NCBI RefSeq assembly: GCF_003610295.1
Contig: NZ_RAPV01000002.1
Span: 930,001-994,000 of the forward strand
Source of the DNA: Paraburkholderia sp. BL23I1N1
Lineage (GTDB): Bacteria > Pseudomonadota > Gammaproteobacteria > Burkholderiales > Burkholderiaceae
Direction: 5' to 3'
DNA length: 64,000 nt
Below the pieces are notes generated by a model that saw only the letters and a list, made by a program, of their open reading frames with translations, did no database searches and was not told where the DNA came from. The stretch's first letter is position 1, and every line of letters begins with the position of its first letter. The position numbers and the translations under genes are program-made. This document shows positions 1 to 64,000 of the stretch, piece by piece.

Positions 1-647
1 TGCACCGAAAAGCGAGCGGCAATCGTGTTGAGCAGGCGCAGCAATGCCGCAGAACCATGCGCAGTGAAGCCTCTCGTCGCGATTTCGGATGAAGCGTTCG
101 ATACGGCCTGCGCCAGCGCGCCGCGCATGATGAAGTAGCCGAAGTCGGCGTCGTCGTCGGCTTTCGAGGTGCCCCCCATGCCGAGCACCGTCAGACATTG
201 CAACTGCGTGTCGATCGACGTCAGATCCTCGCCCTCGCTGCGCGCGATGTCGCAGATCGAGCGAAACATGAGCGTGGTCGTGAGCGGCAACTCGACGGGC
301 AGCGCGAACAAACCGAATGCGCCGCCGGCCGCGCCGGTGGTAGCCACGGCGAACTTGTGCAGCAGGTTGCTCGGCTTGTCGGGCACGATCAGGGGCGAGG
401 CGCCGCTCTGCCGCCCAAGCGTGCGGAGGGCGATCGAGAGGCACTTGCGCAACGCCAGTTCCGTCGCGTCCGTGACCTTTTCGTTAGCAAAAGCCGGCAT
501 GCGCGAGAGCAGCTTTTCGAGCGGCGAGCCGACGATGCTGGCGAGTTTCATCGCCAGCGCGGGGCTCTCGAGTTCGTGTTTCGCGCGCCGCAGGGCGCTC
601 AGATCGTTGTCCGATAGCGATTGTGCAGCGAGCGAACTCGGCTCCAT
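1..647 (-). CDS. EcsC-family protein, C-terminus beyond window edge
   Basis: This reading frame is open from the ATG at 647 down to base 1, so about 215 residues are visible and the end is missing. A GGAGG ribosome site lies a few bases upstream of the ATG. The segment FGLFALPVELPLTTTLMFRS (about residues 115-134) is typical of EcsC-domain proteins: a hydrophobic, proline-rich helix followed by a conserved TT-x-M-x-R stretch, then DIARSEGED. The family is named for Bacillus EcsC, but its biochemical role is not established. It is divergent from the DHA2 exporter gene, with about 140 bp between the two starts. The family call is from motif recognition only. Confidence 0.75.
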   Translation of the reverse strand, partial: MEPSSLAAQSLSDNDLSALRRAKHELESPALAMKLASIVGSPLEKLLSRMPAFANEKVTDATELALRKCLSIALRTLGRQSGASPLIVPDKPSNLLHKFAVATTGAAGGAFGLFALPVELPLTTTLMFRSICDIARSEGEDLTSIDTQLQCLTVLGMGGTSKADDDADFGYFIMRGALAQAVSNASSEIATRGFTAHGSAALLRLLNTIAARFSV

Positions 648-740
648 GTGCCTCCCTGGCGTCATGTGTTGTCCATTCTTCAGTTGATTGCCGGGGCAGT
701 GAGCCGCGCCGGCGGGCTCCAGCTTAGAGCGTGACCCCGT

Positions 741-771
741 GGTATGATTCCCCCATTGTTTGACGAGTCAA
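741..771 (+). promoter_or_regulatory. Putative -10 box and MarR operator for the exporter-marR operon
   Basis: TATGAT at 741-746 matches five of six consensus -10 bases. It is followed at 760-771 by the perfect inverted repeat TTGAC-GA-GTCAA, which would lie just past the transcription start. Both precede the preferred exporter start at 789. A palindrome placed there fits repression by the MarR protein encoded downstream. No convincing -35 box is seen. Confidence 0.4.
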
Positions 772-788
772 CTGTTGCGCTATCAAAA

Positions 789-2384
789 ATGGCTGTCCAT
801 ACCGCGGCCCACCATTCGAGTGGGCAAGTTTTGCCTTTCCGTGAGTCGCTGCTGGCGATGCTCGGCATTTCCTTCGTCACGATGCTGGTCGCGCTCGACC
901 AGACGGTGGTCGGCACCGCCTTGCCCACTATCGTCGCGGAGCTTAAGGGATTCGAGCTTTACGCGTGGGTCGCCACGTCATATCTGCTGACCTCGGTGAT
1001 TACCGTACCGATCTTTGGCCGACTCGGCGACTATTACGGGCGCAAGCCGTTCGTCATCGCGTCCATCGTCGTGTTCACGGGGGCTTCGGTGCTGTGCGGC
1101 GCTGCCAACAACATGCTGTTCCTCGTGCTCGCACGCGGCTTGCAGGGCATCGGCGGCGGCATGCTGGTCGGCACCGCCTTCGCGTGCATTCCCGATCTCT
1201 TCCCCGACTCGGTCGTGCGGCTGCGCTGGCAGGTGCTAATGAGTTCGGCGTTCGGCATTGCGAACGCGGTGGGGCCGTCGCTAGGTGGCTTTCTCACGCA
1301 GTATTACGGCTGGCGCTCGGTGTTCTACGTGAATCTGCCAGTGGGCTTGCTGTCGCTGTTTTTCGTCTGGCGCTTCCTGCCGCATCTGCGGCATGTCGAG
1401 CACAAGAGCAAGATGCGGCTCGATTGGCCGGGTGCGCTACTGATCGCGGTGGCGCTCGGTTCGCTGCAATTGTTTGTCGAGTTGCTACCAAAACACGGCG
1501 TGACGTTGGGCGCCTTCGCGCTGCTCGCGCTGAGCGTCGCCTCGGCATACGCGTTGTGGCAGTGGGAAAAGCGTTGCCCGACGGCGATTCTGCCGGTGGA
1601 TATGTTCCGCAATCGCAGTCTGGCGGCGCTCTTCACGCTCGCCGTGCTGGGCGGCTTCACGATGTTCTCGTTGCTGTTCTACGCGCCGTTGCTCTTTCAG
1701 GGCGGTTTCGGGATGTCGCCGAAAGAAGCGGGGCTCGTCATTACGCCGCTCGTCGTGTTCATCACGATTGGCAGTATTGCCAACGGCCGTATCGTCTCGC
1801 GTGTGCGCAATCCGAATCTGATGCTGTACGTCGGCTTCGCGCTGCTGGCGCTGTCGTGCCTGGGTGTGGTGATCGCGACGCGCTCCATGCCGCAATGGCT
1901 ATTGATGTCGTTCATGGTGGCCGGCGGACTCGGTCTCGGCTTCGTGATGCCCAATCTGACGATCTTCGCGCAGCAGACAGCCGGCCGCGAACACCTCGGT
2001 ATCGCTACCGCGCTGCTGCAGTCGCTGCGGATGATCGGCGGGATGATCGGCACGGCGCTGACCGGCACGTTGATTAGCCATATGTACGCGAGCGGCGTGC
2101 GCAGCGCGCTGGACAACGATCACGCTTCGCAATGGTTCGCCGATCTCGGCGACCCGCAAATTCTGATCAATCGCGACGCGCAAACCACCTTGCTTGGGCA
2201 GTTGACGCAGGCGGGCCACAACGGCGCGATGTTGCTCGAGAGTGCGCGCGAGGCGCTCGTCGCGGCGATTCATCTGGGTCTCGCGCTGGCGGCGATCATC
2301 GCCGTGGTGTCCGTGTGGCAAAGCCGCCGTGTGCCGCCGATCAAGCTCCAGCGCAAGCTCGAGCCGGTGATTCACGCAGATTGA
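789..2384 (+). CDS. MFS multidrug exporter, DHA2 (EmrB/QacA) family
   Basis: Predicted proton-driven drug efflux permease of the inner membrane, 531 aa from this start. It has the DHA2 signature LDQTVVGTALPTI in the first transmembrane helix, the cytoplasmic loop motif GRLGDYYGRKP after helix 2, and GPSLGGFL in the motif C region. About 14 hydrophobic segments are present, as expected for the 14-TMS subfamily. An in-frame ATG at 744 exists but overlaps the probable -10 box, so 789 is preferred. The marR gene starts 32 bp after the stop, which points to one autoregulated transcript. The substrate cannot be read from the sequence. Confidence 0.9.
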   Translation: MAVHTAAHHSSGQVLPFRESLLAMLGISFVTMLVALDQTVVGTALPTIVAELKGFELYAWVATSYLLTSVITVPIFGRLGDYYGRKPFVIASIVVFTGASVLCGAANNMLFLVLARGLQGIGGGMLVGTAFACIPDLFPDSVVRLRWQVLMSSAFGIANAVGPSLGGFLTQYYGWRSVFYVNLPVGLLSLFFVWRFLPHLRHVEHKSKMRLDWPGALLIAVALGSLQLFVELLPKHGVTLGAFALLALSVASAYALWQWEKRCPTAILPVDMFRNRSLAALFTLAVLGGFTMFSLLFYAPLLFQGGFGMSPKEAGLVITPLVVFITIGSIANGRIVSRVRNPNLMLYVGFALLALSCLGVVIATRSMPQWLLMSFMVAGGLGLGFVMPNLTIFAQQTAGREHLGIATALLQSLRMIGGMIGTALTGTLISHMYASGVRSALDNDHASQWFADLGDPQILINRDAQTTLLGQLTQAGHNGAMLLESAREALVAAIHLGLALAAIIAVVSVWQSRRVPPIKLQRKLEPVIHAD

Positions 2385-2416
2385 TTTTTTTAGCCTTACC
2401 GTTTTACTGACAGATC

Positions 2417-2914
2417 ATGGAAGAACAGGACCGCGTCGCCGTCATGCAGCAATTCGGCCGCACTTATCGGGCGTTCATGTCGGCGTTCGAGTCCCAGGTC
2501 GGCCATCCGTTGCCGCGCTGGCGCATTCTGCTCGCGCTGCATGAGCAGGCCGGCGAGTCGTCGCAGAAGCGGCTGGTCGAGCGCTTGCGCGTCGATCCGG
2601 GCGCGCTCACGCGGCAGTTGAAAACGCTCGAGGGTTTGGGCTGGATTGCTCGCAGCATGGATACGCGCGATAACCGCGTGACCAATGTGCGGTTGACCGA
2701 AACGGGGCAGTCGGCGATCGAAGCCAGCTTGCCTGCCCGCAACGCTTTTTTGCACGATACGATAGCGGCATTGCCCGACGATGCGCTGAACGCGCTGTCG
2801 GGGGCGTTGAAGTTGCTAGAAGTGCGGATCGGCGAAGTGGCGGCGACGGCTAACCCGGCAGGCGCGGATTCCGCCGCTTCTGCGCAAGCTCCCGAAACGG
2901 CCACGGCACGTTAA
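2417..2914 (+). CDS. MarR-family transcriptional regulator
   Basis: A 165-aa winged-helix regulator. The recognition region reads QKRLVERLRVDPGALTRQLK (about residues 52-71), followed by the wing MDTRDNRVTNVRLTETG. Helical dimerisation segments lie at both ends, and the last 20 or so residues are Ala/Pro-rich and probably disordered. The gene sits 32 bp behind a DHA2 exporter, an arrangement usual for a local, ligand-responsive repressor of that exporter. The likely operator is the TTGAC-GA-GTCAA palindrome upstream of the exporter. Ligand unknown. Confidence 0.9.
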   Translation: MEEQDRVAVMQQFGRTYRAFMSAFESQVGHPLPRWRILLALHEQAGESSQKRLVERLRVDPGALTRQLKTLEGLGWIARSMDTRDNRVTNVRLTETGQSAIEASLPARNAFLHDTIAALPDDALNALSGALKLLEVRIGEVAATANPAGADSAASAQAPETATAR

Positions 2915-3023
2915 ACCCTGCAGACGGAAGAGCTGCCGATTCAGCGCCGCAGCCGCGGTGAACGACACGACCTGAACCGAGGTCACGAAGGGCGTGAACG
3001 TCATGAGCGCCACGAACATCCCG

Positions 3024-3057
3024 AACGGCGCGCCACTTCACCGTGAAGCGCGCCGTT
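3024..3057. terminator. Bidirectional hairpin between marR and the D-amino acid lyase gene
   Basis: Perfect outer stem AACGGCGCGC / GCGCGCCGTT enclosing a nested TTCAC-C-GTGAA stem. It lies between two convergent genes, so it can serve both. Only a short T-run follows on the plus strand. Confidence 0.6.
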
Positions 3058-3067
3058 TGCATCAGGA

Positions 3068-4345
3068 TCAGAAGAACGTTTCGATCACTTCAGTCACGCG
3101 ATACGACGGATCGAGCACCAGCACCTGACGCCACTTGTCGAAAGTAAGGCAGGGGTGCGAGATGTCGAACGCAATCATGTCGCCCACTTTCAAATCGGCA
3201 CCCGCGGGAATCCGCAAATACGCGTGCTGATCCATCAAGCCGAAAATCTCCCAGCCTTCGCTCGCCGCGATATCGCGCGGTGCCTCCGTGCCCGGACGAT
3301 AGTGGCGCGCCGGTTCCGGCATGCCCGCGTCGAAAGCGGAATCGCGTTTGCCGAGACCGATGATCGCGCGATCCGGTTCCGGGATCGACTGCACGTACGC
3401 CCATAGTTGCAGCGCCGGCAAGAGTCCTTCGCCCATTTTCTTTGCGACCGGATTGCGCGCGAAGATGTCAGTTTGCGCCTTACGGTAGACGCCGACGTCA
3501 TGTGACAGATAGCAGCCGGGCCGCAGCACGACTTCGACCTTGCCGGTTTCCGATGCCTTCACGAATTCTTCCGCGACCACGTCGTACCAGGCCGAGCCGG
3601 CGCCTGACAGAACGGCCGGCGTGCGGGCAAAACGTCCTTCCTCGACCAGCGCGCGCGTCACGGCGACGGCGCTCTGCAGGAACTCGCGCACCTCGTGTTC
3701 TTCTTTCAGCACGCCTTCATATAACTCGACGCCCGCCAGCTTCAACACGTCCGGATAGCGTGCGATCGCTTCGAGCACCGCGTTGCGCTGCGCTTCGTCG
3801 CGCACGCCGGTGCGGCCGCCCGGCACGCCGAGCTCGAGCAATACTTGCAACGGCTTGCGTACCGACGTGAAAAACTGCCCCAATTGCTCGACGCCTTCGA
3901 CCGAATCCACGAGGCAGAAGAACTCGAAATCAGGGTCGCTCAGCAATTCGGCGACCATCATCATGTTGCGGCGGCCGACCAGCTGATTAGCCATCAGGAT
4001 TCGCGAAACGCCGCCGTGATACGCCGCGCGCACCTGATGCGCGGTGGCGAGCGTGATACCCCATGCGCCGGTTTCGAGCTGACGGCGAAACAGCTGCGGC
4101 GCCATGGTGGTTTTGCCGTGCGGCGCGAGCTTGACACCGTATTCTGCGACGAACGCCTGCATCCACTTCAGGTTGTGTTCCACACGATCCGCGTACAGCA
4201 CGGCGGCGGGGAGGCTCACGTCTTCGTTCAGCAGATTCCACTCGAGGCGCGCGGCATCCGTGAGTTGGATACTGGTGCCCGGAACCATGCCCAAGCCCTT
4301 GCTATAAGGATCAATCGTTGCGCCCTGATAGTTTGTAACTTTCAT
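3068..4345 (-). CDS. PLP- and zinc-dependent D-amino acid lyase/deaminase (D-threonine aldolase / D-serine dehydratase family)
   Basis: A 425-aa alanine-racemase-fold protein. Lys78 in APHGKTTMAP is the expected PLP-binding lysine. The C-terminal SHPCLTFDKW supplies a His-x-Cys pair like the zinc ligands of eukaryotic-type D-serine dehydratase. It should therefore split or deaminate a D-hydroxy amino acid, although proteins of this group are often annotated only as amino acid deaminase. The start at 4345 (MKVTNYQ) is preferred; an upstream in-frame ATG at 4381 would add 12 residues without an obvious ribosome site. It is divergent from an RpiR regulator and next to N-acyl-D-amino-acid deacylase and RidA genes, supporting a role in D-amino acid catabolism. 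Exact substrate unknown. Confidence 0.8.
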   Translation of the reverse strand: MKVTNYQGATIDPYSKGLGMVPGTSIQLTDAARLEWNLLNEDVSLPAAVLYADRVEHNLKWMQAFVAEYGVKLAPHGKTTMAPQLFRRQLETGAWGITLATAHQVRAAYHGGVSRILMANQLVGRRNMMMVAELLSDPDFEFFCLVDSVEGVEQLGQFFTSVRKPLQVLLELGVPGGRTGVRDEAQRNAVLEAIARYPDVLKLAGVELYEGVLKEEHEVREFLQSAVAVTRALVEEGRFARTPAVLSGAGSAWYDVVAEEFVKASETGKVEVVLRPGCYLSHDVGVYRKAQTDIFARNPVAKKMGEGLLPALQLWAYVQSIPEPDRAIIGLGKRDSAFDAGMPEPARHYRPGTEAPRDIAASEGWEIFGLMDQHAYLRIPAGADLKVGDMIAFDISHPCLTFDKWRQVLVLDPSYRVTEVIETFF

Positions 4346-4491
4346 GTCGCCCTGCTCCATCGTCCAGTTAAATTGAATCAAAGTTGACTTTACTATGTTA
4401 CCGAAAGTACGATGCCTGAAGAAATGTTATTTAGTACCACGGCTTGCCGGAGGCTGTTTGTAAGCCTTTCCGGGGCACCCCACAGCCTGCA

Positions 4492-5382
4492 ATGAACTCA
4501 ACCGCCGAACCGCTAGCTTTCGACATCGTCGCGCGCATCGCCGAATGCGCGCCGGAACTGCGTTCGGCCGAACGGAAGGTCGCCGCGCTGATTCTCGACG
4601 ATCTGACCGGTGCGTCGCGTGCCAGTATTGGCGCGCTGGCCCAGCAGGCCGAGGTGAGCGTCGCGACCGTGACGCGCTTTGCGAAGGCGGTGGGTTGCCG
4701 CGACGTGCGGGAGTTGAAACTGCGGCTCGCGCAGGCCGCGGCGGTCGGTCAGCGCTTCCTGCAAACGGGCGGACCCGCCGATGCGCCCGAGCCCATCGCC
4801 ACCCGCGTATTCGACGAACTGCAAACCGCGCTTGCGCATAACCATCAACTGCTTCGCCAGGCGCCTTTAGCCGGTGCCGCAGCCGCATTGCGCGCTGCGC
4901 GAATGATCTATGTCTTCGGCATGGGTGGCGGTTCGACTGCATTGGCTGACGAAATGCGGTTCAGGCTCGTGCGTCTGGGCCGGCCCGTCGCGACGTATCA
5001 GGACGGCTTGTTGCAGCGCATGGTGGCGAGCACCGTATCGCGCGAGTGTGTCGTGATCGTGTTGTCCACCACCGGGCGCGTGCCCGAGATGGTCGAGAAC
5101 TGCAAGATTGCGCGCAGCTACGGCGCGACCGTGATCGCGCTGACCGCGCCGGCTTCGCCTCTGGCCAAACTGGCCGACTGGGTGATTCCGATTGTCGCCT
5201 TCGAAACCGATTTCATTTACAAGCCGTCGTCGTCCCGTTACGCGATGATGATGGCGCTCGATGTGCTCGTCACCGAACTTGCCGTCAGTCAGGGTGACGA
5301 GAGCCGCGAATTGCTGCGCCGCATGAAGCACGCGCTCGACGCGCACCGCGGCGGCGGCGATCGACAACCGTTAGGAGACTGA
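4492..5382 (+). CDS. RpiR/MurR-family transcriptional regulator
   Basis: A 296-aa regulator with an N-terminal HTH_6 domain (ASIGALAQQAEVSVATVTRF, about residues 41-60) and a C-terminal SIS domain (about 125-265; IYVFGMGGGSTALADEMRFR and VIVLSTTGRVPEMVENC). SIS domains bind phosphosugars or related ligands. It is divergent from the D-amino acid lyase gene and ends only 3 bp before the N-acyl-D-amino-acid deacylase gene, so it probably controls this local pathway. The intergenic region holds an imperfect ACTTT...AAAGT repeat near 4388-4409 that could be an operator. ATG 4492 is the start that begins at the family's usual N-terminus. Confidence 0.88.
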   Translation: MNSTAEPLAFDIVARIAECAPELRSAERKVAALILDDLTGASRASIGALAQQAEVSVATVTRFAKAVGCRDVRELKLRLAQAAAVGQRFLQTGGPADAPEPIATRVFDELQTALAHNHQLLRQAPLAGAAAALRAARMIYVFGMGGGSTALADEMRFRLVRLGRPVATYQDGLLQRMVASTVSRECVVIVLSTTGRVPEMVENCKIARSYGATVIALTAPASPLAKLADWVIPIVAFETDFIYKPSSSRYAMMMALDVLVTELAVSQGDESRELLRRMKHALDAHRGGGDRQPLGD

Positions 5383-5385
5383 TCC

Positions 5386-6867
5386 ATGCATTCGCATCCC
5401 GAAGCCGCCGATACGCTGATCGTCGGCGCGCAACTTTACGACGGCACGGGCGCGCCGCCGGTCGAGCGCGACGTCGCGATCCGTGACGGCCGCATCGTTG
5501 CAATCGGCAATCTGTCGAACTGGCTCGCCGAAGAGGTGATCGAGGCCAATGGCCGCGCACTGGCGCCAGGCTTCATCGACGTTCACACGCATGACGACAC
5601 GCACGTGATCCAGTCGCCGCAAATGCTGCCGAAGATCACGCAGGGCGTGACGACGGTGATCGTCGGCAATTGCGGGATCAGCGCGTCGCCGGTTTCGTTG
5701 AAGGGCGATCCGCCCGATCCGATGAACCTGCTTGGCGAGCGCGACGCGTTCCAGTACCCGACTTTCGCTGCGTACGTCGAAGCGGTGAACGCGGCGCGTC
5801 CCGCGGTGAATGTCGGCGCGCTGATCGGGCACACGGCGTTGCGCAGCAATCAGATGGACCGGCTCGATCGTGCGGCGACGGCCGAGGAAATCGACGGAAT
5901 GCGCGCGCAACTTGAAGAGGCGTTGTCGAACGGGGCGTTGGGCCTGAGTTCTGGACTCGCGTACGGTTCCGCCTTTTCCGCGCCCACCGAAGAAGTGATG
6001 GCGCTGGCCGAGCCGCTCGCGGCCGCCGGCGCGCTTTACACGACGCACATGCGCACCGAGTTCGACGCGATTCTCGACGCGATGGACGAAGCGTACCGGG
6101 TGGGCCGTCACGCGCATGTGCCGGTGGTGATTTCGCATCTGAAGTGCGCGGGGCCGTCGAACTGGGGGCGTAGCGAAGAGGTGCTGAAGTCGCTGGAAGG
6201 CGCGCGGCGGTTGCAGCCGATCGGTTGCGATTGCTATCCGTACAACCGCAGTTCGTCGACGCTCGATCTGAAGCAGGTGACGGGCGACATCGACATCACG
6301 ATTACGTGGTCGGAGCCGCATTCCGAGATGGCGGGCAAGCTGGTGAAGGATATTGCCGCTGAGTGGGGCGTCACGCAGCAGGAGGCGGGCAAGCGCTTGC
6401 AGCCGGCGGGCGCGGTGTATCACAACATGTCCGAGGAGGACGTGCGGCGGATTCTGTCGCATCCCGCCACGATGGTTGGTTCGGATGGTTTGCCGAATGA
6501 TCCGCTGCCGCACCCGCGGTTGTGGGGCGCGTTTCCGCGCGTGCTTGGCCACTACGCACGCGATGCGAAGTTGCTGCCGCTTGAAGAGGCGGTGCGCAAG
6601 ATGACCAGTTTGTCGGCGCACCGGTTTGGTTTGGCGCAGCGAGGCGAGGTGCATATCGGTTATCACGCGGATCTGGTGTTGTTCGATCCGGCCAGGGTTC
6701 GCGACGCGGCGACGTTCGAGAATCCGCAACAGGCGGCTGACGGCATCGACGCGGTGTGGGTGAACGGTGTGTTGACTTACCGCGATGGCGCCGTGACCGG
6801 CGAACGGGCAGGGCATTTTGTGGCGCGTGGCGCGGCGTCGAAGGGTGACGCGCACGGCGCGTTTTGA
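5386..6867 (+). CDS. N-acyl-D-amino-acid deacylase (D-aminoacylase), amidohydrolase superfamily
   Basis: A 493-aa cytoplasmic metal-dependent hydrolase releasing free D-amino acids from N-acylated forms. Visible landmarks are GFIDVHTHDDTHV (metal-binding His pair), IVGNCGIS (the cysteine that serves as metal ligand in D-aminoacylases), a downstream VISHLKC segment, and HPATMVGSDGLPND, which carries the catalytic Asp. The C-terminal VHIGYHADLVLFD is the usual small beta-sandwich closure. It begins 3 bp after the rpiR stop and is followed about 70 bp later by ridA. The released D-amino acid could be handled by the divergently encoded lyase. Confidence 0.9.
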   Translation: MHSHPEAADTLIVGAQLYDGTGAPPVERDVAIRDGRIVAIGNLSNWLAEEVIEANGRALAPGFIDVHTHDDTHVIQSPQMLPKITQGVTTVIVGNCGISASPVSLKGDPPDPMNLLGERDAFQYPTFAAYVEAVNAARPAVNVGALIGHTALRSNQMDRLDRAATAEEIDGMRAQLEEALSNGALGLSSGLAYGSAFSAPTEEVMALAEPLAAAGALYTTHMRTEFDAILDAMDEAYRVGRHAHVPVVISHLKCAGPSNWGRSEEVLKSLEGARRLQPIGCDCYPYNRSSSTLDLKQVTGDIDITITWSEPHSEMAGKLVKDIAAEWGVTQQEAGKRLQPAGAVYHNMSEEDVRRILSHPATMVGSDGLPNDPLPHPRLWGAFPRVLGHYARDAKLLPLEEAVRKMTSLSAHRFGLAQRGEVHIGYHADLVLFDPARVRDAATFENPQQAADGIDAVWVNGVLTYRDGAVTGERAGHFVARGAASKGDAHGAF

Positions 6868-6936
6868 TTTTGGTTTTCTGATTGACACGGCAGGCGTATG
6901 TGTTGGCGCGTGCCTGACTTTTTAAGGAGTTGGATG

Positions 6937-7323
6937 ATGAAGCGATATGGCGTTGAAGGCGGCAAGGGTACCGGTGGTCAACATATGCCCTTTGCTCGGG
7001 CGGTCGAAGCAGATGGCTGGTTGTTCGTTTCCGGGCAGACGCCGATGGAAAACGGTGAGGTGATCAACGGTGGCATCGTTGAGCAATCGCACAAGGCGAT
7101 TCAGAATGTTTTCGCTATCTTGAAGGAAGCGGGGTATGGGGCGGAGCATGTCGTTCGGTGCGGTGTGTGGCTCGACGATCCGCGGGATTTTGCTTCGTTC
7201 AATAAGGTGTTTCGGGAGTATTTTGGCGAGAATCCGCCGGCTCGGGCTTGTGTGGTTTCTTCGATGGTGATTGATTGTCGGGTTGAGGTTGATTGCGTTG
7301 CTTATAAGAAGCCTTCGGCCTAG
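6937..7323 (+). CDS. RidA family (YjgF/YER057c/UK114) enamine/imine deaminase
   Basis: A 128-aa trimeric RidA-type protein. SGQTPMENGEVINGG and the C-terminal NPPARACVVSSM, with the conserved arginine, are family hallmarks. RidA hydrolyses reactive enamine/imine intermediates made by PLP-dependent dehydratases. That fits a place beside a PLP D-amino acid lyase. AAGGAG at 6924-6929 is better spaced for the ATG at 6937 than for the adjacent ATG at 6934. Downstream sequence drops sharply in coding character and enters the repeat island. Confidence 0.88.
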   Translation: MKRYGVEGGKGTGGQHMPFARAVEADGWLFVSGQTPMENGEVINGGIVEQSHKAIQNVFAILKEAGYGAEHVVRCGVWLDDPRDFASFNKVFREYFGENPPARACVVSSMVIDCRVEVDCVAYKKPSA

Positions 7324-7398
7324 TTGATTTTTCTGTTTGCCGTGTAGGCAGTGATTGGGGTTTGGTTGTGCATGCGGCGCTTGTTGTCTTGTTGCCTG

Positions 7399-7480
7399 TG
7401 GTGTTGGCCTTTCCTTGTTTTTTTTGGTTTATTAGCGTTGCTGTGCGGGGCGGCACCTACTTTTCTTTGCCTGCGGTGTG
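7399..7480 (+). repeat. Left outer arm of a dispersed inverted-repeat element
   Basis: This stretch, from GGCCTTTCC through GGTTTATTAGCGTTG and GTGCGGGGCGGCAC to CTTTCTTTGCC-like sequence, recurs in inverse orientation at about 13460-13537. The copies differ by small indels. It has no coding frame. The IS3/intron composite interrupts the element right after 7480. Bases 7324-7398 hold nothing I recognise. Confidence 0.65.
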
Positions 7481-7743
7481 TGTCAAGCCAGTTGTCGGTG
7501 TGCCAAGAAGGAAAGCGACAGTACGTCGCTGTACATGCTGTATCCGTGATGAGGGCCGGCCCCTCGGTGTCGCCGATCAGGCGGTGATACCAAACCACCC
7601 AGAGCTGCACTCGTTAAGAGCGGGTGTGGTGAGCGTCTGTGGAAAAGGCGGGATGAATCCCGTCAGGTGTGCAGTAAGGAGGCGAACGAAAGTGAACCAT
7701 CGAAGAAGTGTCGATAATTGCAATGATGTCAAAACCGAGGACT

Positions 7744-7750
7744 CGACAAC
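7744..7750 (+). other. EBS1 of group II intron copy 1
   Basis: CGACAAC is the exact reverse complement of the seven exon bases immediately before the intron, 7491-7497. The mirror site in copy 2 is 12564-12570. This base pairing directs both splicing and DNA target choice in group II introns. Confidence 0.75.
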
Positions 7751-7981
7751 GCCTCGGGATCAGTCAAACGGCAACCTGAAGGTGGGTTTGACGGCATCCG
7801 GCATAGAGGTGGCGCGACCTTTCTGCAGGCGTGGATATGGAACTTGGGAACCTGTCGTCTCGATGTCAAGGGAGAAACTCAAGCGGAGAACCCGTGAGAG
7901 TGAGAGTACCGATGCGAGGCACAGGGGCGGAGTCATGCGTAGTAGCGTTGAAGGGGTTGTAATGACTTCCGGAGCGAAGGC

Positions 7982-9289
7982 ATGACCTTGTCTGGTGGAG
8001 ATCATGGAACAACTGCGACGCGGGATGATTCCGGGGTTGACGCCAAGTCGTTCGAGATACCCAAGCGATTGATCTGGGAAGCCTGGAAACGCGTGGCTGC
8101 CAATCAAGGCGGTCCGGGCGTGGACCGGGAGAGTATTGAAACCTTCCGCAATCGTTTGGCGAGAAATTTGTACGCTCTGTGGAATCGAATGAGTTCGGGG
8201 AGTTACTTTCCTCAACCGGTCAAGGAGGTGCTGATTCCGAAGGGGGACGGGTTTCGTCCTCTCGGGGTACCGACCATCACTGACCGAGTGGCTCAGATGG
8301 CAGTCAAGTTACTGGTTGAGCCGGGAATCGATGCGATATTTCATTCATCATCGTTCGGCTATCGTCCTAACAAATCGGCGAAGCAAGCTGTGGCGCAAGC
8401 GAGAAGGAACTGTTGGCGCTACGACTGGGTAGTCGATATTGACTTGAAATCCTTCTTTGACACCATCGACCACGGGCTTCTCAGACGTGCGGTCGAAAAG
8501 CACGTTTCGGAGCCATGGGCACGACTCTACATCAGACGCTGGCTAGAGAGTCCGGTACAGAAGCAAACCGGGGAGCTGGTTGCTCGGGATCGAGGCACTC
8601 CGCAAGGTGGAGTGATCAGTCCGCTATTGGCTAACCTCTTTCTTCACTACGCGTTTGATCGATGGGTTCAGACTGAGCATCCGGATGTGCCGTTTGAACG
8701 GTATGCCGACGATGTTGTCTGTCATTGCAGGACGAAGCAGCAGGCGGAAAAGTTTTTGTCTGCCTTGCGGGAGCGGCTTACCGCATGTGGGCTTTTGCTA
8801 CATCCGGAAAAGACGCGCCTAGTTTACTGCAAAGATGGCCGGCGTCGAGGGGAACATACCCACACCAAGTTCGATTTCCTTGGTTTCAGCTTTCATGCTC
8901 GGACAGTCCAAGACCGAGCGGGAAACCTGTTCACCGGATTCGGACCTGCGGTAAGTCAAAAGGCGCTAACGCGAATGTCTCTGGCCATTCGAAGCCTGAG
9001 TCTCAATCGAAGTACCTCATTGACGCTGTCCGAACTGGCGCGGCGCATAAACCCGATGGTCAGGGGATGGGTGAATTACTACGGTGCCTTCTATCCGGAG
9101 CCGTTGAAACGGTTCTTGGTCAGAATAGACTTGCGGCTTGGCGGGTGGGCGCGAAATAAGTACAAGCGACTGAGAGGACACAAACGACGATCTTGGGCGT
9201 GGCTCAAACGATGTCGGGAAAGTCTTCCCCAGCTGTTCGCGCACTGGGATTTCTGTTTCGAAGAACGGCGGACAAGAGGAGCCGTATGA
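7982..9289 (+). CDS. ltrA: Group II intron-encoded reverse transcriptase/maturase, copy 1
   Basis: A 435-aa intron-encoded protein needed for splicing and retromobility. The RT domain covers about residues 55-310, with RPLGVPTITDRVAQ, GTPQGGVISPLLANLF and the catalytic YADD at 241-244. The maturase X region follows, with NPMVRGWVNYYGAFY. The C-terminal KYKRLRGHKRR...LFAHW resembles the endonuclease-less RmInt1-like (class D type) proteins. No HNH endonuclease domain follows, so mobility would rely on single-stranded target DNA, for example at replication forks. The protein is identical in sequence to the copy encoded at 11025-12332. Confidence 0.93.
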   Translation: MTLSGGDHGTTATRDDSGVDAKSFEIPKRLIWEAWKRVAANQGGPGVDRESIETFRNRLARNLYALWNRMSSGSYFPQPVKEVLIPKGDGFRPLGVPTITDRVAQMAVKLLVEPGIDAIFHSSSFGYRPNKSAKQAVAQARRNCWRYDWVVDIDLKSFFDTIDHGLLRRAVEKHVSEPWARLYIRRWLESPVQKQTGELVARDRGTPQGGVISPLLANLFLHYAFDRWVQTEHPDVPFERYADDVVCHCRTKQQAEKFLSALRERLTACGLLLHPEKTRLVYCKDGRRRGEHTHTKFDFLGFSFHARTVQDRAGNLFTGFGPAVSQKALTRMSLAIRSLSLNRSTSLTLSELARRINPMVRGWVNYYGAFYPEPLKRFLVRIDLRLGGWARNKYKRLRGHKRRSWAWLKRCRESLPQLFAHWDFCFEERRTRGAV

Positions 9290-9361
9290 ATCGAGAGATT
9301 CACGTACGGATCTGTGAGAGCCTGAGGGGGCAGGTCCCTCGGGCCACTCGACCATGAACCG

Positions 9362-10386
9362 TTACGCTGCGTGCTTAAACATTCCGGCCGAGGCGTGGAC
9401 TCTCTCCGGATTCAGATAGACCGAATCCGCGAGATGCCAGTTGCGGATGGCGCCTGAGCAGCGTGCGGGGTTTCGCATGCGCGCGTCCTCATAGAGCGCA
9501 TGCCGTCGGGCCAGCAGTTCGTTGGCTTCTCCGCGGTGCCGTTGCACCGGACTGACGTACTTCAGGCCGCTGTGACGGTGCTCCTCGTTGTACCACTGCA
9601 CGAAGCGCTGTACCCAGGCGCGGGCAGCCTCCAGCGTGTCGAACGGCTGCTCGGGCCACAGCGGACAGTACTTCGCCGTGCGGAACAGCGACTCGGCAAA
9701 CGCGTTGTCGTTGCTCACGCGCGGCCGGCTGAACGAAGGCTGTACGCCCAGATCGATCATGGCCGCGCGCATCGTGGCGCCTTTCATCGCACTGCCGTTA
9801 TCCGCGTGCAGCACCAGCGGACGACCCGCAATACCTTCACGCAGACATCCCTTGGCCAGCAGCACACTTGCGTGCTCGGCCGACTCCTGTTCCCACACCT
9901 CGTTCATCACCAGCTTGCGGCTGTAGATGTCCTTCATCATGTACCAGTAGAAGTACCGTCCCCGGACCGTGGTGGGCATCCACGTGATGTCCCAGCACCA
10001 CACCTGGTTCGGGCCTCGGGCACAGTGCGTCGTGAGCGCTCGCCGTTGTGGGGCCTGCGCACGGCCGCGCCGCTGCCCCCCTGACCTGCTGCTTTCAGGA
10101 TCCGGTAGAACGTCGATTCAGATGCCAGATACACCCCTTCATCAGCCAGCTTCGGCACGATCTGGTGCGGTGTCAGGCTCGCGTAACCCGGGCGGTTGGC
10201 GGCCTCCAGCACGGCCTGACGCTCGGCCTCATCCAGTTTGTTCGGCGGCGCATCACGAATGGCCTGCGTACGGCCGTCCTCTGGGGTTTCACGCCAGCGC
10301 TGCACACTGCGCACGCTGACTCCCAACTGCTCACACGCCTGCGCACGGCGTGCCCCCTGCTGCACCGCTTCATCGATCAGTTGCAT
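9362..10386 (-). pseudogene. IS3-family transposase orfB (DDE integrase), frameshifted
   Basis: Two overlapping frames together make one orfB. The first, 10386 down to about 10080, carries the HTH-like start MQLIDEAVQQGARRAQACEQ and the HTH_21 region up to FYRILKAAGQ. The second, down to 9362, carries the rve integrase core: WCWDITWMP, LHADNGSAMKGA, and the Glu in NDNAFAESLFRTAKY. Conceptual translation across the junction joins cleanly if one G is added to the six-G tract (plus-strand C6 at 10076-10081). That gives 341 aa. The tract plus the following C also fits a GGGGGGC slippery heptamer in the correct phase for -1 slippage, but IS3 elements normally frameshift between orfA and orfB, so mutation or sequencing error is more likely. 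Confidence 0.85.
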
Positions 10387-10412
10387 GGCTTCATCGCGAT
10401 CCGGGCGGCTGA

Positions 10413-10910
10413 TCAGTCTTCCTCTTCCTTGCCCCAGATCGCGTCGGCTTTTTTTCGCAGGTTCAGCAACGCCGCCGCCTCCGCACGTGCGGCATCGGCG
10501 CGCTTGAGCTGGCGCTCCAGTTCACGGATGCGTTTCTCGTGAGCCTTCACTTCCTTGCGCTGGGCCGCCGTCAGTTTTACCTCCGGCGCGTTGGCCCGCT
10601 CGCACGCCTCGCGCCACTGCAGGATCTGCTCCGGATAAATGCCCTTCCTGCGGCAGTACTCTGACGTCTCCACCTCGCTCAGCGACGCCGTCTCCAGCAC
10701 GACCCTGAACTTGTCGGCGCTCGACCATCGATCACTTGTCTTGCCATTACCCGGCATGTATTCCCCAGCCTGTCTTGCGCTCTGCCGCCAGGCGCGCAGC
10801 GTCACCGTCGTGATGCCCGTCGCCCCCGCCAGCTCGATCACCGCACGATTGAACGGCGGCATCATCTGTCTGACTACCCATTGCCGCGTCTCTGCTGAAT
10901 AGCGTCTCAT
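10413..10910 (-). CDS. IS3-family transposase orfA
   Basis: A 165-aa orfA with two helix-turn-helix segments. The first is near residues 25-45 (AVIELAGATGITTVTLRAWR). The second is a typical IS3 HTH in SSADKFRVVLETASLSEVET followed by YCRRKGIYPEQILQWREACE. A leucine-zipper-like coiled coil sits at the C-terminus (EKRIRELERQLKRADAARAE). It ends 26 bp before the orfB start, in line with the separate-orf layout. The upstream leader to the IS end is interrupted by group II intron copy 2. Confidence 0.88.
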   Translation of the reverse strand: MRRYSAETRQWVVRQMMPPFNRAVIELAGATGITTVTLRAWRQSARQAGEYMPGNGKTSDRWSSADKFRVVLETASLSEVETSEYCRRKGIYPEQILQWREACERANAPEVKLTAAQRKEVKAHEKRIRELERQLKRADAARAEAAALLNLRKKADAIWGKEEED

Positions 10911-10961
10911 CTTCCATTCGCTGTCCGCCCTCCATCTTTACATCGATCGGTTCGGGCGACG

Positions 10962-12816
10962 GTCGAGTGGCCCGAGGGACCTGCCCCCTCAGGCTCTCAC
11001 AGATCCGTACGTGAATCTCTCGATTCATACGGCTCCTCTTGTCCGCCGTTCTTCGAAACAGAAATCCCAGTGCGCGAACAGCTGGGGAAGACTTTCCCGA
11101 CATCGTTTGAGCCACGCCCAAGATCGTCGTTTGTGTCCTCTCAGTCGCTTGTACTTATTTCGCGCCCACCCGCCAAGCCGCAAGTCTATTCTGACCAAGA
11201 ACCGTTTCAACGGCTCCGGATAGAAGGCACCGTAGTAATTCACCCATCCCCTGACCATCGGGTTTATGCGCCGCGCCAGTTCGGACAGCGTCAATGAGGT
11301 ACTTCGATTGAGACTCAGGCTTCGAATGGCCAGAGACATTCGCGTTAGCGCCTTTTGACTTACCGCAGGTCCGAATCCGGTGAACAGGTTTCCCGCTCGG
11401 TCTTGGACTGTCCGAGCATGAAAGCTGAAACCAAGGAAATCGAACTTGGTGTGGGTATGTTCCCCTCGACGCCGGCCATCTTTGCAGTAAACTAGGCGCG
11501 TCTTTTCCGGATGTAGCAAAAGCCCACATGCGGTAAGCCGCTCCCGCAAGGCAGACAAAAACTTTTCCGCCTGCTGCTTCGTCCTGCAATGACAGACAAC
11601 ATCGTCGGCATACCGTTCAAACGGCACATCCGGATGCTCAGTCTGAACCCATCGATCAAACGCGTAGTGAAGAAAGAGGTTAGCCAATAGCGGACTGATC
11701 ACTCCACCTTGCGGAGTGCCTCGATCCCGAGCAACCAGCTCCCCGGTTTGCTTCTGTACCGGACTCTCTAGCCAGCGTCTGATGTAGAGTCGTGCCCATG
11801 GCTCCGAAACGTGCTTTTCGACCGCACGTCTGAGAAGCCCGTGGTCGATGGTGTCAAAGAAGGATTTCAAGTCAATATCGACTACCCAGTCGTAGCGCCA
11901 ACAGTTCCTTCTCGCTTGCGCCACAGCTTGCTTCGCCGATTTGTTAGGACGATAGCCGAACGATGATGAATGAAATATCGCATCGATTCCCGGCTCAACC
12001 AGTAACTTGACTGCCATCTGAGCCACTCGGTCAGTGATGGTCGGTACCCCGAGAGGACGAAACCCGTCCCCCTTCGGAATCAGCACCTCCTTGACCGGTT
12101 GAGGAAAGTAACTCCCCGAACTCATTCGATTCCACAGAGCGTACAAATTTCTCGCCAAACGATTGCGGAAGGTTTCAATACTCTCCCGGTCCACGCCCGG
12201 ACCGCCTTGATTGGCAGCCACGCGTTTCCAGGCTTCCCAGATCAATCGCTTGGGTATCTCGAACGACTTGGCGTCAACCCCGGAATCATCCCGCGTCGCA
12301 GTTGTTCCATGATCTCCACCAGACAAGGTCATGCCTTCGCTCCGGAAGTCATTACAACCCCTTCAACGCTACTACGCATGACTCCGCCCCTGTGCCTCGC
12401 ATCGGTACTCTCACTCTCACGGGTTCTCCGCTTGAGTTTCTCCCTTGACATCGAGACGACAGGTTCCCAAGTTCCATATCCACGCCTGCAGAAAGGTCGC
12501 GCCACCTCTATGCCGGATGCCGTCAAACCCACCTTCAGGTTGCCGTTTGACTGATCCCGAGGCGTTGTCGAGTCCTCGGTTTTGACATCATTGCAATTAT
12601 CGACACTTCTTCGATGGTTCACTTTCGTTCGCCTCCTTACTGCACACCTGACGGGATTCATCCCGCCTTTTCCACAGACGCTCACCACACCCGCTCTTAA
12701 CGAGTGCAGCTCTGGGTGGTTTGGTATCACCGCCTGATCGGCGACACCGAGGGGCCGGCCCTCATCACGGATACAGCATGTACAGCGACGTACTGTCGCT
12801 TTCCTTCTTGGCACAC
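10962..12816 (-). mobile_element. Group II intron, copy 2 (1855 bp, inverted)
   Basis: Same length as copy 1, with the same 5' end (GTGTGCC, complement starting at 12816) and the same 3' end at 10962. The encoded protein is identical. It is inverted relative to copy 1, so the pair makes an 1855-bp inverted repeat separated by 1609 bp. The 5' exon again ends in AGTTGTCG. The 3' exon begins CGTCGCCC, against CATGAACC for copy 1, so only the first base is shared. Confidence 0.92.
11025..12332 (-). CDS. ltrA: Group II intron-encoded reverse transcriptase/maturase, copy 2
   Basis: 435 aa, identical to the copy 1 protein, with the same YADD catalytic core, X domain and absence of an HNH endonuclease. 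Identity over the full length indicates a very recent duplication or gene conversion between the inverted copies. If both introns are transcribed from outside the IS, the two transcripts would converge on the IS. Confidence 0.93.
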   Translation of the reverse strand: MTLSGGDHGTTATRDDSGVDAKSFEIPKRLIWEAWKRVAANQGGPGVDRESIETFRNRLARNLYALWNRMSSGSYFPQPVKEVLIPKGDGFRPLGVPTITDRVAQMAVKLLVEPGIDAIFHSSSFGYRPNKSAKQAVAQARRNCWRYDWVVDIDLKSFFDTIDHGLLRRAVEKHVSEPWARLYIRRWLESPVQKQTGELVARDRGTPQGGVISPLLANLFLHYAFDRWVQTEHPDVPFERYADDVVCHCRTKQQAEKFLSALRERLTACGLLLHPEKTRLVYCKDGRRRGEHTHTKFDFLGFSFHARTVQDRAGNLFTGFGPAVSQKALTRMSLAIRSLSLNRSTSLTLSELARRINPMVRGWVNYYGAFYPEPLKRFLVRIDLRLGGWARNKYKRLRGHKRRSWAWLKRCRESLPQLFAHWDFCFEERRTRGAV

Positions 12817-12833
12817 CGACAACTAGGCTGACA
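12817..12833 (-). repeat. Right outer part of the IS terminal inverted repeat (IBS1 included)
   Basis: Read on the minus strand this is TGTCAGCCTAGTTGTCG, against TGTCAAGCCAGTTGTCG at 7481-7497. The last seven bases are IBS1 for the intron. It marks the outer end of the IS on the orfA side. Confidence 0.65.
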
Positions 12834-12845
12834 TGGAGGGCCTGC

Positions 12846-12940
12846 CGCAAAGAAAAGTAGGCAAAAGAAAGCGGCTCAAACCGCCAGCTCATAAGCGGGT
12901 CCCCTGGCTTGGAGGGGGTAGTGGTGCATCTGGAATCCGT
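12846..12940 (+). repeat. Inner arm of the dispersed inverted-repeat element
   Basis: Contains AAAGAAAGCGGCTCAAACC, AGCTCATAAGCGGGTCCC and TAGTGGTGCATCTGGAAT. The same blocks occur in inverse order and orientation at about 13367-13453. Between the arms, 12941-13153 shows no credible coding frame and no recognised feature. Confidence 0.65.
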
Positions 12941-13153
12941 GCCCCCGCGCATTCAGCGTGAGTGACCAAGGGCTCATCAGCTCCCACTCCGCACTGCGTG
13001 CGTCGCGGATGGGGCTGCATGGGAAACCAGGGGCTTCGGGCGTGAACGGTGGGGGCATCGGCTTCGCCTCGCGGAAATGCCTGCGGACCCGGCGTTTCGG
13101 AATCGCCCTCGACACCAGGCATAGCTAACGGAATACGAGATGCAGCTGGGTAC

Positions 13154-13306
13154 TAAAAACGGCAGGTTGCCCTTTGAAGTGCTGTGGACATCAATTACGG
13201 CAGGATGCTTGGCGAAATGCTGCTGAGCGAAAAAATGGCCGTTGCTTCAACGAAGCGCCGCTGAGCGTAAAAACAACGGGTGGTTCAATGAAGTACCGCG
13301 TCGGCG
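13154..13306 (+). repeat. Degenerate tandem repeat, four units of 37-39 bp
   Basis: Approximate units are 13154-13192, 13193-13229, 13230-13267 and 13268-13306. Each starts with an A-rich stretch and a GGC/GGG core, then a TTC..GAAG-like mini-palindrome, and ends near CTGAGCG or a variant. Units are clearly related but diverged. Function unknown. Confidence 0.5.
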
Positions 13307-13366
13307 CGCGTAGCGCCGCCGGAAGTATGACTGCCTTGTCACCAGGGCCGAATGTGCGAGAACACA

Positions 13367-13537
13367 GATTCCAGATGCACCACTACCGTGGCTGCGCGGG
13401 GGACCCGCTTATGAGCTAACGGTGTGAAGCCGCTTTCTTTGCTTATCTTTCTTTGCGGCGGCGGCAAAGAAAGTAAGTGCCGCCCCGCACAGGGGCAACG
13501 CTAATAAACCACTAACAAAACAAGGAAAGGCCAACGC
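13367..13537 (-). repeat. Right arm of the dispersed inverted-repeat element
   Basis: Inverse of 12846-12940 (inner part) and of 7399-7480 (outer part, from about 13460). Includes the palindromic CTTTGCGG...CCGCAAAG-type hairpin and the GTGCCGCCCCGCAC block. The inverted match on both sides shows the IS/intron composite landed inside one arm. Bases 13538-13586 up to the queF stop are AT-richer and featureless. Confidence 0.65.
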
Positions 13538-13586
13538 CGCAGGCATACAGACAAAGCCCGCCGCAGGCAAAAACACACACCAAACC

Positions 13587-14411
13587 TTATTGCCGCGCCA
13601 ACCGCAAATTATCCGGCATCGGCAAATTATAGTTAGTGCGAAACGGATTAATATCCAACCCACCACGCCGCGTATACCGCGCATAAACAGCAAGCTTCAC
13701 CGGCCGGCAGGCCTTAAGAACATCGATAAAAATTCTCTCGACACACTGCTCATGAAATCCGGTGTGATTCCGATAGGAGATGATGTACCTCAGCAAACCC
13801 GCATGATCGATCTGCGGCCCGACGTAATGAATCTGCACACTGCCCCAGTCAGGCTGCCCGGTCACCGGACAATTCGACTTCAACAAATTAGAGATCAACG
13901 TCTCCTCAACCGGCGCTTCATCAAGCGCAGCCTTAAGCAACGAAGCATCCGGCTGATAAACATCCGTATCCAGATCGAGCCGGTCCAGCGACAAACCTTC
14001 AAACTCCTCCATCTGCAGCTTGCCGAACTCATACGGCGCAGCCAGATGAACAGAAACCGTCGTGCCGCAAGAAGCGGAAACATCCCGCTTGATCGTATCC
14101 CGCACAACGTCCATCGACTCGAACGCCGTCTGCGCAAACGACCCAAGATAGAGCTTGAACGACTTCGACTCGACAATATTCGGCGAATCAGCCGGCACAA
14201 AGAAAGTCGCCACGGCAATCTGAGGCTTGCCGCGCGCATTCAACCAGGAAAGCTCGTAAGCATTCCAGATGTCCGTGCCGAAAAACGGCAACTGCGCGCC
14301 AATCCCAATCGCCTCGCGTGCATTCTTCCGGGCAATCGGAAAGAGCAGCGAAGCGTCATATTGTTCGGTGTAAGCGGAAGCCTTACCCAGCGGTGATTGT
14401 TCGGGTGTCAT
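13587..14411 (-). CDS. queF: NADPH-dependent 7-cyano-7-deazaguanine reductase
   Basis: Reduces preQ0 to preQ1 in queuosine tRNA modification. The 274-aa length marks the bimodular (E. coli-type) form. The NADPH-binding QueF motif ESKSFKLYL is at 81-89, the nucleophilic Cys181 lies in [12 protein letters not shown] with the catalytic Asp188, and the substrate-binding FHEQC is at 219-223. The ATG at 14411 overlaps the last 4 bp of the upstream 5'-nucleotidase gene, so the two are probably translationally coupled. A longer frame opening at 14579 is only read-through of that neighbour's sequence. Confidence 0.96.
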
Positions 14412-15310
14412 GATGCGTTCACGATGCCACTCAGCACGTGCCCCGTCGCCGTCACGACGCGGGCCGATTCGCAATGGCCAATTTGGTCGTCGAAGAAAAA
14501 GTCCGGCTCGAACTCGCGCAAAAACGCGCTCTTGTCGAGGCCGCCGAGGAACATCGCTTCGTCGATTTCGATGTTCCACGCCATCAATGTGCGGATCGCG
14601 CGCTCATGCGCCGGGGCCGAGCGCGCCGTCACCAATGCCGTACGAATATGCATCGGCGCGGCTTCATCCGCGAGTTTCTGCAGCCGGTGCAGCGCTTCGA
14701 GCAACGGCTTCAAAGGCCCATCCGCGAGCGGCAAATCCTTGTTGTGAATCTCATGGCCGACGAACGCCCGCAAGCCATCTTTTTGAAAGATGCGCTCGGC
14801 TTCGTCGGAAAACAGTACGGCGTCGCCGTCGAAGGCAATCCGGATTTCATCCGGATACTTACTCGCCATTTTCGCCGATTCGGGCAAGACGCGCGCGGCC
14901 GGAAATCCGGCGGCCAACGCGTCGCGTACATCGTCCTGATTCGCGGACAAAAACAGCGACGCGTTCAACGGCTTCAGATAGCTGAATGGCGCCCGCCCAC
15001 GCGTAAACACGCCGCGTTCGATCGCCAGCCCATACTCCCTGCACGAATGAAACGCGCGCAACCCGCTGATCGGATCGCTGCGCGACAGGATCACCACTTC
15101 GACCCGGTGGCCGCCTGCATTCAACGCCAGCAGCTTGCGGATCAGCGGAAACGCAACGCCCGGCTTGGCGGGCACGGTCAGCCGTTCGCGCTGCAACGCT
15201 TCATACGCCTGCAGGTTGCCGGCTTCGTACACGCAGTTCTCTTCCTCGAAGTCGAACAGCGCGCGCGACGAGATTGCCACCACCAGTTTGTCGACAAGCG
15301 AAAAAGCCAT
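14408..15310 (-). CDS. 5'-nucleotidase, cytosolic type (PF06189-like)
   Basis: A 300-aa protein resembling the cytosolic 5'-nucleotidase IA family, which dephosphorylates nucleoside monophosphates. Segments supporting this are the N-terminal [49 protein letters not shown] (the HAD-type acidic motif) and the C-terminal [12 protein letters not shown]. The stop overlaps the queF ATG. Such a gene next to queF is common in Burkholderiales, but no direct pathway link is known to me. Catalytic specificity is not readable. Confidence 0.82.
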
Positions 15311-15333
15311 CTGCGCGTTTCAGTCCTGAAAGA

Positions 15334-16857
15334 TCAAGCGAGGAACAAGCGGTACACGGGGTTCTGCGACTCTTCCCAGTACGGATACCCAAGCGTCGCG
15401 AGAAAACGTTCGAACCCGCTGTTCTCGCTCTCCGGCACCTGAATGCCGACCAGAATCGAACTGTAGTCCGCGCCCTGGTTGCGATAGTGGAACAGGCTGA
15501 TATTCCAGTTCGGCGCCATTGACGACAGAAACTTCATCAGCGCGCCCGGCCGTTCCGGAAACTCGAAACGGAACAGACGTTCGTCATGCGCCAGAGGCGA
15601 GCGCCCGCCGACCATGTAGCGGATGTGCTGCTTGGACAGTTCGTCGAAGGTCAGATCGACGGTGGCGAAGCCGTGTGCCTCAAATGCCCCCGCGATCTGC
15701 GCGGATTCGCTGCGATTGCGGATCTGCACGCCGACAAAGATATGGGCGGATTGCGCGTCCGCAATGCGGTAGTTGAATTCGGTGACGCTGCGCGTGCCCA
15801 CCAGTTCGCAGAAGCGGCGGAAGCTGCCGCGCTCTTCGGGAATCGTCACGGCGAACACTGCTTCGCGCGCTTCGCCGACTTCGGCGCGCTCAGCCACGAA
15901 ACGCATGCGGTCGAAATTCATGTTCGCGCCAGACGTGATCGCGATCAGCGTCTGGTTCTCGAGGCCTTCGCGCTCGGCATACTGCTTGGCGCCGGCCACG
16001 GCCAGCGCGCCAGCCGGCTCCAGCACGCTGCGCGTGTCCTGGAACACGTCCTTGATCGCGGCGCACAGCGCATCGGTATTCACCAGCAGCACGTCGTCGA
16101 GATATTCGCTGCACAGGCGGAAGGTTTCTTCGCCGACGAGCTTTACTGCAGTGCCGTCCGAGAACAGCCCGACTTCGTTTAGCGTGACGCGTTCGCCGGC
16201 CTTTAAAGAAGCGGCCATCGCACACGAATCATCGGTCTGCACGCCGATCACCTTGATCTCCGGGCGTACCGATTTCACGTACGCGGCCACGCCGGCCGCC
16301 AGGCCACCGCCGCCGATCGGCACGAAGATCGCGTGAATCGGGCCCTGGTGCTGGCTGAGAATCTCCATCGCGACCGTGCCCTGGCCGGCGATCACGTACG
16401 GATCGTCGAACGGGTGAACGAAGGTCAGGCCGCGCTCTTCCTGCAGCTTCACCGCATGCCCGTACGCATCGCTATAGGACTCGCCGAACTGCACGACTTC
16501 GACCGTTGCGCCGCCATGGGCGCGTACGGCGTCGACCTTCACCTGCGGGGTTGTCACCGGCACCACGATGATCGCCTTCACGCCCATGCGGGCCGCCGAC
16601 AGCGCCACGCCCTGCGCATGATTGCCCGCCGACGCGGTAATCACACCCCGCTCCAGCGCGTCCGCCGGAATATGCGCCATCTTGTTGTACGCGCCGCGCA
16701 CCTTGAATGAGAACACCGGCTGGTTGTCCTCGCGCTTCAGATAGACCGGATTGCGCAAGCGTGCCGACAGATTTGGCGCGCGTTCGAGTTCGGTCTCGCG
16801 GGCCACGTCGTAGACGCGCGCGGTCAGGGTTTTCTTCAGGTAGTCGTGGGAAGCCAT
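15334..16857 (-). CDS. ilvA: Biosynthetic threonine ammonia-lyase
   Basis: Converts L-threonine to 2-oxobutanoate and ammonia, the first step of isoleucine synthesis. 507 aa, close to the E. coli enzyme. PLP lysine lies in VFSFKVRGAYNKM, SAGNHAQGVAL is the phosphate-binding segment, and VPIGGGGLAAG the glycine-rich loop. Two ACT-like regulatory domains follow, about residues 325-505. Start at 16857 (MASHDYLKKTL) matches family N-termini; an upstream ATG at 16902 adds a weakly coding extension. It lies 23 bp upstream of the 5'-nucleotidase gene and may be cotranscribed with it. Confidence 0.96.
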   Translation of the reverse strand: MASHDYLKKTLTARVYDVARETELERAPNLSARLRNPVYLKREDNQPVFSFKVRGAYNKMAHIPADALERGVITASAGNHAQGVALSAARMGVKAIIVVPVTTPQVKVDAVRAHGGATVEVVQFGESYSDAYGHAVKLQEERGLTFVHPFDDPYVIAGQGTVAMEILSQHQGPIHAIFVPIGGGGLAAGVAAYVKSVRPEIKVIGVQTDDSCAMAASLKAGERVTLNEVGLFSDGTAVKLVGEETFRLCSEYLDDVLLVNTDALCAAIKDVFQDTRSVLEPAGALAVAGAKQYAEREGLENQTLIAITSGANMNFDRMRFVAERAEVGEAREAVFAVTIPEERGSFRRFCELVGTRSVTEFNYRIADAQSAHIFVGVQIRNRSESAQIAGAFEAHGFATVDLTFDELSKQHIRYMVGGRSPLAHDERLFRFEFPERPGALMKFLSSMAPNWNISLFHYRNQGADYSSILVGIQVPESENSGFERFLATLGYPYWEESQNPVYRLFLA

Positions 16858-16902
16858 GCGGGTGGCGCGGTGCGCTTTGTGAGACGGGAAAGGGTCAATC
16901 AT

Positions 16903-17280
16903 AGCGCCAACGGTGTTCGCTCTGGCCTTCAGCGAACCCTCGGCGCACGCCCGAGCCTCGTCAGCAAGGCCCCACCCGACCGTTCGGTCGGAGAATTCAC
17001 CGCAAGCGCTTGCGGGCGTCGTTCAACCCAAAAACGCTCAAAGCCCCGCCGCAGCTCCGATTTCAGGCGTCAACGCGCGGCTGGATCATGGGGTAGAATT
17101 CCATTTTGGAATAAGGATCGGAAGATGCACTGGCAGCCTCGGATCGCCCACTTGATGCCCGTCCCGCGTGAGTCTTGCCCCGCGGCGGAGCGTCACGTCC
17201 GTCAGGCACGATCGTGTAGCTGTCTCTGAGCGCCGTGAAGCGACTGATGTGGGTAGGCCGTCGGTTGCGCTTCGCTCCCC
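16903..17280 (+). other. Intergenic leader region upstream of the IS5 element
   Basis: The stretch divergent from ilvA has no clear long gene. It holds a possible -10 box TAGAAT at 17094-17099 and a short ORF with a well-placed ribosome site at 17125-17229. It was probably the promoter/leader of the large oxidoreductase gene at 18713 before the IS inserted. Confidence 0.4.
17125..17229 (+). CDS. Candidate short leader ORF (34 aa)
   Basis: An ATG at 17125 is preceded by AAGGA at 17113-17117, seven bases away, and by a possible -10 box at 17094-17099. The encoded peptide begins MHWQPRIAHLM and ends SCSCL before TAG. Nothing supports a folded protein. The strong ribosome site and terminal Cys-Ser-Cys could indicate a regulatory uORF for the downstream gene, now separated from it by the IS. 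It may equally be chance. Confidence 0.3.
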   Translation: MHWQPRIAHLMPVPRESCPAAERHVRQARSCSCL

Positions 17281-17283
17281 TAG

Positions 17284-18621
17284 CAGGCTGTTGAAATACC
17301 TCGTTTCTCCGTCATCCGGGACGAAGGGGTAAACGTTGAAGGTAATGTCATGAATGTGAGCGGGATGAAACGGATGCGCGGTGCCGATGGTTTTACGGAG
17401 TCGATGTTCACGGTGTTGAAGCTGGATGATTTTGTGCCGAAAGACCATCCGTTGCGTCCGATTCGCACGTGGCTCAACGATGCGCTCAAACGCATGGACG
17501 ACGTGTTTGCCCGGATGTACGAGGCTGATGCGAAAGGTGGGCGGCCGAGCATTGCACCGGAGAAGCTGGTGCGAGCGTTACTGCTTCAGGTGCTGTACTC
17601 GATTCGCAGCGAGCGCATGTTGATGGAACAGATTTCCTACAACATGCTCTTTCGCTGGTTCGTCGGCTTGCCGATGGATGGGACGGTGTGGGACCACTCG
17701 ACATTCAGCAAGAACCGCGACCGACTGCTTGAACACGATGTGCTGGTATTGCTCTTCAACGAGACGGTTGAGACTGCGCGCGAGCGTGGGCATCTGTCGG
17801 GTGAGCACTTTAGCGTTGACGGCACCCTGATTCAGGCATGGGCGGGACACAAGAGCTTTGTGCCGAAGGCAAGTCCGGACGAAGACGATACGCCGCCCGA
17901 CGAACCGCCGGCGCCCAATGACAACTGGCACGGTCAGAAGCGCAGTAACGCGACGCATCAGTCCACGACCGACGAGCAGGCGCGCCTGTTTCGCAAGAGC
18001 AAAGGAACCGGTGCGATGCTTTGCTACATGGGCCATGTACTGACTGACAACCGGCACGGCCTGGTAGTCAACGCGCAGGTGACGCTGGCGACGGGCACCG
18101 CCGAGCGCGACTGCGCCGCGCAAATGCTTGCTGACGCCGCGAAGGTGGCCCCGGGCGGCATTACGGTCGGGGCAGACAAGAACTACGACACGGCCGGCTT
18201 TGTCGCCACCTGTCGAGCAAATCGCGTCACGCCTCATGTGGCGCAAAACGATGGGCGTCCAGGAGGCTCAGCGATTGACGAGCGAACCACGCGTTGGCCG
18301 GGTTACGCGGTCAGCCAGCAAAAACGTAAGCGGATTGAGCAGGTGTTCGGATGGGGCAAGACAGTCGGACGAATTCGACAGGCGATGTATCGAGGACTTG
18401 AACGCGTGGACCAGCTCTTCGTGCTGACGCAGGTCGCCTACAACCTGACGCGTATGCGCACACTTGCCCGTTGAGGGCCGGGATGCAATGGATAACATCG
18501 ATATGGTGAAACCGTTAGCAGCCTCGAACGCCCGGAAACGTGTTCCGCGTTTCAGAAGTGCGAACTCAGCATCCGTCGCAATGCACCTGAGTGCATCAAC
18601 GACGGATATTTCAACAGCCTG
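17284..18621 (+). mobile_element. IS5-type insertion sequence, intact (about 1.34 kb)
   Basis: Perfect terminal inverted repeats CAGGCTGTTGAAATA (17284-17298) and its complement (18607-18621), bounded on both sides by CTAG (17280-17283, 18622-18625), the probable target duplication. CTAG is itself a palindrome, so the exact edge is ambiguous by a few bases. One intact transposase gene fills the element. It lies 87 bp upstream of the oxidoreductase start codon. Confidence 0.9.
17350..18474 (+). CDS. IS5/IS1182-type DDE transposase
   Basis: 374-aa transposase. The N-terminal DUF772-type domain includes DFVPKDHPLRPIR, GRPSIAPEKLVRALLLQVLY and the RSERMLMEQISYN segment. The DDE core follows, with first Asp in HFSVDGTLIQAWA, second in ITVGADKNYDTAGF, and the Glu in the conserved RIEQVFGWGKTVGRIRQ helix. 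The frame is complete and the catalytic positions appear present, so the element could be active. The family boundary between IS5 and IS1182 groups is uncertain from inspection. Confidence 0.92.
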   Translation: MNVSGMKRMRGADGFTESMFTVLKLDDFVPKDHPLRPIRTWLNDALKRMDDVFARMYEADAKGGRPSIAPEKLVRALLLQVLYSIRSERMLMEQISYNMLFRWFVGLPMDGTVWDHSTFSKNRDRLLEHDVLVLLFNETVETARERGHLSGEHFSVDGTLIQAWAGHKSFVPKASPDEDDTPPDEPPAPNDNWHGQKRSNATHQSTTDEQARLFRKSKGTGAMLCYMGHVLTDNRHGLVVNAQVTLATGTAERDCAAQMLADAAKVAPGGITVGADKNYDTAGFVATCRANRVTPHVAQNDGRPGGSAIDERTTRWPGYAVSQQKRKRIEQVFGWGKTVGRIRQAMYRGLERVDQLFVLTQVAYNLTRMRTLAR

Positions 18622-18712
18622 CTAGAAGATTTCCAGCATTGCGCCCCACGCGCACCGTCCGCCGACGCCTCACCTGTGAGCGCGCCCGGTTGATCCACCG
18701 AGTCGTCCGAAC

Positions 18713-21700
18713 ATGAACGCACCTCAAGTTTTCGATCCGAACGGGGCCGCCACTGCGGTGGCCGCCGATCCCGAAGCGCGTCTGCGCGAAATTCCCTATA
18801 ACTACACGTCGTTTTCCGACCGCGAAATCGTCATCCGTCTGCTAGGCGACGAAGCCTGGGCGGCTTTGGCCGAACTGCGCGCGGAACGCCGCACCGGCCG
18901 CTCGGCGCGGATGCTGTACGAAGTGCTCGGCGACATCTGGGTCGTGCGCCGCAATCCTTACCTGCAAGACGACCTGCTCGACAATCCGAAGCGCCGCGCG
19001 CTGCTGATCGAGGCGCTGCACCACCGTCTGACCGAGATCGAAAAGCGCCGCCGCGCCGATCTGGTCGAGCACGGCGACGAAGCGGGCATCGATCGGGCCG
19101 CTCGCGTCGAAACGCTGGTTTCGGCTGCCCGCCGTGCCGTCGACGATTTCGAGAGCGAATTCCAGAAGACCTTCGATCTGCGCCGTCGCGCGAACAAGGT
19201 GTTGGGCCGCGTCACGGAAAAAGACAACATCAAGTTCGACGGCTTGTCCCGCGTCTCGCACGTGACCGACGCGACCGACTGGCGCGTCGAGTACCCGTTC
19301 GTCGTGCTGACGCCGGACACCGAGGCCGAGATCGCCGGCATGATCAAGGCGTGTTTCGAACTCGGTCTGACCGTGATTCCGCGCGGAGGCGGCACGGGCT
19401 ACACGGGTGGCGCGGTGCCGCTCACGCCGTTCTCGGCCGTCATCAACACGGAAAAGCTCGAACAGCTGGGCGCGGTCGAGCTGACCGAACTGCCGGGCGT
19501 CGATCGCAAGGTGCCGACGATTTTCTCCGGCGCCGGCGTCGTGACGCGCCGCGTAACCGAAGCTGCCGAACAGGCCGGCTATGTGTTCGCGGTCGATCCG
19601 ACCTCGCTGGATGCGTCCTGCGTCGGCGGCAATGTCGCGATGAACGCGGGCGGCAAGAAGGCGGTGTTGTGGGGCACGGCGCTCGACAACCTCGCCTGGT
19701 GGCGCATGGTCGACCCGGAAGGGAACTGGCTCGAAGTCACGCGTCTGGAACACAACCTCGGCAAGATTCACGACATTGAAGTCGCGCGTTTCGAGCTGAA
19801 GTGGTTCGACGGCAGCCACGCCCCGGGCGAAAAGCTGCTGCGCACAGAAGCGCTCGACATCAAGGGCCGCGTGTTCCGCAAGGAAGGTCTCGGCAAAGAC
19901 GTCACGGACAAATTCCTCGCCGGTCTGCCGGGCATTCAGAAGGAAGGTTGCGACGGCCTGATCACGTCGGCGCGCTGGGTGCTGCACAAGATGCCGGCGC
20001 ATACGCGCACGGTCTGCCTCGAATTCTTCGGCCAGGCGCGCGAAGCGATTCCGAGCATCGTCGAGATTAAAGACTATCTGTTTGAAACGTCGAAGCAGGG
20101 CGGCGCGATTCTCGCCGGGCTCGAACATCTGGACGAACGCTATCTGCGCGCGGTCGGCTATGCGACCAAGAGCAAGCGCAACGCGTTTCCGAAGATGGTG
20201 CTGATTGGCGACATCGTCGGCGACGATGCGGACGCGGTGGCGCAAGCCACCTCGGAAGTCGTGCGTATGGCCAATGGCAAGAGCGGCGAAGGTTTCGTCG
20301 CCGTCAACGCCGAGGCGCGCAAGCGTTTCTGGCTCGACCGCAGCCGTACCGCGGCGATTGCGAAGCACACCAACGCGTTCAAGATCAACGAAGACGTGGT
20401 GATCCCGCTCGACCGCATGGGCGAGTACACCGACGGCATCGAACGCATCAACATCGAGTTGTCGATCAAGAACAAGCTGCAACTGGTCGACGCGCTCGAA
20501 ACGTTCTTCAAGGGCGGCAAGCTGCCACTCGGCAAGAGCGACGACGCCAACGAAATCCCGAGCGCGGAGTTGCTCGAAGATCGCGTCCAACAGGCGCTCG
20601 ATCTGCTGAAGAAGGTGCGCGCACGCTGGGAATTCCTGCGTGACAAGCTCGATCTGTCCTTGCGCGAGGCGCAGCACTATCTGGTCGGCCTCGGCTACGA
20701 AGGGCTGGCGGAGAAGTTCGCCGACCGCGTCGATGCGCAGCCGGATGCGACCGTGTTCCATATCACGCAAGACCGTACGGTGCGTGTGTCGTGGAAGGCA
20801 GAGATCCGGGCTGAGTTGCGTCAGATCTTCAACGGCGGCGAATTCAAGCCGATCCTCGAAGAAGCTCAGGCGATTCACAAGAAAGTACTGCGTGGCCGCG
20901 TGTTCGTCGCGCTGCACATGCACGCGGGCGACGGCAACGTCCACACGAACCTGCCGGTCAACTCCGACAACTACGAGATGCTGCAGGACGCCCACACGGC
21001 GGTCGCGCGCATCATGAAGCTGGCGCGTTCGCTCGACGGCGTGATTTCCGGCGAGCACGGCATCGGCATTACCAAGCTCGAGTTCCTGACCGAAGAAGAG
21101 ATCGGCGAATTCCGCGCATACAAGCAGCGTGTCGATCCGCATGGCCGCTTCAATGCCGGCAAGCTGCTCGCAGGCGCGGACCTGCGCAACGCCTACACGC
21201 CGAGCTTCGGCCTGATGGGCTACGAATCGCTGATCATGCAGCAGTCCGACATCGGCGCGATTTCGGAGTCGATCAAAGACTGTTTGCGTTGCGGCAAGTG
21301 CAAGCCGGTGTGCGCGACTCACGTACCGCGCGCGAACCTGCTGTACAGCCCGCGCAACAAGATTCTCGCGACCTCCTTGCTGGTCGAGGCGTTCCTGTAC
21401 GAAGAGCAGACCCGCCGCGGCGTGTCGATCAAGCACTGGGACGAGTTCAACGACGTCGCCGATCACTGCACTGTCTGTCACAAATGCGTGACGCCGTGCC
21501 CGGTGAAGATCGACTTCGGCGACGTGACGATGAACATGCGCAACCTGCTGCGCAAGATGGGCAAGAAGAAGTTCAATCCGGGCAACGCGGCCGGCATGTT
21601 CTTCCTGAACGCTACCAACCCGCAGACCATCAACCTCGCGCGCACGGCGATGATGGGCATCGGCTACAAGGCGCAGCGTTTCGGCAACGACGTGCTGAAG

Positions 21701-22807
21701 AAGTTCGCGAGGAAGCAGACGGCGCACCCGCCGGCGACCGTCGGCAAGCCGCCGGTCACGCAGCAGGTGATCCACTTCATGAACAAGAAGATGCCGGGCA
21801 ATCTGCCGAAGAAGACCGCGCGCGCGTTGCTCGATATCGAAGACAACAAGATCGTCCCGATCATCCGCAATCCGAAGACGACCACCGCCGATACGGAAGC
21901 GGTGTTCTACTTCCCGGGCTGCGGCTCCGAGCGGCTGTTCTCGCAAGTGGGTCTGGCGACGCAAGCCATGCTGTGGGAGGCGGGCGTGCAAACCGTGCTG
22001 CCGCCGGGCTACCTGTGTTGCGGCTATCCGCAACGCGGCTCGGGCCAGTTCGACAAGGCCGAGCAGATCGTCACGGATAACCGTGTGCTGTTCCACCGCG
22101 TCGCGAATACGCTGAACTATCTCGACATCAAGACGGTGGTGGTGTCGTGTGGCACGTGTTACGACCAGCTCGCCGGGTACGAATTCGAGAAGATCTTCCC
22201 GGGTTGCCGGATCATCGACATCCACGAGTTTCTGCTTGAGAAAGGCATCAAGCTCGAAGGCGTGAACGGCGTGCGCTACATGTATCACGACCCGTGCCAC
22301 TCGCCGATCAAGACGATGGACCCGGTCAAGCTCGTCAATCAGCTGATGGGGTCGGAGAACGACGGCTACAAGATCGAGAAGAACGATCGCTGCTGTGGCG
22401 AATCCGGCACACTCGCGGTCACGCGCCCGGACATTTCGACGCAAGTCCGCTTCCGCAAGGAAGAGGAAATGCGCAAGGGCGCGGCGAAGCTGCGTGGTAT
22501 TCCGTTAGTGGGCGAAGCCGGGGCGAATGCGATCAATACGGCCAATGCATCGGCCGGCGCGGCGGGTGCGTCGAACGGTTCGGTGCTCAAAGCGGGCGAC
22601 GGGCCGCAGCCGAACGGCGTCACCGACGTGAAGATCCTGACGAGCTGCCCGTCCTGCCTGCAGGGCCTGTCGCGCTACAACGAAGACGCGGGCACCGAAG
22701 CGGATTACATCGTGGTCGAGATGGCACGTCACGTGCTGGGTGAGGACTGGATGGCGGACTACGTCCAGCGGGCGAACAATGGCGGAATCGAGCGCGTGCT
22801 GGTTTAA
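18713..22807 (+). CDS. Giant FAD-linked oxidase / Fe-S oxidoreductase with DUF3683 N-terminus
   Basis: 1364 aa, fusing what are usually separate subunits. Order: DUF3683-like helical N-terminus (about 1-180); FAD-binding PCMH domain with [12 protein letters not shown] near 222-233; FAD-linked oxidase C-terminal domain with [12 protein letters not shown] near 734 and SGEHGIGI; two 4Fe-4S ferredoxin motifs ([11 protein letters not shown] near 857 and [12 protein letters not shown] near 919); and CCG (heterodisulfide-reductase/GlpC-like) repeats with [33 protein letters not shown] and SCPSCLQG. This fits a D-2-hydroxyacid (D-lactate or D-2-hydroxyglutarate type) dehydrogenase passing electrons to the quinone pool. 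Substrate not determined. An IS5-type element lies directly upstream. Confidence 0.88.
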
Positions 22808-22841
22808 TGGCACGACCGACGATTTTTGCCTGAGGACGACA

Positions 22842-23270
22842 ATGGAATGCGTTTTTTGCCGTGAAGATGGCGGCGATGTGCTGTGGCAGGACGACACCCT
22901 GCGTGTCGTCCTCGCCGACGAACACGATTATCCCGGCTTTTGCCGGGTGATCTGGAACACGCATATCGCCGAGTTTTCCGATCTCGCCGACACTGAGCGG
23001 GATCGCGTGATGCAGGCCGTGTACGCGGTCGAGCGTGCGATCCGGCGCATTCTTCAGCCGGTGAAGGTCAACCTGGCGAGCCTTGGCAACCAGGTGCCGC
23101 ACGTGCATTGGCACGTGATTCCGCGTTTTTCGAACGACGCTCACTTCCCGTTGCCGATCTGGGCGCCGCGCCAACGCACGGTATCCGAAGCAATGCTGTC
23201 GTCGCGCCGCGCGCAAGCCACGTTGCTGCGCGAAGCGGTGCGGCAGGAAATCGAACAGGCGCTTGGCTGA
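22842..23270 (+). CDS. HIT-family protein
   Basis: 142-aa histidine-triad nucleotide-binding protein. HVHWHVIPR at 87-95 supplies the His-x-His-x-His triad (His87, His89, His91) that acts on nucleotide-phosphate bonds. An N-terminal Cys pair (CVFC, residues 3-6) may bind metal. The ATG at 22842 follows the oxidoreductase stop by 34 bp with GAGGA nearby, so it is likely in the same transcript. Substrate is unknown; bacterial HIT proteins act on adenylated or AppppA-like molecules. Confidence 0.9.
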   Translation: MECVFCREDGGDVLWQDDTLRVVLADEHDYPGFCRVIWNTHIAEFSDLADTERDRVMQAVYAVERAIRRILQPVKVNLASLGNQVPHVHWHVIPRFSNDAHFPLPIWAPRQRTVSEAMLSSRRAQATLLREAVRQEIEQALG

Positions 23271-23314
23271 GCGCCCCGGCTCTGACGGCCCTGCGTTTTC
23301 ATTATGAGGTCAAC

Positions 23315-23728
23315 ATGAGCGGACTGACTCCCGATACCCCGGTGCCGACCGACGTGGTCGTGCATTCCAAATCGCGCGTACTCGAATTGCAATACGCGAA
23401 CGGCGAAACGTATCGCCTGCCGTTTGAGCTGCTGCGCGTGTATTCGCCGTCAGCGGAAGTGATGGGCCACGGGCCCGGTCAGGAGGTGCTGCAAACCGGT
23501 AAGCGCGACGTCACGATCACGATGATCGAAGGCGTCGGCAACTACGCTTTGCAGCCTACTTTCTCCGATGGACACGCCACCGGCATCTATTCCTGGGACC
23601 TGCTGTACGACATGGCCGTCCGTCAGGATGAACTCTGGCGCGACTATCTCGCCAAACTGGCAGCAGCCGGCGTTGACCGCGATGCGCCAATGACGCCGGC
23701 CGGTGCTGCGCACGGGCACTGTCACTGA
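23315..23728 (+). CDS. DUF971 protein (gamma-butyrobetaine hydroxylase-like N-terminal domain)
   Basis: 137 aa matching the stand-alone DUF971 fold: [27 protein letters not shown] near the start and [25 protein letters not shown] in the middle. The same domain forms the N-terminus of gamma-butyrobetaine hydroxylases and occurs fused to Fe-S carriers. A role in Fe-S handling has been suggested for the family, not proven. The His-rich end (HGHCH) may bind metal. It lies directly upstream of ubiE, as in many betaproteobacteria. Start at 23315 follows GAGG. Confidence 0.85.
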
Positions 23729-23795
23729 TACGATTCGCCCTGGTCGCCGCACTGATGCGGCGCAACATTTCAGAATACGCGAAAGGACGAGCGCG

Positions 23796-24527
23796 ATGAG
23801 CAAAACCCACTTCGGCTTTCAATCGGTCGACGAACAGGAAAAAGCGGAGAAGGTGGCGGGCGTGTTCCACTCGGTCGCCTCCAACTACGACTTGATGAAC
23901 GACCTGATGTCGGGCGGGTTGCACCGGGCGTGGAAGATGTTCACGATCGCCCAGGCCAACGTCCGGCCGGGCTTCAAGGTGCTCGATATTGCGGGGGGCA
24001 CGGGCGATCTGTCGAAGGCGTTCGCCAAACAGGCGGGCGACACCGGGGAAGTCTGGCACACCGACATCAACGAATCGATGCTGCGCGTGGGCCGCGACCG
24101 TCTGCTGGATAAGGGTGTGATCACGCCGGCGCTGCTTTGCGACGCCGAAAAGATCCCCTTTCCGGACAATTACTTCGACGTGGTGACCGTGGCCTTCGGC
24201 TTGCGCAACATGACGCACAAGGATGTGGCGCTGGCCGAGATGCGTCGCGTGTTGAAGCCGGCAGGCCGTCTGCTGGTGCTGGAGTTCTCGAAGGTGTGGG
24301 ATCCGCTTAAAAAGGTCTACGATGTCTATTCGTTCAAGGTGCTGCCGTGGCTCGGCGACCGCTTTGCGAAGGACGCCGAGAGCTACCGCTACCTGGCGGA
24401 ATCGATCCGGATGCACCCGGATCAGGAAACTTTAAAAACAATGATGGAACAAGCGGGCCTGGACGGCGTCAAATATTACAATTTGTCAGCTGGCGTGGTA
24501 GCTTTACATGTGGGGACCAAATACTAG
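23796..24527 (+). CDS. ubiE: Demethylmenaquinone/ubiquinone C-methyltransferase
   Basis: SAM-dependent C-methylation of the 2-polyprenyl-6-methoxy-1,4-benzoquinol ring in ubiquinone synthesis. 243 aa. Family marks are [25 protein letters not shown] near the N-terminus, the SAM-binding [15 protein letters not shown] (about 62-76), and [16 protein letters not shown]. The C-terminus FPGxx-like region ends with [15 protein letters not shown], standard for UbiE. It opens the ubiE - Tim44-like - ubiJ - ubiB group. Confidence 0.97.
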
Positions 24528-24565
24528 GGTCTCTAACCCATCGATTTTTAAAGGAAAGTACGAAA

Positions 24566-25558
24566 ATGTCCGATTCAGGTGTGTTATCTCCCCGTAAGGT
24601 TAAGCGGTCGTTGGTGAGAAGAATCGGACTGATCGCGGTGGTCGGTCTGATCATGGCCGGCTCTCTCGCTTCGCTCGATGCGGAAGCCCGCCGCATGGGC
24701 GGCGGCCGGACCATTGGCCGTCAGTCGAACACGGTTCAGCAACAGTCGACCCCGTCGCAATCCTCCCCAAGCAATCAGGCCACGCAGCAGCGCGCACAGC
24801 CCGCTCCGGCGCCTGCGCCGACGCCGGCCGCGGCGCCTAACCGTTCGCGCTGGCTCGGGCCGATCGCCGGTCTCGCGGCCGGCCTCGGTATCGCCGCGTT
24901 GTTGTCGCACTTCGGTCTGGGCGGCGCGTTTGCCGGCGCCATGGCCAACATTATCGTGATCGCGATCATCGCGATGATCGGCATCTGGTTGATCCGCCGC
25001 TTCATGGGCCGCAAGCGCAATACGGCGCAGCCGGCGTACGCGGGCGGTTCGCCTTCGTTGAATGCGGGCGGCACCGGCTACACGCAGGAACCGCGTTACA
25101 GCGCGCCGCCCACCGGTTCGTACCTCGAGCCGCAAGGCAACCCGCTGAGCACGCCGTCCATCAACGCCGCCCCGGCCGTGCCGGCCGGCTTCGATTCGGA
25201 AGCGTTCCTGCGCAACGCCAAGGTGTACTTCGTGCGCCTGCAAGCTGCTTGGGACGTCGGCAACACGGAGGACATACGCGAATTCACCACGCCGGAAATG
25301 TTCGCCGAAGTGAGGGTCGATCTATCGTCACGCGGTACCGAGTCCAATCAGACGGACGTGGTGCAGCTGAACGCGGAGTTGCTGGGCGTTGAAGAGCGCG
25401 CAACTGAATACTTTGCCAGCGTGCGCTTCTCCGGCTTGATCCGCGAATCGGCGGGTGCGGTGGCTGAGCCGTTCGTCGAGGTCTGGAACCTGACGAAGGC
25501 GAACCGCCCCGGCGAAGGCTGGTTGCTGGCCGGCATTCAGCAGGTAGCGCAGCACTGA
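24566..25558 (+). CDS. Tim44-like domain membrane protein
   Basis: 330 aa. An N-terminal membrane anchor (RRIGLIAVVGLIMAGSLASL, about 17-36) is followed by a Gln/Pro/Ala-rich linker. A transmembrane pair comes next (about 95-150; LGPIAGLAAGLGIAALLSHF and MANIIVIAIIAMIGIWLIRR), then a basic patch and a C-terminal Tim44/MBA1-type domain from about residue 210 (FDSEAFLRNAKVYFVRLQAAWD). The AAGGAAAG ribosome site fits the ATG at 24566. Conserved position between ubiE and ubiJ suggests a membrane-associated assembly role in quinone synthesis, which is inference. Confidence 0.85.
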   Translation: MSDSGVLSPRKVKRSLVRRIGLIAVVGLIMAGSLASLDAEARRMGGGRTIGRQSNTVQQQSTPSQSSPSNQATQQRAQPAPAPAPTPAAAPNRSRWLGPIAGLAAGLGIAALLSHFGLGGAFAGAMANIIVIAIIAMIGIWLIRRFMGRKRNTAQPAYAGGSPSLNAGGTGYTQEPRYSAPPTGSYLEPQGNPLSTPSINAAPAVPAGFDSEAFLRNAKVYFVRLQAAWDVGNTEDIREFTTPEMFAEVRVDLSSRGTESNQTDVVQLNAELLGVEERATEYFASVRFSGLIRESAGAVAEPFVEVWNLTKANRPGEGWLLAGIQQVAQH

Positions 25559-25665
25559 GGCAGCAGCGAGACGGAGCCGAGGCGACACTGCGCGCCCTGA
25601 CTTCGCTCAAAGCGTTGGCCGTTCGGCATAGCAAGCCGCGAAGCGAACGGACGTTACAATAGGAA

Positions 25666-25697
25666 CCCGCGCGGGCACTTGCCCGCGCGGGTTTTTT
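25666..25697 (+). terminator. Strong rho-independent terminator after the Tim44-like gene
   Basis: CCCGCGCGGGC - ACTT - GCCCGCGCGGG with an 11-bp perfect stem, followed by six T. It ends only 13 bp before the ubiJ ATG. The stem is itself largely self-complementary. Confidence 0.9.
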
Positions 25698-25710
25698 CTT
25701 GCCACTTTCA

Positions 25711-26355
25711 ATGACCCTCGCCGCCAAGCCCTTCGCTGCTGCCGTCAATCACCTGCTCGCCCGCGAATCGTGGGCTCGAGAGCGCCTCGCCCCGTACGCG
25801 GGCAAAACCGCCAGGCTGTCCTGTCCGCCGGTCGTGCTGATGCTGCTGGTGCAACCGGACGGCTACCTGGGTGCGGTCGACGAAACCGACGCGCAACAAT
25901 TCGACGTGACCATCTCGGTGCCGTCCGATGCGCTGCCGGCCTTCGTGCAAGGCGGCCAGGCTGCCGTGATGAAGCACGTGAAGATCGAGGGCGACGCCGA
26001 GTTTGCGACGGTGATCGCCAAGCTCGCCGAGCATCTGCGCTGGGAACCGGAAGAGGATCTGGCGAAACTGATCGGCGACGGTCCGGCGTGGCGGGTTGCG
26101 TCGGTCGTGCGTACGGTCGGCGAACATGCGCGGCGTACCGGGCGCAATCTGCTCGACACAGCCGCCGAATATCTTCTCGACGAGAATCCGCAGCTGGTGC
26201 GGCGCGCCGCGCTCGAGGACTTCAACGTCGAACTGGCCCGCGCCCGCGACGCTTTGGCGCGCGTGGAAAAGCGCATCGAACGTCTTGAACAGAAGGTCGA
26301 AGCCCACGGCGCCCATGCGCCGGGCGGCGCCGCCACGTCGCGCGGCACGCGCTAG
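25711..26355 (+). CDS. ubiJ: Ubiquinone biosynthesis accessory protein UbiJ (SCP2 domain)
   Basis: 214 aa. The N-terminal SCP2 lipid-binding fold (about 15-120) includes FDVTISVPSDALPAFVQGG and MKHVKIEGDAEFATVIAKLA. The C-terminal coiled coil is ALARVEKRIERLEQKVE. UbiJ organises the soluble Ubi enzyme complex and binds the lipid intermediate. Its place between ubiE and ubiB supports the name. No Shine-Dalgarno is visible before ATG 25711, and a terminator ends 13 bp upstream. A TTG at 25699 in frame is a weaker alternative start. Confidence 0.9.
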   Translation: MTLAAKPFAAAVNHLLARESWARERLAPYAGKTARLSCPPVVLMLLVQPDGYLGAVDETDAQQFDVTISVPSDALPAFVQGGQAAVMKHVKIEGDAEFATVIAKLAEHLRWEPEEDLAKLIGDGPAWRVASVVRTVGEHARRTGRNLLDTAAEYLLDENPQLVRRAALEDFNVELARARDALARVEKRIERLEQKVEAHGAHAPGGAATSRGTR

Positions 26356-26370
26356 TCACTGGGCACAACC

Positions 26371-27948
26371 ATGCGTTTTCTGCGTTTCCTCAAGATTTTC
26401 TTCACTGTCATTCGATTCGGTCTCGATGAGATGATGCTCAGCCGCGTCAACGACCGGCGTGTGCGTCTGTTGCTGCGTATCACCACCGTCGGCCGAAAGT
26501 TCGACGCGCCGCCGGGCGTGCGCTTGCGGCTCGCGCTCGAAAGCCTCGGGCCGATCTTCGTCAAGTTCGGCCAGGTGCTGTCCACGCGGCGCGATCTGCT
26601 GCCGGTCGATATCGCCAATGAACTGGCCAAGCTGCAGGATCAGGTCCCGCCGTTCGATTCGGCGGTGGCGATCGGACTGGTCGAGAAGTCCCTCGGGGCG
26701 CCGGTCGACGAACTGTTCGACGATTTCGAGCGGGTGCCGGTGGCGAGCGCGTCGATCGCGCAAGTTCACTTTGCGACGGTGAAAGCAGGGCAGCACGCGG
26801 GCAAGGCGGTCGCCGTGAAGGTGCTGCGGCCGAACATGCTGCCGGTGATCGACTCCGATCTGGCCTTGTTGCGCGACATCGCCGTATGGGCCGAGCGCCT
26901 GTGGGCCGACGGCAAGCGCCTCAAGCCGCGCGAGGTGGTCGCCGAATTCGACAAGTATCTGCACGACGAACTCGATCTGATGCGCGAAGCGGCCAACGGC
27001 AGCCAGTTGCGCCGCAACTTCGCCGGGCTCGATCTGCTGCTGGTTCCGGAAATGTACTGGGAGTTCTGCACGCCTACGGTGCTGGTCATGGAGCGCATGG
27101 TCGGGGTGCCGATCAGCCAAGTGGAGACGCTGCGTGCGGCCGGCGTCGATATTCCGAAACTGGCGCGCGAAGGCGTCGAGATTTTCTTCACCCAGGTGTT
27201 TCGCGATGGTTTTTTCCACGCCGACATGCACCCGGGCAACATCCAGGTGAGCCTCGATCCGGCACACTTTGGCCGCTATATCGCGCTCGACTTCGGCATC
27301 ATCGGCGCGCTGTCGGACTTCGATAAGAACTACCTCGCGCAGAACTTCCTCGCTTTCTTCAAGCGTGACTACCACCGTGTCGCCACGCTGCATCTGGAGT
27401 CCGGCTGGGTGCCGCCCACCACTCGGGTCGAAGAACTGGAAAGCGCGATCCGCGCGGTTTGCGAGCCCTATTTCGACCGCGCGTTGAAGGATATTTCGCT
27501 CGGCCAGGTGTTGATGCGCCTGTTCTCGACCTCGCGCCGCTTCAATGTGGAAATCCAGCCGCAACTGGTGCTGCTGCAAAAAACCATGCTGAATGTGGAA
27601 GGGCTCGGACGCTCGCTCGATCCTGAACTGGACTTGTGGAAGACGGCCAAGCCCTATCTCGAGCGCTGGATGAACGAGCAGATCGGTCTGCGCGGCTGGT
27701 ACGAGCGGCTGAAGATTGAAGCGCCGCAGTGGAGCAAGACGCTCCCGCAGTTGCCGCGCCTGATTCATCACGTGTTGGCGGCACGGCACGACAACACGCG
27801 CGGCGCGAATGACGACATGATTCGCCAGATTCTGCTCGAGCAGAAGCGCACCAACCGGTTGCTGCAAGGGCTGTTGCTGTTCGGCGTGGCGGTGGGCGTC
27901 GGCGCGGTGCTCGCGCGGGCGTTTCTGGCGTTCGCGTACGGCGGCTAA
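26371..27948 (+). CDS. ubiB: UbiB protein kinase-like (ADCK/COQ8) ubiquinone synthesis protein
   Basis: 525 aa atypical kinase/ATPase needed for ubiquinone synthesis. The KxGQ family signature is in [14 protein letters not shown] from residue 65. VAVKVLRP holds the ATP-binding lysine, [10 protein letters not shown] is the catalytic/Asn loop, and LDFGIIG is the DFG equivalent. Two C-terminal hydrophobic segments (about 495-522) anchor it in the inner membrane. It starts 15 bp after the ubiJ stop, so the two are cotranscribed. Confidence 0.96.
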
Positions 27949-27987
27949 CCCCATTCCCGCCCGTTCCCGATCCCTGCGAGGCATTTC

Positions 27988-28638
27988 ATGAGCGACCCGA
28001 CCCAACCTTCCGCGCCCGATTTCGATAACCGCGATCCCAATTCGCCTGAGTTCTGGGACGAACGCTTCGAGCGCCATTTCATGCCGTGGGATCAGGCGGG
28101 TGTGCCGGCGGCGTTCCAGTCATTTGCCGAGCGGCATCGCGATGCTGCGGTACTGGTTCCGGGTTGCGGCAGTGCCTACGAAGCGCTATGGCTGGCGCAG
28201 CAAGGCAATCCCGTCCGGGCGATCGATTTTTCGCCCGCCGCCGTTGCCTCGGCACGCGAACAGTTGGGTGCGCAGCATGCGCAACTGGTGGAGCAGGCTG
28301 ACTTCTTCGCGTATGAGCCGCCGTTCACGCCCGCATGGGTCTACGAACGCGCGTTCCTGTGCGCGTTGCCGCCGGCGCGGCGCGCGGACTACGCGCGGCG
28401 GATGGCCGAGTTGTTGCCTGACGGTGCGTTGCTGGCGGGTTTCTTTTTCATCGGCGCAACGCAGAAAGGGCCGCCGTTCGGCATCGAGCGCACCGAACTC
28501 GACGGGTTGCTTGCACCGAACTTCGATCTGATCGAAGACGAAGCCGTGAGCGACTCGATTGCCGTCTTTGCCGGCCGTGAACGCTGGATGACCTGGCGCC
28601 GTCGTGGCGTCGTGGTCGAGCGCGCCACCGCCGCGTAA
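27988..28638 (+). CDS. SAM-dependent methyltransferase, thiopurine methyltransferase (TPMT)-like
   Basis: 216 aa. FWDERFERHFMPWDQAGVP near the N-terminus is characteristic of the TPMT superfamily, with VLVPGCGSAYEALWLAQ (about 52-68) as SAM motif I and AIDFSP as motif II. The pattern of an aromatic W-D before motif I fits small-molecule S- or Se/halide-methylating members. Substrate unknown. It starts 39 bp after ubiB but has no known part in quinone synthesis. Confidence 0.85.
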   Translation: MSDPTQPSAPDFDNRDPNSPEFWDERFERHFMPWDQAGVPAAFQSFAERHRDAAVLVPGCGSAYEALWLAQQGNPVRAIDFSPAAVASAREQLGAQHAQLVEQADFFAYEPPFTPAWVYERAFLCALPPARRADYARRMAELLPDGALLAGFFFIGATQKGPPFGIERTELDGLLAPNFDLIEDEAVSDSIAVFAGRERWMTWRRRGVVVERATAA

Positions 28639-28749
28639 GACTGGGGCGCGGGCCGCACTTGATTCGATAGCCGTCGCCCCCATTTACGTGGACGGCGGCT
28701 GCGTCTGGCGCTCGCCCCCAAAATCCGGGGGAGGGGTGTCGTTTGCGGC

Positions 28750-28755
28750 TATAAT
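28750..28755 (+). promoter_or_regulatory. Putative -10 box upstream of the FmdB-type gene
   Basis: A perfect TATAAT 45 bp before the ATG at 28801, in an AT-richer gap after a GC-rich run. No matching -35 hexamer at 16-18 bp is evident. Confidence 0.35.
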
Positions 28756-28800
28756 TCAAGGCTTTGCAAGCGTTTACAAGATTTCAGTAGGGAAAAGTTC

Positions 28801-29205
28801 ATGCCGATCTACGCTTATCGTTGCGAGTCATGCGGCTTCGGGAAGGACGTGCTTCAGAAGATGAGCGACCCCCAGTTGACGCAGTGTCCCGAGTGCGGGA
28901 AAGACACCTTTCGCAAGCAGGTCACTGCAGCCGGTTTCCAGTTGAAGGGCTCCGGCTGGTATGTGACCGATTTCCGCGGCGGTAACAGTGGCGCGAGCGC
29001 GCCGGCCAAGCCCGACGCGAATGGCAGCTCGAATGCGAATTCGGGCGAAAACGCCGCGGCCGGGAATGACGGCGCGGCGAAATCCGACACGGCTTCGGCC
29101 AACGGTACGGCCGCCGCCGCTTCATCGGGCGCAGCCGCAACGCCTGCCGCGCCTGCTCCCGCACCCGCCGCATCGGCGAGTTCGAGCGGTTCCGGCAGCG
29201 CCTAG
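28801..29205 (+). CDS. FmdB-family zinc-ribbon protein
   Basis: 134 aa. The first 60 residues form the conserved zinc ribbon: MPIYAYRCESCGFG, then CPECGKDTFRKQVTAAGFQLKGSGWYVTDFRG, giving two Cys-x2-Cys pairs. The remaining residues are a low-complexity Ala/Ser/Gly/Asn tail, a common variable extension. Function is not established; regulatory protein is the usual database label. It lies upstream of DUF502 and aspS as in other Burkholderia-type genomes. Confidence 0.88.
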   Translation: MPIYAYRCESCGFGKDVLQKMSDPQLTQCPECGKDTFRKQVTAAGFQLKGSGWYVTDFRGGNSGASAPAKPDANGSSNANSGENAAAGNDGAAKSDTASANGTAAAASSGAAATPAAPAPAPAASASSSGSGSA

Positions 29206-29210
29206 TAGGA

Positions 29211-29228
29211 CTGCCGCCCTAAGGGGCG
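29211..29228 (+). terminator. GC-rich hairpin between the FmdB and DUF502 genes
   Basis: GCCGCCC-TAA-GGGGCGGC without a following T-run. More likely a transcript-stabilising or attenuating hairpin than a full terminator. Confidence 0.35.
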
Positions 29229-29280
29229 GCGCACACGTCGCGCGCCGGATATCGGCTCGCGCGGCTTTCTGGCGGTACAC

Positions 29281-29934
29281 ATGACGACGAAAAAAACGAC
29301 GCTCAAATCGGTGTTCCTGACTGGCCTGCTGGTGCTGGTGCCTCTGGCCATCACACTGTGGGTGCTCGGCCTGATCATCGGCACGATGGACCAGACGCTG
29401 TTGCTGCTGCCTACTTCATGGCAGCCGGAGCGCGTGTTCGGCTTCCGTTTGCCGGGCCTCGGCGCCGTGCTGACGCTCGCGTTCATCTTTGTCGTCGGGC
29501 TGCTGACGCAAAACTTCATCGGGCAGAAGCTCGTGAAGTGGTGGGAAGTCGTGGTCGCTCACATTCCGGTGGTCGGCCCGATCTACACCAGCGTGAAGCA
29601 GGTATCGGACACCTTGCTGTCGAGCAGCGGCAACGCGTTTCGCAAGGCGCTCCTGATCGAGTACCCGCGCCGCGGTTCCTATACGATTGCGTTTCTGACC
29701 GGCATTCCAGGCGGCGACGTGCTCAACCACCTGAAAGAAGATCACGTCAGCGTGTATGTGCCGACTACGCCGAACCCCACGTCCGGCTTCTTCCTGATGG
29801 TGCCGAGGAGCGAAGTGATCGAACTCGATATGACGGTCGACGCTGCGCTCAAATACATCGTCTCGATGGGCGTCGTGGCGCCGTCCGCGCCGCCGGCGCC
29901 GGTGCGCCGCACGACAGTCGAGCCTCCGCTGTAA
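29281..29934 (+). CDS. DUF502 inner-membrane protein
   Basis: 217 aa with two transmembrane helices (about 9-33, FLTGLLVLVPLAITLWVLGLI, and 57-80, LGAVLTLAFIFVVGLLTQNF). The signature IPVVGPIYTSVKQVSDTL follows, then a soluble C-terminal domain with FLTGIPGGDVLNH and VPTTPNPTSGFFLMVPRSEV. This is the standard DUF502 architecture. Biochemical role unknown. The short gap to aspS suggests cotranscription. Confidence 0.9.
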   Translation: MTTKKTTLKSVFLTGLLVLVPLAITLWVLGLIIGTMDQTLLLLPTSWQPERVFGFRLPGLGAVLTLAFIFVVGLLTQNFIGQKLVKWWEVVVAHIPVVGPIYTSVKQVSDTLLSSSGNAFRKALLIEYPRRGSYTIAFLTGIPGGDVLNHLKEDHVSVYVPTTPNPTSGFFLMVPRSEVIELDMTVDAALKYIVSMGVVAPSAPPAPVRRTTVEPPL

Positions 29935-30010
29935 TGCCGGTGCATAGAGTTTCAAGCCGTGTTTGATCGCGGCGCGCCGTTCAACTAATGCAAAACGAAA
30001 GACAAACATC

Positions 30011-31810
30011 ATGTCGATGAGATCTGAATACTGCGGTCTGGTGACCGAAGAACTGCTGGGCCAATCCGTCTCGCTGTGTGGCTGGGTAAGCCGCCGCCGC
30101 GACCATGGCGGCGTTATCTTCATCGACCTGCGCGACCGCGAAGGCCTCGTTCAGGTCGTCTGCGATCCGGATCGCGCCGAGATGTTCAAGACGGCCGAAG
30201 GCGTCCGGAACGAGTTCTGCCTGCAGATCAAGGGTGTGGTTCGCGCTCGCCCGGAAGGCACCACGAACGCCACGCTGAAGAGCGGCAAGATCGAAGTGCT
30301 GTGCCACGAGCTGATCGTGCTGAACCCGTCGATCACGCCGCCGTTCCAGCTGGACGACGACAACCTGTCGGAAACCACGCGTCTCACGCACCGCGTGCTC
30401 GACCTGCGCCGTCCGCAGATGCAGCACAACCTGCGCTTGCGTTACCGCGTCGCGATCGAAGTGCGCAAGTACCTCGACTCACTCGGTTTCATCGACATTG
30501 AAACGCCGATGCTCACCAAGAGCACGCCGGAAGGCGCGCGCGACTACCTCGTGCCGTCGCGTACCAACCCGGGTCAGTTCTTCGCGCTGCCGCAGTCGCC
30601 GCAACTGTTCAAGCAGTTGCTGATGGTCGCTAACTTCGATCGCTACTACCAGATCGTCAAGTGCTTCCGCGACGAAGACCTGCGCGCCGACCGTCAGCCG
30701 GAATTCACGCAGATCGACTGTGAAACCTCGTTCCTGTCGGAACAGGAAATCCGCGATCTGTTCGAAGCGATGATCCGTCACGTGTTCAAGGAAACGATCG
30801 GTGTAACGCTAGCCGAGAAATTCCCGGTCATGGAGTATTCGGAAGCCATGCGCCGCTTCGGTTCGGACAAGCCGGACCTGCGCGTCAAGCTCGAATTTAC
30901 GGACCTGACCGACGCCGTCAAGGACGTCGACTTCAAGGTGTTCAGCACGCCGGCCAACACGAAAGATGGCCGCGTCGCGGCGATCCGCGTGCCGAAGGGC
31001 GGCGAGCTCTCGCGTGGCGACATCGACAGCTACACGGAATTCGTGCGCATCTACGGCGCGAAGGGCCTGGCGTGGATCAAGGTCAACGAAGTGGCGAAGG
31101 GCCGTGACGGTCTGCAAAGCCCGATCGTCAAGAACCTGCACGATGAAGCGGTTAAGGCGATCATCGAGCGCACCGGCGCGCAAGACGGCGACATCATTTT
31201 CTTCGCGGCGGATCGCGCGAAGGTGGTGAACGACAGCCTGGGCGCGCTGCGCCTGAAGATCGGCCATTCGGAATTCGGCAAGGCCAACGGTCTGGTTGAA
31301 TCCGGCTGGAAGCCGCTGTGGGTGGTCGACTTCCCGATGTTCGAGTACGACGAGGAAGACAACCGCTACGTCGCCGCGCATCACCCGTTCACAAGCCCGA
31401 AAGACGAGCACCTCGAGTATCTGGAAACGGATCCGGCGCGCTGCCTCGCCAAGGCCTACGACATGGTGCTGAACGGCTGGGAAATCGGTGGCGGTTCGGT
31501 GCGTATTCACCGTGAAGAAGTGCAGAGCAAGGTGTTCCGTGCACTGAAGATCAACGCGGAAGAAGCGCAAGCCAAGTTCGGCTTCCTGCTCGACGCGCTG
31601 CAATACGGCGCGCCGCCGCACGGCGGTATCGCATTCGGTCTGGACCGCATCATCACGATGATGGCCGGCGCCGATTCGATCCGTGACGTGATCGCGTTCC
31701 CGAAGACGCAACGCGCGCAGTGTCTGCTCACGCAGGCGCCGAGCGAAGTGGACGAGCGCCAGTTGCGCGAGTTGCACATCCGTCTGCGTACGCCGGAACC
31801 GAAGGTCTAA
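30011..31810 (+). CDS. aspS: Aspartyl-tRNA synthetase
   Basis: 599-aa class II aminoacyl-tRNA synthetase of the bacterial type. The OB-fold anticodon domain comes first (about 1-110; [22 protein letters not shown]). Then come motif 2 ([18 protein letters not shown]), the bacterial GAD insertion domain (about 280-420) and motif 3 ([14 protein letters not shown]). Start at 30011 (MSMRSEYC) matches family N-termini; an in-frame ATG at 29963 is less likely. Non-discriminating charging of tRNA-Asn is possible but cannot be decided here. Confidence 0.98.
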
Positions 31811-31880
31811 GCCGGATCAAACTGAAGCTGTCTGAAAACGACAGTAGGAAGTGACGAAAAAGCGTGACGAAAAAGCAATC

Positions 31881-31907
31881 GAAAAAGGCGCGTGATGCGC
31901 CTTTTTC
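31881..31907 (+). terminator. Rho-independent terminator downstream of aspS
   Basis: GAAAAAGGCGC-GTGAT-GCGCCTTTTTC, an 11-bp perfect stem with built-in A and T tracts, about 70 bp after the aspS stop. Confidence 0.85.
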
Positions 31908-32002
31908 GTTTTTTGCGTTACAGTCGAAGCAACCGGTCTCGACCGATTCCAGGACCACTCGCCGACATGTACCGCGCAAGCGTTGCGCCCAGTTTTTACG
32001 CC

Positions 32003-32503
32003 ATGCCGAAACCGCCGAAGATCCCGCAATCCGTACTCGTCGTCATCCATACACCCGCGCTCGACGTGCTGTTGATCCGGCGCGCCGATCACGCGGATTT
32101 CTGGCAATCGGTGACCGGTTCGAAAGACCAGTTCGACGAACCCTTCGTCGAGACGGCGGCCCGCGAAGTGGCCGAGGAAACCGGCATCGTGGTCGGCAGT
32201 ACGCTCGTGCCGCACAGCGCGCTGTTCGACTGGCAGTACGCGATCGAGTATGAAATCTACCCGCAGTTCCGGCATCGCTATGCCGAGGGCGTGATCCACA
32301 ACACCGAGCATTGGTTCAGCCTGGAAGTGCCTGAGCAGCTCGAGGTGACGCTCGCGCCGCGCGAACATACCGCGTTTCTGTGGCTGCCCTTTGAAGAGGC
32401 GGCCTCTCGCTGCTTTTCGTCGTCGAATGCCGACGCGATCCTGCAATTGCCGAAGCGGCTTGCCGGGAGCCTGAATGGCCAGCCCAGGGAGCGTGCCCGG
32501 TGA
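32003..32503 (+). CDS. nudB: Dihydroneopterin triphosphate diphosphatase (Nudix)
   Basis: 166 aa. SVLVVIHTPALDVLLIRRADHADFWQSVTGS matches NudB, which removes pyrophosphate from dihydroneopterin triphosphate in folate synthesis. The Nudix box runs from GSKDQFDEP to REVAEETGI, with one residue more than the classical G-x5-E spacing. ATG 32003 (MPKPPK) is chosen because it aligns with NudB; an ATG at 31967 would add 12 residues. The stop overlaps the GTG start of the next gene. Confidence 0.88.
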   Translation: MPKPPKIPQSVLVVIHTPALDVLLIRRADHADFWQSVTGSKDQFDEPFVETAAREVAEETGIVVGSTLVPHSALFDWQYAIEYEIYPQFRHRYAEGVIHNTEHWFSLEVPEQLEVTLAPREHTAFLWLPFEEAASRCFSSSNADAILQLPKRLAGSLNGQPRERAR

Positions 32504-33759
32504 GCGTCGGCGGCGCGCGCCGTTTCGCGCGACTCCGGCAATCGCTGCTCGGCCGCCGCTACTGGCAGCGCTACCGCTTCACCAGCGGCAACGACGTCAA
32601 GCTGCTGCGTTCCGGCGACGAGTATTTCTCTGCGCTGATCGAACGCATCGACGCGGCGCAGAGCGACGTGGTTCTCGAAACCTATATTTTCTGTAACGAC
32701 AGCGCGGGCAAGGCCGTCAGCGCGGCCTTGTTGCGCGCGGTCTCGCGCGGCGTGAAGGTGCGCGTGATTACCGACGGCATCGGCACCGAGCGCCTCGAGA
32801 TGTTCAACGAATGGACGCTCGCCGGCATCGACCATCGCATCTACAACCCGCATCTGTTCGGCCGCTTCGGCTTTTCGCGTACGCACCGCAAGATCGCGGT
32901 GGTGGACGATCAATTCGGCTACTGCGGCGGCATCAATATCGTCGACGATTACGAGAACAACGGCGAGAGGCTGCCGTTCCGGCGCTGGGATTTCGCGGTG
33001 GAATTGCACGGACCGGTGGTCGCCGATATCCGCCAGGCGTTCGAGGTGCAATGGCGGCGGATTCGACTTGGCCATCGGCCGCTGGAGTCCATAGCGCCCG
33101 ATCTCGAACCGAAGTCGTATGCATCGCTCGGCACGCTGCGCCGGCGCCGCCGCAATCGCAACGAGGCGCTTTGGGCCGGCGGACAACCCTGCGTGGCGTT
33201 CGTCGCGCGCGACAACCTGATCAACCGCCGCGCCATCGAAAAGGCGTATCTGACCGCGATCGGTCAGGCGCGCAGCGAAGTCCTGCTGGCAAACCCGTAC
33301 TTCATGCCGGGCCGCAAGCTGCGGCGTGCGCTGATGTTCGCGGCCCAGCGCGGCGTCGACGTGAAGTTGATCATCGGGCGCAAGGAGTTCCGGGCGCTCG
33401 ATTACGCCGTGCCGTTCCTGTATCGTTCGCTGCTCAAAGCCGGCGTGCAGATCGCCGAGTACGAGAAAACCATGCTGCACGGCAAGGTCGCGGTGGTGGA
33501 TTCGAACTGGGGAACTGTCGGCTCGTCGAACCTCGACGCATTGAGCCTGATGCTCAACAACGAAGCCAACGTGGTGCTGGTGAACGACCCGTCAATCGGC
33601 GCGCTGCGCGAAGCGATCCTCGCCGCGTTCAAGGATTCGCGCCGGATCGACGAGGCGCGCTACGAGGCCCGTCCGGCCGGCGAACGGCTGCTCAACTGGC
33701 TGGCCTACACCGCTTACCGGGCGGCCATGAAGCTGTTGACGGTGGGCGGCTATGACTAG
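32500..33759 (+). CDS. clsB: Cardiolipin synthase B-type phospholipase D protein
   Basis: 419 aa with two HKD (PLD) motifs: THRKIAVVDD with His129 and Lys131, and MLHGKVAVVD with His327 and Lys329. These form one active site for phosphatidyl transfer. Length and lack of two N-terminal transmembrane helices match ClsB rather than ClsA. The GTG start at 32500 overlaps the nudB stop by 4 bp, so translation is coupled. Enzyme substrate assignment rests on family similarity. Confidence 0.88.
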   Translation: MSVGGARRFARLRQSLLGRRYWQRYRFTSGNDVKLLRSGDEYFSALIERIDAAQSDVVLETYIFCNDSAGKAVSAALLRAVSRGVKVRVITDGIGTERLEMFNEWTLAGIDHRIYNPHLFGRFGFSRTHRKIAVVDDQFGYCGGINIVDDYENNGERLPFRRWDFAVELHGPVVADIRQAFEVQWRRIRLGHRPLESIAPDLEPKSYASLGTLRRRRRNRNEALWAGGQPCVAFVARDNLINRRAIEKAYLTAIGQARSEVLLANPYFMPGRKLRRALMFAAQRGVDVKLIIGRKEFRALDYAVPFLYRSLLKAGVQIAEYEKTMLHGKVAVVDSNWGTVGSSNLDALSLMLNNEANVVLVNDPSIGALREAILAAFKDSRRIDEARYEARPAGERLLNWLAYTAYRAAMKLLTVGGYD

Positions 33760-33881
33760 CAGATCCTCCTCTCTCACATAGGCGCGAGGGCGCGGTGTCA
33801 ATGGACGGAAACAAGAGAAGGCAAACGCCTCTAAAAAATCTCCTTCCGCTGATTGACGGATGCCGCAGAATTGGACCCAGG

Positions 33882-33899
33882 TTAGAAACCGGTTTCTAA
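33882..33899. promoter_or_regulatory. Perfect 18-bp palindrome, probable TetR operator
   Basis: TTAGAAACC-GGTTTCTAA, 88 bp before the TetR start codon. A related half-site TTAGAACGG occurs at about 33967-33975, just before the gene. The position suits autoregulation of the TetR-type gene that precedes the beta-oxidation operon. Confidence 0.65.
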
Positions 33900-33986
33900 T
33901 AAAGTCCTTGTTTCGCGGACGGCAGCGCACAATAATAGTACGGCCGTTCGATTTTCTTTCGGTCACATTAGAACGGTAAAAAAGCT

Positions 33987-34586
33987 ATGCGAAAAGGCGA
34001 ACAAACACGAGTCGCGATTCTCGAAGCAGCACTTGATCTGGCAAGCCGCGACGGACTGGAAGGTCTGACGATTGGGCTGCTGGCCGAGCGCATGCAAATG
34101 AGCAAAAGCGGTGTGTTCGCGCATTTCGGGTCGCGCGAGGACTTGCAGGTTGAAGTCGTGCGCGAATATCACCGTCGTTTCGAAGACGAGGTGTTTTTCC
34201 CGAGCTTGCGCGAGCCTCGTGGATTGCCGCGCTTGCGCGCGATGCTCTCCCGCTGGATTGAGAAGCGCATTCAGGAAGTCACTACTGGGTGCATCTACAT
34301 CAGCGGCGCGGTCGAGTATGACGACCGCGGAGACAACCCGGTGCGCGAGCAGCTGGTGTCGAGCGTCACGATCTGGCGTGCGGCGCTCACGCGTGCAATT
34401 TCGCAGGCAATGGAAGAAGGGCATTTGCGCGCCGATACCGATCCGCAGCTGATGCTGTTCGAACTGTACAGCTTCACGCTCGGCCTGCATCACGACGCGC
34501 GCTTCCTGCACTTGCCGGATGCTGTCCGTCTTACGTGGGCCGCGCTGGAAAAATTGATTGTTTCGTATCAGAGCGAAAGCCGTTAG
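33987..34586 (+). CDS. TetR-family transcriptional regulator
   Basis: 199 aa. N-terminal TetR DNA-binding domain: EQTRVAILEAALDLASRDG, then the HTH LTIGLLAERMQMSKSGVFAHFGSRED (about 28-53). The C-terminal ligand domain has a TetR_C-type end (VRLTWAALEKLIVSYQSE). It stands about 100 bp upstream of an acyl-CoA dehydrogenase/FadB/thiolase operon in the same direction, so it probably represses beta-oxidation and senses an acyl-CoA. Ligand is inference from context. Confidence 0.9.
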   Translation: MRKGEQTRVAILEAALDLASRDGLEGLTIGLLAERMQMSKSGVFAHFGSREDLQVEVVREYHRRFEDEVFFPSLREPRGLPRLRAMLSRWIEKRIQEVTTGCIYISGAVEYDDRGDNPVREQLVSSVTIWRAALTRAISQAMEEGHLRADTDPQLMLFELYSFTLGLHHDARFLHLPDAVRLTWAALEKLIVSYQSESR

Positions 34587-34683
34587 CAAAGCCGTCGAAC
34601 TTAAGCAGATTCAGCGGCGCTGAACGTCCGTTTCCACGGACCGAGCTAATAGCCTGGCTCCTTGTCAAACTTTGGAGAGAGTC

Positions 34684-36471
34684 ATGGGACAGTACGCCGC
34701 GCCGCTGCGCGACATGCAATTCGTCTTGCACGAGCTGCTTAACGTCGAAGCCGAGATCAAGCAGATGCCGAAGCACGCGGATCTCGATGCGGACACGATC
34801 AACGCCGTGCTCGAAGAGGCCGGCAAGTTCTGCTCTGAAGTGCTGTTCCCGCTCAATCACAGCGGCGACCAGGAAGGTTGCACGTACGTCGGCGACGGCG
34901 TCGTGACCACGCCGAAGGGCTTCAAGGAAGCCTACAAGCAATATGTTGAAGCCGGTTGGCCGGCACTCGGCTGCGATCCGGAATACGGCGGCCAGGGCCT
35001 GCCCGCGTTCGTCAACAACGCGCTGTATGAAATGCTGAACTCGGCGAACCAGGCGTGGACGATGTACCCGGGCCTGTCGCACGGTGCGTACGAATGTCTG
35101 CACGCACACGGCACGCCGGAGTTGCAACAACGTTATCTGCCGAAGCTGGTCGCGGGCGTCTGGACCGGCACGATGTGTCTGACCGAGCCGCATTGCGGCA
35201 CCGACCTCGGCATCCTGCGCACCAGGGCCGAACCGAACAGCGACGGCTCGTACGCGATCAGCGGCACGAAGATTTTCATCTCCAGCGGCGAACACGATCT
35301 CGCGGAGAACATCGTTCACCTGGTGCTGGCGCGTCTGCCGGACGCACCGAACGGCACCAAGGGCATTTCGCTGTTCATCGTGCCGAAGTTCATCCCGAAC
35401 GAAGCCGGCGAGCCGGGCGAGCGCAACGGCGTGAAGTGCGGTTCCATCGAACACAAGATGGGCATTCACGGCAATGCGACCGCGGTGATCAATCTGGACA
35501 ACGCGAAGGGCTGGCTGGTCGGTGAGCCGAACAAGGGCTTGAACGCGATGTTCGTGATGATGAACGCCGCGCGTCTGGGCGTTGGCATGCAGAGCCTGGG
35601 CCTGACCGAAATCGGTTTCCAGAACTCGCTCACGTACGCGAAAGAGCGTCTGCAAATGCGTTCGCTCACTGGCCCGAAAGCACCGGAAAAAGCGGCTGAC
35701 CCGATCATCGTCCACCCGGACGTGCGCCGTATGCTGCTCACGCAGAAGGCCTATGCCGAAGGCGCTCGCGCATTCTCGTACTGGTCCGCGCTGCACATCG
35801 ACAGGGAACTGTCGCACGCCGACGAATCGGTGCGCAAGGAAGCTGCCGACCTCGTCGCGCTGCTCACGCCGATCCTGAAAGCGTTCCTCTCGGACAACGC
35901 GTTCGAAAGCACCAACCATGCCATGCAGATCTACGGCGGCCACGGTTTCATTACCGAGTGGGGCATGGAGCAATACGTGCGCGACGCGCGTATCAACATG
36001 ATCTACGAAGGGACCAACGCGATTCAGGCGCTCGACCTGCTCGGCCGCAAGATCCTCGGCGACATGGGCGCGAAGATGAAGAAGTTCGGCAAGCTGGTGT
36101 CGGATTTCGTCGAAGCCGAAGGCGTGAAGCCGGAAATGCAGGAGTTCGTCAACCCGCTCGCCGACATCGGCGACAAGGTGCAGAAGCTGACGATGGAAAT
36201 CGGCATGAAGGCGATGCAGAACCCGGACGAAGTCGGCGCCGCCGCCGTGCCGTATCTGCGCACCGTCGGCCACCTGGTGTTCTCGTACTTCTGGGCACGC
36301 ATGGCACGTATCGCGCTGGACAACGAAGCATCGGGCGATCCGTTCTACAAGGCGAAGCTCGCGACCGCACGCTTCTACTTCGCGAAGCTGCTGCCGGAAA
36401 CCGCGATGACGATTCGTCAGGCGCGCGCCGGTTCGAAGTCGATGATGGATGTTGAAGAGTCGCTGTTCTAA
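34684..36471 (+). CDS. Acyl-CoA dehydrogenase, long form with C-terminal extension
   Basis: 595-aa FAD enzyme, first step of fatty-acid beta-oxidation. The central domain has MCLTEPHCGTDLGILRTRAE and ISGTKIFISSGEHDLAENIV. The catalytic base is Glu442 in MIYEGTNAIQALDLLGRK. It has the extra N- and C-terminal segments of the roughly 600-residue AcdH/FadE5-like group, ending MTIRQARAGSKSMMDVEESLF. Start at 34684 follows GGAGAGAG. It is first in a run of four beta-oxidation genes. Confidence 0.93.
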   Translation: MGQYAAPLRDMQFVLHELLNVEAEIKQMPKHADLDADTINAVLEEAGKFCSEVLFPLNHSGDQEGCTYVGDGVVTTPKGFKEAYKQYVEAGWPALGCDPEYGGQGLPAFVNNALYEMLNSANQAWTMYPGLSHGAYECLHAHGTPELQQRYLPKLVAGVWTGTMCLTEPHCGTDLGILRTRAEPNSDGSYAISGTKIFISSGEHDLAENIVHLVLARLPDAPNGTKGISLFIVPKFIPNEAGEPGERNGVKCGSIEHKMGIHGNATAVINLDNAKGWLVGEPNKGLNAMFVMMNAARLGVGMQSLGLTEIGFQNSLTYAKERLQMRSLTGPKAPEKAADPIIVHPDVRRMLLTQKAYAEGARAFSYWSALHIDRELSHADESVRKEAADLVALLTPILKAFLSDNAFESTNHAMQIYGGHGFITEWGMEQYVRDARINMIYEGTNAIQALDLLGRKILGDMGAKMKKFGKLVSDFVEAEGVKPEMQEFVNPLADIGDKVQKLTMEIGMKAMQNPDEVGAAAVPYLRTVGHLVFSYFWARMARIALDNEASGDPFYKAKLATARFYFAKLLPETAMTIRQARAGSKSMMDVEESLF

Positions 36472-36595
36472 GGCACATTCCTGACGGCAAGCGCCACGCC
36501 CTTGAGAGGCGCGGCGCCTTCCACCGCCACAAGCCACACATCGCGAAACGTAAGAGACACATTCGCGACACCGCACAACTCCCCGGAGGAACGAC

Positions 36596-39031
36596 GTGAG
36601 CAATCTGATCATTCGCAAGGTAGCCGTGCTCGGCGCCGGCGTGATGGGCGCGCAGATCGCAGCGCACCTGATCAACGCCAAGGTGCCCGTGCTGCTGTTC
36701 GACCTTCCCGCGAAGGAAGGCCCGAAGAACGCGATCGCGCTGAAGGCGATCGAGAATCTGAAGAAGCTGTCGCCCGCGCCGTTCGGCGTGAAGGACGACG
36801 CGCAATACATCCAGCCCGCGAACTACGACGACGACATCGAGAAGCTCGCCGAGTGCGACCTCGTGATCGAAGCGATCGCCGAACGCATGGACTGGAAGCA
36901 CGACCTGTACAAGAAGGTGTCGGCGCACATCGCGCCGAATGCGATCTTCGCGACCAACACGTCGGGTCTGTCGATCACCGAGCTGTCGAACGGTTTCTCG
37001 GATGAGCTGAAGGCGCGCTTCTGCGGCGTCCACTTCTTCAATCCGCCGCGTTACATGCACCTGGTCGAATTGATTCCGACCGCGACGACGCACCCGGAAA
37101 TTCTCGATCAACTCGAATCGTTCCTCACGAGCGTGGTCGGCAAGGGTGTCGTGCGGGCAAAAGATACGCCGAACTTCATCGCCAACCGCGTCGGTATTTT
37201 CTCGATCCTCGCCGTCATCACCGAAGCCGGGAAGTTCGGCCTGCGTTTTGACGAAGTGGACGACCTGACGGGTTCGCGTCTGGGCCGCGCGAAGTCGGCA
37301 ACGTTCCGTACAGCGGACGTGGTCGGTCTCGACACCATGGCGCACGTCATCAAGACGATGCAGGACACGCTGAAGGACGACCCGTTCTTCCCGGTCTACG
37401 AAACGCCGGCCGTGCTCGCCGAACTCGTGAAGAAGGGCGCACTCGGTCAGAAGACCGGCGGCGGCTTCTACAAGAAGGAAGGCAAAGCCATCAAGGTGCT
37501 CGACCCGAACACGGGCGGGTACGTCGATGGCGGCGCGAAGGCGGACGAACTGGTCGGCCGTATTCTGAAGCGCCCGCCGGCAGAACGGCTGAAGCTCCTG
37601 CGCGAATCGGAGCATCCGCAGGCGCAATTCCTGTGGGCGATTTTCCGCGACGTGTATCACTACATCGGCGTGCATCTGGAATCGATCGCTGACAACGCGC
37701 GCGACGTCGATCTGGCCATTCGCTGGGGCTTCGGCTGGAACGAAGGTCCGTTCGAAGGCTGGCAGACGGCAGGCTGGAAGCAGGTCGCCGAATGGGTGCA
37801 GGAAGACATCGCGGCCGGCAAGGCGCTGTCGAACGTGCCGTTGCCGTCGTGGGTGCTGGAAGGTCCGGTTGCTGAAAAGGGCGGCGTGCATACGAACGAA
37901 GGTTCGTGGTCGCCGGCTTCGAAGACGTTCGTGCCGCGTTCTTCTCTCTCCGTCTATGACAAGCAGGTGTTCCGTGCACCGCTGGTCGGCGAAACCTCGG
38001 CTGACCCGAAGACCTACGGCAAGACTCTGTTTGAAACCGACGCCGTGCGTGCATGGGTCGACGACCGTGCAGGCGAGAACGACGTCCTGATCGTGTCGTT
38101 CAAGAGCAAGATGAACACGATCGGACCGTCGGTGATCGACGGTCTGACGCAGGCTATCGAACTGGCCGAGAAGGAATACAAGGGGCTGGTCGTGTGGCAG
38201 CCGACGTCGCTGAAACTCGGCACGCCGGGCGGCCCGTTCTCCGCAGGTGCAAACCTCGAAGAAGCCATGCCTGCGTTCATGATGGGCGGCGCGAAGGGCA
38301 TCGAGCCGTTCGTGAAGAAATTCCAGCAAGGCATGCTGCGCGTGAAGTATGCGAGCGTGCCGGTCATCTCGGCTGTGTCGGGCATCGCGCTCGGCGGCGG
38401 TTGCGAGCTGGCGCTGCATAGCGCGAAGCGTGTCGCGCACATCGAAAGCTATATCGGTCTGGTGGAAGTCGGCGTGGGTCTCGTGCCCGCGGGCGGCGGT
38501 CTGAAGGAAGCGGCACTGCGCGCGGCGGAAGCCGCGACCGCGGCCGGTGCGACCAACGACCTGCTGAAGTTCGTGCAGAAGTCGTTCGAAAACGCGGCAA
38601 TGGCGAAGGTCTCGGCCTCAGCACTCGACGCCCGCGCAATGGGCTACCTGAAGCCGTCCGACACGATCGTCTTCAACGTATTCGAACTGCTCGACATCGC
38701 GAAGAAGGAAGCGCGCGCGCTGTTCGCCGCGGGTTACCGTCCGCCGCTGCGTGTCACGCAAGTGTCGGTGGCAGGCCGCTCGGCGATTGCGACCATCAAG
38801 GCATCGCTCGTCAACATGCGCGACGGCCGTTTCATCAGCGAGCACGATTTCCTGATCGCCAGCCGTATCGCGGAAGCGGTGTGCGGCGGTGACGTGGAAG
38901 CCGGCAGCCTCGTCGACGAAGAATGGCTGCTCAAACTCGAGCGTCAGGCGTTCGTCGATCTGCTCGGCACGCAAAAGACGCAGGAACGGATCATGGGCAT
39001 GCTGCAAACCGGCAAGCCGGTGCGTAATTAA
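36596..39031 (+). CDS. Bifunctional 3-hydroxyacyl-CoA dehydrogenase / enoyl-CoA hydratase
   Basis: 811 aa from a GTG start preceded by GGAGG. The NAD-binding dehydrogenase domain is N-terminal (GAGVMG at 13-18; NTSGLSITELS; VHFFNPPRYMHLVE), followed by the 3HCDH C-terminal region to about 400. A crotonase domain comes last (GGPFSAGANLEEAM near 544; SGIALGGGCELALH near 593). This order is the reverse of E. coli FadB, where the hydratase is first. It catalyses hydration and NAD-dependent oxidation steps of beta-oxidation. Confidence 0.93.
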   Translation: MSNLIIRKVAVLGAGVMGAQIAAHLINAKVPVLLFDLPAKEGPKNAIALKAIENLKKLSPAPFGVKDDAQYIQPANYDDDIEKLAECDLVIEAIAERMDWKHDLYKKVSAHIAPNAIFATNTSGLSITELSNGFSDELKARFCGVHFFNPPRYMHLVELIPTATTHPEILDQLESFLTSVVGKGVVRAKDTPNFIANRVGIFSILAVITEAGKFGLRFDEVDDLTGSRLGRAKSATFRTADVVGLDTMAHVIKTMQDTLKDDPFFPVYETPAVLAELVKKGALGQKTGGGFYKKEGKAIKVLDPNTGGYVDGGAKADELVGRILKRPPAERLKLLRESEHPQAQFLWAIFRDVYHYIGVHLESIADNARDVDLAIRWGFGWNEGPFEGWQTAGWKQVAEWVQEDIAAGKALSNVPLPSWVLEGPVAEKGGVHTNEGSWSPASKTFVPRSSLSVYDKQVFRAPLVGETSADPKTYGKTLFETDAVRAWVDDRAGENDVLIVSFKSKMNTIGPSVIDGLTQAIELAEKEYKGLVVWQPTSLKLGTPGGPFSAGANLEEAMPAFMMGGAKGIEPFVKKFQQGMLRVKYASVPVISAVSGIALGGGCELALHSAKRVAHIESYIGLVEVGVGLVPAGGGLKEAALRAAEAATAAGATNDLLKFVQKSFENAAMAKVSASALDARAMGYLKPSDTIVFNVFELLDIAKKEARALFAAGYRPPLRVTQVSVAGRSAIATIKASLVNMRDGRFISEHDFLIASRIAEAVCGGDVEAGSLVDEEWLLKLERQAFVDLLGTQKTQERIMGMLQTGKPVRN

Positions 39032-39057
39032 GCGGCGACGCGAGACAGGAGCCTCAA

Positions 39058-40258
39058 ATGACAAAGCAATTGCAAGACGCATACATCGTCGCCGCGAGCC
39101 GTACGCCGATCGGCAAGGCGCCGCGCGGGATGTTCAAGAACACGCGCCCGGACGAACTGCTGGTGCACGCGATCAGGTCGGCCGTGGCGCAAGTGCCCGG
39201 CCTCGATACCAAGGTGATCGAAGACGCCATCATCGGCTGCGCGATTCCGGAAGCAGAGCAAGGCCTCAACGTCGCGCGGATGGGCGCGCTGCTGGCGGGA
39301 CTGCCGAACTCGGTCGGCGGTGTCACGGTGAACCGCTTCTGCGCGTCAGGTTTGACGGCGCTGGCGATGGCCGCTGACCGTATCCGCGTAGGTGAATCCG
39401 ATGTGATGATCGCGGGCGGCTGCGAATCCATGAGCATGGTGCCGATGATGGGCAACAAGCCGTCGATGTCGCCGCACATCTTCGATCGCAACGAAGACAT
39501 CGGCATCGCCTACGGCATGGGCCTGACGGCCGAGAAGGTCGCCGAGCGCTGGAAGATCAGCCGCGAAGCGCAAGACGCGTTCTCGGTCGAATCGCACCGT
39601 CGCGCCATCGCCGCGCAGCAAGCTGGCGAATTCAACGACGAAATCGCCGCGTACACGATCACCGAGCGTTTTCCCCGACCTCGCCACCGGCGAAGTGCGC
39701 ATCAAGACGCGTGAAGTTTCGCTCGACGAAGGTCCGCGTGGCGACACGTCGATGGAAGGCCTGGCCAAGCTGCGCACCGTGTTCGCCAACAAGGGTTCGG
39801 TGACGGCGGGCAACAGCTCGCAGACGTCGGACGGCGCGGGCGCGTTGATCGTCGTGTCGGAAAAGATGCTGAAGGAATTCAACCTGACGCCGCTCGCCCG
39901 TTTCGTCAGCTTCGCCGTGCGCGGCGTGCCGCCGGAAATCATGGGTATCGGTCCGAAGGAAGCGATTCCGGCCGCACTGAAGGCTGCCGGCCTGAAGATC
40001 GAGGACATGGACTGGATCGAACTGAATGAAGCGTTCGCCGCGCAATCGCTGGCGGTGATTCAGGACCTCGGTCTCGATCCGTCGAAGATCAACCCGCTGG
40101 GCGGCGCGATCGCACTCGGCCACCCGCTGGGCGCGACCGGCGCGATCCGTGCGTCGACGGTTGTGCACGGCCTGCGCCGTCGCAACTTCAAGTACGGCAT
40201 GGTGACCATGTGCGTCGGCACCGGCATGGGTGCGGCGGGCATCATCGAACGTCTGTAA
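39058..40258 (+). pseudogene. fadA: Acetyl-CoA acyltransferase (thiolase), single-base frameshift
   Basis: Reads as thiolase from MTKQLQDAYIVAASRTPIGK through the nucleophile Cys95 in NRFCASG to about residue 205, then loses frame at CGTTTTCCCC (T-run 39669-39672). Deleting one T restores ITERFPDLATGEVRIKTREV and the rest, including WIELNEAFAAQ, GGAIALGHPLGATGAI and the second Cys in MCVGTGMGAAGI. The corrected product is 399 aa, normal for FadA. All catalytic residues are present. It is either a recent null mutation or a sequencing indel; an internal start at 39695 exists but the 3' part alone would not be active. Confidence 0.9.
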
Positions 40259-40314
40259 TCGTGTTTGCCGGGGTCCCCGCAGTGATCCTCGTAGTGACCA
40301 CCCAGGGACCGCCG

Positions 40315-40353
40315 AAACGGTTCGCAGGCCGCTTGGCTTGCGAACCGTTTTTT
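40315..40353 (+). terminator. Rho-independent terminator after the thiolase gene
   Basis: AAACGGTTCGCA / TGCGAACCGTTT stem (12 bp) with a 12-nt loop, then more T. It separates the thiolase from the enoyl-CoA hydratase gene, which begins 30 bp later and so may have its own promoter or rely on read-through. Confidence 0.8.
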
Positions 40354-40382
40354 CATTCAGCAGCAACCAGGAGTACGAGAAG

Positions 40383-41153
40383 ATGACAATGGATATTCTG
40401 GTCGAGCGCGCCGACGGCGTGCTGACGATTGCCTTCAACCGGCCCGACAGGAAAAACGCGATTACGGCCGCGATGTATCAGACGATGGCCGACGCACTCG
40501 TCGAAGCGCATGGCGATGCATCGATTCGGGCGATTCTGATTCGTGGCAGCGCCGGTATCTTCAGTGCCGGCAACGATCTCGAAGACTTCATGAAGACGCC
40601 GCCGGACGGCGAAAACGCGCCGGTATTCCAGTTCCTGCGTGCCATCAGTTCGGCGGAAAAGCCGGTAGTGGCGTCGGTGGCGGGGCCGGCGGTCGGCATC
40701 GGCACGACGCTTCTCTTGCACTGCGATCTGGTTTATGCCGCGAATACAGCGAGCTTTTCGCTGCCGTTCACGCAACTTGGGTTGTGTCCGGAAGCCGCGT
40801 CGAGTTTGCTGTTGCAGCGCGTGGGCGGTTATCAGGCCGCAGCGGAAAAGCTGCTGCTCGGCGAAGCTTTCGACGCCGCCGAAGCGCAACGCATGGGCTT
40901 CGTGAACCGCGTGCTGCCCGCGGCTGAAGTCGATGCGTTCGCCGCCGCGCAAGCGGCGAAGCTGGCGGCGCTGCCGGCGTCGTCGCTGCGGGTGACGAAG
41001 AGCCTGATGAAGCGAGCGAGCCAACAGGCAGTGCAGACGCAGATGGCCGAAGAGGCAGTTCACTTCGGCAAGATGCTGCTCGCGCCGGAAGCGCGCGAGG
41101 CGTTCAAGGCGTTCTTCGAGAAGCGCAAGCCGGACTTCCGGCAGTTCGATTGA
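40383..41153 (+). CDS. Enoyl-CoA hydratase/isomerase (crotonase family)
   Basis: 256 aa. Oxyanion-hole segments are FSAGNDLEDF (about 60-69) and VAGPAVGIGTTLLLHCDLV (about 99-117). In place of the two canonical hydratase glutamates, FSLPFTQLGLCPEAASSLLL has a single clear acidic residue. That is common in family members annotated generally as enoyl-CoA hydratase-related, so isomerase or other activity is possible. It follows the beta-oxidation operon after a terminator. Confidence 0.88.
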   Translation: MTMDILVERADGVLTIAFNRPDRKNAITAAMYQTMADALVEAHGDASIRAILIRGSAGIFSAGNDLEDFMKTPPDGENAPVFQFLRAISSAEKPVVASVAGPAVGIGTTLLLHCDLVYAANTASFSLPFTQLGLCPEAASSLLLQRVGGYQAAAEKLLLGEAFDAAEAQRMGFVNRVLPAAEVDAFAAAQAAKLAALPASSLRVTKSLMKRASQQAVQTQMAEEAVHFGKMLLAPEAREAFKAFFEKRKPDFRQFD

Positions 41154-41179
41154 TCTGGCTCTGGCTGCTGTAAGGCTCA

Positions 41180-41204
41180 GGCGCCTGAAAATATTTCAGG
41201 CGCC
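41180..41204. terminator. Bidirectional hairpin between the hydratase gene and fdhD
   Basis: GGCGCCTGAAA-ATA-TTTCAGGCGCC, an 11-bp perfect stem between convergent genes. Confidence 0.7.
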
Positions 41205-41212
41205 CGAAGCGC

Positions 41213-42052
41213 TCAAGGTTGCGCCGGCTGCAAGGTGTCGTAGTCGACGTAGCTGGTTTCCCGGCAAAAGCTGACAAGGCGCACCCCCGCTTTGCGGGCA
41301 ATCGCAATCGCCAGCGACGACGGCGCCGAAATCGTCGCGACCATCGGCACGTCGACACGCGCCGCTTTGCGCACCAGCTCGTAGCTGGCGCGGCTCGACA
41401 AAAACACGAACCCCTCTTTGGTATCCGCTCGGTCGAGCACCAGCTGGCCGATCAGCTTGTCGAGCGCGTTGTGACGGCCGACGTCTTCGAACGCGTAGCG
41501 AATCGCGCCTGCCGCGTCGCACCATGCGGCGGCGTGCAGGCCGCCGGTCAGGCGCGTCAGGGCCTGGTGTTCCGGCAACTCGCGCGCGGCACGCGCGATC
41601 GCATCCGGCGCGAGCCGTTGCAGAAAGCCGGTGTCGGGCACACGTTCCGGTTTGAGATCCAGCAGATCGATGCTTTCGATCCCGCATACGCCGCAGCCGG
41701 TGCGCCCGGCGAGCGCGCGGCGCTTTTCCTTCAGCGCGACGAACGCTTGCTGCACCACTTTCAATTGCACTTCGGCATGCGGCAATTCGTCATCGTCGTG
41801 CAGCTCGACCTCGATGTCCTGAATGTCACTGCCGCGTTCCACGATCCCTTCCGAAATCGCAAAACCGACCGCGAACGCTTCCAGATCGCGCGGCGTGCAC
41901 ATCATCACCGCGTGCGAGATGCCGTTGAAGACGAGCGCCACCGGCCACTCCTGACCGACGTGATCGGTGACGGTTTCGACCGCCGCGCCGCGATGCCGGT
42001 GCACCTGGCGCTCCACGGCGCCCGGCTGCCCGGCGGTTTCCAGTTCGTTCAA
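41213..42052 (-). CDS. fdhD: Formate dehydrogenase accessory sulfurtransferase
   Basis: 279 aa. FdhD transfers sulfur from IscS to the molybdenum cofactor of formate dehydrogenases. The sulfur-relay Cys-x2-Cys is in TGCGVCGIE, with upstream RTG. Other family blocks are CTPRDLEAFAVGFAISEGI, YAFEDVGRHNALDKLIG and the C-terminal ISAPSSLAIAIARKAGVRLVSF. No formate dehydrogenase subunit gene is in this window, so its partner must be elsewhere. Divergent from the nitrate-reductase-associated gene. Confidence 0.96.
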   Translation of the reverse strand: MNELETAGQPGAVERQVHRHRGAAVETVTDHVGQEWPVALVFNGISHAVMMCTPRDLEAFAVGFAISEGIVERGSDIQDIEVELHDDDELPHAEVQLKVVQQAFVALKEKRRALAGRTGCGVCGIESIDLLDLKPERVPDTGFLQRLAPDAIARAARELPEHQALTRLTGGLHAAAWCDAAGAIRYAFEDVGRHNALDKLIGQLVLDRADTKEGFVFLSSRASYELVRKAARVDVPMVATISAPSSLAIAIARKAGVRLVSFCRETSYVDYDTLQPAQP

Positions 42053-42210
42053 GCTACTTCACTCCTTTCATGCGGCGCGCGTTTGAGCGGCTTGCAGCCT
42101 TGTCCGGCAACGCGAAGCGGTGCCAGACCACGCTGCTATCGCGCAAATAAGGTTCTAAAATACCTCAAGCTGGGCTTGAGCGTTGCCCGCCACCAAAGAG
42201 GATGACTGTC

Positions 42211-42687
42211 ATGGCACTCAACGAAGCACCGCTGCTGTTCAACTTCGAAGTCGCGTCGTCGGAGAATTTCACCTACATCCCGATGTCGGTGCGCTTCAAT
42301 CTCGACCGCTTCGGGCTGCGCATCACGCTCGCGCAGTGGCAGTTGCTGCCGCTCGAAGACCGCAAGCTGCTGGCGCGATTTCCGGTCGAGGAAGACGCGG
42401 AAATCGAGCCGAATTTCGACCACGCGCTGTTCGAGATGCTGCGCACGCATGCGAATGTCGAGCCGGACTGGTTTACGCCTGAGGAAGCACCTGCCTGGCG
42501 CCGCACCGATGCCGTACCGGAAGATGTTGCACACCAGGCGGGACTCGCCGGCTTGCCCACGCCGGGCGTCGCCCAATGGGCCGAACTTGGGCCGTTCAAG
42601 CGCTACGTGCTCGCCAAATTGTCGCGCAAGCCGGAAGGCAACCACGACTTCATCCCCGCGATGAAGGAATTTGGAGCGGCCGGCTAG
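42211..42687 (+). CDS. Nitrate reductase-associated protein (PF09655-like)
   Basis: 158 aa. The N-terminus LFNFEVASSENFTYIPMSVRFNLDRFGLRI and LGPFKRYVLAKLSR resemble the small nitrate-reductase-associated family, whose biochemical function is not known. AAGAGG at 42196-42201 is spaced correctly for ATG 42211, not for the ATG at 42202 that abuts it. Its neighbour fdhD also serves a molybdoenzyme, giving a common molybdenum theme. The stop codon lies inside a 14-bp tandem repeat. Confidence 0.8.
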   Translation: MALNEAPLLFNFEVASSENFTYIPMSVRFNLDRFGLRITLAQWQLLPLEDRKLLARFPVEEDAEIEPNFDHALFEMLRTHANVEPDWFTPEEAPAWRRTDAVPEDVAHQAGLAGLPTPGVAQWAELGPFKRYVLAKLSRKPEGNHDFIPAMKEFGAAG

Positions 42688-42729
42688 GCGCGGCCGGCCA
42701 GGTGCGACCGGCCAGGTGCGACCGGCCAG
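42674..42729 (+). repeat. 14-bp tandem repeat, four units
   Basis: Units at 42674-42687, 42688-42701, 42702-42715 and 42716-42729 follow GxGCGxCCGGCCAG. Units 3 and 4 are identical. The first unit encodes the last residues and TAG stop of the preceding gene. Confidence 0.8.
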
Positions 42730-42879
42730 GCACGAATTTTTTCACCTCACACCCTTAATCTGTTCCGAACCCTGCCGTTATCCATGGGTTGGCGCGTAAA
42801 AAGACTCGAATCGATGCGACCCGACGCACCGAACGCGACCCCGTGCTCCCGCCCTCAGAACGATTGACGTTCGGAACCC

Positions 42880-45800
42880 ATGACTCCTTTTTTATCGAAG
42901 CGGCTGCTGATCAATCTGGCAGTCGTCGCCGCTGCGGTCGGCGCGAACGCGTTCGTCGCTTATACGCAGATTTGCGGCCAGCGCGACGCTGACGCGCGCA
43001 TGTTGCGCTCGACGAGCGTGCGTCAGCATCTCGACGCCTACCATACGGCGCTGGATAGCGGGCTAGCCGCGCTCGGCCGTTTCGAAGCCTCGGGTGAGGC
43101 CGCACCGGTCAACGAGGCCGCTGCCATGGCGACCTCGCTGACCGGTCTGGAGCGCGAGTTGCGCAAAGAACTCGCGGACGAACCGGTCCTGCTCGACACG
43201 CTCGCCAAACTGAGTACGGACAGTCACGCGCTGCAACACGATATCGACGATGCGCTGTTGAAGAGCGCCCGCGCGACGCCGAACGAATCGCGCGCGTGGG
43301 CGGCATCGACCTACACGCATCTCGGGCTGGGCCTCGGCCGGGTGGAAGCCGGTCTGACGGTGTTGCGCAAGCAGGAGAATGAGGTGTTGCAGGCGTCGCT
43401 TGCGGCCTCCGCGAACGAAACCCAGCGCGCCATGTTTCTGCTGATCGTGACGATGCTTGCCGGCAGCGCACTTCTGATCTTCACGTTCGGCGCCCGCGAA
43501 AGCCGTGCGCGCGAGAAACTGCGGACCGTCCGCGCGCTCAGCCGCCACGACGAGCGTTTTCGCGGCCTGTTCGACGATCATCCGGTGCCGATGTACATCT
43601 TCGAGCGCGAGACGCTGCGCTTTCTCGCGGTCAATGCGGCCGCGATCCAGCAATACGGTTACTCGGAAAGCGAATTTCTCGGCATGACGATTCGCGCGAT
43701 CCGGCCAAATGGCGAAATCTCGCGCCTCGAATCGCATCTGCAGCGCAGCGACATCCCGCATCAGGGCCGCACGATGGCGGGTGTCTGGCATCACCGGCGC
43801 AAGGACGGGTCGATGATCAGCGCCGACATTTCGTATCACGCGCTCAACTTCATGGGCCGCGCCGCCTTCTTCGTGCTGGCCGACGACGTCACCGAACAGA
43901 TCAACGCCGAAGCCGAAGCGCAGCGTTCGAACCAGATGCTCGAGACGGTGATCGACAACATTCCGCAGCGGATTTTCTGGAAGGATCAGGCATCGCGCTA
44001 TCTTGGCTGCAATATGGCGTTCGCGCGCGATGCGGGGCTCTCCTACCCTGAGCAGGTGGTCGGCAAGAGCGACAGCGATATGCCCTGGCGCGCCTTCGCC
44101 GGCCTGCTGAACGAGCACGATAAAGAGGTGGTGACCACCGGCGTGCCGAAGATGAATTTCGAGGTCGACCTGGTGATCGACGGCGTGCATCGCACCACGG
44201 TCACGAGCAAGCTGCCGTTTACCGACAGCGACGGCCGCGTGATCGGCGTCCTCGGGTCCTACACGGACATTACCGAGCGCAAGCGCGCCGATCTGGCCTT
44301 GCGTTTGCAAAGCCGCGCGCTCGATGCCAGCGTCAACGCGATTCTGATTACCGCGCCGTCGCCGTCAGGCAATCTGATCGAATACGTGAACCCCGCGTTC
44401 ATGCGCATCACCGGTTACGATCCCGCCGAAGTGATCGGTCACGATTGCCGGGTGCTGCAACGCGACGATCGCGAGCAGGAAGGCGTCGCGCTGATCCGCC
44501 AGGCGCTGGCCGCGAACCGCGAGGTGAGCGCCGTGGTGCGCAACTATCGCAAGGACGGCGCGCTGTTCTGGAATCAGCTGTTCATCGCACCGGTGCCGAA
44601 CGCAGAGGGTGTGATCACGCATCACATTGGCGTGATCAATGATGTGACGGATCTGATTCGCTATCAGGAGCAGCTCGAATACCAGGCCAACTATGACAGT
44701 CTCACGCGGCTGCCGAATCGCAACCTGCTGCGCGATCGCCTGCAGCACGCGTTGATTGTCGCGCAGCGGCATCACAAGGGCGTCGCGGTGGTGTTCATCG
44801 ATCTGGATGGCTTCAAGAACGTCAACGACAGCCTCGGCCATAGCGTCGGCGACCGCTTGCTGGGCGTGGTGGCGGAGCGGCTCGCACGCTGCACGCGAAC
44901 CAGCGACACGGTCGCGCGGCACGGCGGCGACGAGTTCGTGATCGTGATGACCGATACCGTCGACGAGCAGTCGCTGATCGCGTGGATGGAGCGAGTGCGC
45001 GCGTCGATTTCCGAGCCGGTGTGGCTCGACGGCACCGAGCTGTATGTCGGCTGCAGCATGGGCGCGAGCCTCTTCCCGCAGGACGGCGAAGACGCGGAAA
45101 CGCTGGTGAAAAAGGCCGACCTCGCGATGTATCGCGCGAAGGACATGGGCCGCAATACGTTCCAGTTCTACCAGCCGGAGATGAACGCGAGCGCGGGTGC
45201 GCGCCTGAATCTCGAACGGCGTTTGCGCCGCGCGTTGCGTGACAACGAATTCCTGCTGCACTACCAGCCGCAGGTCGATATCGGGAGCGGGCAGATCGTC
45301 GGCACCGAGGCGCTGGTGCGCTGGCGGGATCCGGAAGTCGGATTGGTGCTGCCGTCGTTGTTCATTCCGGTTGCCGAGGAGAGCGGCTTGATCGGCCCGC
45401 TGTCGGAATGGGTGCTACGTGAGGCGTGTCGCCAGAACAAGGCGTGGCAGGACGAAGGCTTGCCGCCGGCGCGAGTCTCGGTCAATCTGTCGGCGCGGGT
45501 TTTTCAGCAGCGCGATATCGCGAAGCTCGTCATGCAGGTGCTTGCCGAGACGGGGCTCGAGCCGCAGTACCTCGAACTCGAACTCACCGAAAGCACCATC
45601 ATGCGCAATGCCGAGGAGGCGGTGTCGATGCTCAACGAACTGCACGCGCTCGGCATCGGCCTTGCCATCGACGACTTCGGCACCGGCTATTCGAGTCTCA
45701 GCTATCTGAAGCGCTTCCCGGTGGACCGGTTGAAGATCGACCGCTCGTTCGTGTCGGATATCGGCGTGTCGGGCGACGACGAAACGATCACCTCGGCGAT

Positions 45801-45990
45801 CATCGCGCTCGCGCATTCGCTGAAATTGCAGGTGATCGCCGAGGGCGTGGAGACGTTGGCGCAACTCGACTTCCTGAAAGAACGCGCTTGCGACGAAATG
45901 CAGGGCTACTACTTTGCCAAGCCGTTGTCGACGGACGCGATCTCCGCGCTGCTGCAAGGCGGGGTGGGGCGCACCGTGGAGGCGGTTTAA
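42880..45990 (+). CDS. Membrane PAS-PAS-(LOV-like PAS)-GGDEF-EAL cyclic-di-GMP protein
   Basis: 1036 aa. Two transmembrane helices (about 9-28 and 186-205) flank a periplasmic helical sensor region. PAS 1 (about 222-340) and PAS 2 (about 350-470) follow. PAS 3 (about 477-600) resembles a LOV domain: NPAFMRITGYDPAEVIGHDCRVLQ, with Cys523 at the flavin-adduct position, and NYRKDGALFWNQLFIAPV. The GGDEF domain has intact GGDEF at 682-686 and an inhibitory RxxD (Arg673-Asp676). The EAL domain has EAL at 810-812 and DDFGTG from 931. Both cyclase and phosphodiesterase sites look usable. The protein should tune c-di-GMP in response to a periplasmic and possibly light or redox signal; net activity cannot be predicted. 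Confidence 0.93.
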   Translation: MTPFLSKRLLINLAVVAAAVGANAFVAYTQICGQRDADARMLRSTSVRQHLDAYHTALDSGLAALGRFEASGEAAPVNEAAAMATSLTGLERELRKELADEPVLLDTLAKLSTDSHALQHDIDDALLKSARATPNESRAWAASTYTHLGLGLGRVEAGLTVLRKQENEVLQASLAASANETQRAMFLLIVTMLAGSALLIFTFGARESRAREKLRTVRALSRHDERFRGLFDDHPVPMYIFERETLRFLAVNAAAIQQYGYSESEFLGMTIRAIRPNGEISRLESHLQRSDIPHQGRTMAGVWHHRRKDGSMISADISYHALNFMGRAAFFVLADDVTEQINAEAEAQRSNQMLETVIDNIPQRIFWKDQASRYLGCNMAFARDAGLSYPEQVVGKSDSDMPWRAFAGLLNEHDKEVVTTGVPKMNFEVDLVIDGVHRTTVTSKLPFTDSDGRVIGVLGSYTDITERKRADLALRLQSRALDASVNAILITAPSPSGNLIEYVNPAFMRITGYDPAEVIGHDCRVLQRDDREQEGVALIRQALAANREVSAVVRNYRKDGALFWNQLFIAPVPNAEGVITHHIGVINDVTDLIRYQEQLEYQANYDSLTRLPNRNLLRDRLQHALIVAQRHHKGVAVVFIDLDGFKNVNDSLGHSVGDRLLGVVAERLARCTRTSDTVARHGGDEFVIVMTDTVDEQSLIAWMERVRASISEPVWLDGTELYVGCSMGASLFPQDGEDAETLVKKADLAMYRAKDMGRNTFQFYQPEMNASAGARLNLERRLRRALRDNEFLLHYQPQVDIGSGQIVGTEALVRWRDPEVGLVLPSLFIPVAEESGLIGPLSEWVLREACRQNKAWQDEGLPPARVSVNLSARVFQQRDIAKLVMQVLAETGLEPQYLELELTESTIMRNAEEAVSMLNELHALGIGLAIDDFGTGYSSLSYLKRFPVDRLKIDRSFVSDIGVSGDDETITSAIIALAHSLKLQVIAEGVETLAQLDFLKERACDEMQGYYFAKPLSTDAISALLQGGVGRTVEAV

Positions 45991-46038
45991 GCGCGCCACC
46001 CCGCGCCACCCCGTGCGACCGCTTCGCCCGCGGGCTGC

Positions 46039-46635
46039 TTACTTCGCTGGTGTGCTGAGGAAAACCGGCAACTGTTCGGCCGCTTCCGAAAACGCCTGCA
46101 GGTGGGGATGCGCTGCCTTGGTGACGATCTCCGACAGGAACATCTGCGTGAAATTCCACGCGACGGCCACCGCTACGTCCACCGCACCGAAGTGGTTCGG
46201 TTCGACCGGCAGCGCCGCCGCCGCGAGTTCCTCTTCGAGTTCGCGGTAAGCGGCGTGCAATTGCTCGGTCACGCGATCGACCCACGGCTCATGCTGTTTC
46301 TCCGCCGGACGCAGATTGCGTTCGTACACGATCTGCACGCTCTTTTCGCAAGCGGCCAGCGCGAGGCCCGTGAGGCGCGCGGCGCGCATGCAGTGTTGCG
46401 GTTGTGACGGGAAGATCCGCTGATCTGGCGCTAGCGTGGCGGCGTACTGCAAGATCACCGTCGAGTCCATCACGCTCTGGCCGTTGTCGAGGATCAGGGT
46501 CGGCGCTTTCACAACCGGGTTGATCTTCGCGAACGCGTCATACATGCGGAACACGGAAATCGACTGGTGCTCGAAGTCGAGTTTCAGCAACTTCAGGCAG
46601 ATAGCGACGCGGCGCACGTAGGGCGAATCCAGCAT
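46039..46635 (-). CDS. Glutathione S-transferase, N-terminus possibly frameshifted
   Basis: 198 aa from this ATG. The thioredoxin-like domain has MLDSPYVRRVAICLKLLKL, NPVVKAPTLILDNG (cis-Pro) and VMDSTVILQYA, which binds the glutathione gamma-glutamyl part; the helical domain follows. Related proteins begin MKLIGMLDSPYVRR. Here the ATG at 46651 is followed by AAAACTG, and one A fewer would give exactly MKLIGMLDSP. As written, that ATG is out of frame and a TGA precedes the internal start, which has no good ribosome site. So either the first beta strand is lost or the A-run (plus-strand T4, 46645-46648) carries an extra base. Confidence 0.85.
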   Translation of the reverse strand: MLDSPYVRRVAICLKLLKLDFEHQSISVFRMYDAFAKINPVVKAPTLILDNGQSVMDSTVILQYAATLAPDQRIFPSQPQHCMRAARLTGLALAACEKSVQIVYERNLRPAEKQHEPWVDRVTEQLHAAYRELEEELAAAALPVEPNHFGAVDVAVAVAWNFTQMFLSEIVTKAAHPHLQAFSEAAEQLPVFLSTPAK

Positions 46636-46811
46636 TCCAATCAGTTTTCATCTCATTCCCGTTAGAAGATCTATATGGCTGGCCCGAGCGGGCGAGTGGG
46701 CGGCGGCTTGCTTGCCGGGTGGTGCTTGTAGAGCATTGAAACAATAGACTAACCGGCTTGCCGTGGCAAAAAAAGCAACATTAATCGACGGTTTGCGTCA
46801 GAATTTCTTAC

Positions 46812-47717
46812 ATGAAGCCCATTCCGCCGCTGACCGCTCTGCGCTGCTTCGAGGCCGTCGCCCGGCTCGGCGGTGTCACGCCGGCAGCGCGGGAGTTGCA
46901 TGTCACCCATTCGGCGGTCAGTCAGCAGATCAAGGTGCTGGAAGAGTCGATGGGCGTCGCATTGTTCCTGCGCGAAGCGCGTGGCTTGCGGCTCACCGAC
47001 GAAGGCCGGTTCTACGCCCTCGATATACGCGCGGCGCTGCACGACATCAGTCAGGCGACCCGCCGTGTGCAGGCGCGCCCACTCGAAAGCGAGCTGGTGA
47101 TCGCGACCTTGCCGTCGTTCGCGCAGCACTGGCTCGTGCCGCGCCTCGCGAGCTTCCGCGAGGCGCATCCGTACTATCGCGTGCGCCTCGTGACCAATCT
47201 GCAGATCGACGACTTTCGTCAGAGCATAAGCGACATCGGTATTCGCATGGGGCAGGGGTATTGGCCCGATGTCGCGCAGCAAAAACTGTTCGACGACGAC
47301 ATGCTCGTGGTTGCGGCACCGCATTTCGCGCTCGGGCCGCACGGTCGTTTTCCGCGCACGGCCGAGGATGTGCTCGCGTGTCCGCTGATCTCGAGCCCCG
47401 ATGCGCCGTGGAGCGAATGGTGCCGGGCGGCGCAAGTGGCCGAGCCGGCCGCTGAAGCCTGGGTGTTGTCGGCGAACGATTCGAACATCGTGATTGGCGC
47501 CGTGTTGCTCGGGCAGGGCGTCGCGCTCGAGCGGCGCAGCCTGGTCGCGCATGCGCTGGCGCGGGGCGACCTGGTGCAGATCACCGACATCCGCGTGCCG
47601 TATCGCTATCCGTACTGGCTGGTGTGGCAGCAACGCGAGATCCTGAACGCGAAACAGGCGCATTTCGCACAGTGGATCGACGCGCAGGTCGAGGTGTACT
47701 TGCGCAGCGGCGTTTGA
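46812..47717 (+). CDS. LysR-family regulator, GcvA-like
   Basis: 301 aa. Winged HTH at 1-65: PPLTALRCFEAVARLGGVTPAARELHVTHSAVSQQIKVLEE, typical of the GcvA/AmpR-like branch. The periplasmic-binding-like effector domain covers about 90-295, with DIGIRMGQGYWPDV and LGQGVALERRSLV. It is divergent from the GST gene, about 160 bp between starts, which it may control. The effector is not evident. Confidence 0.9.
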   Translation: MKPIPPLTALRCFEAVARLGGVTPAARELHVTHSAVSQQIKVLEESMGVALFLREARGLRLTDEGRFYALDIRAALHDISQATRRVQARPLESELVIATLPSFAQHWLVPRLASFREAHPYYRVRLVTNLQIDDFRQSISDIGIRMGQGYWPDVAQQKLFDDDMLVVAAPHFALGPHGRFPRTAEDVLACPLISSPDAPWSEWCRAAQVAEPAAEAWVLSANDSNIVIGAVLLGQGVALERRSLVAHALARGDLVQITDIRVPYRYPYWLVWQQREILNAKQAHFAQWIDAQVEVYLRSGV

Positions 47718-47931
47718 GATGCTGGGCCGATTGGCGCGCGCAGGCCGCCTGGCGGGGGGGATTACCGGTATCCGGGCGGGTGGCAGTCGTATATATTCGG
47801 GATTCCCATCTCAGACTTCACCGGGAACCACGAAGCATCGATTCACGTGGCGTTGCGCCCGCCTTTCGCTGCTTGCACTCTGTTATGGGCGTTTCGCCGT
47901 CGAATATCTGCCAATACGACTGGAGAGAAAA

Positions 47932-48267
47932 ATGACGACTTCACCGACAAAAAAATGGGCTGTGCTGCTGGCATCGGTTGTACTGAGCGTGGCTTCTGTT
48001 GCAGCGGCGTTCGCGCAAAGCGGCGCAAGTGCGCCGGCGGGCGATGAAGCCAATGCCGCCATGGCCGCCAAGCCGTCGGCCGCATCCAAGGCAGCCGCCA
48101 AGGCGCAACGCAAGGCCGCCCGCAAGGAAGCGCGCGCGAAAAAGAACGCCGAGCTGAAGCAACTGGAGAGCAACGGGTATAACCCGTCGCGTAACGATCC
48201 GAACTATCCGACGGACCTCCAGAACGCGCAGAAGAAGGCAGGGATAGGCGCTGCGGCGAGTCAGTAA
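47932..48267 (+). CDS. Small secreted DUF4148-type protein
   Basis: 111 aa. A signal peptide is evident (KKWAVLLASVVLSVASVAAAFAQ, cleavage near residue 29). A charged Ala/Lys-rich segment follows (KAAAKAQRKAARKEARAKKN). The C-terminal LKQLESNGYNPSRNDPNYPTDLQNAQKKAG resembles DUF4148, a family frequent in Burkholderia-group periplasmic proteins of unknown function. GGAGAG lies before the ATG at 47932. Lineage-restricted; role unknown. Confidence 0.8.
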   Translation: MTTSPTKKWAVLLASVVLSVASVAAAFAQSGASAPAGDEANAAMAAKPSAASKAAAKAQRKAARKEARAKKNAELKQLESNGYNPSRNDPNYPTDLQNAQKKAGIGAAASQ

Positions 48268-48382
48268 CGGCTACGGCTGGAGGGTGCCGGACTGGTTAGG
48301 TTTGCGCTGGGGAGCCAGGCAGATTCGATCTGGACAATGCAACCTGGACAATGCAACCCGGCAAGCACAAGGTATGAAGCTC

Positions 48383-48408
48383 AACGAGGCGCTCAGGCGC
48401 CTCGTTTT
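48383..48408. terminator. Bidirectional terminator between the DUF4148 and thioesterase genes
   Basis: AACGAGGCGC-TCAG-GCGCCTCGTT followed by TTT, between convergent genes. Just upstream a 14-bp direct repeat CTGGACAATGCAAC occurs twice in tandem near 48334-48358. Confidence 0.75.
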
Positions 48409-48428
48409 CATTCAAGGTCCGCTGCTGC

Positions 48429-48824
48429 TCAGTCCAGTACCGGCAGCGCGCGCGGGCGGCGGTCGCTATCGGTTGCGACGTAGGTCAGGGTCGCCTCGGT
48501 GACCTTCACGACGTCTTCGGTCAGGCTCATGCGTTGCGCGTAAACCTCGACCGCCACCGTGACCGACGTGTTGCCGGTCTTGACGATATCCGCGTAAAAA
48601 CTCAGCAGATCGCCGACGAACACGGGCTGCTTGAAGACGAACGAATTGACCGCAATGGTCGCCACCCGCCCATTGGCACGGCGGCTTGCCGGAATCGAAC
48701 CGGCGATATCCACTTGCGCCATGATCCAGCCGCCGAACACGTCGCCGTGGACATTCGCGTCCGACGGTTGCGGCACGACGCGCAGTGCGCAATGCTTTTG
48801 CGGAAGTTGAAGGAGATTGGTCAT
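48429..48824 (-). CDS. Acyl-CoA thioesterase, hot-dog fold (YciA-like)
   Basis: 131 aa. PQPSDANVHGDVFGGWIMAQVDIAGSI carries the conserved Asn/His-Gly-x-x-Phe-Gly-Gly pattern and catalytic Asp of YciA/BACH-type thioesterases. ATIAVNSFVFKQPVFVGDLLSFYADI completes the hot-dog strand order. It hydrolyses acyl-CoAs in the cytoplasm, with chain-length preference unknown. It is divergent from the Atm1-type exporter gene. Confidence 0.92.
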   Translation of the reverse strand: MTNLLQLPQKHCALRVVPQPSDANVHGDVFGGWIMAQVDIAGSIPASRRANGRVATIAVNSFVFKQPVFVGDLLSFYADIVKTGNTSVTVAVEVYAQRMSLTEDVVKVTEATLTYVATDSDRRPRALPVLD

Positions 48825-49120
48825 CGGGGCACCCTTGAAATTCGTAATGGCTCGGTCGGTCCGACCAGCAGGCGGGGGATTTCACGACAACTGCACCACA
48901 CGGTGGCACGACACAGTCGGTCGGCCGACATGCAACCGGCGGCCGGACAGCCGATGAAAAGCGGCGCCAGCCAGCTTCTGCGACAATAGAAAGATCAGGA
49001 ATTGTACGGGAAAGCGCCCAGCCAGGTCGCGCGACATGCAGCAGAGTGCGGGGATTGCACGCTGCCGGTCGGCGCGCCGCTGCGAACTCCGTCGCTTCCA
49101 CACTCTCCCCAGCCGATCCC

Positions 49121-51001
49121 ATGCGCCGCACGCCCTCGTCCGAACCTTCCCCGATCTCCACCCAGCCGCGCAATGACTGGCAAACGATCCTGTCGCTGCT
49201 GCCCTACCTTGCCACCTATAAATGGCGCGTCGGCTTTGCGCTGAGCTGCCTGATCGGCGCGAAGGTCGCCAATCTCGGCGTACCGATCGTGATGAAACGG
49301 ATCGTCGACAGCCTCGCTTCGGTGCAGCATCTCACCGCGCTCGGCCGCGCGCACGATTCGCCTGGCATCGTGCTGCTGGGCGGCATCGGTTTGCTGGTGG
49401 TCGCCTATGCCGTGGTGCGGCTGTCCACCTCGCTGTTTACCGAGCTGCGCGAGATCCTGTTTTCGAAGGTGACCGAAAGCGCGGTACGCCAACTCGCGCT
49501 GAAAGTGTTCCGCCATTTGCACGCGCTGTCATTGCGCTTCCATCTTGAGCGGCAGACGGGCGGCATGTCGCGCGATATCGAACGCGGCACGCGCGGCATC
49601 ACGCAACTGATTTCGTATTCGCTGTACAGCATCCTGCCGACGCTGGTTGAAGTCGGGCTCGTGCTGGGATTCTTTGTCGTCAAATATGAGGCGTACTACG
49701 CGATCGTCACGTTCATTGCGCTCGCCGTGTACATCACGTTCACCGTGAAAGTCACCGAATGGCGCACGCATTTTCGCCGTACGATGAACGATCTCGATTC
49801 AAAGGCGAATTCGCGCGCGATCGATTCGCTGCTCAACTACGAGACCGTGAAGTACTTCGGCAACGAAGAGTGGGAAGCGCACCGTTACGACGAAAATCTC
49901 AAGCGCTATCGCACGGCCGCGATCAAATCGCAGCGTTCGCTGTCGGCGCTGAACTTCGGGCAGCAGGCGATCATCGGCACGGGTCTCGTGTTCATTCTGT
50001 GGCGCGCAACCGAAGGCGTGATGGCCGGGCGCCTCACGCTCGGCGATCTGGTGCTGATCAACACGTTCATGTTGCAGCTCTATATACCGCTGAATTTTCT
50101 CGGCGTCGTGTATCGCGAATTGAAGCAAAGCCTCACTGATATGGACCGCATGTTCACACTGCTCGGCGCGGCCCAGGAAGTACCCGATATGCCGGACGCG
50201 CCCGCGCTGCGGGTGAGCGGTGCGCAGGTGCGCTTCGAGAGTGTGAACTTTTCGTATGAGCCGGCGCGGCAGATTCTGCACGACGTGAGCTTCACGATTC
50301 CGGCGGGCAGCACTACGGCAGTGGTCGGCCATAGCGGGTCGGGCAAATCGACGCTCGCGCGGTTGATATTCCGCTTCTACGATCTGGATCGCGCAACGGG
50401 CGGTGCGATCACCATCGACGGTCAGGATATTCGCGACGTCACGCAGGATTCGTTGCGTGCCTCGATCGGCATCGTGCCGCAGGATACCGTGCTGTTCAAC
50501 GATTCGATCTACTACAACATCGCTTACGGCCGCCCGTCGGCGACGCGCGAGGAAGTCATCGCGGCGGCGCGTGCAGCGCATATTCACGACTTCATCGAAG
50601 GGCTGCCGAAGGGGTACGAGACACCGGTCGGCGAGCGTGGCCTGAAGTTGTCCGGCGGTGAAAAACAACGCGTTGCGATTGCGCGGACCATCCTCAAGAA
50701 TCCGCCGATCCTGCTGTTCGACGAAGCGACTTCGGCACTCGATTCCCGTTCGGAGCGCGCGATCCAGCATGAGCTCGATCAGATCGCCCGCGAGCGCACG
50801 ACGCTGATCATCGCGCACCGGCTTTCGACGGTGGTGCACGCACAGCAGATCATCGTGATGGACAAGGGGCGCATCGTCGAGCGCGGGACGCATGCTGAGT
50901 TGCTGCAGGCGAACGGATTGTTCGCGCAGATGTGGGCGTTGCAGCAGCAACGTGCCGCGGAGGCGTCGGAGTCGGCGGAAACGGTGGATAGCGGGCGCTG
51001 A
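49121..51001 (+). CDS. Atm1/HMT-type ABC exporter (fused membrane and ATPase domains)
   Basis: 626-aa half-transporter. Six transmembrane helices lie at about 35-330, with the Atm1-family hallmark LNYETVKYFGNEEWE. The nucleotide-binding domain follows about residue 370: Walker A GHSGSGKST near 404, signature LSGGEKQRVAIAR near 512, Walker B ILLFDEATSALD, and H-loop IIAHRLST. Bacterial Atm1 relatives export glutathione-metal or glutathione-persulfide conjugates. The start at 49121 lacks a strong ribosome site; the preceding codons have poor homology, so it remains the best choice. Confidence 0.92.
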   Translation: MRRTPSSEPSPISTQPRNDWQTILSLLPYLATYKWRVGFALSCLIGAKVANLGVPIVMKRIVDSLASVQHLTALGRAHDSPGIVLLGGIGLLVVAYAVVRLSTSLFTELREILFSKVTESAVRQLALKVFRHLHALSLRFHLERQTGGMSRDIERGTRGITQLISYSLYSILPTLVEVGLVLGFFVVKYEAYYAIVTFIALAVYITFTVKVTEWRTHFRRTMNDLDSKANSRAIDSLLNYETVKYFGNEEWEAHRYDENLKRYRTAAIKSQRSLSALNFGQQAIIGTGLVFILWRATEGVMAGRLTLGDLVLINTFMLQLYIPLNFLGVVYRELKQSLTDMDRMFTLLGAAQEVPDMPDAPALRVSGAQVRFESVNFSYEPARQILHDVSFTIPAGSTTAVVGHSGSGKSTLARLIFRFYDLDRATGGAITIDGQDIRDVTQDSLRASIGIVPQDTVLFNDSIYYNIAYGRPSATREEVIAAARAAHIHDFIEGLPKGYETPVGERGLKLSGGEKQRVAIARTILKNPPILLFDEATSALDSRSERAIQHELDQIARERTTLIIAHRLSTVVHAQQIIVMDKGRIVERGTHAELLQANGLFAQMWALQQQRAAEASESAETVDSGR

Positions 51002-51167
51002 GCAAGCGGCGGCGGGATGCGCCGCATCTCCCCGTTGGATGAGGCGCTGCACTGGGCATATCGAGTGTGCGCCGCTGGGCGATCGGCGTTGGCCGCTCAG
51101 CCTTGGCCGTTGCACGTCGAGTGGCACGCTATCCCGCAGGCGCCGTTCAAGGTAGTGTGATCTGCGA

Positions 51168-51881
51168 TCAGCGTTCGCTCAAACGCTGATCCAACGCCTG
51201 TAATTGCGCCGGTGTGCCGACGTTTTCCCACAAGCCTTCGTACAACTCGCCGCTCGCGAGACCACGCGCAATCGTCTCGCGATAGTAAGGCGTGAGCGCG
51301 CGCCGCGTGCCGCGCGGCAGATCGCGGAACATGCGCGTGTCGTAGAGACCGATGTTGCCGAATGTGAAGCGCGGTTGCGCATCGAGCGACAGCGTTCCAT
51401 CGACCAACCCGAAGTCGCCGTTCGGATGAAACGCCGGGTTCGGCACCATCACCAGATGCATGCCGGGCATGGTTAGCGCTGCCAGTGCTTCGGCGCGCGT
51501 GGTCAGCGCCGCGTAATCGAAATCCGCGTAGACGTCGCCACTGACCGCGACGAATACTTCGCTCTCGCCCTTGTCTTCGAGCAACGGCAGTGCCTGCACG
51601 ATTCCACCCGCCGTCTCCAGCGCTTCATGCTCGGCCGAGTAGCGCAGTTGCACGCCCCAGCGCGAACCGTCGCCGAGCGCGGCTTCGATCCGCTCGCCGA
51701 GCCACGCATGGTTGATCACAATGGTTTGCAAGCCGGCGCGCGCGAGGCGTTCGATCTGCCACACGATCAACGGCTTGCCGCCCACTTCGAGCAAAGGCTT
51801 CGGGCACGTGTCGGTCAACGGACGCATGCGCTCGCCGCGCCCGGCGGCGAAAATCATCGCTTTCTTCAGAGACATCGTCAT
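51168..51881 (-). CDS. murU: N-acetylmuramate alpha-1-phosphate uridylyltransferase
   Basis: 237-aa nucleotidyltransferase. The signature MIFAAGRGERMRPLTDTCPKPLLEVGGKPLI is at the N-terminus; VAVSGDVYADFDY binds metal. MurU makes UDP-MurNAc from MurNAc-1-phosphate in cell-wall recycling that bypasses de novo MurNAc synthesis and fosfomycin. It starts 3 bp after the amgK stop, so both are in one operon. A second ATG at 51875 is an equal start candidate. Confidence 0.92.
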   Translation of the reverse strand: MTMSLKKAMIFAAGRGERMRPLTDTCPKPLLEVGGKPLIVWQIERLARAGLQTIVINHAWLGERIEAALGDGSRWGVQLRYSAEHEALETAGGIVQALPLLEDKGESEVFVAVSGDVYADFDYAALTTRAEALAALTMPGMHLVMVPNPAFHPNGDFGLVDGTLSLDAQPRFTFGNIGLYDTRMFRDLPRGTRRALTPYYRETIARGLASGELYEGLWENVGTPAQLQALDQRLSER

Positions 51882-51884
51882 CGG

Positions 51885-52964
51885 TCAGAACGTGTAGCCG
51901 ACTTCATTCGCGCGGCCTTCGAGTTCGTCGAGCAGCTTCGCAAACGGACGCAGCGGTGCATAGCGTTCAGCAACCTTGCGCGCATAACCGATGAAGCGCG
52001 GCAGATCCTTCATGTAATGCGGTTTGCCGTCGCGGTAGTTGATCCGGCAGAACAGCCCCAGCACCTTGATGTGCCGTTGCAGCCCCATCCATTCGAGCTG
52101 GCGGTAGAACTCGCCGAAATCCGCATCGACCGGCAGGCCCGCTTTCTTCGCGCGCTCCCAGTAGTACACGAAGCAATCCAGCTCGAACTCTTCGTCCCAG
52201 TTGAGGAAGGCATCGCGCAGCAACGAGGCGACGTCATACGTGATCGGGCCGGTCACCGCGTCCTGGAAGTCCAGCACGCCGGGATTCACGGGATTGGGCG
52301 CGGCCGCGATCAGCAGATTGCGCGGCATGAAATCGCGCAGCATGAACACCTGCGGTTGCGCCCGGGCGCTCGCGATCAGCAGCGCGAAGGTGCGATCGAG
52401 CACCCCGCGGGTCTTCTCGTCGACCTCGCGGCCCAGATGGCGGCCGATGAACCACTCCGGCATCAACTCCATCTCGCGGCGCAGGAAGGCTTCGTCGAAC
52501 GGCTGCAGCACGCCTTCGCGCGACGTGAGCTGCCAGCGGATCAGCGCATCGAGGGCGTCGCGCATCAACGAACGGGCGCGGCGGGGTTCATCCGCGGCTT
52601 GCGCCCCGGTCAGCGCGCCGAGGTACGAATCGGTGCCCAGGTCGGTGACGAGCATGAACCCGGCCTCGAAGTCGACCTCCAGCACGCGCGGCACATGCAC
52701 GTTGGCGGCGTCGAGCAATTGCGCGATTTGCACAAATTCGCGGCACTTTTCGGGCGGCGGGGCATCGACGGCGATCAGGGTGCCGGCGCCTTCGCTTTCC
52801 GCCGCCTTACCGGCGAGCCGGAAATAGCGACGAAAACTGGCGTCGGACGAAGCCGGCACAAGCGTGTCGAGTTCGAGCGCATAGCGTGCTGCGTGGGCAT
52901 TCAGCCAGGCCTCGAGCAGTTCGAGGCGGGCATCTTTGGAGTCTTTGGAGAGGGGCAGCGTCAT
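51885..52964 (-). CDS. amgK: Anomeric MurNAc/GlcNAc kinase
   Basis: 359 aa, aminoglycoside-phosphotransferase fold. AmgK phosphorylates the anomeric position of recycled MurNAc, feeding MurU. N-terminal SSDASFRRYFRL, catalytic-loop LRDFMPRNLL with the Asp and Asn retained (Leu replaces the usual His of other APH kinases), and VLDFQDAVTGPITYDVASLLRDA as the DFG-like metal site. Start 52964 (MTLPLSK) preferred over 52979. It is divergent from lptD, the order known from Pseudomonas putida. Confidence 0.92.
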   Translation of the reverse strand: MTLPLSKDSKDARLELLEAWLNAHAARYALELDTLVPASSDASFRRYFRLAGKAAESEGAGTLIAVDAPPPEKCREFVQIAQLLDAANVHVPRVLEVDFEAGFMLVTDLGTDSYLGALTGAQAADEPRRARSLMRDALDALIRWQLTSREGVLQPFDEAFLRREMELMPEWFIGRHLGREVDEKTRGVLDRTFALLIASARAQPQVFMLRDFMPRNLLIAAAPNPVNPGVLDFQDAVTGPITYDVASLLRDAFLNWDEEFELDCFVYYWERAKKAGLPVDADFGEFYRQLEWMGLQRHIKVLGLFCRINYRDGKPHYMKDLPRFIGYARKVAERYAPLRPFAKLLDELEGRANEVGYTF

Positions 52965-52980
52965 GAAAACCGGCGGCAAA

Positions 52981-53009
52981 TTCAGAGGGGCAACGTCTTG
53001 CCATATAAT
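52981..53009 (+). promoter_or_regulatory. Candidate sigma-70 promoter for the lptD operon
   Basis: TATAAT at 53004-53009 with TTCAGA at 52981-52986, 17 bp apart, about 180 bp before lptD. The -35 match is partial. It overlaps the start of divergent amgK. Confidence 0.5.
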
Positions 53010-53186
53010 ACCCCACGACTTTTTTGACGCGACTCACGCCAGCTTTCGCGTGTTCCGCTTTACCGCCCGCCTCATCGTTCGACAGATTGTAAATATTGAT
53101 GTGCAGCCGACTGTCACGGTCGGGATGTGCAGGCGGTGGATCGTGACTGCAAAAGCTGACGGACGGGCCGATTCGCCAAACGATAC

Positions 53187-55544
53187 ATGCCGCCTAGACA
53201 GCTTTCCCAAACGACTCCCTCTTGTGCCGTAGTGCCGCGCAAAAGGCGGCTCGTCGCGGCGTTGATCGCCGTTCCGGGCCTGATGCCCGCGCTTGCGCAC
53301 GCCCAGCTGGTGGGGGAAGCCGCGCAGCCGCAACCTATCGACGCGCCCTGGGGCATGCAGCTCGCCCCGCAGCTCGAAGAACATCCGTTGCAGTCAGGCC
53401 AGAAACCGGCCACGTTTGTACTCGGCGACACGACGACCGGCACCACCGACCAGGACATGGCCGCAAAGGGCTCGGCCGAGGTGCGGCGCAATACCTTCGT
53501 GATCAAGGCCGACGCGCTGCACTACGATCAGGACACGGACATGGCCGACGCATATGGCCAGGTTCACCTGAACAACAACGGCGCGACGTTCGCCGGCCCG
53601 GAAGCGCATATGCGGGTGGACTCGAGCGAAGGCTTCATGTCCGCGCCCAAGTATCGCTTCAACGTGACGGGCGGCTCGGGTAGCGCGGAGCGTGTCGACC
53701 TGCTCGACAACGAGCGCTCGGTGTTCACGAAGGGTACGTACACGGCGTGCTCCTGCTCGGACAATCCGGCCTGGTACATCAAAGGCAGCGAGTTCGATTT
53801 CGATACCGGCGCGGACGAAGGCGTTGCGTACAACGGCGTGCTGTTCTTCCAGGGGCTGCCGGTATTCGCTTCGCCGTGGCTGTCGTTCCCGCTGTCGGGC
53901 GAGCGGCGCAGCGGCATCTTGCCGCCCACGTTCTCGGTGAGTTCGTCGAACGGCTTCGAACTATCGGTGCCGTACTACTTCAACATCGCGCCGAATCGCG
54001 ATCTGACGGTCACACCGCGTCTGATCTCGAAGCGCGGCGTGCAGTTGCAGTCGACCTTCCGTTATCTGTCGCCCACGTATTCCGGCTCGATCACCGGCGA
54101 ATTCCTGCCGAACGACCGCCTGACGAAGACCAACCGCTACGCGCTGTACATCCAGCACAACCAGAACTTCGGCAACGGGTTCGGCGGCTACATCTACTAC
54201 AACAAGGTCTCGGACAATACGTATCCGGAAGACCTGTCGTCGTCGGTCAGTCAGTTCCAGAACGGCACCCAGCTCCTGTATCAGCAGGAAGCCGGGTTGA
54301 CCTATAGCAACGGCCCGTGGTCGGTGCTCGCGCGCGAACAGCACTGGCAGACGCTGACGCCTTCTACGGCGCCGTACGGCCGCGAGCCGCAGTTGAACGT
54401 GAAGTACGCGAAGTACAACGTCGGCGGTTTCGACTACGGTGCGGAAGCCGACTACTCGAATTTCCGCATCACCACCGCGGACACGACCCAGGGTCAGCGG
54501 GTGATGTTCAACCCGTACCTGTCGTATTCGGTAGTCGGGCCAGGTTACTTCGTTACGCCGAAGGTGCAGTGGCACTTTGCGTCGTACAACCTGAACAATA
54601 TCGCTACACCCGGCACGCCGAAGAATTTCACCGAGTCGATCCCGACGCTCTCCTTCGACACCGGGCTGATTTTCGACCGTTCGGTGCGGATCTTCGGCGA
54701 GGATTACATCCAGACGCTGGAGCCGCGGCTCTACTACGTCTACACGCCGTACCGCAACCAGAACAACGCGCCGCTCTTCGATACGGCCGATTCCGACTTC
54801 GGGCTGGCGGAAATCTTCACGCCGAACACGTTTGTCGGCAACGACCGGATCGCCGACGCGAACCGTCTGACCGCGGCGATTACCACGCGCTTCATCAACC
54901 CGGCCACGGGCGACGAACGCGCGCGCTTCGTGATCGCGCAGCAGTACTACTTCCAGGATCAGCGCGTCACGCTGCTGCCTACGCAGACCAGCACGCAGGC
55001 CACGCATTCGGACCTGATCGCGGGTGCGTCGCTCAAGCTCGGCGCCGGTTTCGCGTCGGAAACGGCGTTCCAATATAATGCCGACAACAACCAGTTGACG
55101 AAGACGAGCGTCGGTTTCGGGTTCAGCCCGGCCAGCGGCAAGGTGATCAATGTTGCGTATCGCTACACCCGCGCGAACACCACGCTGGATAACCAGCCGA
55201 TCAACCAGGTGCTGATTTCGGGGCAGTGGCCGCTAACACGCCATGTGTACGGGGTGGGCCGCTTCAATTACGACCTGGGCGGGCACCGGATCGTCGACGG
55301 TCTGGTCGGCTTGCAATACGACGCCGACTGCTGGACGCTCGGCGCCGGGATCCAGCGCTATGCGAACGGTCTGAATACCTCGGGGCAGAATCAGTCGAGC
55401 ACGCGGTTTCTCGCGCAGTTGACGTTCAAGGGCTTGTCGAGCGTCGACAACGGTCTGATTTCCGCGTTCCGCACCAGCGTGGCGGGCTATACGCCGCTGC
55501 CGCCGCCGCCGCCGCCGGAAGCGCGTTTCACCAATTACGAATGA
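53187..55544 (+). CDS. lptD: LPS-assembly outer-membrane protein
   Basis: 785 aa. Inserts lipopolysaccharide into the outer leaflet. Signal peptide to about residue 40 (ALAHAQ). The periplasmic OstA/LptA-like jellyroll follows (about 75-190; [20 protein letters not shown]), then the large beta-barrel ([19 protein letters not shown] onward). Cys residues in TACSCSDN and in the C-terminal YDADCWTLG could give the interdomain disulfides needed for assembly. A Pro-rich [12 protein letters not shown] tail precedes the stop. Followed by surA, its chaperone. Confidence 0.95.
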
Positions 55545-55620
55545 CGCTCGCCCGATCATTTATAGAATGCGAAAAGACGGGCCAGGCGCGCCCGACATCA
55601 TTGGAGTATCTGTGGCAATC

Positions 55621-56976
55621 ATGAAAAAGCTTCGCTTGGCAACGCTTGCGGCCGGTCTTGCCGCCGTCGCGTCTTTCCTGTCAGTCGCGCCGGTTCAGGC
55701 GCAGGCGCTGTCGCCCGGCAATAACGGCCAGACTGTCGACACCATCGCCGCAGTGGTCAACAACGGTGTCATCACGCGGCGCGAGCTCGACGAGCGCATC
55801 GGCCTGATCACCCGCCGGCTGAACCAGCAGAACGCGCCGGTCCCGCCGATGGACCAGTTGCGCCAGCAGGTGCTCAACCAGATGGTGCTGGAACGCATCC
55901 AGTTGCAGAAGGCGAAAGAAGACGGCATCAACATCGATGACGCCGCCGTGCAAAAAACGCTCGAGCGGCTCGCGCAGGCGAACAACATGACGCTCGACAT
56001 GTATCGCTCGCGTATCGAGGCGCAAGGCGTGCCCTGGACCACCTTCACGAGTGACGCGCGCACCGAACTCACGCTCTCGCGTCTGCGTGAGAAGGAAGTG
56101 GACAGCAAGGTCACAGTGTCGGACGCCGAGGTCGCGAACTACATCGCCAGCCAGCGCGGCCCGAACTCCGGCCTGACAAGCGATCTGCACCTGCAGCACA
56201 TCTTCGTGAAGGCGCCGCTGAACGCGTCGGAAACCGACATTGAAGCCGCGCAGCAAAAGTCCCAGGCCTTGCTGGCGGAAGCCAAGGGCGGCGCCAACTT
56301 CGAAAAGCTGGCGAAGTCGAATTCGCAAGCGCCGGATGCGTCGAAAGGCGGCGATACAGGTTTCGTGCCGCCGTCCAAACTGCCGCCTGAGTTCGTCAAG
56401 GCCGCCTCGGCGCTGCGCCCGGGCCAGGTCAGTCCGGATCTGATCCGTACCAACGACGGCTTCGAAATTGTGCGCCTCGTCGATCGTCGCGCGGGCCAGG
56501 GCACCAGCTCCGATGCGCCGAAGCTTGTGCAGACGCACGTTCGCCACATCCTGATCCGCGTCGGCGACGGCATGTCCGAGCCGCAAGCGCGTCAGAAGCT
56601 GCTCGAAATCAAGAACCAGATCGCCGCAGGCGGCGACTTCGCGAAGTTCGCCCACACCTACTCGCAAGACGGTTCGTCGTCGCAAGGCGGCGACCTCGGC
56701 TGGATCAGCCCCGGCGAGACCGTGCCGGAATTCGAGCGCGCCATGAACAACCTGCAGGACGGTCAGATCAGCGACCCCGTACGCAGCGAATACGGCTATC
56801 ACCTGATTCAGGTGCTGGGCCGCCGCGAATCGGAAGGCTCGGTTTCGCAGCAGATGGATCTGGCGCGTCAGGCGATCGGTCAGCGCAAGGCGGAGCAGGC
56901 CTATGCAGACTGGCTGCGCGAATTGCGCGACACTGCCTACGTGGAAGTGAAGCCGACTCTGTCGAGCATGCAATAA
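55621..56976 (+). CDS. surA: Periplasmic peptidyl-prolyl isomerase/chaperone SurA
   Basis: 451 aa. Signal peptide (about 1-29, ending VQAQA). The SurA N-terminal chaperone domain starts with [21 protein letters not shown]. Two parvulin domains follow: [13 protein letters not shown] (about 195-290) and [16 protein letters not shown] (about 310-410). The C-terminal helix rejoins the core. It escorts unfolded barrels such as LptD to the BAM complex. It lies 76 bp after lptD and 4 bp before pdxA. Confidence 0.96.
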
Positions 56977-56980
56977 CGTC

Positions 56981-57991
56981 ATGACATCCGCCGCGCAGTT
57001 CACCAGCCTTCCGTTGCAGATCGCGATCACGACCGGCGAGCCTGCCGGCGTCGGCCCCGAGCTGACCGCGCAGGCGCTGGCGGGCGCGGCGGCGCATTGG
57101 CCGGGCGCACAGTTCACCGTGCTGGGCGATGCGGATTTGCTGGCTGAGCGCGCGCACGCGGTAGGCGTCGATTGGGCCCTGCTGGTGGTGGGCGGCAAGC
57201 GCGTGCGGGTGCAGCATCGGCCGCTCGGCGCGCCTTCGCAGGCCGGCAAGCTCGACGCCGCCAATGGCCGCTACGTGCTCGATCTGCTCGACAGCGCAAT
57301 TGACGGCGCCGTGGCCGGCACGTTCGACGCGATCGTTACCGCGCCGCTGCAAAAAAGCACCATTAATGACGCCGGCGTGCCGTTCACCGGCCACACGGAA
57401 TATCTGGCCGAGCGCACGCACACGCCGCGCGTGGTGATGATGCTGGCCGGCACCGGCAAGCGCCCGTTGCGCGTCGCGCTCGCTACCACGCATCTGCCGC
57501 TCAAAGACGTCTCCGCCGCGCTGACGATCGACGGTATCGTCGAGACGCTGCGCATCATCGATGACGATCTGCGCCACCACTTTGGCTTGCCCGCGCCGCG
57601 CATCCTCGTGACGGGTTTGAATCCGCATGCGGGCGAAAACGGTTATCTGGGCCGCGAGGAAATCGAGGTGATTTCCCCGGCACTGAAGCTCGCGAACGAA
57701 CAAGGCATCGACGCGCCTGGCCCCTATCCGGCGGACACTTTGTTTCAGCCGCGTTATCTGGAGCAGGCCGACTGCGTGCTGGCGATGTTCCACGATCAGG
57801 GCCTGCCGGTATTGAAGTACGCGACGTTCGGCGAAGGCATCAACATCACGCTCGGCTTGCCGATCATCCGCACTTCGGTCGATCACGGCACCGCGCTCGA
57901 TCTGGCCGGCACCGGCCGTGCCGACGCCGGCAGTCTGATCGCCGCGATCGATACGGCGGTTTCGATGGCGCAGCACCGCCGCGCGGGCTGA
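56981..57991 (+). CDS. pdxA: 4-hydroxythreonine-4-phosphate dehydrogenase
   Basis: 336 aa NAD-dependent enzyme of pyridoxal phosphate synthesis. [18 protein letters not shown] near the start, [24 protein letters not shown] (metal-binding His), [28 protein letters not shown] and [20 protein letters not shown] mark the family. Its 4-bp gap from surA and following rsmA match the E. coli surA-pdxA-rsmA order. Confidence 0.96.
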
Positions 57992-58129
57992 TCCAGCCTT
58001 CGCGAGAGCGGCGGCGTACGCGCTTCTTGCCGGTCGCCGCTCGCTGTATTCGCGTTCGTTGCGCGTTTTCCTGGTTTGTTGCCGGGTTGTTCCTATCTTT
58101 AAGCAGTTCTCTTTCAAAGCGTTTCTTCG

Positions 58130-58996
58130 ATGTCCACCAGCAGACAGCAGCAGGGCCGGCACCAGGGCCATATCGCGCGCAAGCGTTTCGGACAGAATTT
58201 TCTGGTGGATATGGGCGTGATCGATTCGATCGTCGACGTGATCCGGCCGCAGCGCGGCGAGCGCATGGTCGAGATCGGGCCGGGGCTTGGCGCGCTCACC
58301 GAACCGCTGATCGAGCGTCTGGCGACACCCGACGCGCCGTTGCACGCGGTCGAACTGGATCGCGATCTGATTGGCCGTCTCAAGACAAAATTCGGCGACC
58401 TGCTCGAGTTGCATGCGGGCGATGCGCTCGCGTTCGACTTCGGCACGCTGGCGGCGCCGGGTGAGAAAGCGTCGCTGCGCATTGTCGGCAATCTGCCGTA
58501 CAACATTTCGAGCCCGTTGCTGTTCCATCTGACCACGTTCGCGCATCGCGTGATCGACCAGCATTTCATGCTGCAGAACGAAGTGGTCGATCGCATGGTG
58601 GCGGAGCCGGGCACCAAGGCGTTCAGCCGCCTCTCGGTGATGCTGCAATACCGCTACGTGATCGACAAGCAACTCGACGTGCCGCCCGAAGCATTCAACC
58701 CGCCGCCGAAGGTTGATTCGGCGATCGTGCGGATGATCCCGTACGAACTGCATGAATTGCCGGCAGTGGACGAGCGCGTGCTCGGCGAGGTGGTCACGGC
58801 CGCCTTCTCGCAACGGCGCAAGATGCTGCGCAATACGTTGGCCGCATTTCGTGATGCGGTGGATTTCGAGGCGCTAGGGTTTGATCTGCAACGCCGCGCC
58901 GAAGATGTGCCGGTGGCCGAATATGTGCGCGTGGCGCAGATTGTGGCGGCTTCGCCGGCGCGCGGCGCCGCGGCTGCGGAGACCGGCGACGCCTGA
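58130..58996 (+). CDS. rsmA: 16S rRNA (A1518/A1519) dimethyltransferase
   Basis: 288 aa, also called KsgA. Dimethylates two adjacent adenines in the 3' hairpin of 16S r[17 protein letters not shown]-binding [14 protein letters not shown], and the N6-adenine motif [14 protein letters not shown] are present. [12 protein letters not shown] and the C-terminal helical domain with [17 protein letters not shown] complete it. The 140-bp gap after pdxA may hold a separate promoter. Confidence 0.96.
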
Positions 58997-59021
58997 GTCT
59001 CACGCCTTAAGCCTTGAAGGA

Positions 59022-59048
59022 AAGCGCGCTGCGTTCAGCGGCGCGCTT
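59022..59048. terminator. Hairpin between convergent rsmA and EamA-type genes
   Basis: AAGCGCGC / GCGCGCTT stem with a short internal helix. It has an A-run on the plus strand, so a T-run in the minus direction; the geometry best terminates the minus-strand gene. Confidence 0.5.
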
Positions 59049-59063
59049 AAAAAATCACCTCGC

Positions 59064-59999
59064 CTAAGCTGCAACCCGCTTCACCGGCGCATTGACCAGC
59101 GCAATGCCGGTCAGCACCAGCACGGCGGCCATCAGAAAGCGCAGGCTGAACGACTCGCCGAGCAACAGCACGCCGAAGGTCACGCCGAACAAGGGCGTCA
59201 GGAACGAGAACACCGACAGGCGCGACGCGATGTAACGCGTCAACAGCCAGAACCACACCAGATAGCTGACGAACGCCACGATCACGGCCTGATACGCGAG
59301 GCTCATCACCGCCAGTGGCGTGACGGTTTCCACGCGGGCCTGACCGAGTCCCAACGCGAGCGCGAGCAGGACCACCGCCGACACCGTCAATTGATAGAAC
59401 AGCGTCTTGCTGGCGCTCGAATAGGCGAGGCGCGTGGCGCGCACCACCACGGTGGTCGCGGCCCACGCGATGCCGGCCAGCACGCCGAGCGCGTCACCGG
59501 CGACGCCCTTCAGGGTCGAGCCCTGCGCCGCATGACCGTGCAGGAAACCGTCGGCGAACGCCAGCGCCATCCCCGAAAACGCCGCCAGGATGCCGAGCCA
59601 TTGAGTGCGCCGAATCCGTTCTCCGGCGACGAACCAGTGCAGCCCGAGCGCCGTAAAGCACGGTGCGGTGTACAGAAAGACCGCCATGCGCGAGGCGCTG
59701 GTTAGCGTCAGGCCGAGAAAAATGCACACGAATTCCCCGGCGAACAGCACGCCTGCAAGCAGGCCCGCGCCTAATGTTCCGTCGTCGCGAAAGAGCGGGG
59801 TGCCGCGCGAGCGCGCCCAGCCCCAGACCAGCACAGCCGCGATTGCCGAGCGCAGCCCCGCCTGGAATACCGGCGGCAATGCCGCGTTGGTGCTCTTGAT
59901 CGCGACTTGCTGGAGTCCCCAGACTGCGCACAAGCCGATCATGAGCAGGATGGCGAAGCTGTCCAGGGCGCGGCGCGCGGGGAGGGCGGTGGTGCTCAT
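59064..59999 (-). CDS. EamA/DMT-family transporter
   Basis: 311 aa with ten predicted transmembrane helices arranged as two EamA repeats (for example LLMIGLCAVWGLQQVAIKST at the start and LSVFSFLTPLFGVTFGVLLLGE in repeat two). Drug/metabolite transporter superfamily, likely exporting an amino acid or metabolite. Start 59999 (MSTTALP) is preferred over an in-frame ATG at 60029. Substrate not evident. Confidence 0.88.
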   Translation of the reverse strand: MSTTALPARRALDSFAILLMIGLCAVWGLQQVAIKSTNAALPPVFQAGLRSAIAAVLVWGWARSRGTPLFRDDGTLGAGLLAGVLFAGEFVCIFLGLTLTSASRMAVFLYTAPCFTALGLHWFVAGERIRRTQWLGILAAFSGMALAFADGFLHGHAAQGSTLKGVAGDALGVLAGIAWAATTVVVRATRLAYSSASKTLFYQLTVSAVVLLALALGLGQARVETVTPLAVMSLAYQAVIVAFVSYLVWFWLLTRYIASRLSVFSFLTPLFGVTFGVLLLGESFSLRFLMAAVLVLTGIALVNAPVKRVAA

Positions 60000-60029
60000 G
60001 GGTTTCGTGGGATGGCGATGATAGGTCAT

Positions 60030-60354
60030 ACGATATCAAACCCGTCCGCCCCGCCATGCGATGACCCCACCGCCTACGCGTGCTTCTTACAAGCTGCAAG
60101 CGCCTTCGACGGCAGAACAACACTTACGTCAGTCTATTTTCTTACTGCGCGGTTTCGCGCTAAGGTTCACCCACGCGCATTTCGTCAGTTGATTCAGGCA
60201 GCCTGCATTGGCCCTCATGCAAGGTTCCACTGAGGACGCAGCTCCGTGCCTGTCGATTTGCGCAGCCTCAAATGAGCAGCGTGCCGGTACTTTGCATCAG
60301 GCGTGGCGGTGTCGATATATCCGTGAAAAGCGGGAATCTGTATGAGGAGACGGA
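60030..60354. other. Intergenic region upstream of the porin gene
   Basis: 325 bp between divergent starts. It must hold the porin promoter, but no convincing -10/-35 pair, palindrome or small gene stands out. GAGGAG at 60341-60346 serves the porin ATG. Confidence 0.4.
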
Positions 60355-61464
60355 ATGAAGAACGTAAGCAGGTGGGCGATGGCTGCAGTGCCCGCAGCGT
60401 TGGCATGCCAGATGGCCCATGCCCAATCGAGCGTGACGCTCTATGGCGTGATCGACGAGAGCGTGCGGTATCTGACCCACGCCAACCGGGCCGGCGATTC
60501 GTCGATCGCGCTCGGCAGCGGCGGCATGACGGAGAGCCGCTGGGGCATCAGGGGCGTCGAGGATCTGGGCGGCGGCTGGTCGACGTTCTTCAAACTCGAA
60601 AACCGTTTCTACATGAATACCGGTCAGAGCGATCCCACCTTGCCGTTCTTCAACGAAGCGCAAGTGGGCGTGCGCTCGGATTCCTATGGTCAGGTGATCT
60701 TCGGTCGTCAGTACAACGTGATGATCGAGGGCATTACCATCGGCGGCTATGGCAGCAATATCTGGATTCCGTACGATTTCAGCTTCCAGCCGGAAGTAAC
60801 GATGACCGGCGGTATCTGGACCAGCAACCAGGTGCAGTATCAGGCGAAATATAACGGTTTCCATATAGCCGCCGGCTATGCATTCGGTGGCAACGCGGGC
60901 AATTCGTACGGCAGCCAGATCGGCGTGGCGGCGGCTTACGCGCCGGGCGGCCCGTTCACTTTCGGCGGCGCGTATCAGGAGTCGAAAGATTCGGTCAACG
61001 GCGCAGCCGCGAAAGCGTGGACTTTCGGCGGGTCGTACACCTGGAATTTCACGCGGTTCTCGGTCGGCTATATCGTCGATCAGAACGACGCCGGCTTTTC
61101 GAATTTCGCCAACGGGCCGTTCACCGCGCCCGCGTTGACCGCGCTTAAGTACACCGACTTTTCGCGGCGTCGCATGATCATGGGCGGAATCATGCAGCAG
61201 GTCGGCACCGCGTGGCACTTCGCTGCGAACGTCTGGCGCACGCTGCAGGACGGCAAGACCGCCGCGCAGGACGGTTCGGCATGGCAATACCAACTGGTCG
61301 CCGACTACAACCTGTCGAGGCGTACCGATATCTATCTGGAAGGCGATTACGCGCTATACCGGGGCGATCTGATCGGCGCGCAATTGCAGGGCGTCAACGG
61401 TATCGGGCTTGCGCAGAAGGGCAGCCAGATCGGCCTGATGGCCGGCGTGCGGCATCAATTCTGA
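60355..61464 (+). CDS. Gram-negative porin, Burkholderia type
   Basis: 369 aa, 16-strand trimeric outer-membrane porin of the OmpC-like betaproteobacterial family. Signal peptide 1-23 (ALACQMAHAQ), then SSVTLYGVIDESVRYLTH, the standard first strand. SRWGIRGVEDLGGGWSTFFKLENRF and the final LMAGVRHQF with terminal Phe recognised by the BAM complex are typical. Pore selectivity is unknown. Confidence 0.94.
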   Translation: MKNVSRWAMAAVPAALACQMAHAQSSVTLYGVIDESVRYLTHANRAGDSSIALGSGGMTESRWGIRGVEDLGGGWSTFFKLENRFYMNTGQSDPTLPFFNEAQVGVRSDSYGQVIFGRQYNVMIEGITIGGYGSNIWIPYDFSFQPEVTMTGGIWTSNQVQYQAKYNGFHIAAGYAFGGNAGNSYGSQIGVAAAYAPGGPFTFGGAYQESKDSVNGAAAKAWTFGGSYTWNFTRFSVGYIVDQNDAGFSNFANGPFTAPALTALKYTDFSRRRMIMGGIMQQVGTAWHFAANVWRTLQDGKTAAQDGSAWQYQLVADYNLSRRTDIYLEGDYALYRGDLIGAQLQGVNGIGLAQKGSQIGLMAGVRHQF

Positions 61465-61476
61465 GCTGCCGGGCAC

Positions 61477-61562
61477 TTACCAACTCCAGCGAGCGCCCAG
61501 GTTGCCTTCCACCGTGCTGCGGTGCTCGCCGTTCACGTTCATGGCGTAGCCCGCCGTGGCAA
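61477..61562 (-). pseudogene. C-terminal remnant of an autotransporter-type beta-barrel
   Basis: Minus-strand reading gives TAGYAMNVNGEHRSTVEGNL followed by GARWSW and a stop at 61477-61479. This looks like the last two strands of a type V autotransporter translocator ending in an aromatic residue. The rest of the gene is missing: the frame runs into the end of the MFS gene at 61566. It is probably a deletion scar. Confidence 0.5.
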
Positions 61563-61565
61563 GCC

Positions 61566-62912
61566 TCACCCAGCCGCGCCTTCCATGCGCCGCTTCGACC
61601 GTTGTGGGTCGATCAAAGCGAAACCCGCCGCGCCGACGATCAGCAGCAATGTGCCGGTTACCGCGAAGCCGATTTCATAGCCACGTGCGTCGCCAGTTGC
61701 GCTGAGCAGCTTGCCCATCGCGACGGGTCCGATCAGTCCGGCGGTCGTGACGATCGAGTTGGTGACCGCGAGCAGAGCCCCGCGTCGCACCGTCGGCGCG
61801 ACTTCGGCGACCAGCATCGGACCGAAGGTGAACGTCTGGATTGCCAACGCGCTGGCGAGACCCATCAGGGCGATCTTGACGAACGGCGGCGCGCCCAGCA
61901 ACAGCGAACAGTACGCAAACCCGCTCGCCACGCATGCCGCGCTGATCAGTTTGCCGCGCGCCACCTTCGACGGCACGCCGCGCTTGAGCATTCGATGCGA
62001 AATTATTTCGAGCGCGATGCCGAGCGGGATTCGCGCCGCGACTTGCAGCGCGAACAACCAGCCGGCCTGGGTCGCGGCAAAGCCGAGGCCGAGCCGGAAA
62101 TACGCGGGCACCCAGGTGAAGCCGATCGCGATCACCGCATAGCCGACAAAGCATTGCAGCATCACGCCGATCACCGTGCGGTCGCTCAGCATGCGCCGAA
62201 ATGGCACCGACGCGACACGCGGGCCGGCCGCCGCGACGGCAAACGCTGGTGATGGGTTGTGCTGACGATTGCCCGTCTTGCCGAGGCACAGCCACAGCAC
62301 GGTCCAGCCGATACCGACCACGGCGAGCGTGAGAAACGTTGCGTGCCAGTGCCCTTGCTGCGAGATGTAGGTGAGCACCGGTCCCGCGATGATGACGCCC
62401 GCCGTTGCCCCTGTTTGAACGATGGCGGTGGGAAGATTGCGCTCGTGGTCGTCGAACCCGGTGTAAACCACATGCAGCGCCAGCGGCGAGGCCGGCCCTT
62501 CCCCCGCACCCGGCAAGACGCGGCATAGCAGCAACACGGCAAAGCTGGTCGGCCACGCAAGCGGCAACTGCGCGACCGCCCAGATCAGCGCGAGGCCGGC
62601 AAGCAGCCATTTCATGTTGACGCGGTCGGCAATCAGGCCGACGGCGATGCCCGAGATCGAGAACAACAAAAAGAACGCGCTGCCGACGAGGCCGAACTGA
62701 CCGTGCGTCAATTGCATGTCCTGCATCAGCGGGATCGCGACCAGGCCGAGCACGGGTTTGTCGGCGAAATTGACCAGCATGAACAGGAACAGCGAGGCAA
62801 CGATTACCCAGCGGCGGCCCTGCGCCTTCTCGTGTGCTTGGGTGGGGTGAGCTGACGCCGTGTCGGCGGTAAGCGCCGCGCAGTGTTTCGTGCTGCTGAT
62901 GATAGTAGGCAA
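61566..62912 (-). CDS. MFS transporter, ACS-like (organic anion/cation symporter type)
   Basis: 448 aa, 12 transmembrane helices. FLFMLVNFADKPVLGLVAIPLMQDMQLTHGQFGLVGS and LLLCRVLPGAGEGPASPLALHVV (motif in helix 4-5) fit the ACS family of carboxylate transporters. Divergent from a LysR regulator with about 100 bp between starts, which suggests regulator-transporter pairing. Substrate unknown. Its 3' end adjoins the autotransporter remnant. Confidence 0.88.
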   Translation of the reverse strand: MPTIISSTKHCAALTADTASAHPTQAHEKAQGRRWVIVASLFLFMLVNFADKPVLGLVAIPLMQDMQLTHGQFGLVGSAFFLLFSISGIAVGLIADRVNMKWLLAGLALIWAVAQLPLAWPTSFAVLLLCRVLPGAGEGPASPLALHVVYTGFDDHERNLPTAIVQTGATAGVIIAGPVLTYISQQGHWHATFLTLAVVGIGWTVLWLCLGKTGNRQHNPSPAFAVAAAGPRVASVPFRRMLSDRTVIGVMLQCFVGYAVIAIGFTWVPAYFRLGLGFAATQAGWLFALQVAARIPLGIALEIISHRMLKRGVPSKVARGKLISAACVASGFAYCSLLLGAPPFVKIALMGLASALAIQTFTFGPMLVAEVAPTVRRGALLAVTNSIVTTAGLIGPVAMGKLLSATGDARGYEIGFAVTGTLLLIVGAAGFALIDPQRSKRRMEGAAG

Positions 62913-63014
62913 AGCATGTCTTCAATTCTGGCGCGAGGCGCTGGGTTTTCACCCATTTGAGGTGGTATAACTGAATTGTTCAAGTGCATTCTCGTAATCG
63001 GGAGCTTGCAAACT

Positions 63015-63971
63015 ATGCATGAAGTCAATTCCCGCCGCCTTACCCATCTGATCGCGCTTGCCGAGGAAGGCAGTTTTGCGCGCGCCGCGGAGCGGGTTCA
63101 TCTGAGCCAGCCGGCGTTGAGCCGCAGCATTCAGGCGCTCGAGGAGGAAGTCGGCATGAAGCTGTTCGACCGTGCCGCACGCGGCGTCGCGATGACGGCG
63201 GCCGGGCGCTTGCTGGTGGAGCGTGCCCGGCGCGTGCTGTTCGAAACGCGCTGCCTGTTCCGCGACGTCGAATTGCTGAAGGCGCACGAGCTCGGCGAGG
63301 TGCGCATCGGCCTCGGGCCCTATGCGGCTGTGGTGCTGTTGCCGGACCTGCTGGTGGAGTTCGCGCGGCGCTTTCCGAAGATCAAGGTGTCGATCGAACT
63401 CGGTGAAGGCGATGCGCTGCTCGGCAAGCTGCGCGCCGAACAGATCGACTTTCTCGTTACCGATCGCCGCGTGCCGCCCGTGACGCCCGACGTCACGTTG
63501 CAGCGCCTGCCGCGTCACGAGGGCGGCTGGTTCGCGCGGCCGGACCATCCCCTGTTTGCGCGCGACACGGTGCCGCTCGCGGCATTGCGCGAGTTTCCGC
63601 TGGTCTCAGTAACATTGCCCGCGTTCATGAAGGACGCCCTGCATCGTCTGCTCAAGTACCGCGCCCATGAGCAGATTCCGCTGCAGATCGAATGCAACGA
63701 CGTGGCGGTGCTGAAGGACGTCGTTGCGCAGACCGATGCCGTGCTGTTTGCCACGGCGTCCGCGGTGCGGCGCGATCTGGAAACGCGGCGGCTGGCGCGC
63801 ATCCCGCTAGTCAATCCGCCGCGTCTCGCGCTGGAATTCGCGCTGGTGTATCTGGCCGAGCGCACGCTTTCGCCTGCCGCGTATTCCGCGTTGGGACTCG
63901 CCGAACAGGTGATGGAGGACGCCAACCGTGCCGCGCAGGGCCTGCTGCACCCTGACGCATTGGCAACATGA
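63015..63971 (+). CDS. LysR-family transcriptional regulator
   Basis: 318 aa. HTH at about 6-62: RRLTHLIALAEEGSFARAAERVHLSQPALSRSIQALEEEVG. The substrate-binding domain follows, with VRIGLGPYAAVVLLPDLLVEFARRFP and a C-terminal YLAERTLSPAAYSAL. GGAG at 63001-63004 suits ATG 63015 better than 62976. Divergent from the ACS-like MFS gene, its probable target. Confidence 0.92.
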   Translation: MHEVNSRRLTHLIALAEEGSFARAAERVHLSQPALSRSIQALEEEVGMKLFDRAARGVAMTAAGRLLVERARRVLFETRCLFRDVELLKAHELGEVRIGLGPYAAVVLLPDLLVEFARRFPKIKVSIELGEGDALLGKLRAEQIDFLVTDRRVPPVTPDVTLQRLPRHEGGWFARPDHPLFARDTVPLAALREFPLVSVTLPAFMKDALHRLLKYRAHEQIPLQIECNDVAVLKDVVAQTDAVLFATASAVRRDLETRRLARIPLVNPPRLALEFALVYLAERTLSPAAYSALGLAEQVMEDANRAAQGLLHPDALAT

Positions 63972-64000
63972 ATGGGCCGCCGAAGAGCCGGCTGGAGGAT

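Follow-up and report, generated by a model that had tools for sequence, protein, structure and literature searches.

Group II introns homing into insertion sequences (ISs) have been described in Sinorhizobium meliloti. RmInt1, which homes into ISRm2011-2, is described in PMC5894124 and PMC4238363 with one target within this IS630-family element, and both texts propose that it limits the spreading of the IS in which it resides. For RmInt2, both inverted repeats of ISRm17 have been reported to serve as targets (PMC5894124; repeated in PMC8496243). Since inverted repeats provide two homing sites of opposite polarity per IS, one of them always lies on the lagging-strand template; this is the argument put forward for RmInt2, according to which one homing site is on that template whichever way the fork runs (PMC5894124).

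A search of both megaplasmids of S. meliloti GR4 disclosed seven introns (four plus three) whose intron-encoded proteins (IEPs) share 52% identity with the Paraburkholderia one analyzed here, and which are called RmInt2 because these copy numbers match the printed RmInt2 numbers. In plasmid pRmeGR4d (NC_019849.2, 1678607-1684056), a single ISRm17 (the element is so annotated in other records) harbors such introns in both ends, as a convergent pair at 1679162-1680412 (+) and 1682251-1683501 (-). The arms of this unit are 1909 nt long, are printed as 100% complementary and are separated by 1632 nt; the 3' ends face the transposase, which is of the ISNCY type and lies inside, and the exons match the two ISRm17 sides. 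Some similarity to the unit was present in 244 plasmid records, and the one covering at least 80% of it was GR4 itself. Double occupancy is thus rare, yet not unique to the locus described below. No description of a doubly occupied IS, the GR4 copy included, was found in the open-licence papers searched.

The locus is located in a window of 64,000 nt (the whole stretch of DNA analyzed, C2:930001-994000) of the genome of Paraburkholderia sp. BL23I1N1 (9.12 Mb, four contigs), and represents a second example, in an IS3-family element, of an IS with an intron in each inverted repeat. The first-pass annotation of this DNA knew of no such case, a statement that the GR4 unit corrects, and referred to RmInt1 in ISRm2011-2, which holds as far as an IS-homing intron is concerned, the closest precedent being RmInt2/ISRm17. 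As in the latter system, homing sites exist in both inverted repeats; in the window both are occupied, and empty ends carry the same site. The two systems differ in the IS family (ISNCY for ISRm17, IS3 here), in the 52% identity of the IEPs, and in the presence of the Paraburkholderia intron also in an IS21-family end. The probable RmInt1 IEPs of GR4 are 50% identical to the Paraburkholderia one, so that identity to the probable RmInt1 and RmInt2 proteins is only 50-52%.

Organization of the intron-IS-intron unit

The repeat search of the window revealed two inverted arms (7481-9353 and 10961-12833) of 1873 nt each, 1607 nt apart, whose length and identity rule out a chance origin. Their complementarity, printed as 100%, is a rounded figure, the outer 17-mers agreeing at 14 of 17 positions. 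The arms contain two group II introns of 1855 bp, identical to each other and in opposite orientation (Table 1), whose insertion points are homologous, 23 bp (left) and 24 bp (right) inward from the tips of one IS3-family element. Both intron 3' ends point toward the transposase genes of the 1609-bp core, and as these genes lie on the minus strand, the right end in the window is the orfA-proximal one. Both 5' exons terminate with TTGTCG and both 3' exons begin with C.

The TGTCA with which the 17-mers start had been taken as the IS tip, an assignment that was rejected: the motifs GGTGTG (at 7475) and GGAGGG (at 12840), located outside the left and the right 17-mer, respectively, are conserved in the relatives of the element, and the duplications also lie further out. 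The element therefore spans 7475-12840, beginning 6-7 bp outside the proposed tips. Its assignment to the IS3 family is based on the HTH of orfA, the DDE/rve domain of orfB and the short target duplication (CCTGC), as well as on the orfB of an intact relative, which scores 184 bits against NF033516 (cut-off 160). In the window copy the frame of orfB, the second transposase frame, is broken and its pieces score 136.1 and 32.8 bits against the same profile, whereas in four sampled relatives orfB is a single open frame, with 385-395 codons between stops.

Table 1. Coordinates of the features of the intron-IS-intron unit (positions in the window, unless a locus is given).
Feature	Position	Strand	Basis or remark
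Target-site duplication CCTGC, left copy	7470..7474	.	In REP-like palindrome; sequence, and 5-bp duplications in 13/24 intron-free relatives
orfB-distal IS end, terminal 23 bp (left-intron 5' exon); IBS1 TTGTCG at 7492-7497	7475..7497	+	Alignment with uninterrupted ends
Group II intron, copy 1	7498..9352	+	Repeat, Rfam, sequence comparison
EBS1 CGACAA	7744..7749	+	Hairpin loop, complementary to IBS1
RT/maturase encoded by intron copy 1, 435 aa	7982..9289	+	RVT_1 and GIIM; TIGR04416
Domain V/VI, intron copy 1	9277..9352	+	RF00029, 55.1 bits
IS3 core, with 3' exons on both sides (+1 C in the sense of each intron)	9353..10961	-	
orfB, 3' part (DDE/rve)	9362..10003	-	Frame differs from that of the 5' part
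orfB, 5' part (HTH)	9937..10386	-	Another frame; one open frame of 385-395 codons in relatives
orfA (HTH_Tnp_1), 165 aa	10413..10910	-	
Group II intron, copy 2	10962..12816	-	Identical to copy 1
RT/maturase encoded by intron copy 2	11025..12332	-	
orfA-proximal IS end, terminal 24 bp (right-intron 5' exon); IBS1 at 12817-12822 (minus strand)	12817..12840	-	
Target-site duplication CCTGC, right copy	12841..12845	.	
Intron copies at IS21-family ends	L152:7203-9753 and L153:6030-8580		

In each intron copy the ribozyme domains are recognized by RF01999 (D1-D4, 105.9 bits) and by RF00029 (V/VI, 55.1 bits), all matches exceeding the gathering score. Each copy contains an ORF of 435 aa; that of the left copy was profile-scored as a reverse transcriptase/maturase (404.2 bits against TIGR04416, cut-off 300; Pfam RVT_1 and GIIM), and the Pfam scan found no endonuclease domain in the IEP. 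Group II introns choose their targets through the pairing between EBS1 and IBS1. This mode of target choice is also presented in PMC5894124. In the window intron, the EBS1 sequence CGACAA forms the loop of a CCGAGG/CCTCGG hairpin and is the perfect complement of the IBS1 sequence. In an alignment of 22 intron 5' ends (the window intron and its relatives), CGACAA is kept in 19, whose exon ends are TTGTCG (14), ATGTCG (3), TTGTTG (1) and TTGTCA (1, at an estimated boundary). In two of the other three introns (L150 and L019) loop and exon have changed together and are still complementary; in the last one (L181) this complementarity is absent. On the basis of its domains, its RT/maturase ORF and the EBS1-IBS1 match, this group II intron is predicted to be mobile. 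The L019 intron, 71% identical and with co-changed EBS1/IBS1, is located beside a truncated IS3 copy and another transposase-like frame (L019:1554-5210).

Uninterrupted copies and target of the IS

Two truncated copies of the IS in the same genome (L018 and L019) possess a left end where TGTCAAGCCAGTTGTCG continues without interruption into CATGAACCG, exactly at the predicted junction. The first one (C1:3.12 Mb; L018:1556-4120) has an empty site in its left end (TGTCAAGCCAGTTGTCGCATGAACCG), whereas its right end is occupied by an intron, and 0.9 kb are deleted internally between the two; in the second one (C1:4.765 Mb) the sole remaining end is the left one, which is uninterrupted. Five ends of this IS were found in the genome, three of them occupied, and a pattern search for additional empty consensus-type sites yielded none apart from those of L018 and L019.

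Relatives of the IS were searched in 144 genomes of the same genus, scoring two candidates in each, and four genomes were then searched deeper. The 24 full relatives of these four genomes (five in G105, eight in G005, six in G123 and five in G008; 85-91% identity) all read through both junctions, i.e., 48/48 ends are intron-free, and the same is true for 8/8 single ends belonging to partial copies located at contig edges (G016, G035, G074 and G127). As to the intron, 44 genomes had a match at E 0.001 and G105 had none, while the intron relatives of G005 and G123 are 70-71% identical. G008, where all five full IS copies are intron-free, contains truncated intron copies at L146 and L147, which are 5' fragments 97-98% identical.

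The comparison of intron-free copies at the junctions, proposed in the first-pass annotation, thus confirms that the outer flanks, and their agreement at 14 of 17 bases, pertain to the IS, since they match the empty ends of L018, L019 and the 24 relatives; for the same reason, the possibility that the exons derive from another gene was rejected. Together with the repeats and the Rfam matches, the empty ends bear out its reading of two identical, oppositely oriented 1855-bp introns at the same position of both IS3 ends, each with its 3' end facing the transposase genes, a reading that withstood the search for intron-free termini lacking the AGTTGTCG 17-mers.

In 22 of the 24 relatives the element is flanked by CTTTG and CAAAG, that is, it lies inside the palindrome CCTACTTTTCTTTGC-CTGCC-GCAAAGAAAAGTAGG. 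In the genome containing the window, 15 unoccupied, short-looped copies of this palindrome were found. The target duplications of these relatives measure 5 bp (13 cases), 4 bp (two), 3 bp (one) or 2 bp (two) and are missing in six cases; in the window, the CCTGC duplication is intact outside both introns. The element, bordered by 7441-7474 and 12841-12870 in the window, targets the center of a REP-like palindrome, in a way resembling the REP-targeting IS elements of PMC1525189. Close by, the inverted repeats 12844-12904 and 13399-13459 (61 nt, 79% complementary) are probably REP-type sequences.

The same intron lineage at other loci

The intron is found, identical over 1855 bp, at five places in the genome of the window. 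Related loci were tested in 15 cases, in seven of which the intron 3' end faces IS3-type transposase genes: the occupied end is the orfB-distal one in L155 (Caballeronia), L156, L157 (P. elongata) and L161, and the orfA-proximal one in L144 (P. phytofirmans plasmid), L160 (Rhodocyclus) and L163 (Halomonas). L160 also shows a candidate empty opposite end (ATGTCG followed by T at the junction). No match to orfA/orfB was detected in 7/15 of the tested loci (L145, L146, L148, L158, L159, L181 and L189), and in L149, where the intron is truncated, an orfB fragment lies on its opposite side. In two loci of the window's own genome (L152 and L153), the intron is inserted 7 bp inward from an IS21-family tip, its 3' end pointing outward; these loci share 689 bp of the IS, the intron and the 7 bp, with one mismatch in 2551 positions, after which the flanks diverge.

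Among the loci compared, another pair of RTs on opposite strands is present only at the P. elongata locus, a count limited by draft contigs ending in the IS. Here (L157:7517-11540) an IS3 copy harbors two different introns, the window lineage being at the orfB-distal end and the second intron directly upstream of orfB (IEP 43-53% identical; domain V/VI at 10526-10451). Locus H76 (NZ_CP148088.1), considered as another inverted pair, was rejected, its two introns being divergent.

The lineage might be a generalist that parasitizes transposons by homing into their ends, recognizing a motif close to TGTCAAGCTAGTTGTCG followed by C that would recur at the ends of unrelated IS families, of the IS3 type and of the IS21 type. 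This is a tentative reading to which we give somewhat less than an even chance; if it is true, one ribozyme could occupy either end, or both ends, of different transposons, thus acting as a broad transposon lock.

Origin of the double occupancy

It is very probable that the intron retrohomed separately into each end of the IS after the insertion of the IS3 element, the unit being most likely a locked IS and an intron landing pad. According to this scheme, an IS3-family element would have entered the center of a REP-like palindrome, giving rise to the 5-bp duplication, and a mobile group II intron with no recognized endonuclease domain would then have moved, via RNA, into each terminal repeat. 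The putative homing site (TTGTCG followed by C, with a TGTCA-like stretch upstream) occurs in both repeats and would pair with the EBS1 of the intron; the two introns face each other because the terminal repeats are inverted. With both repeats split, DNA transposition should be prevented, so that the IS is probably locked; the orfB frame is broken as well. The scheme is favored by the identity of the five introns, the empty sites, the EBS1-IBS1 complementarity, the occupation of one IS3 end at other loci, the intact duplication and the GR4 unit. It is weakened by the mismatch of loop and exon in L181, by the tested loci lacking an orfA/orfB match and by the position of the orfB fragment in L149.

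Against two separate insertions, a gene conversion or the spread of an already occupied end may be invoked, since the ages of the introns cannot be ordered, all five being identical. Over about 710 bp of IS, the window and L018 show two unambiguous substitutions, against none in the 1855 bp of intron (p ~0.08, numbers too small to decide; the count omits two differences in the 12-bp overlap at the L018 deletion junction). In particular, just one end might have been homed and the other filled from it by gene conversion or recombination, a process that two identical, inverted copies 1.6 kb apart would favor. However, the homology between the empty ends outside the intron extends over only tens of bases, the lineage occupies single ends of either type elsewhere, and on either side the exons correspond to the end in which they lie and not to the opposite one, which makes this explanation unlikely. 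Recombination between long inverted ends could also invert the core, as in the IS inversion by terminal-repeat recombination of PMC3004938; unlike the case described there, the core is native, since the outer ends pair with the inner ends of uninterrupted copies, and its inversion between the long arms was rejected.

It is very unlikely that the whole unit transposed to this site using the outer 23-24 bp as ends: even though these ends and the 5-bp duplication are intact, the inner portions of the terminal repeats have been shifted 1855 bp away, orfB is broken, and the genome contains no second unit, the other matches being truncated copies whose left end is empty. Nor do we give more than a minimal probability to an assembler having duplicated or misplaced one intron. 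Identical inverted repeats of 1.9 kb are indeed difficult for short reads, but the assembly consists of 9.1 Mb in four contigs, the exon pair of each intron matches the empty ends of the proper side, and the same design recurs in an independent public genome.

According to the sampled GC skew, which is weak near the window (+0.0055 to +0.028), four of the five introns (window left, L152, L153 and L018, not window right) are in the lagging-template orientation, five introns being far too few to test a strand bias; this pattern fits the RmInt1/RmInt2 picture, and the double occupancy would imply that the less favored orientation is also usable. With respect to S. meliloti, the locus adds an IS3-family case with clean controls in the form of empty sites, and an intron lineage that occupies either end of several IS3-type elements as well as an IS21-family end. 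The unit and these controls make both the strand preference and the locking of the IS testable outside Sinorhizobium.
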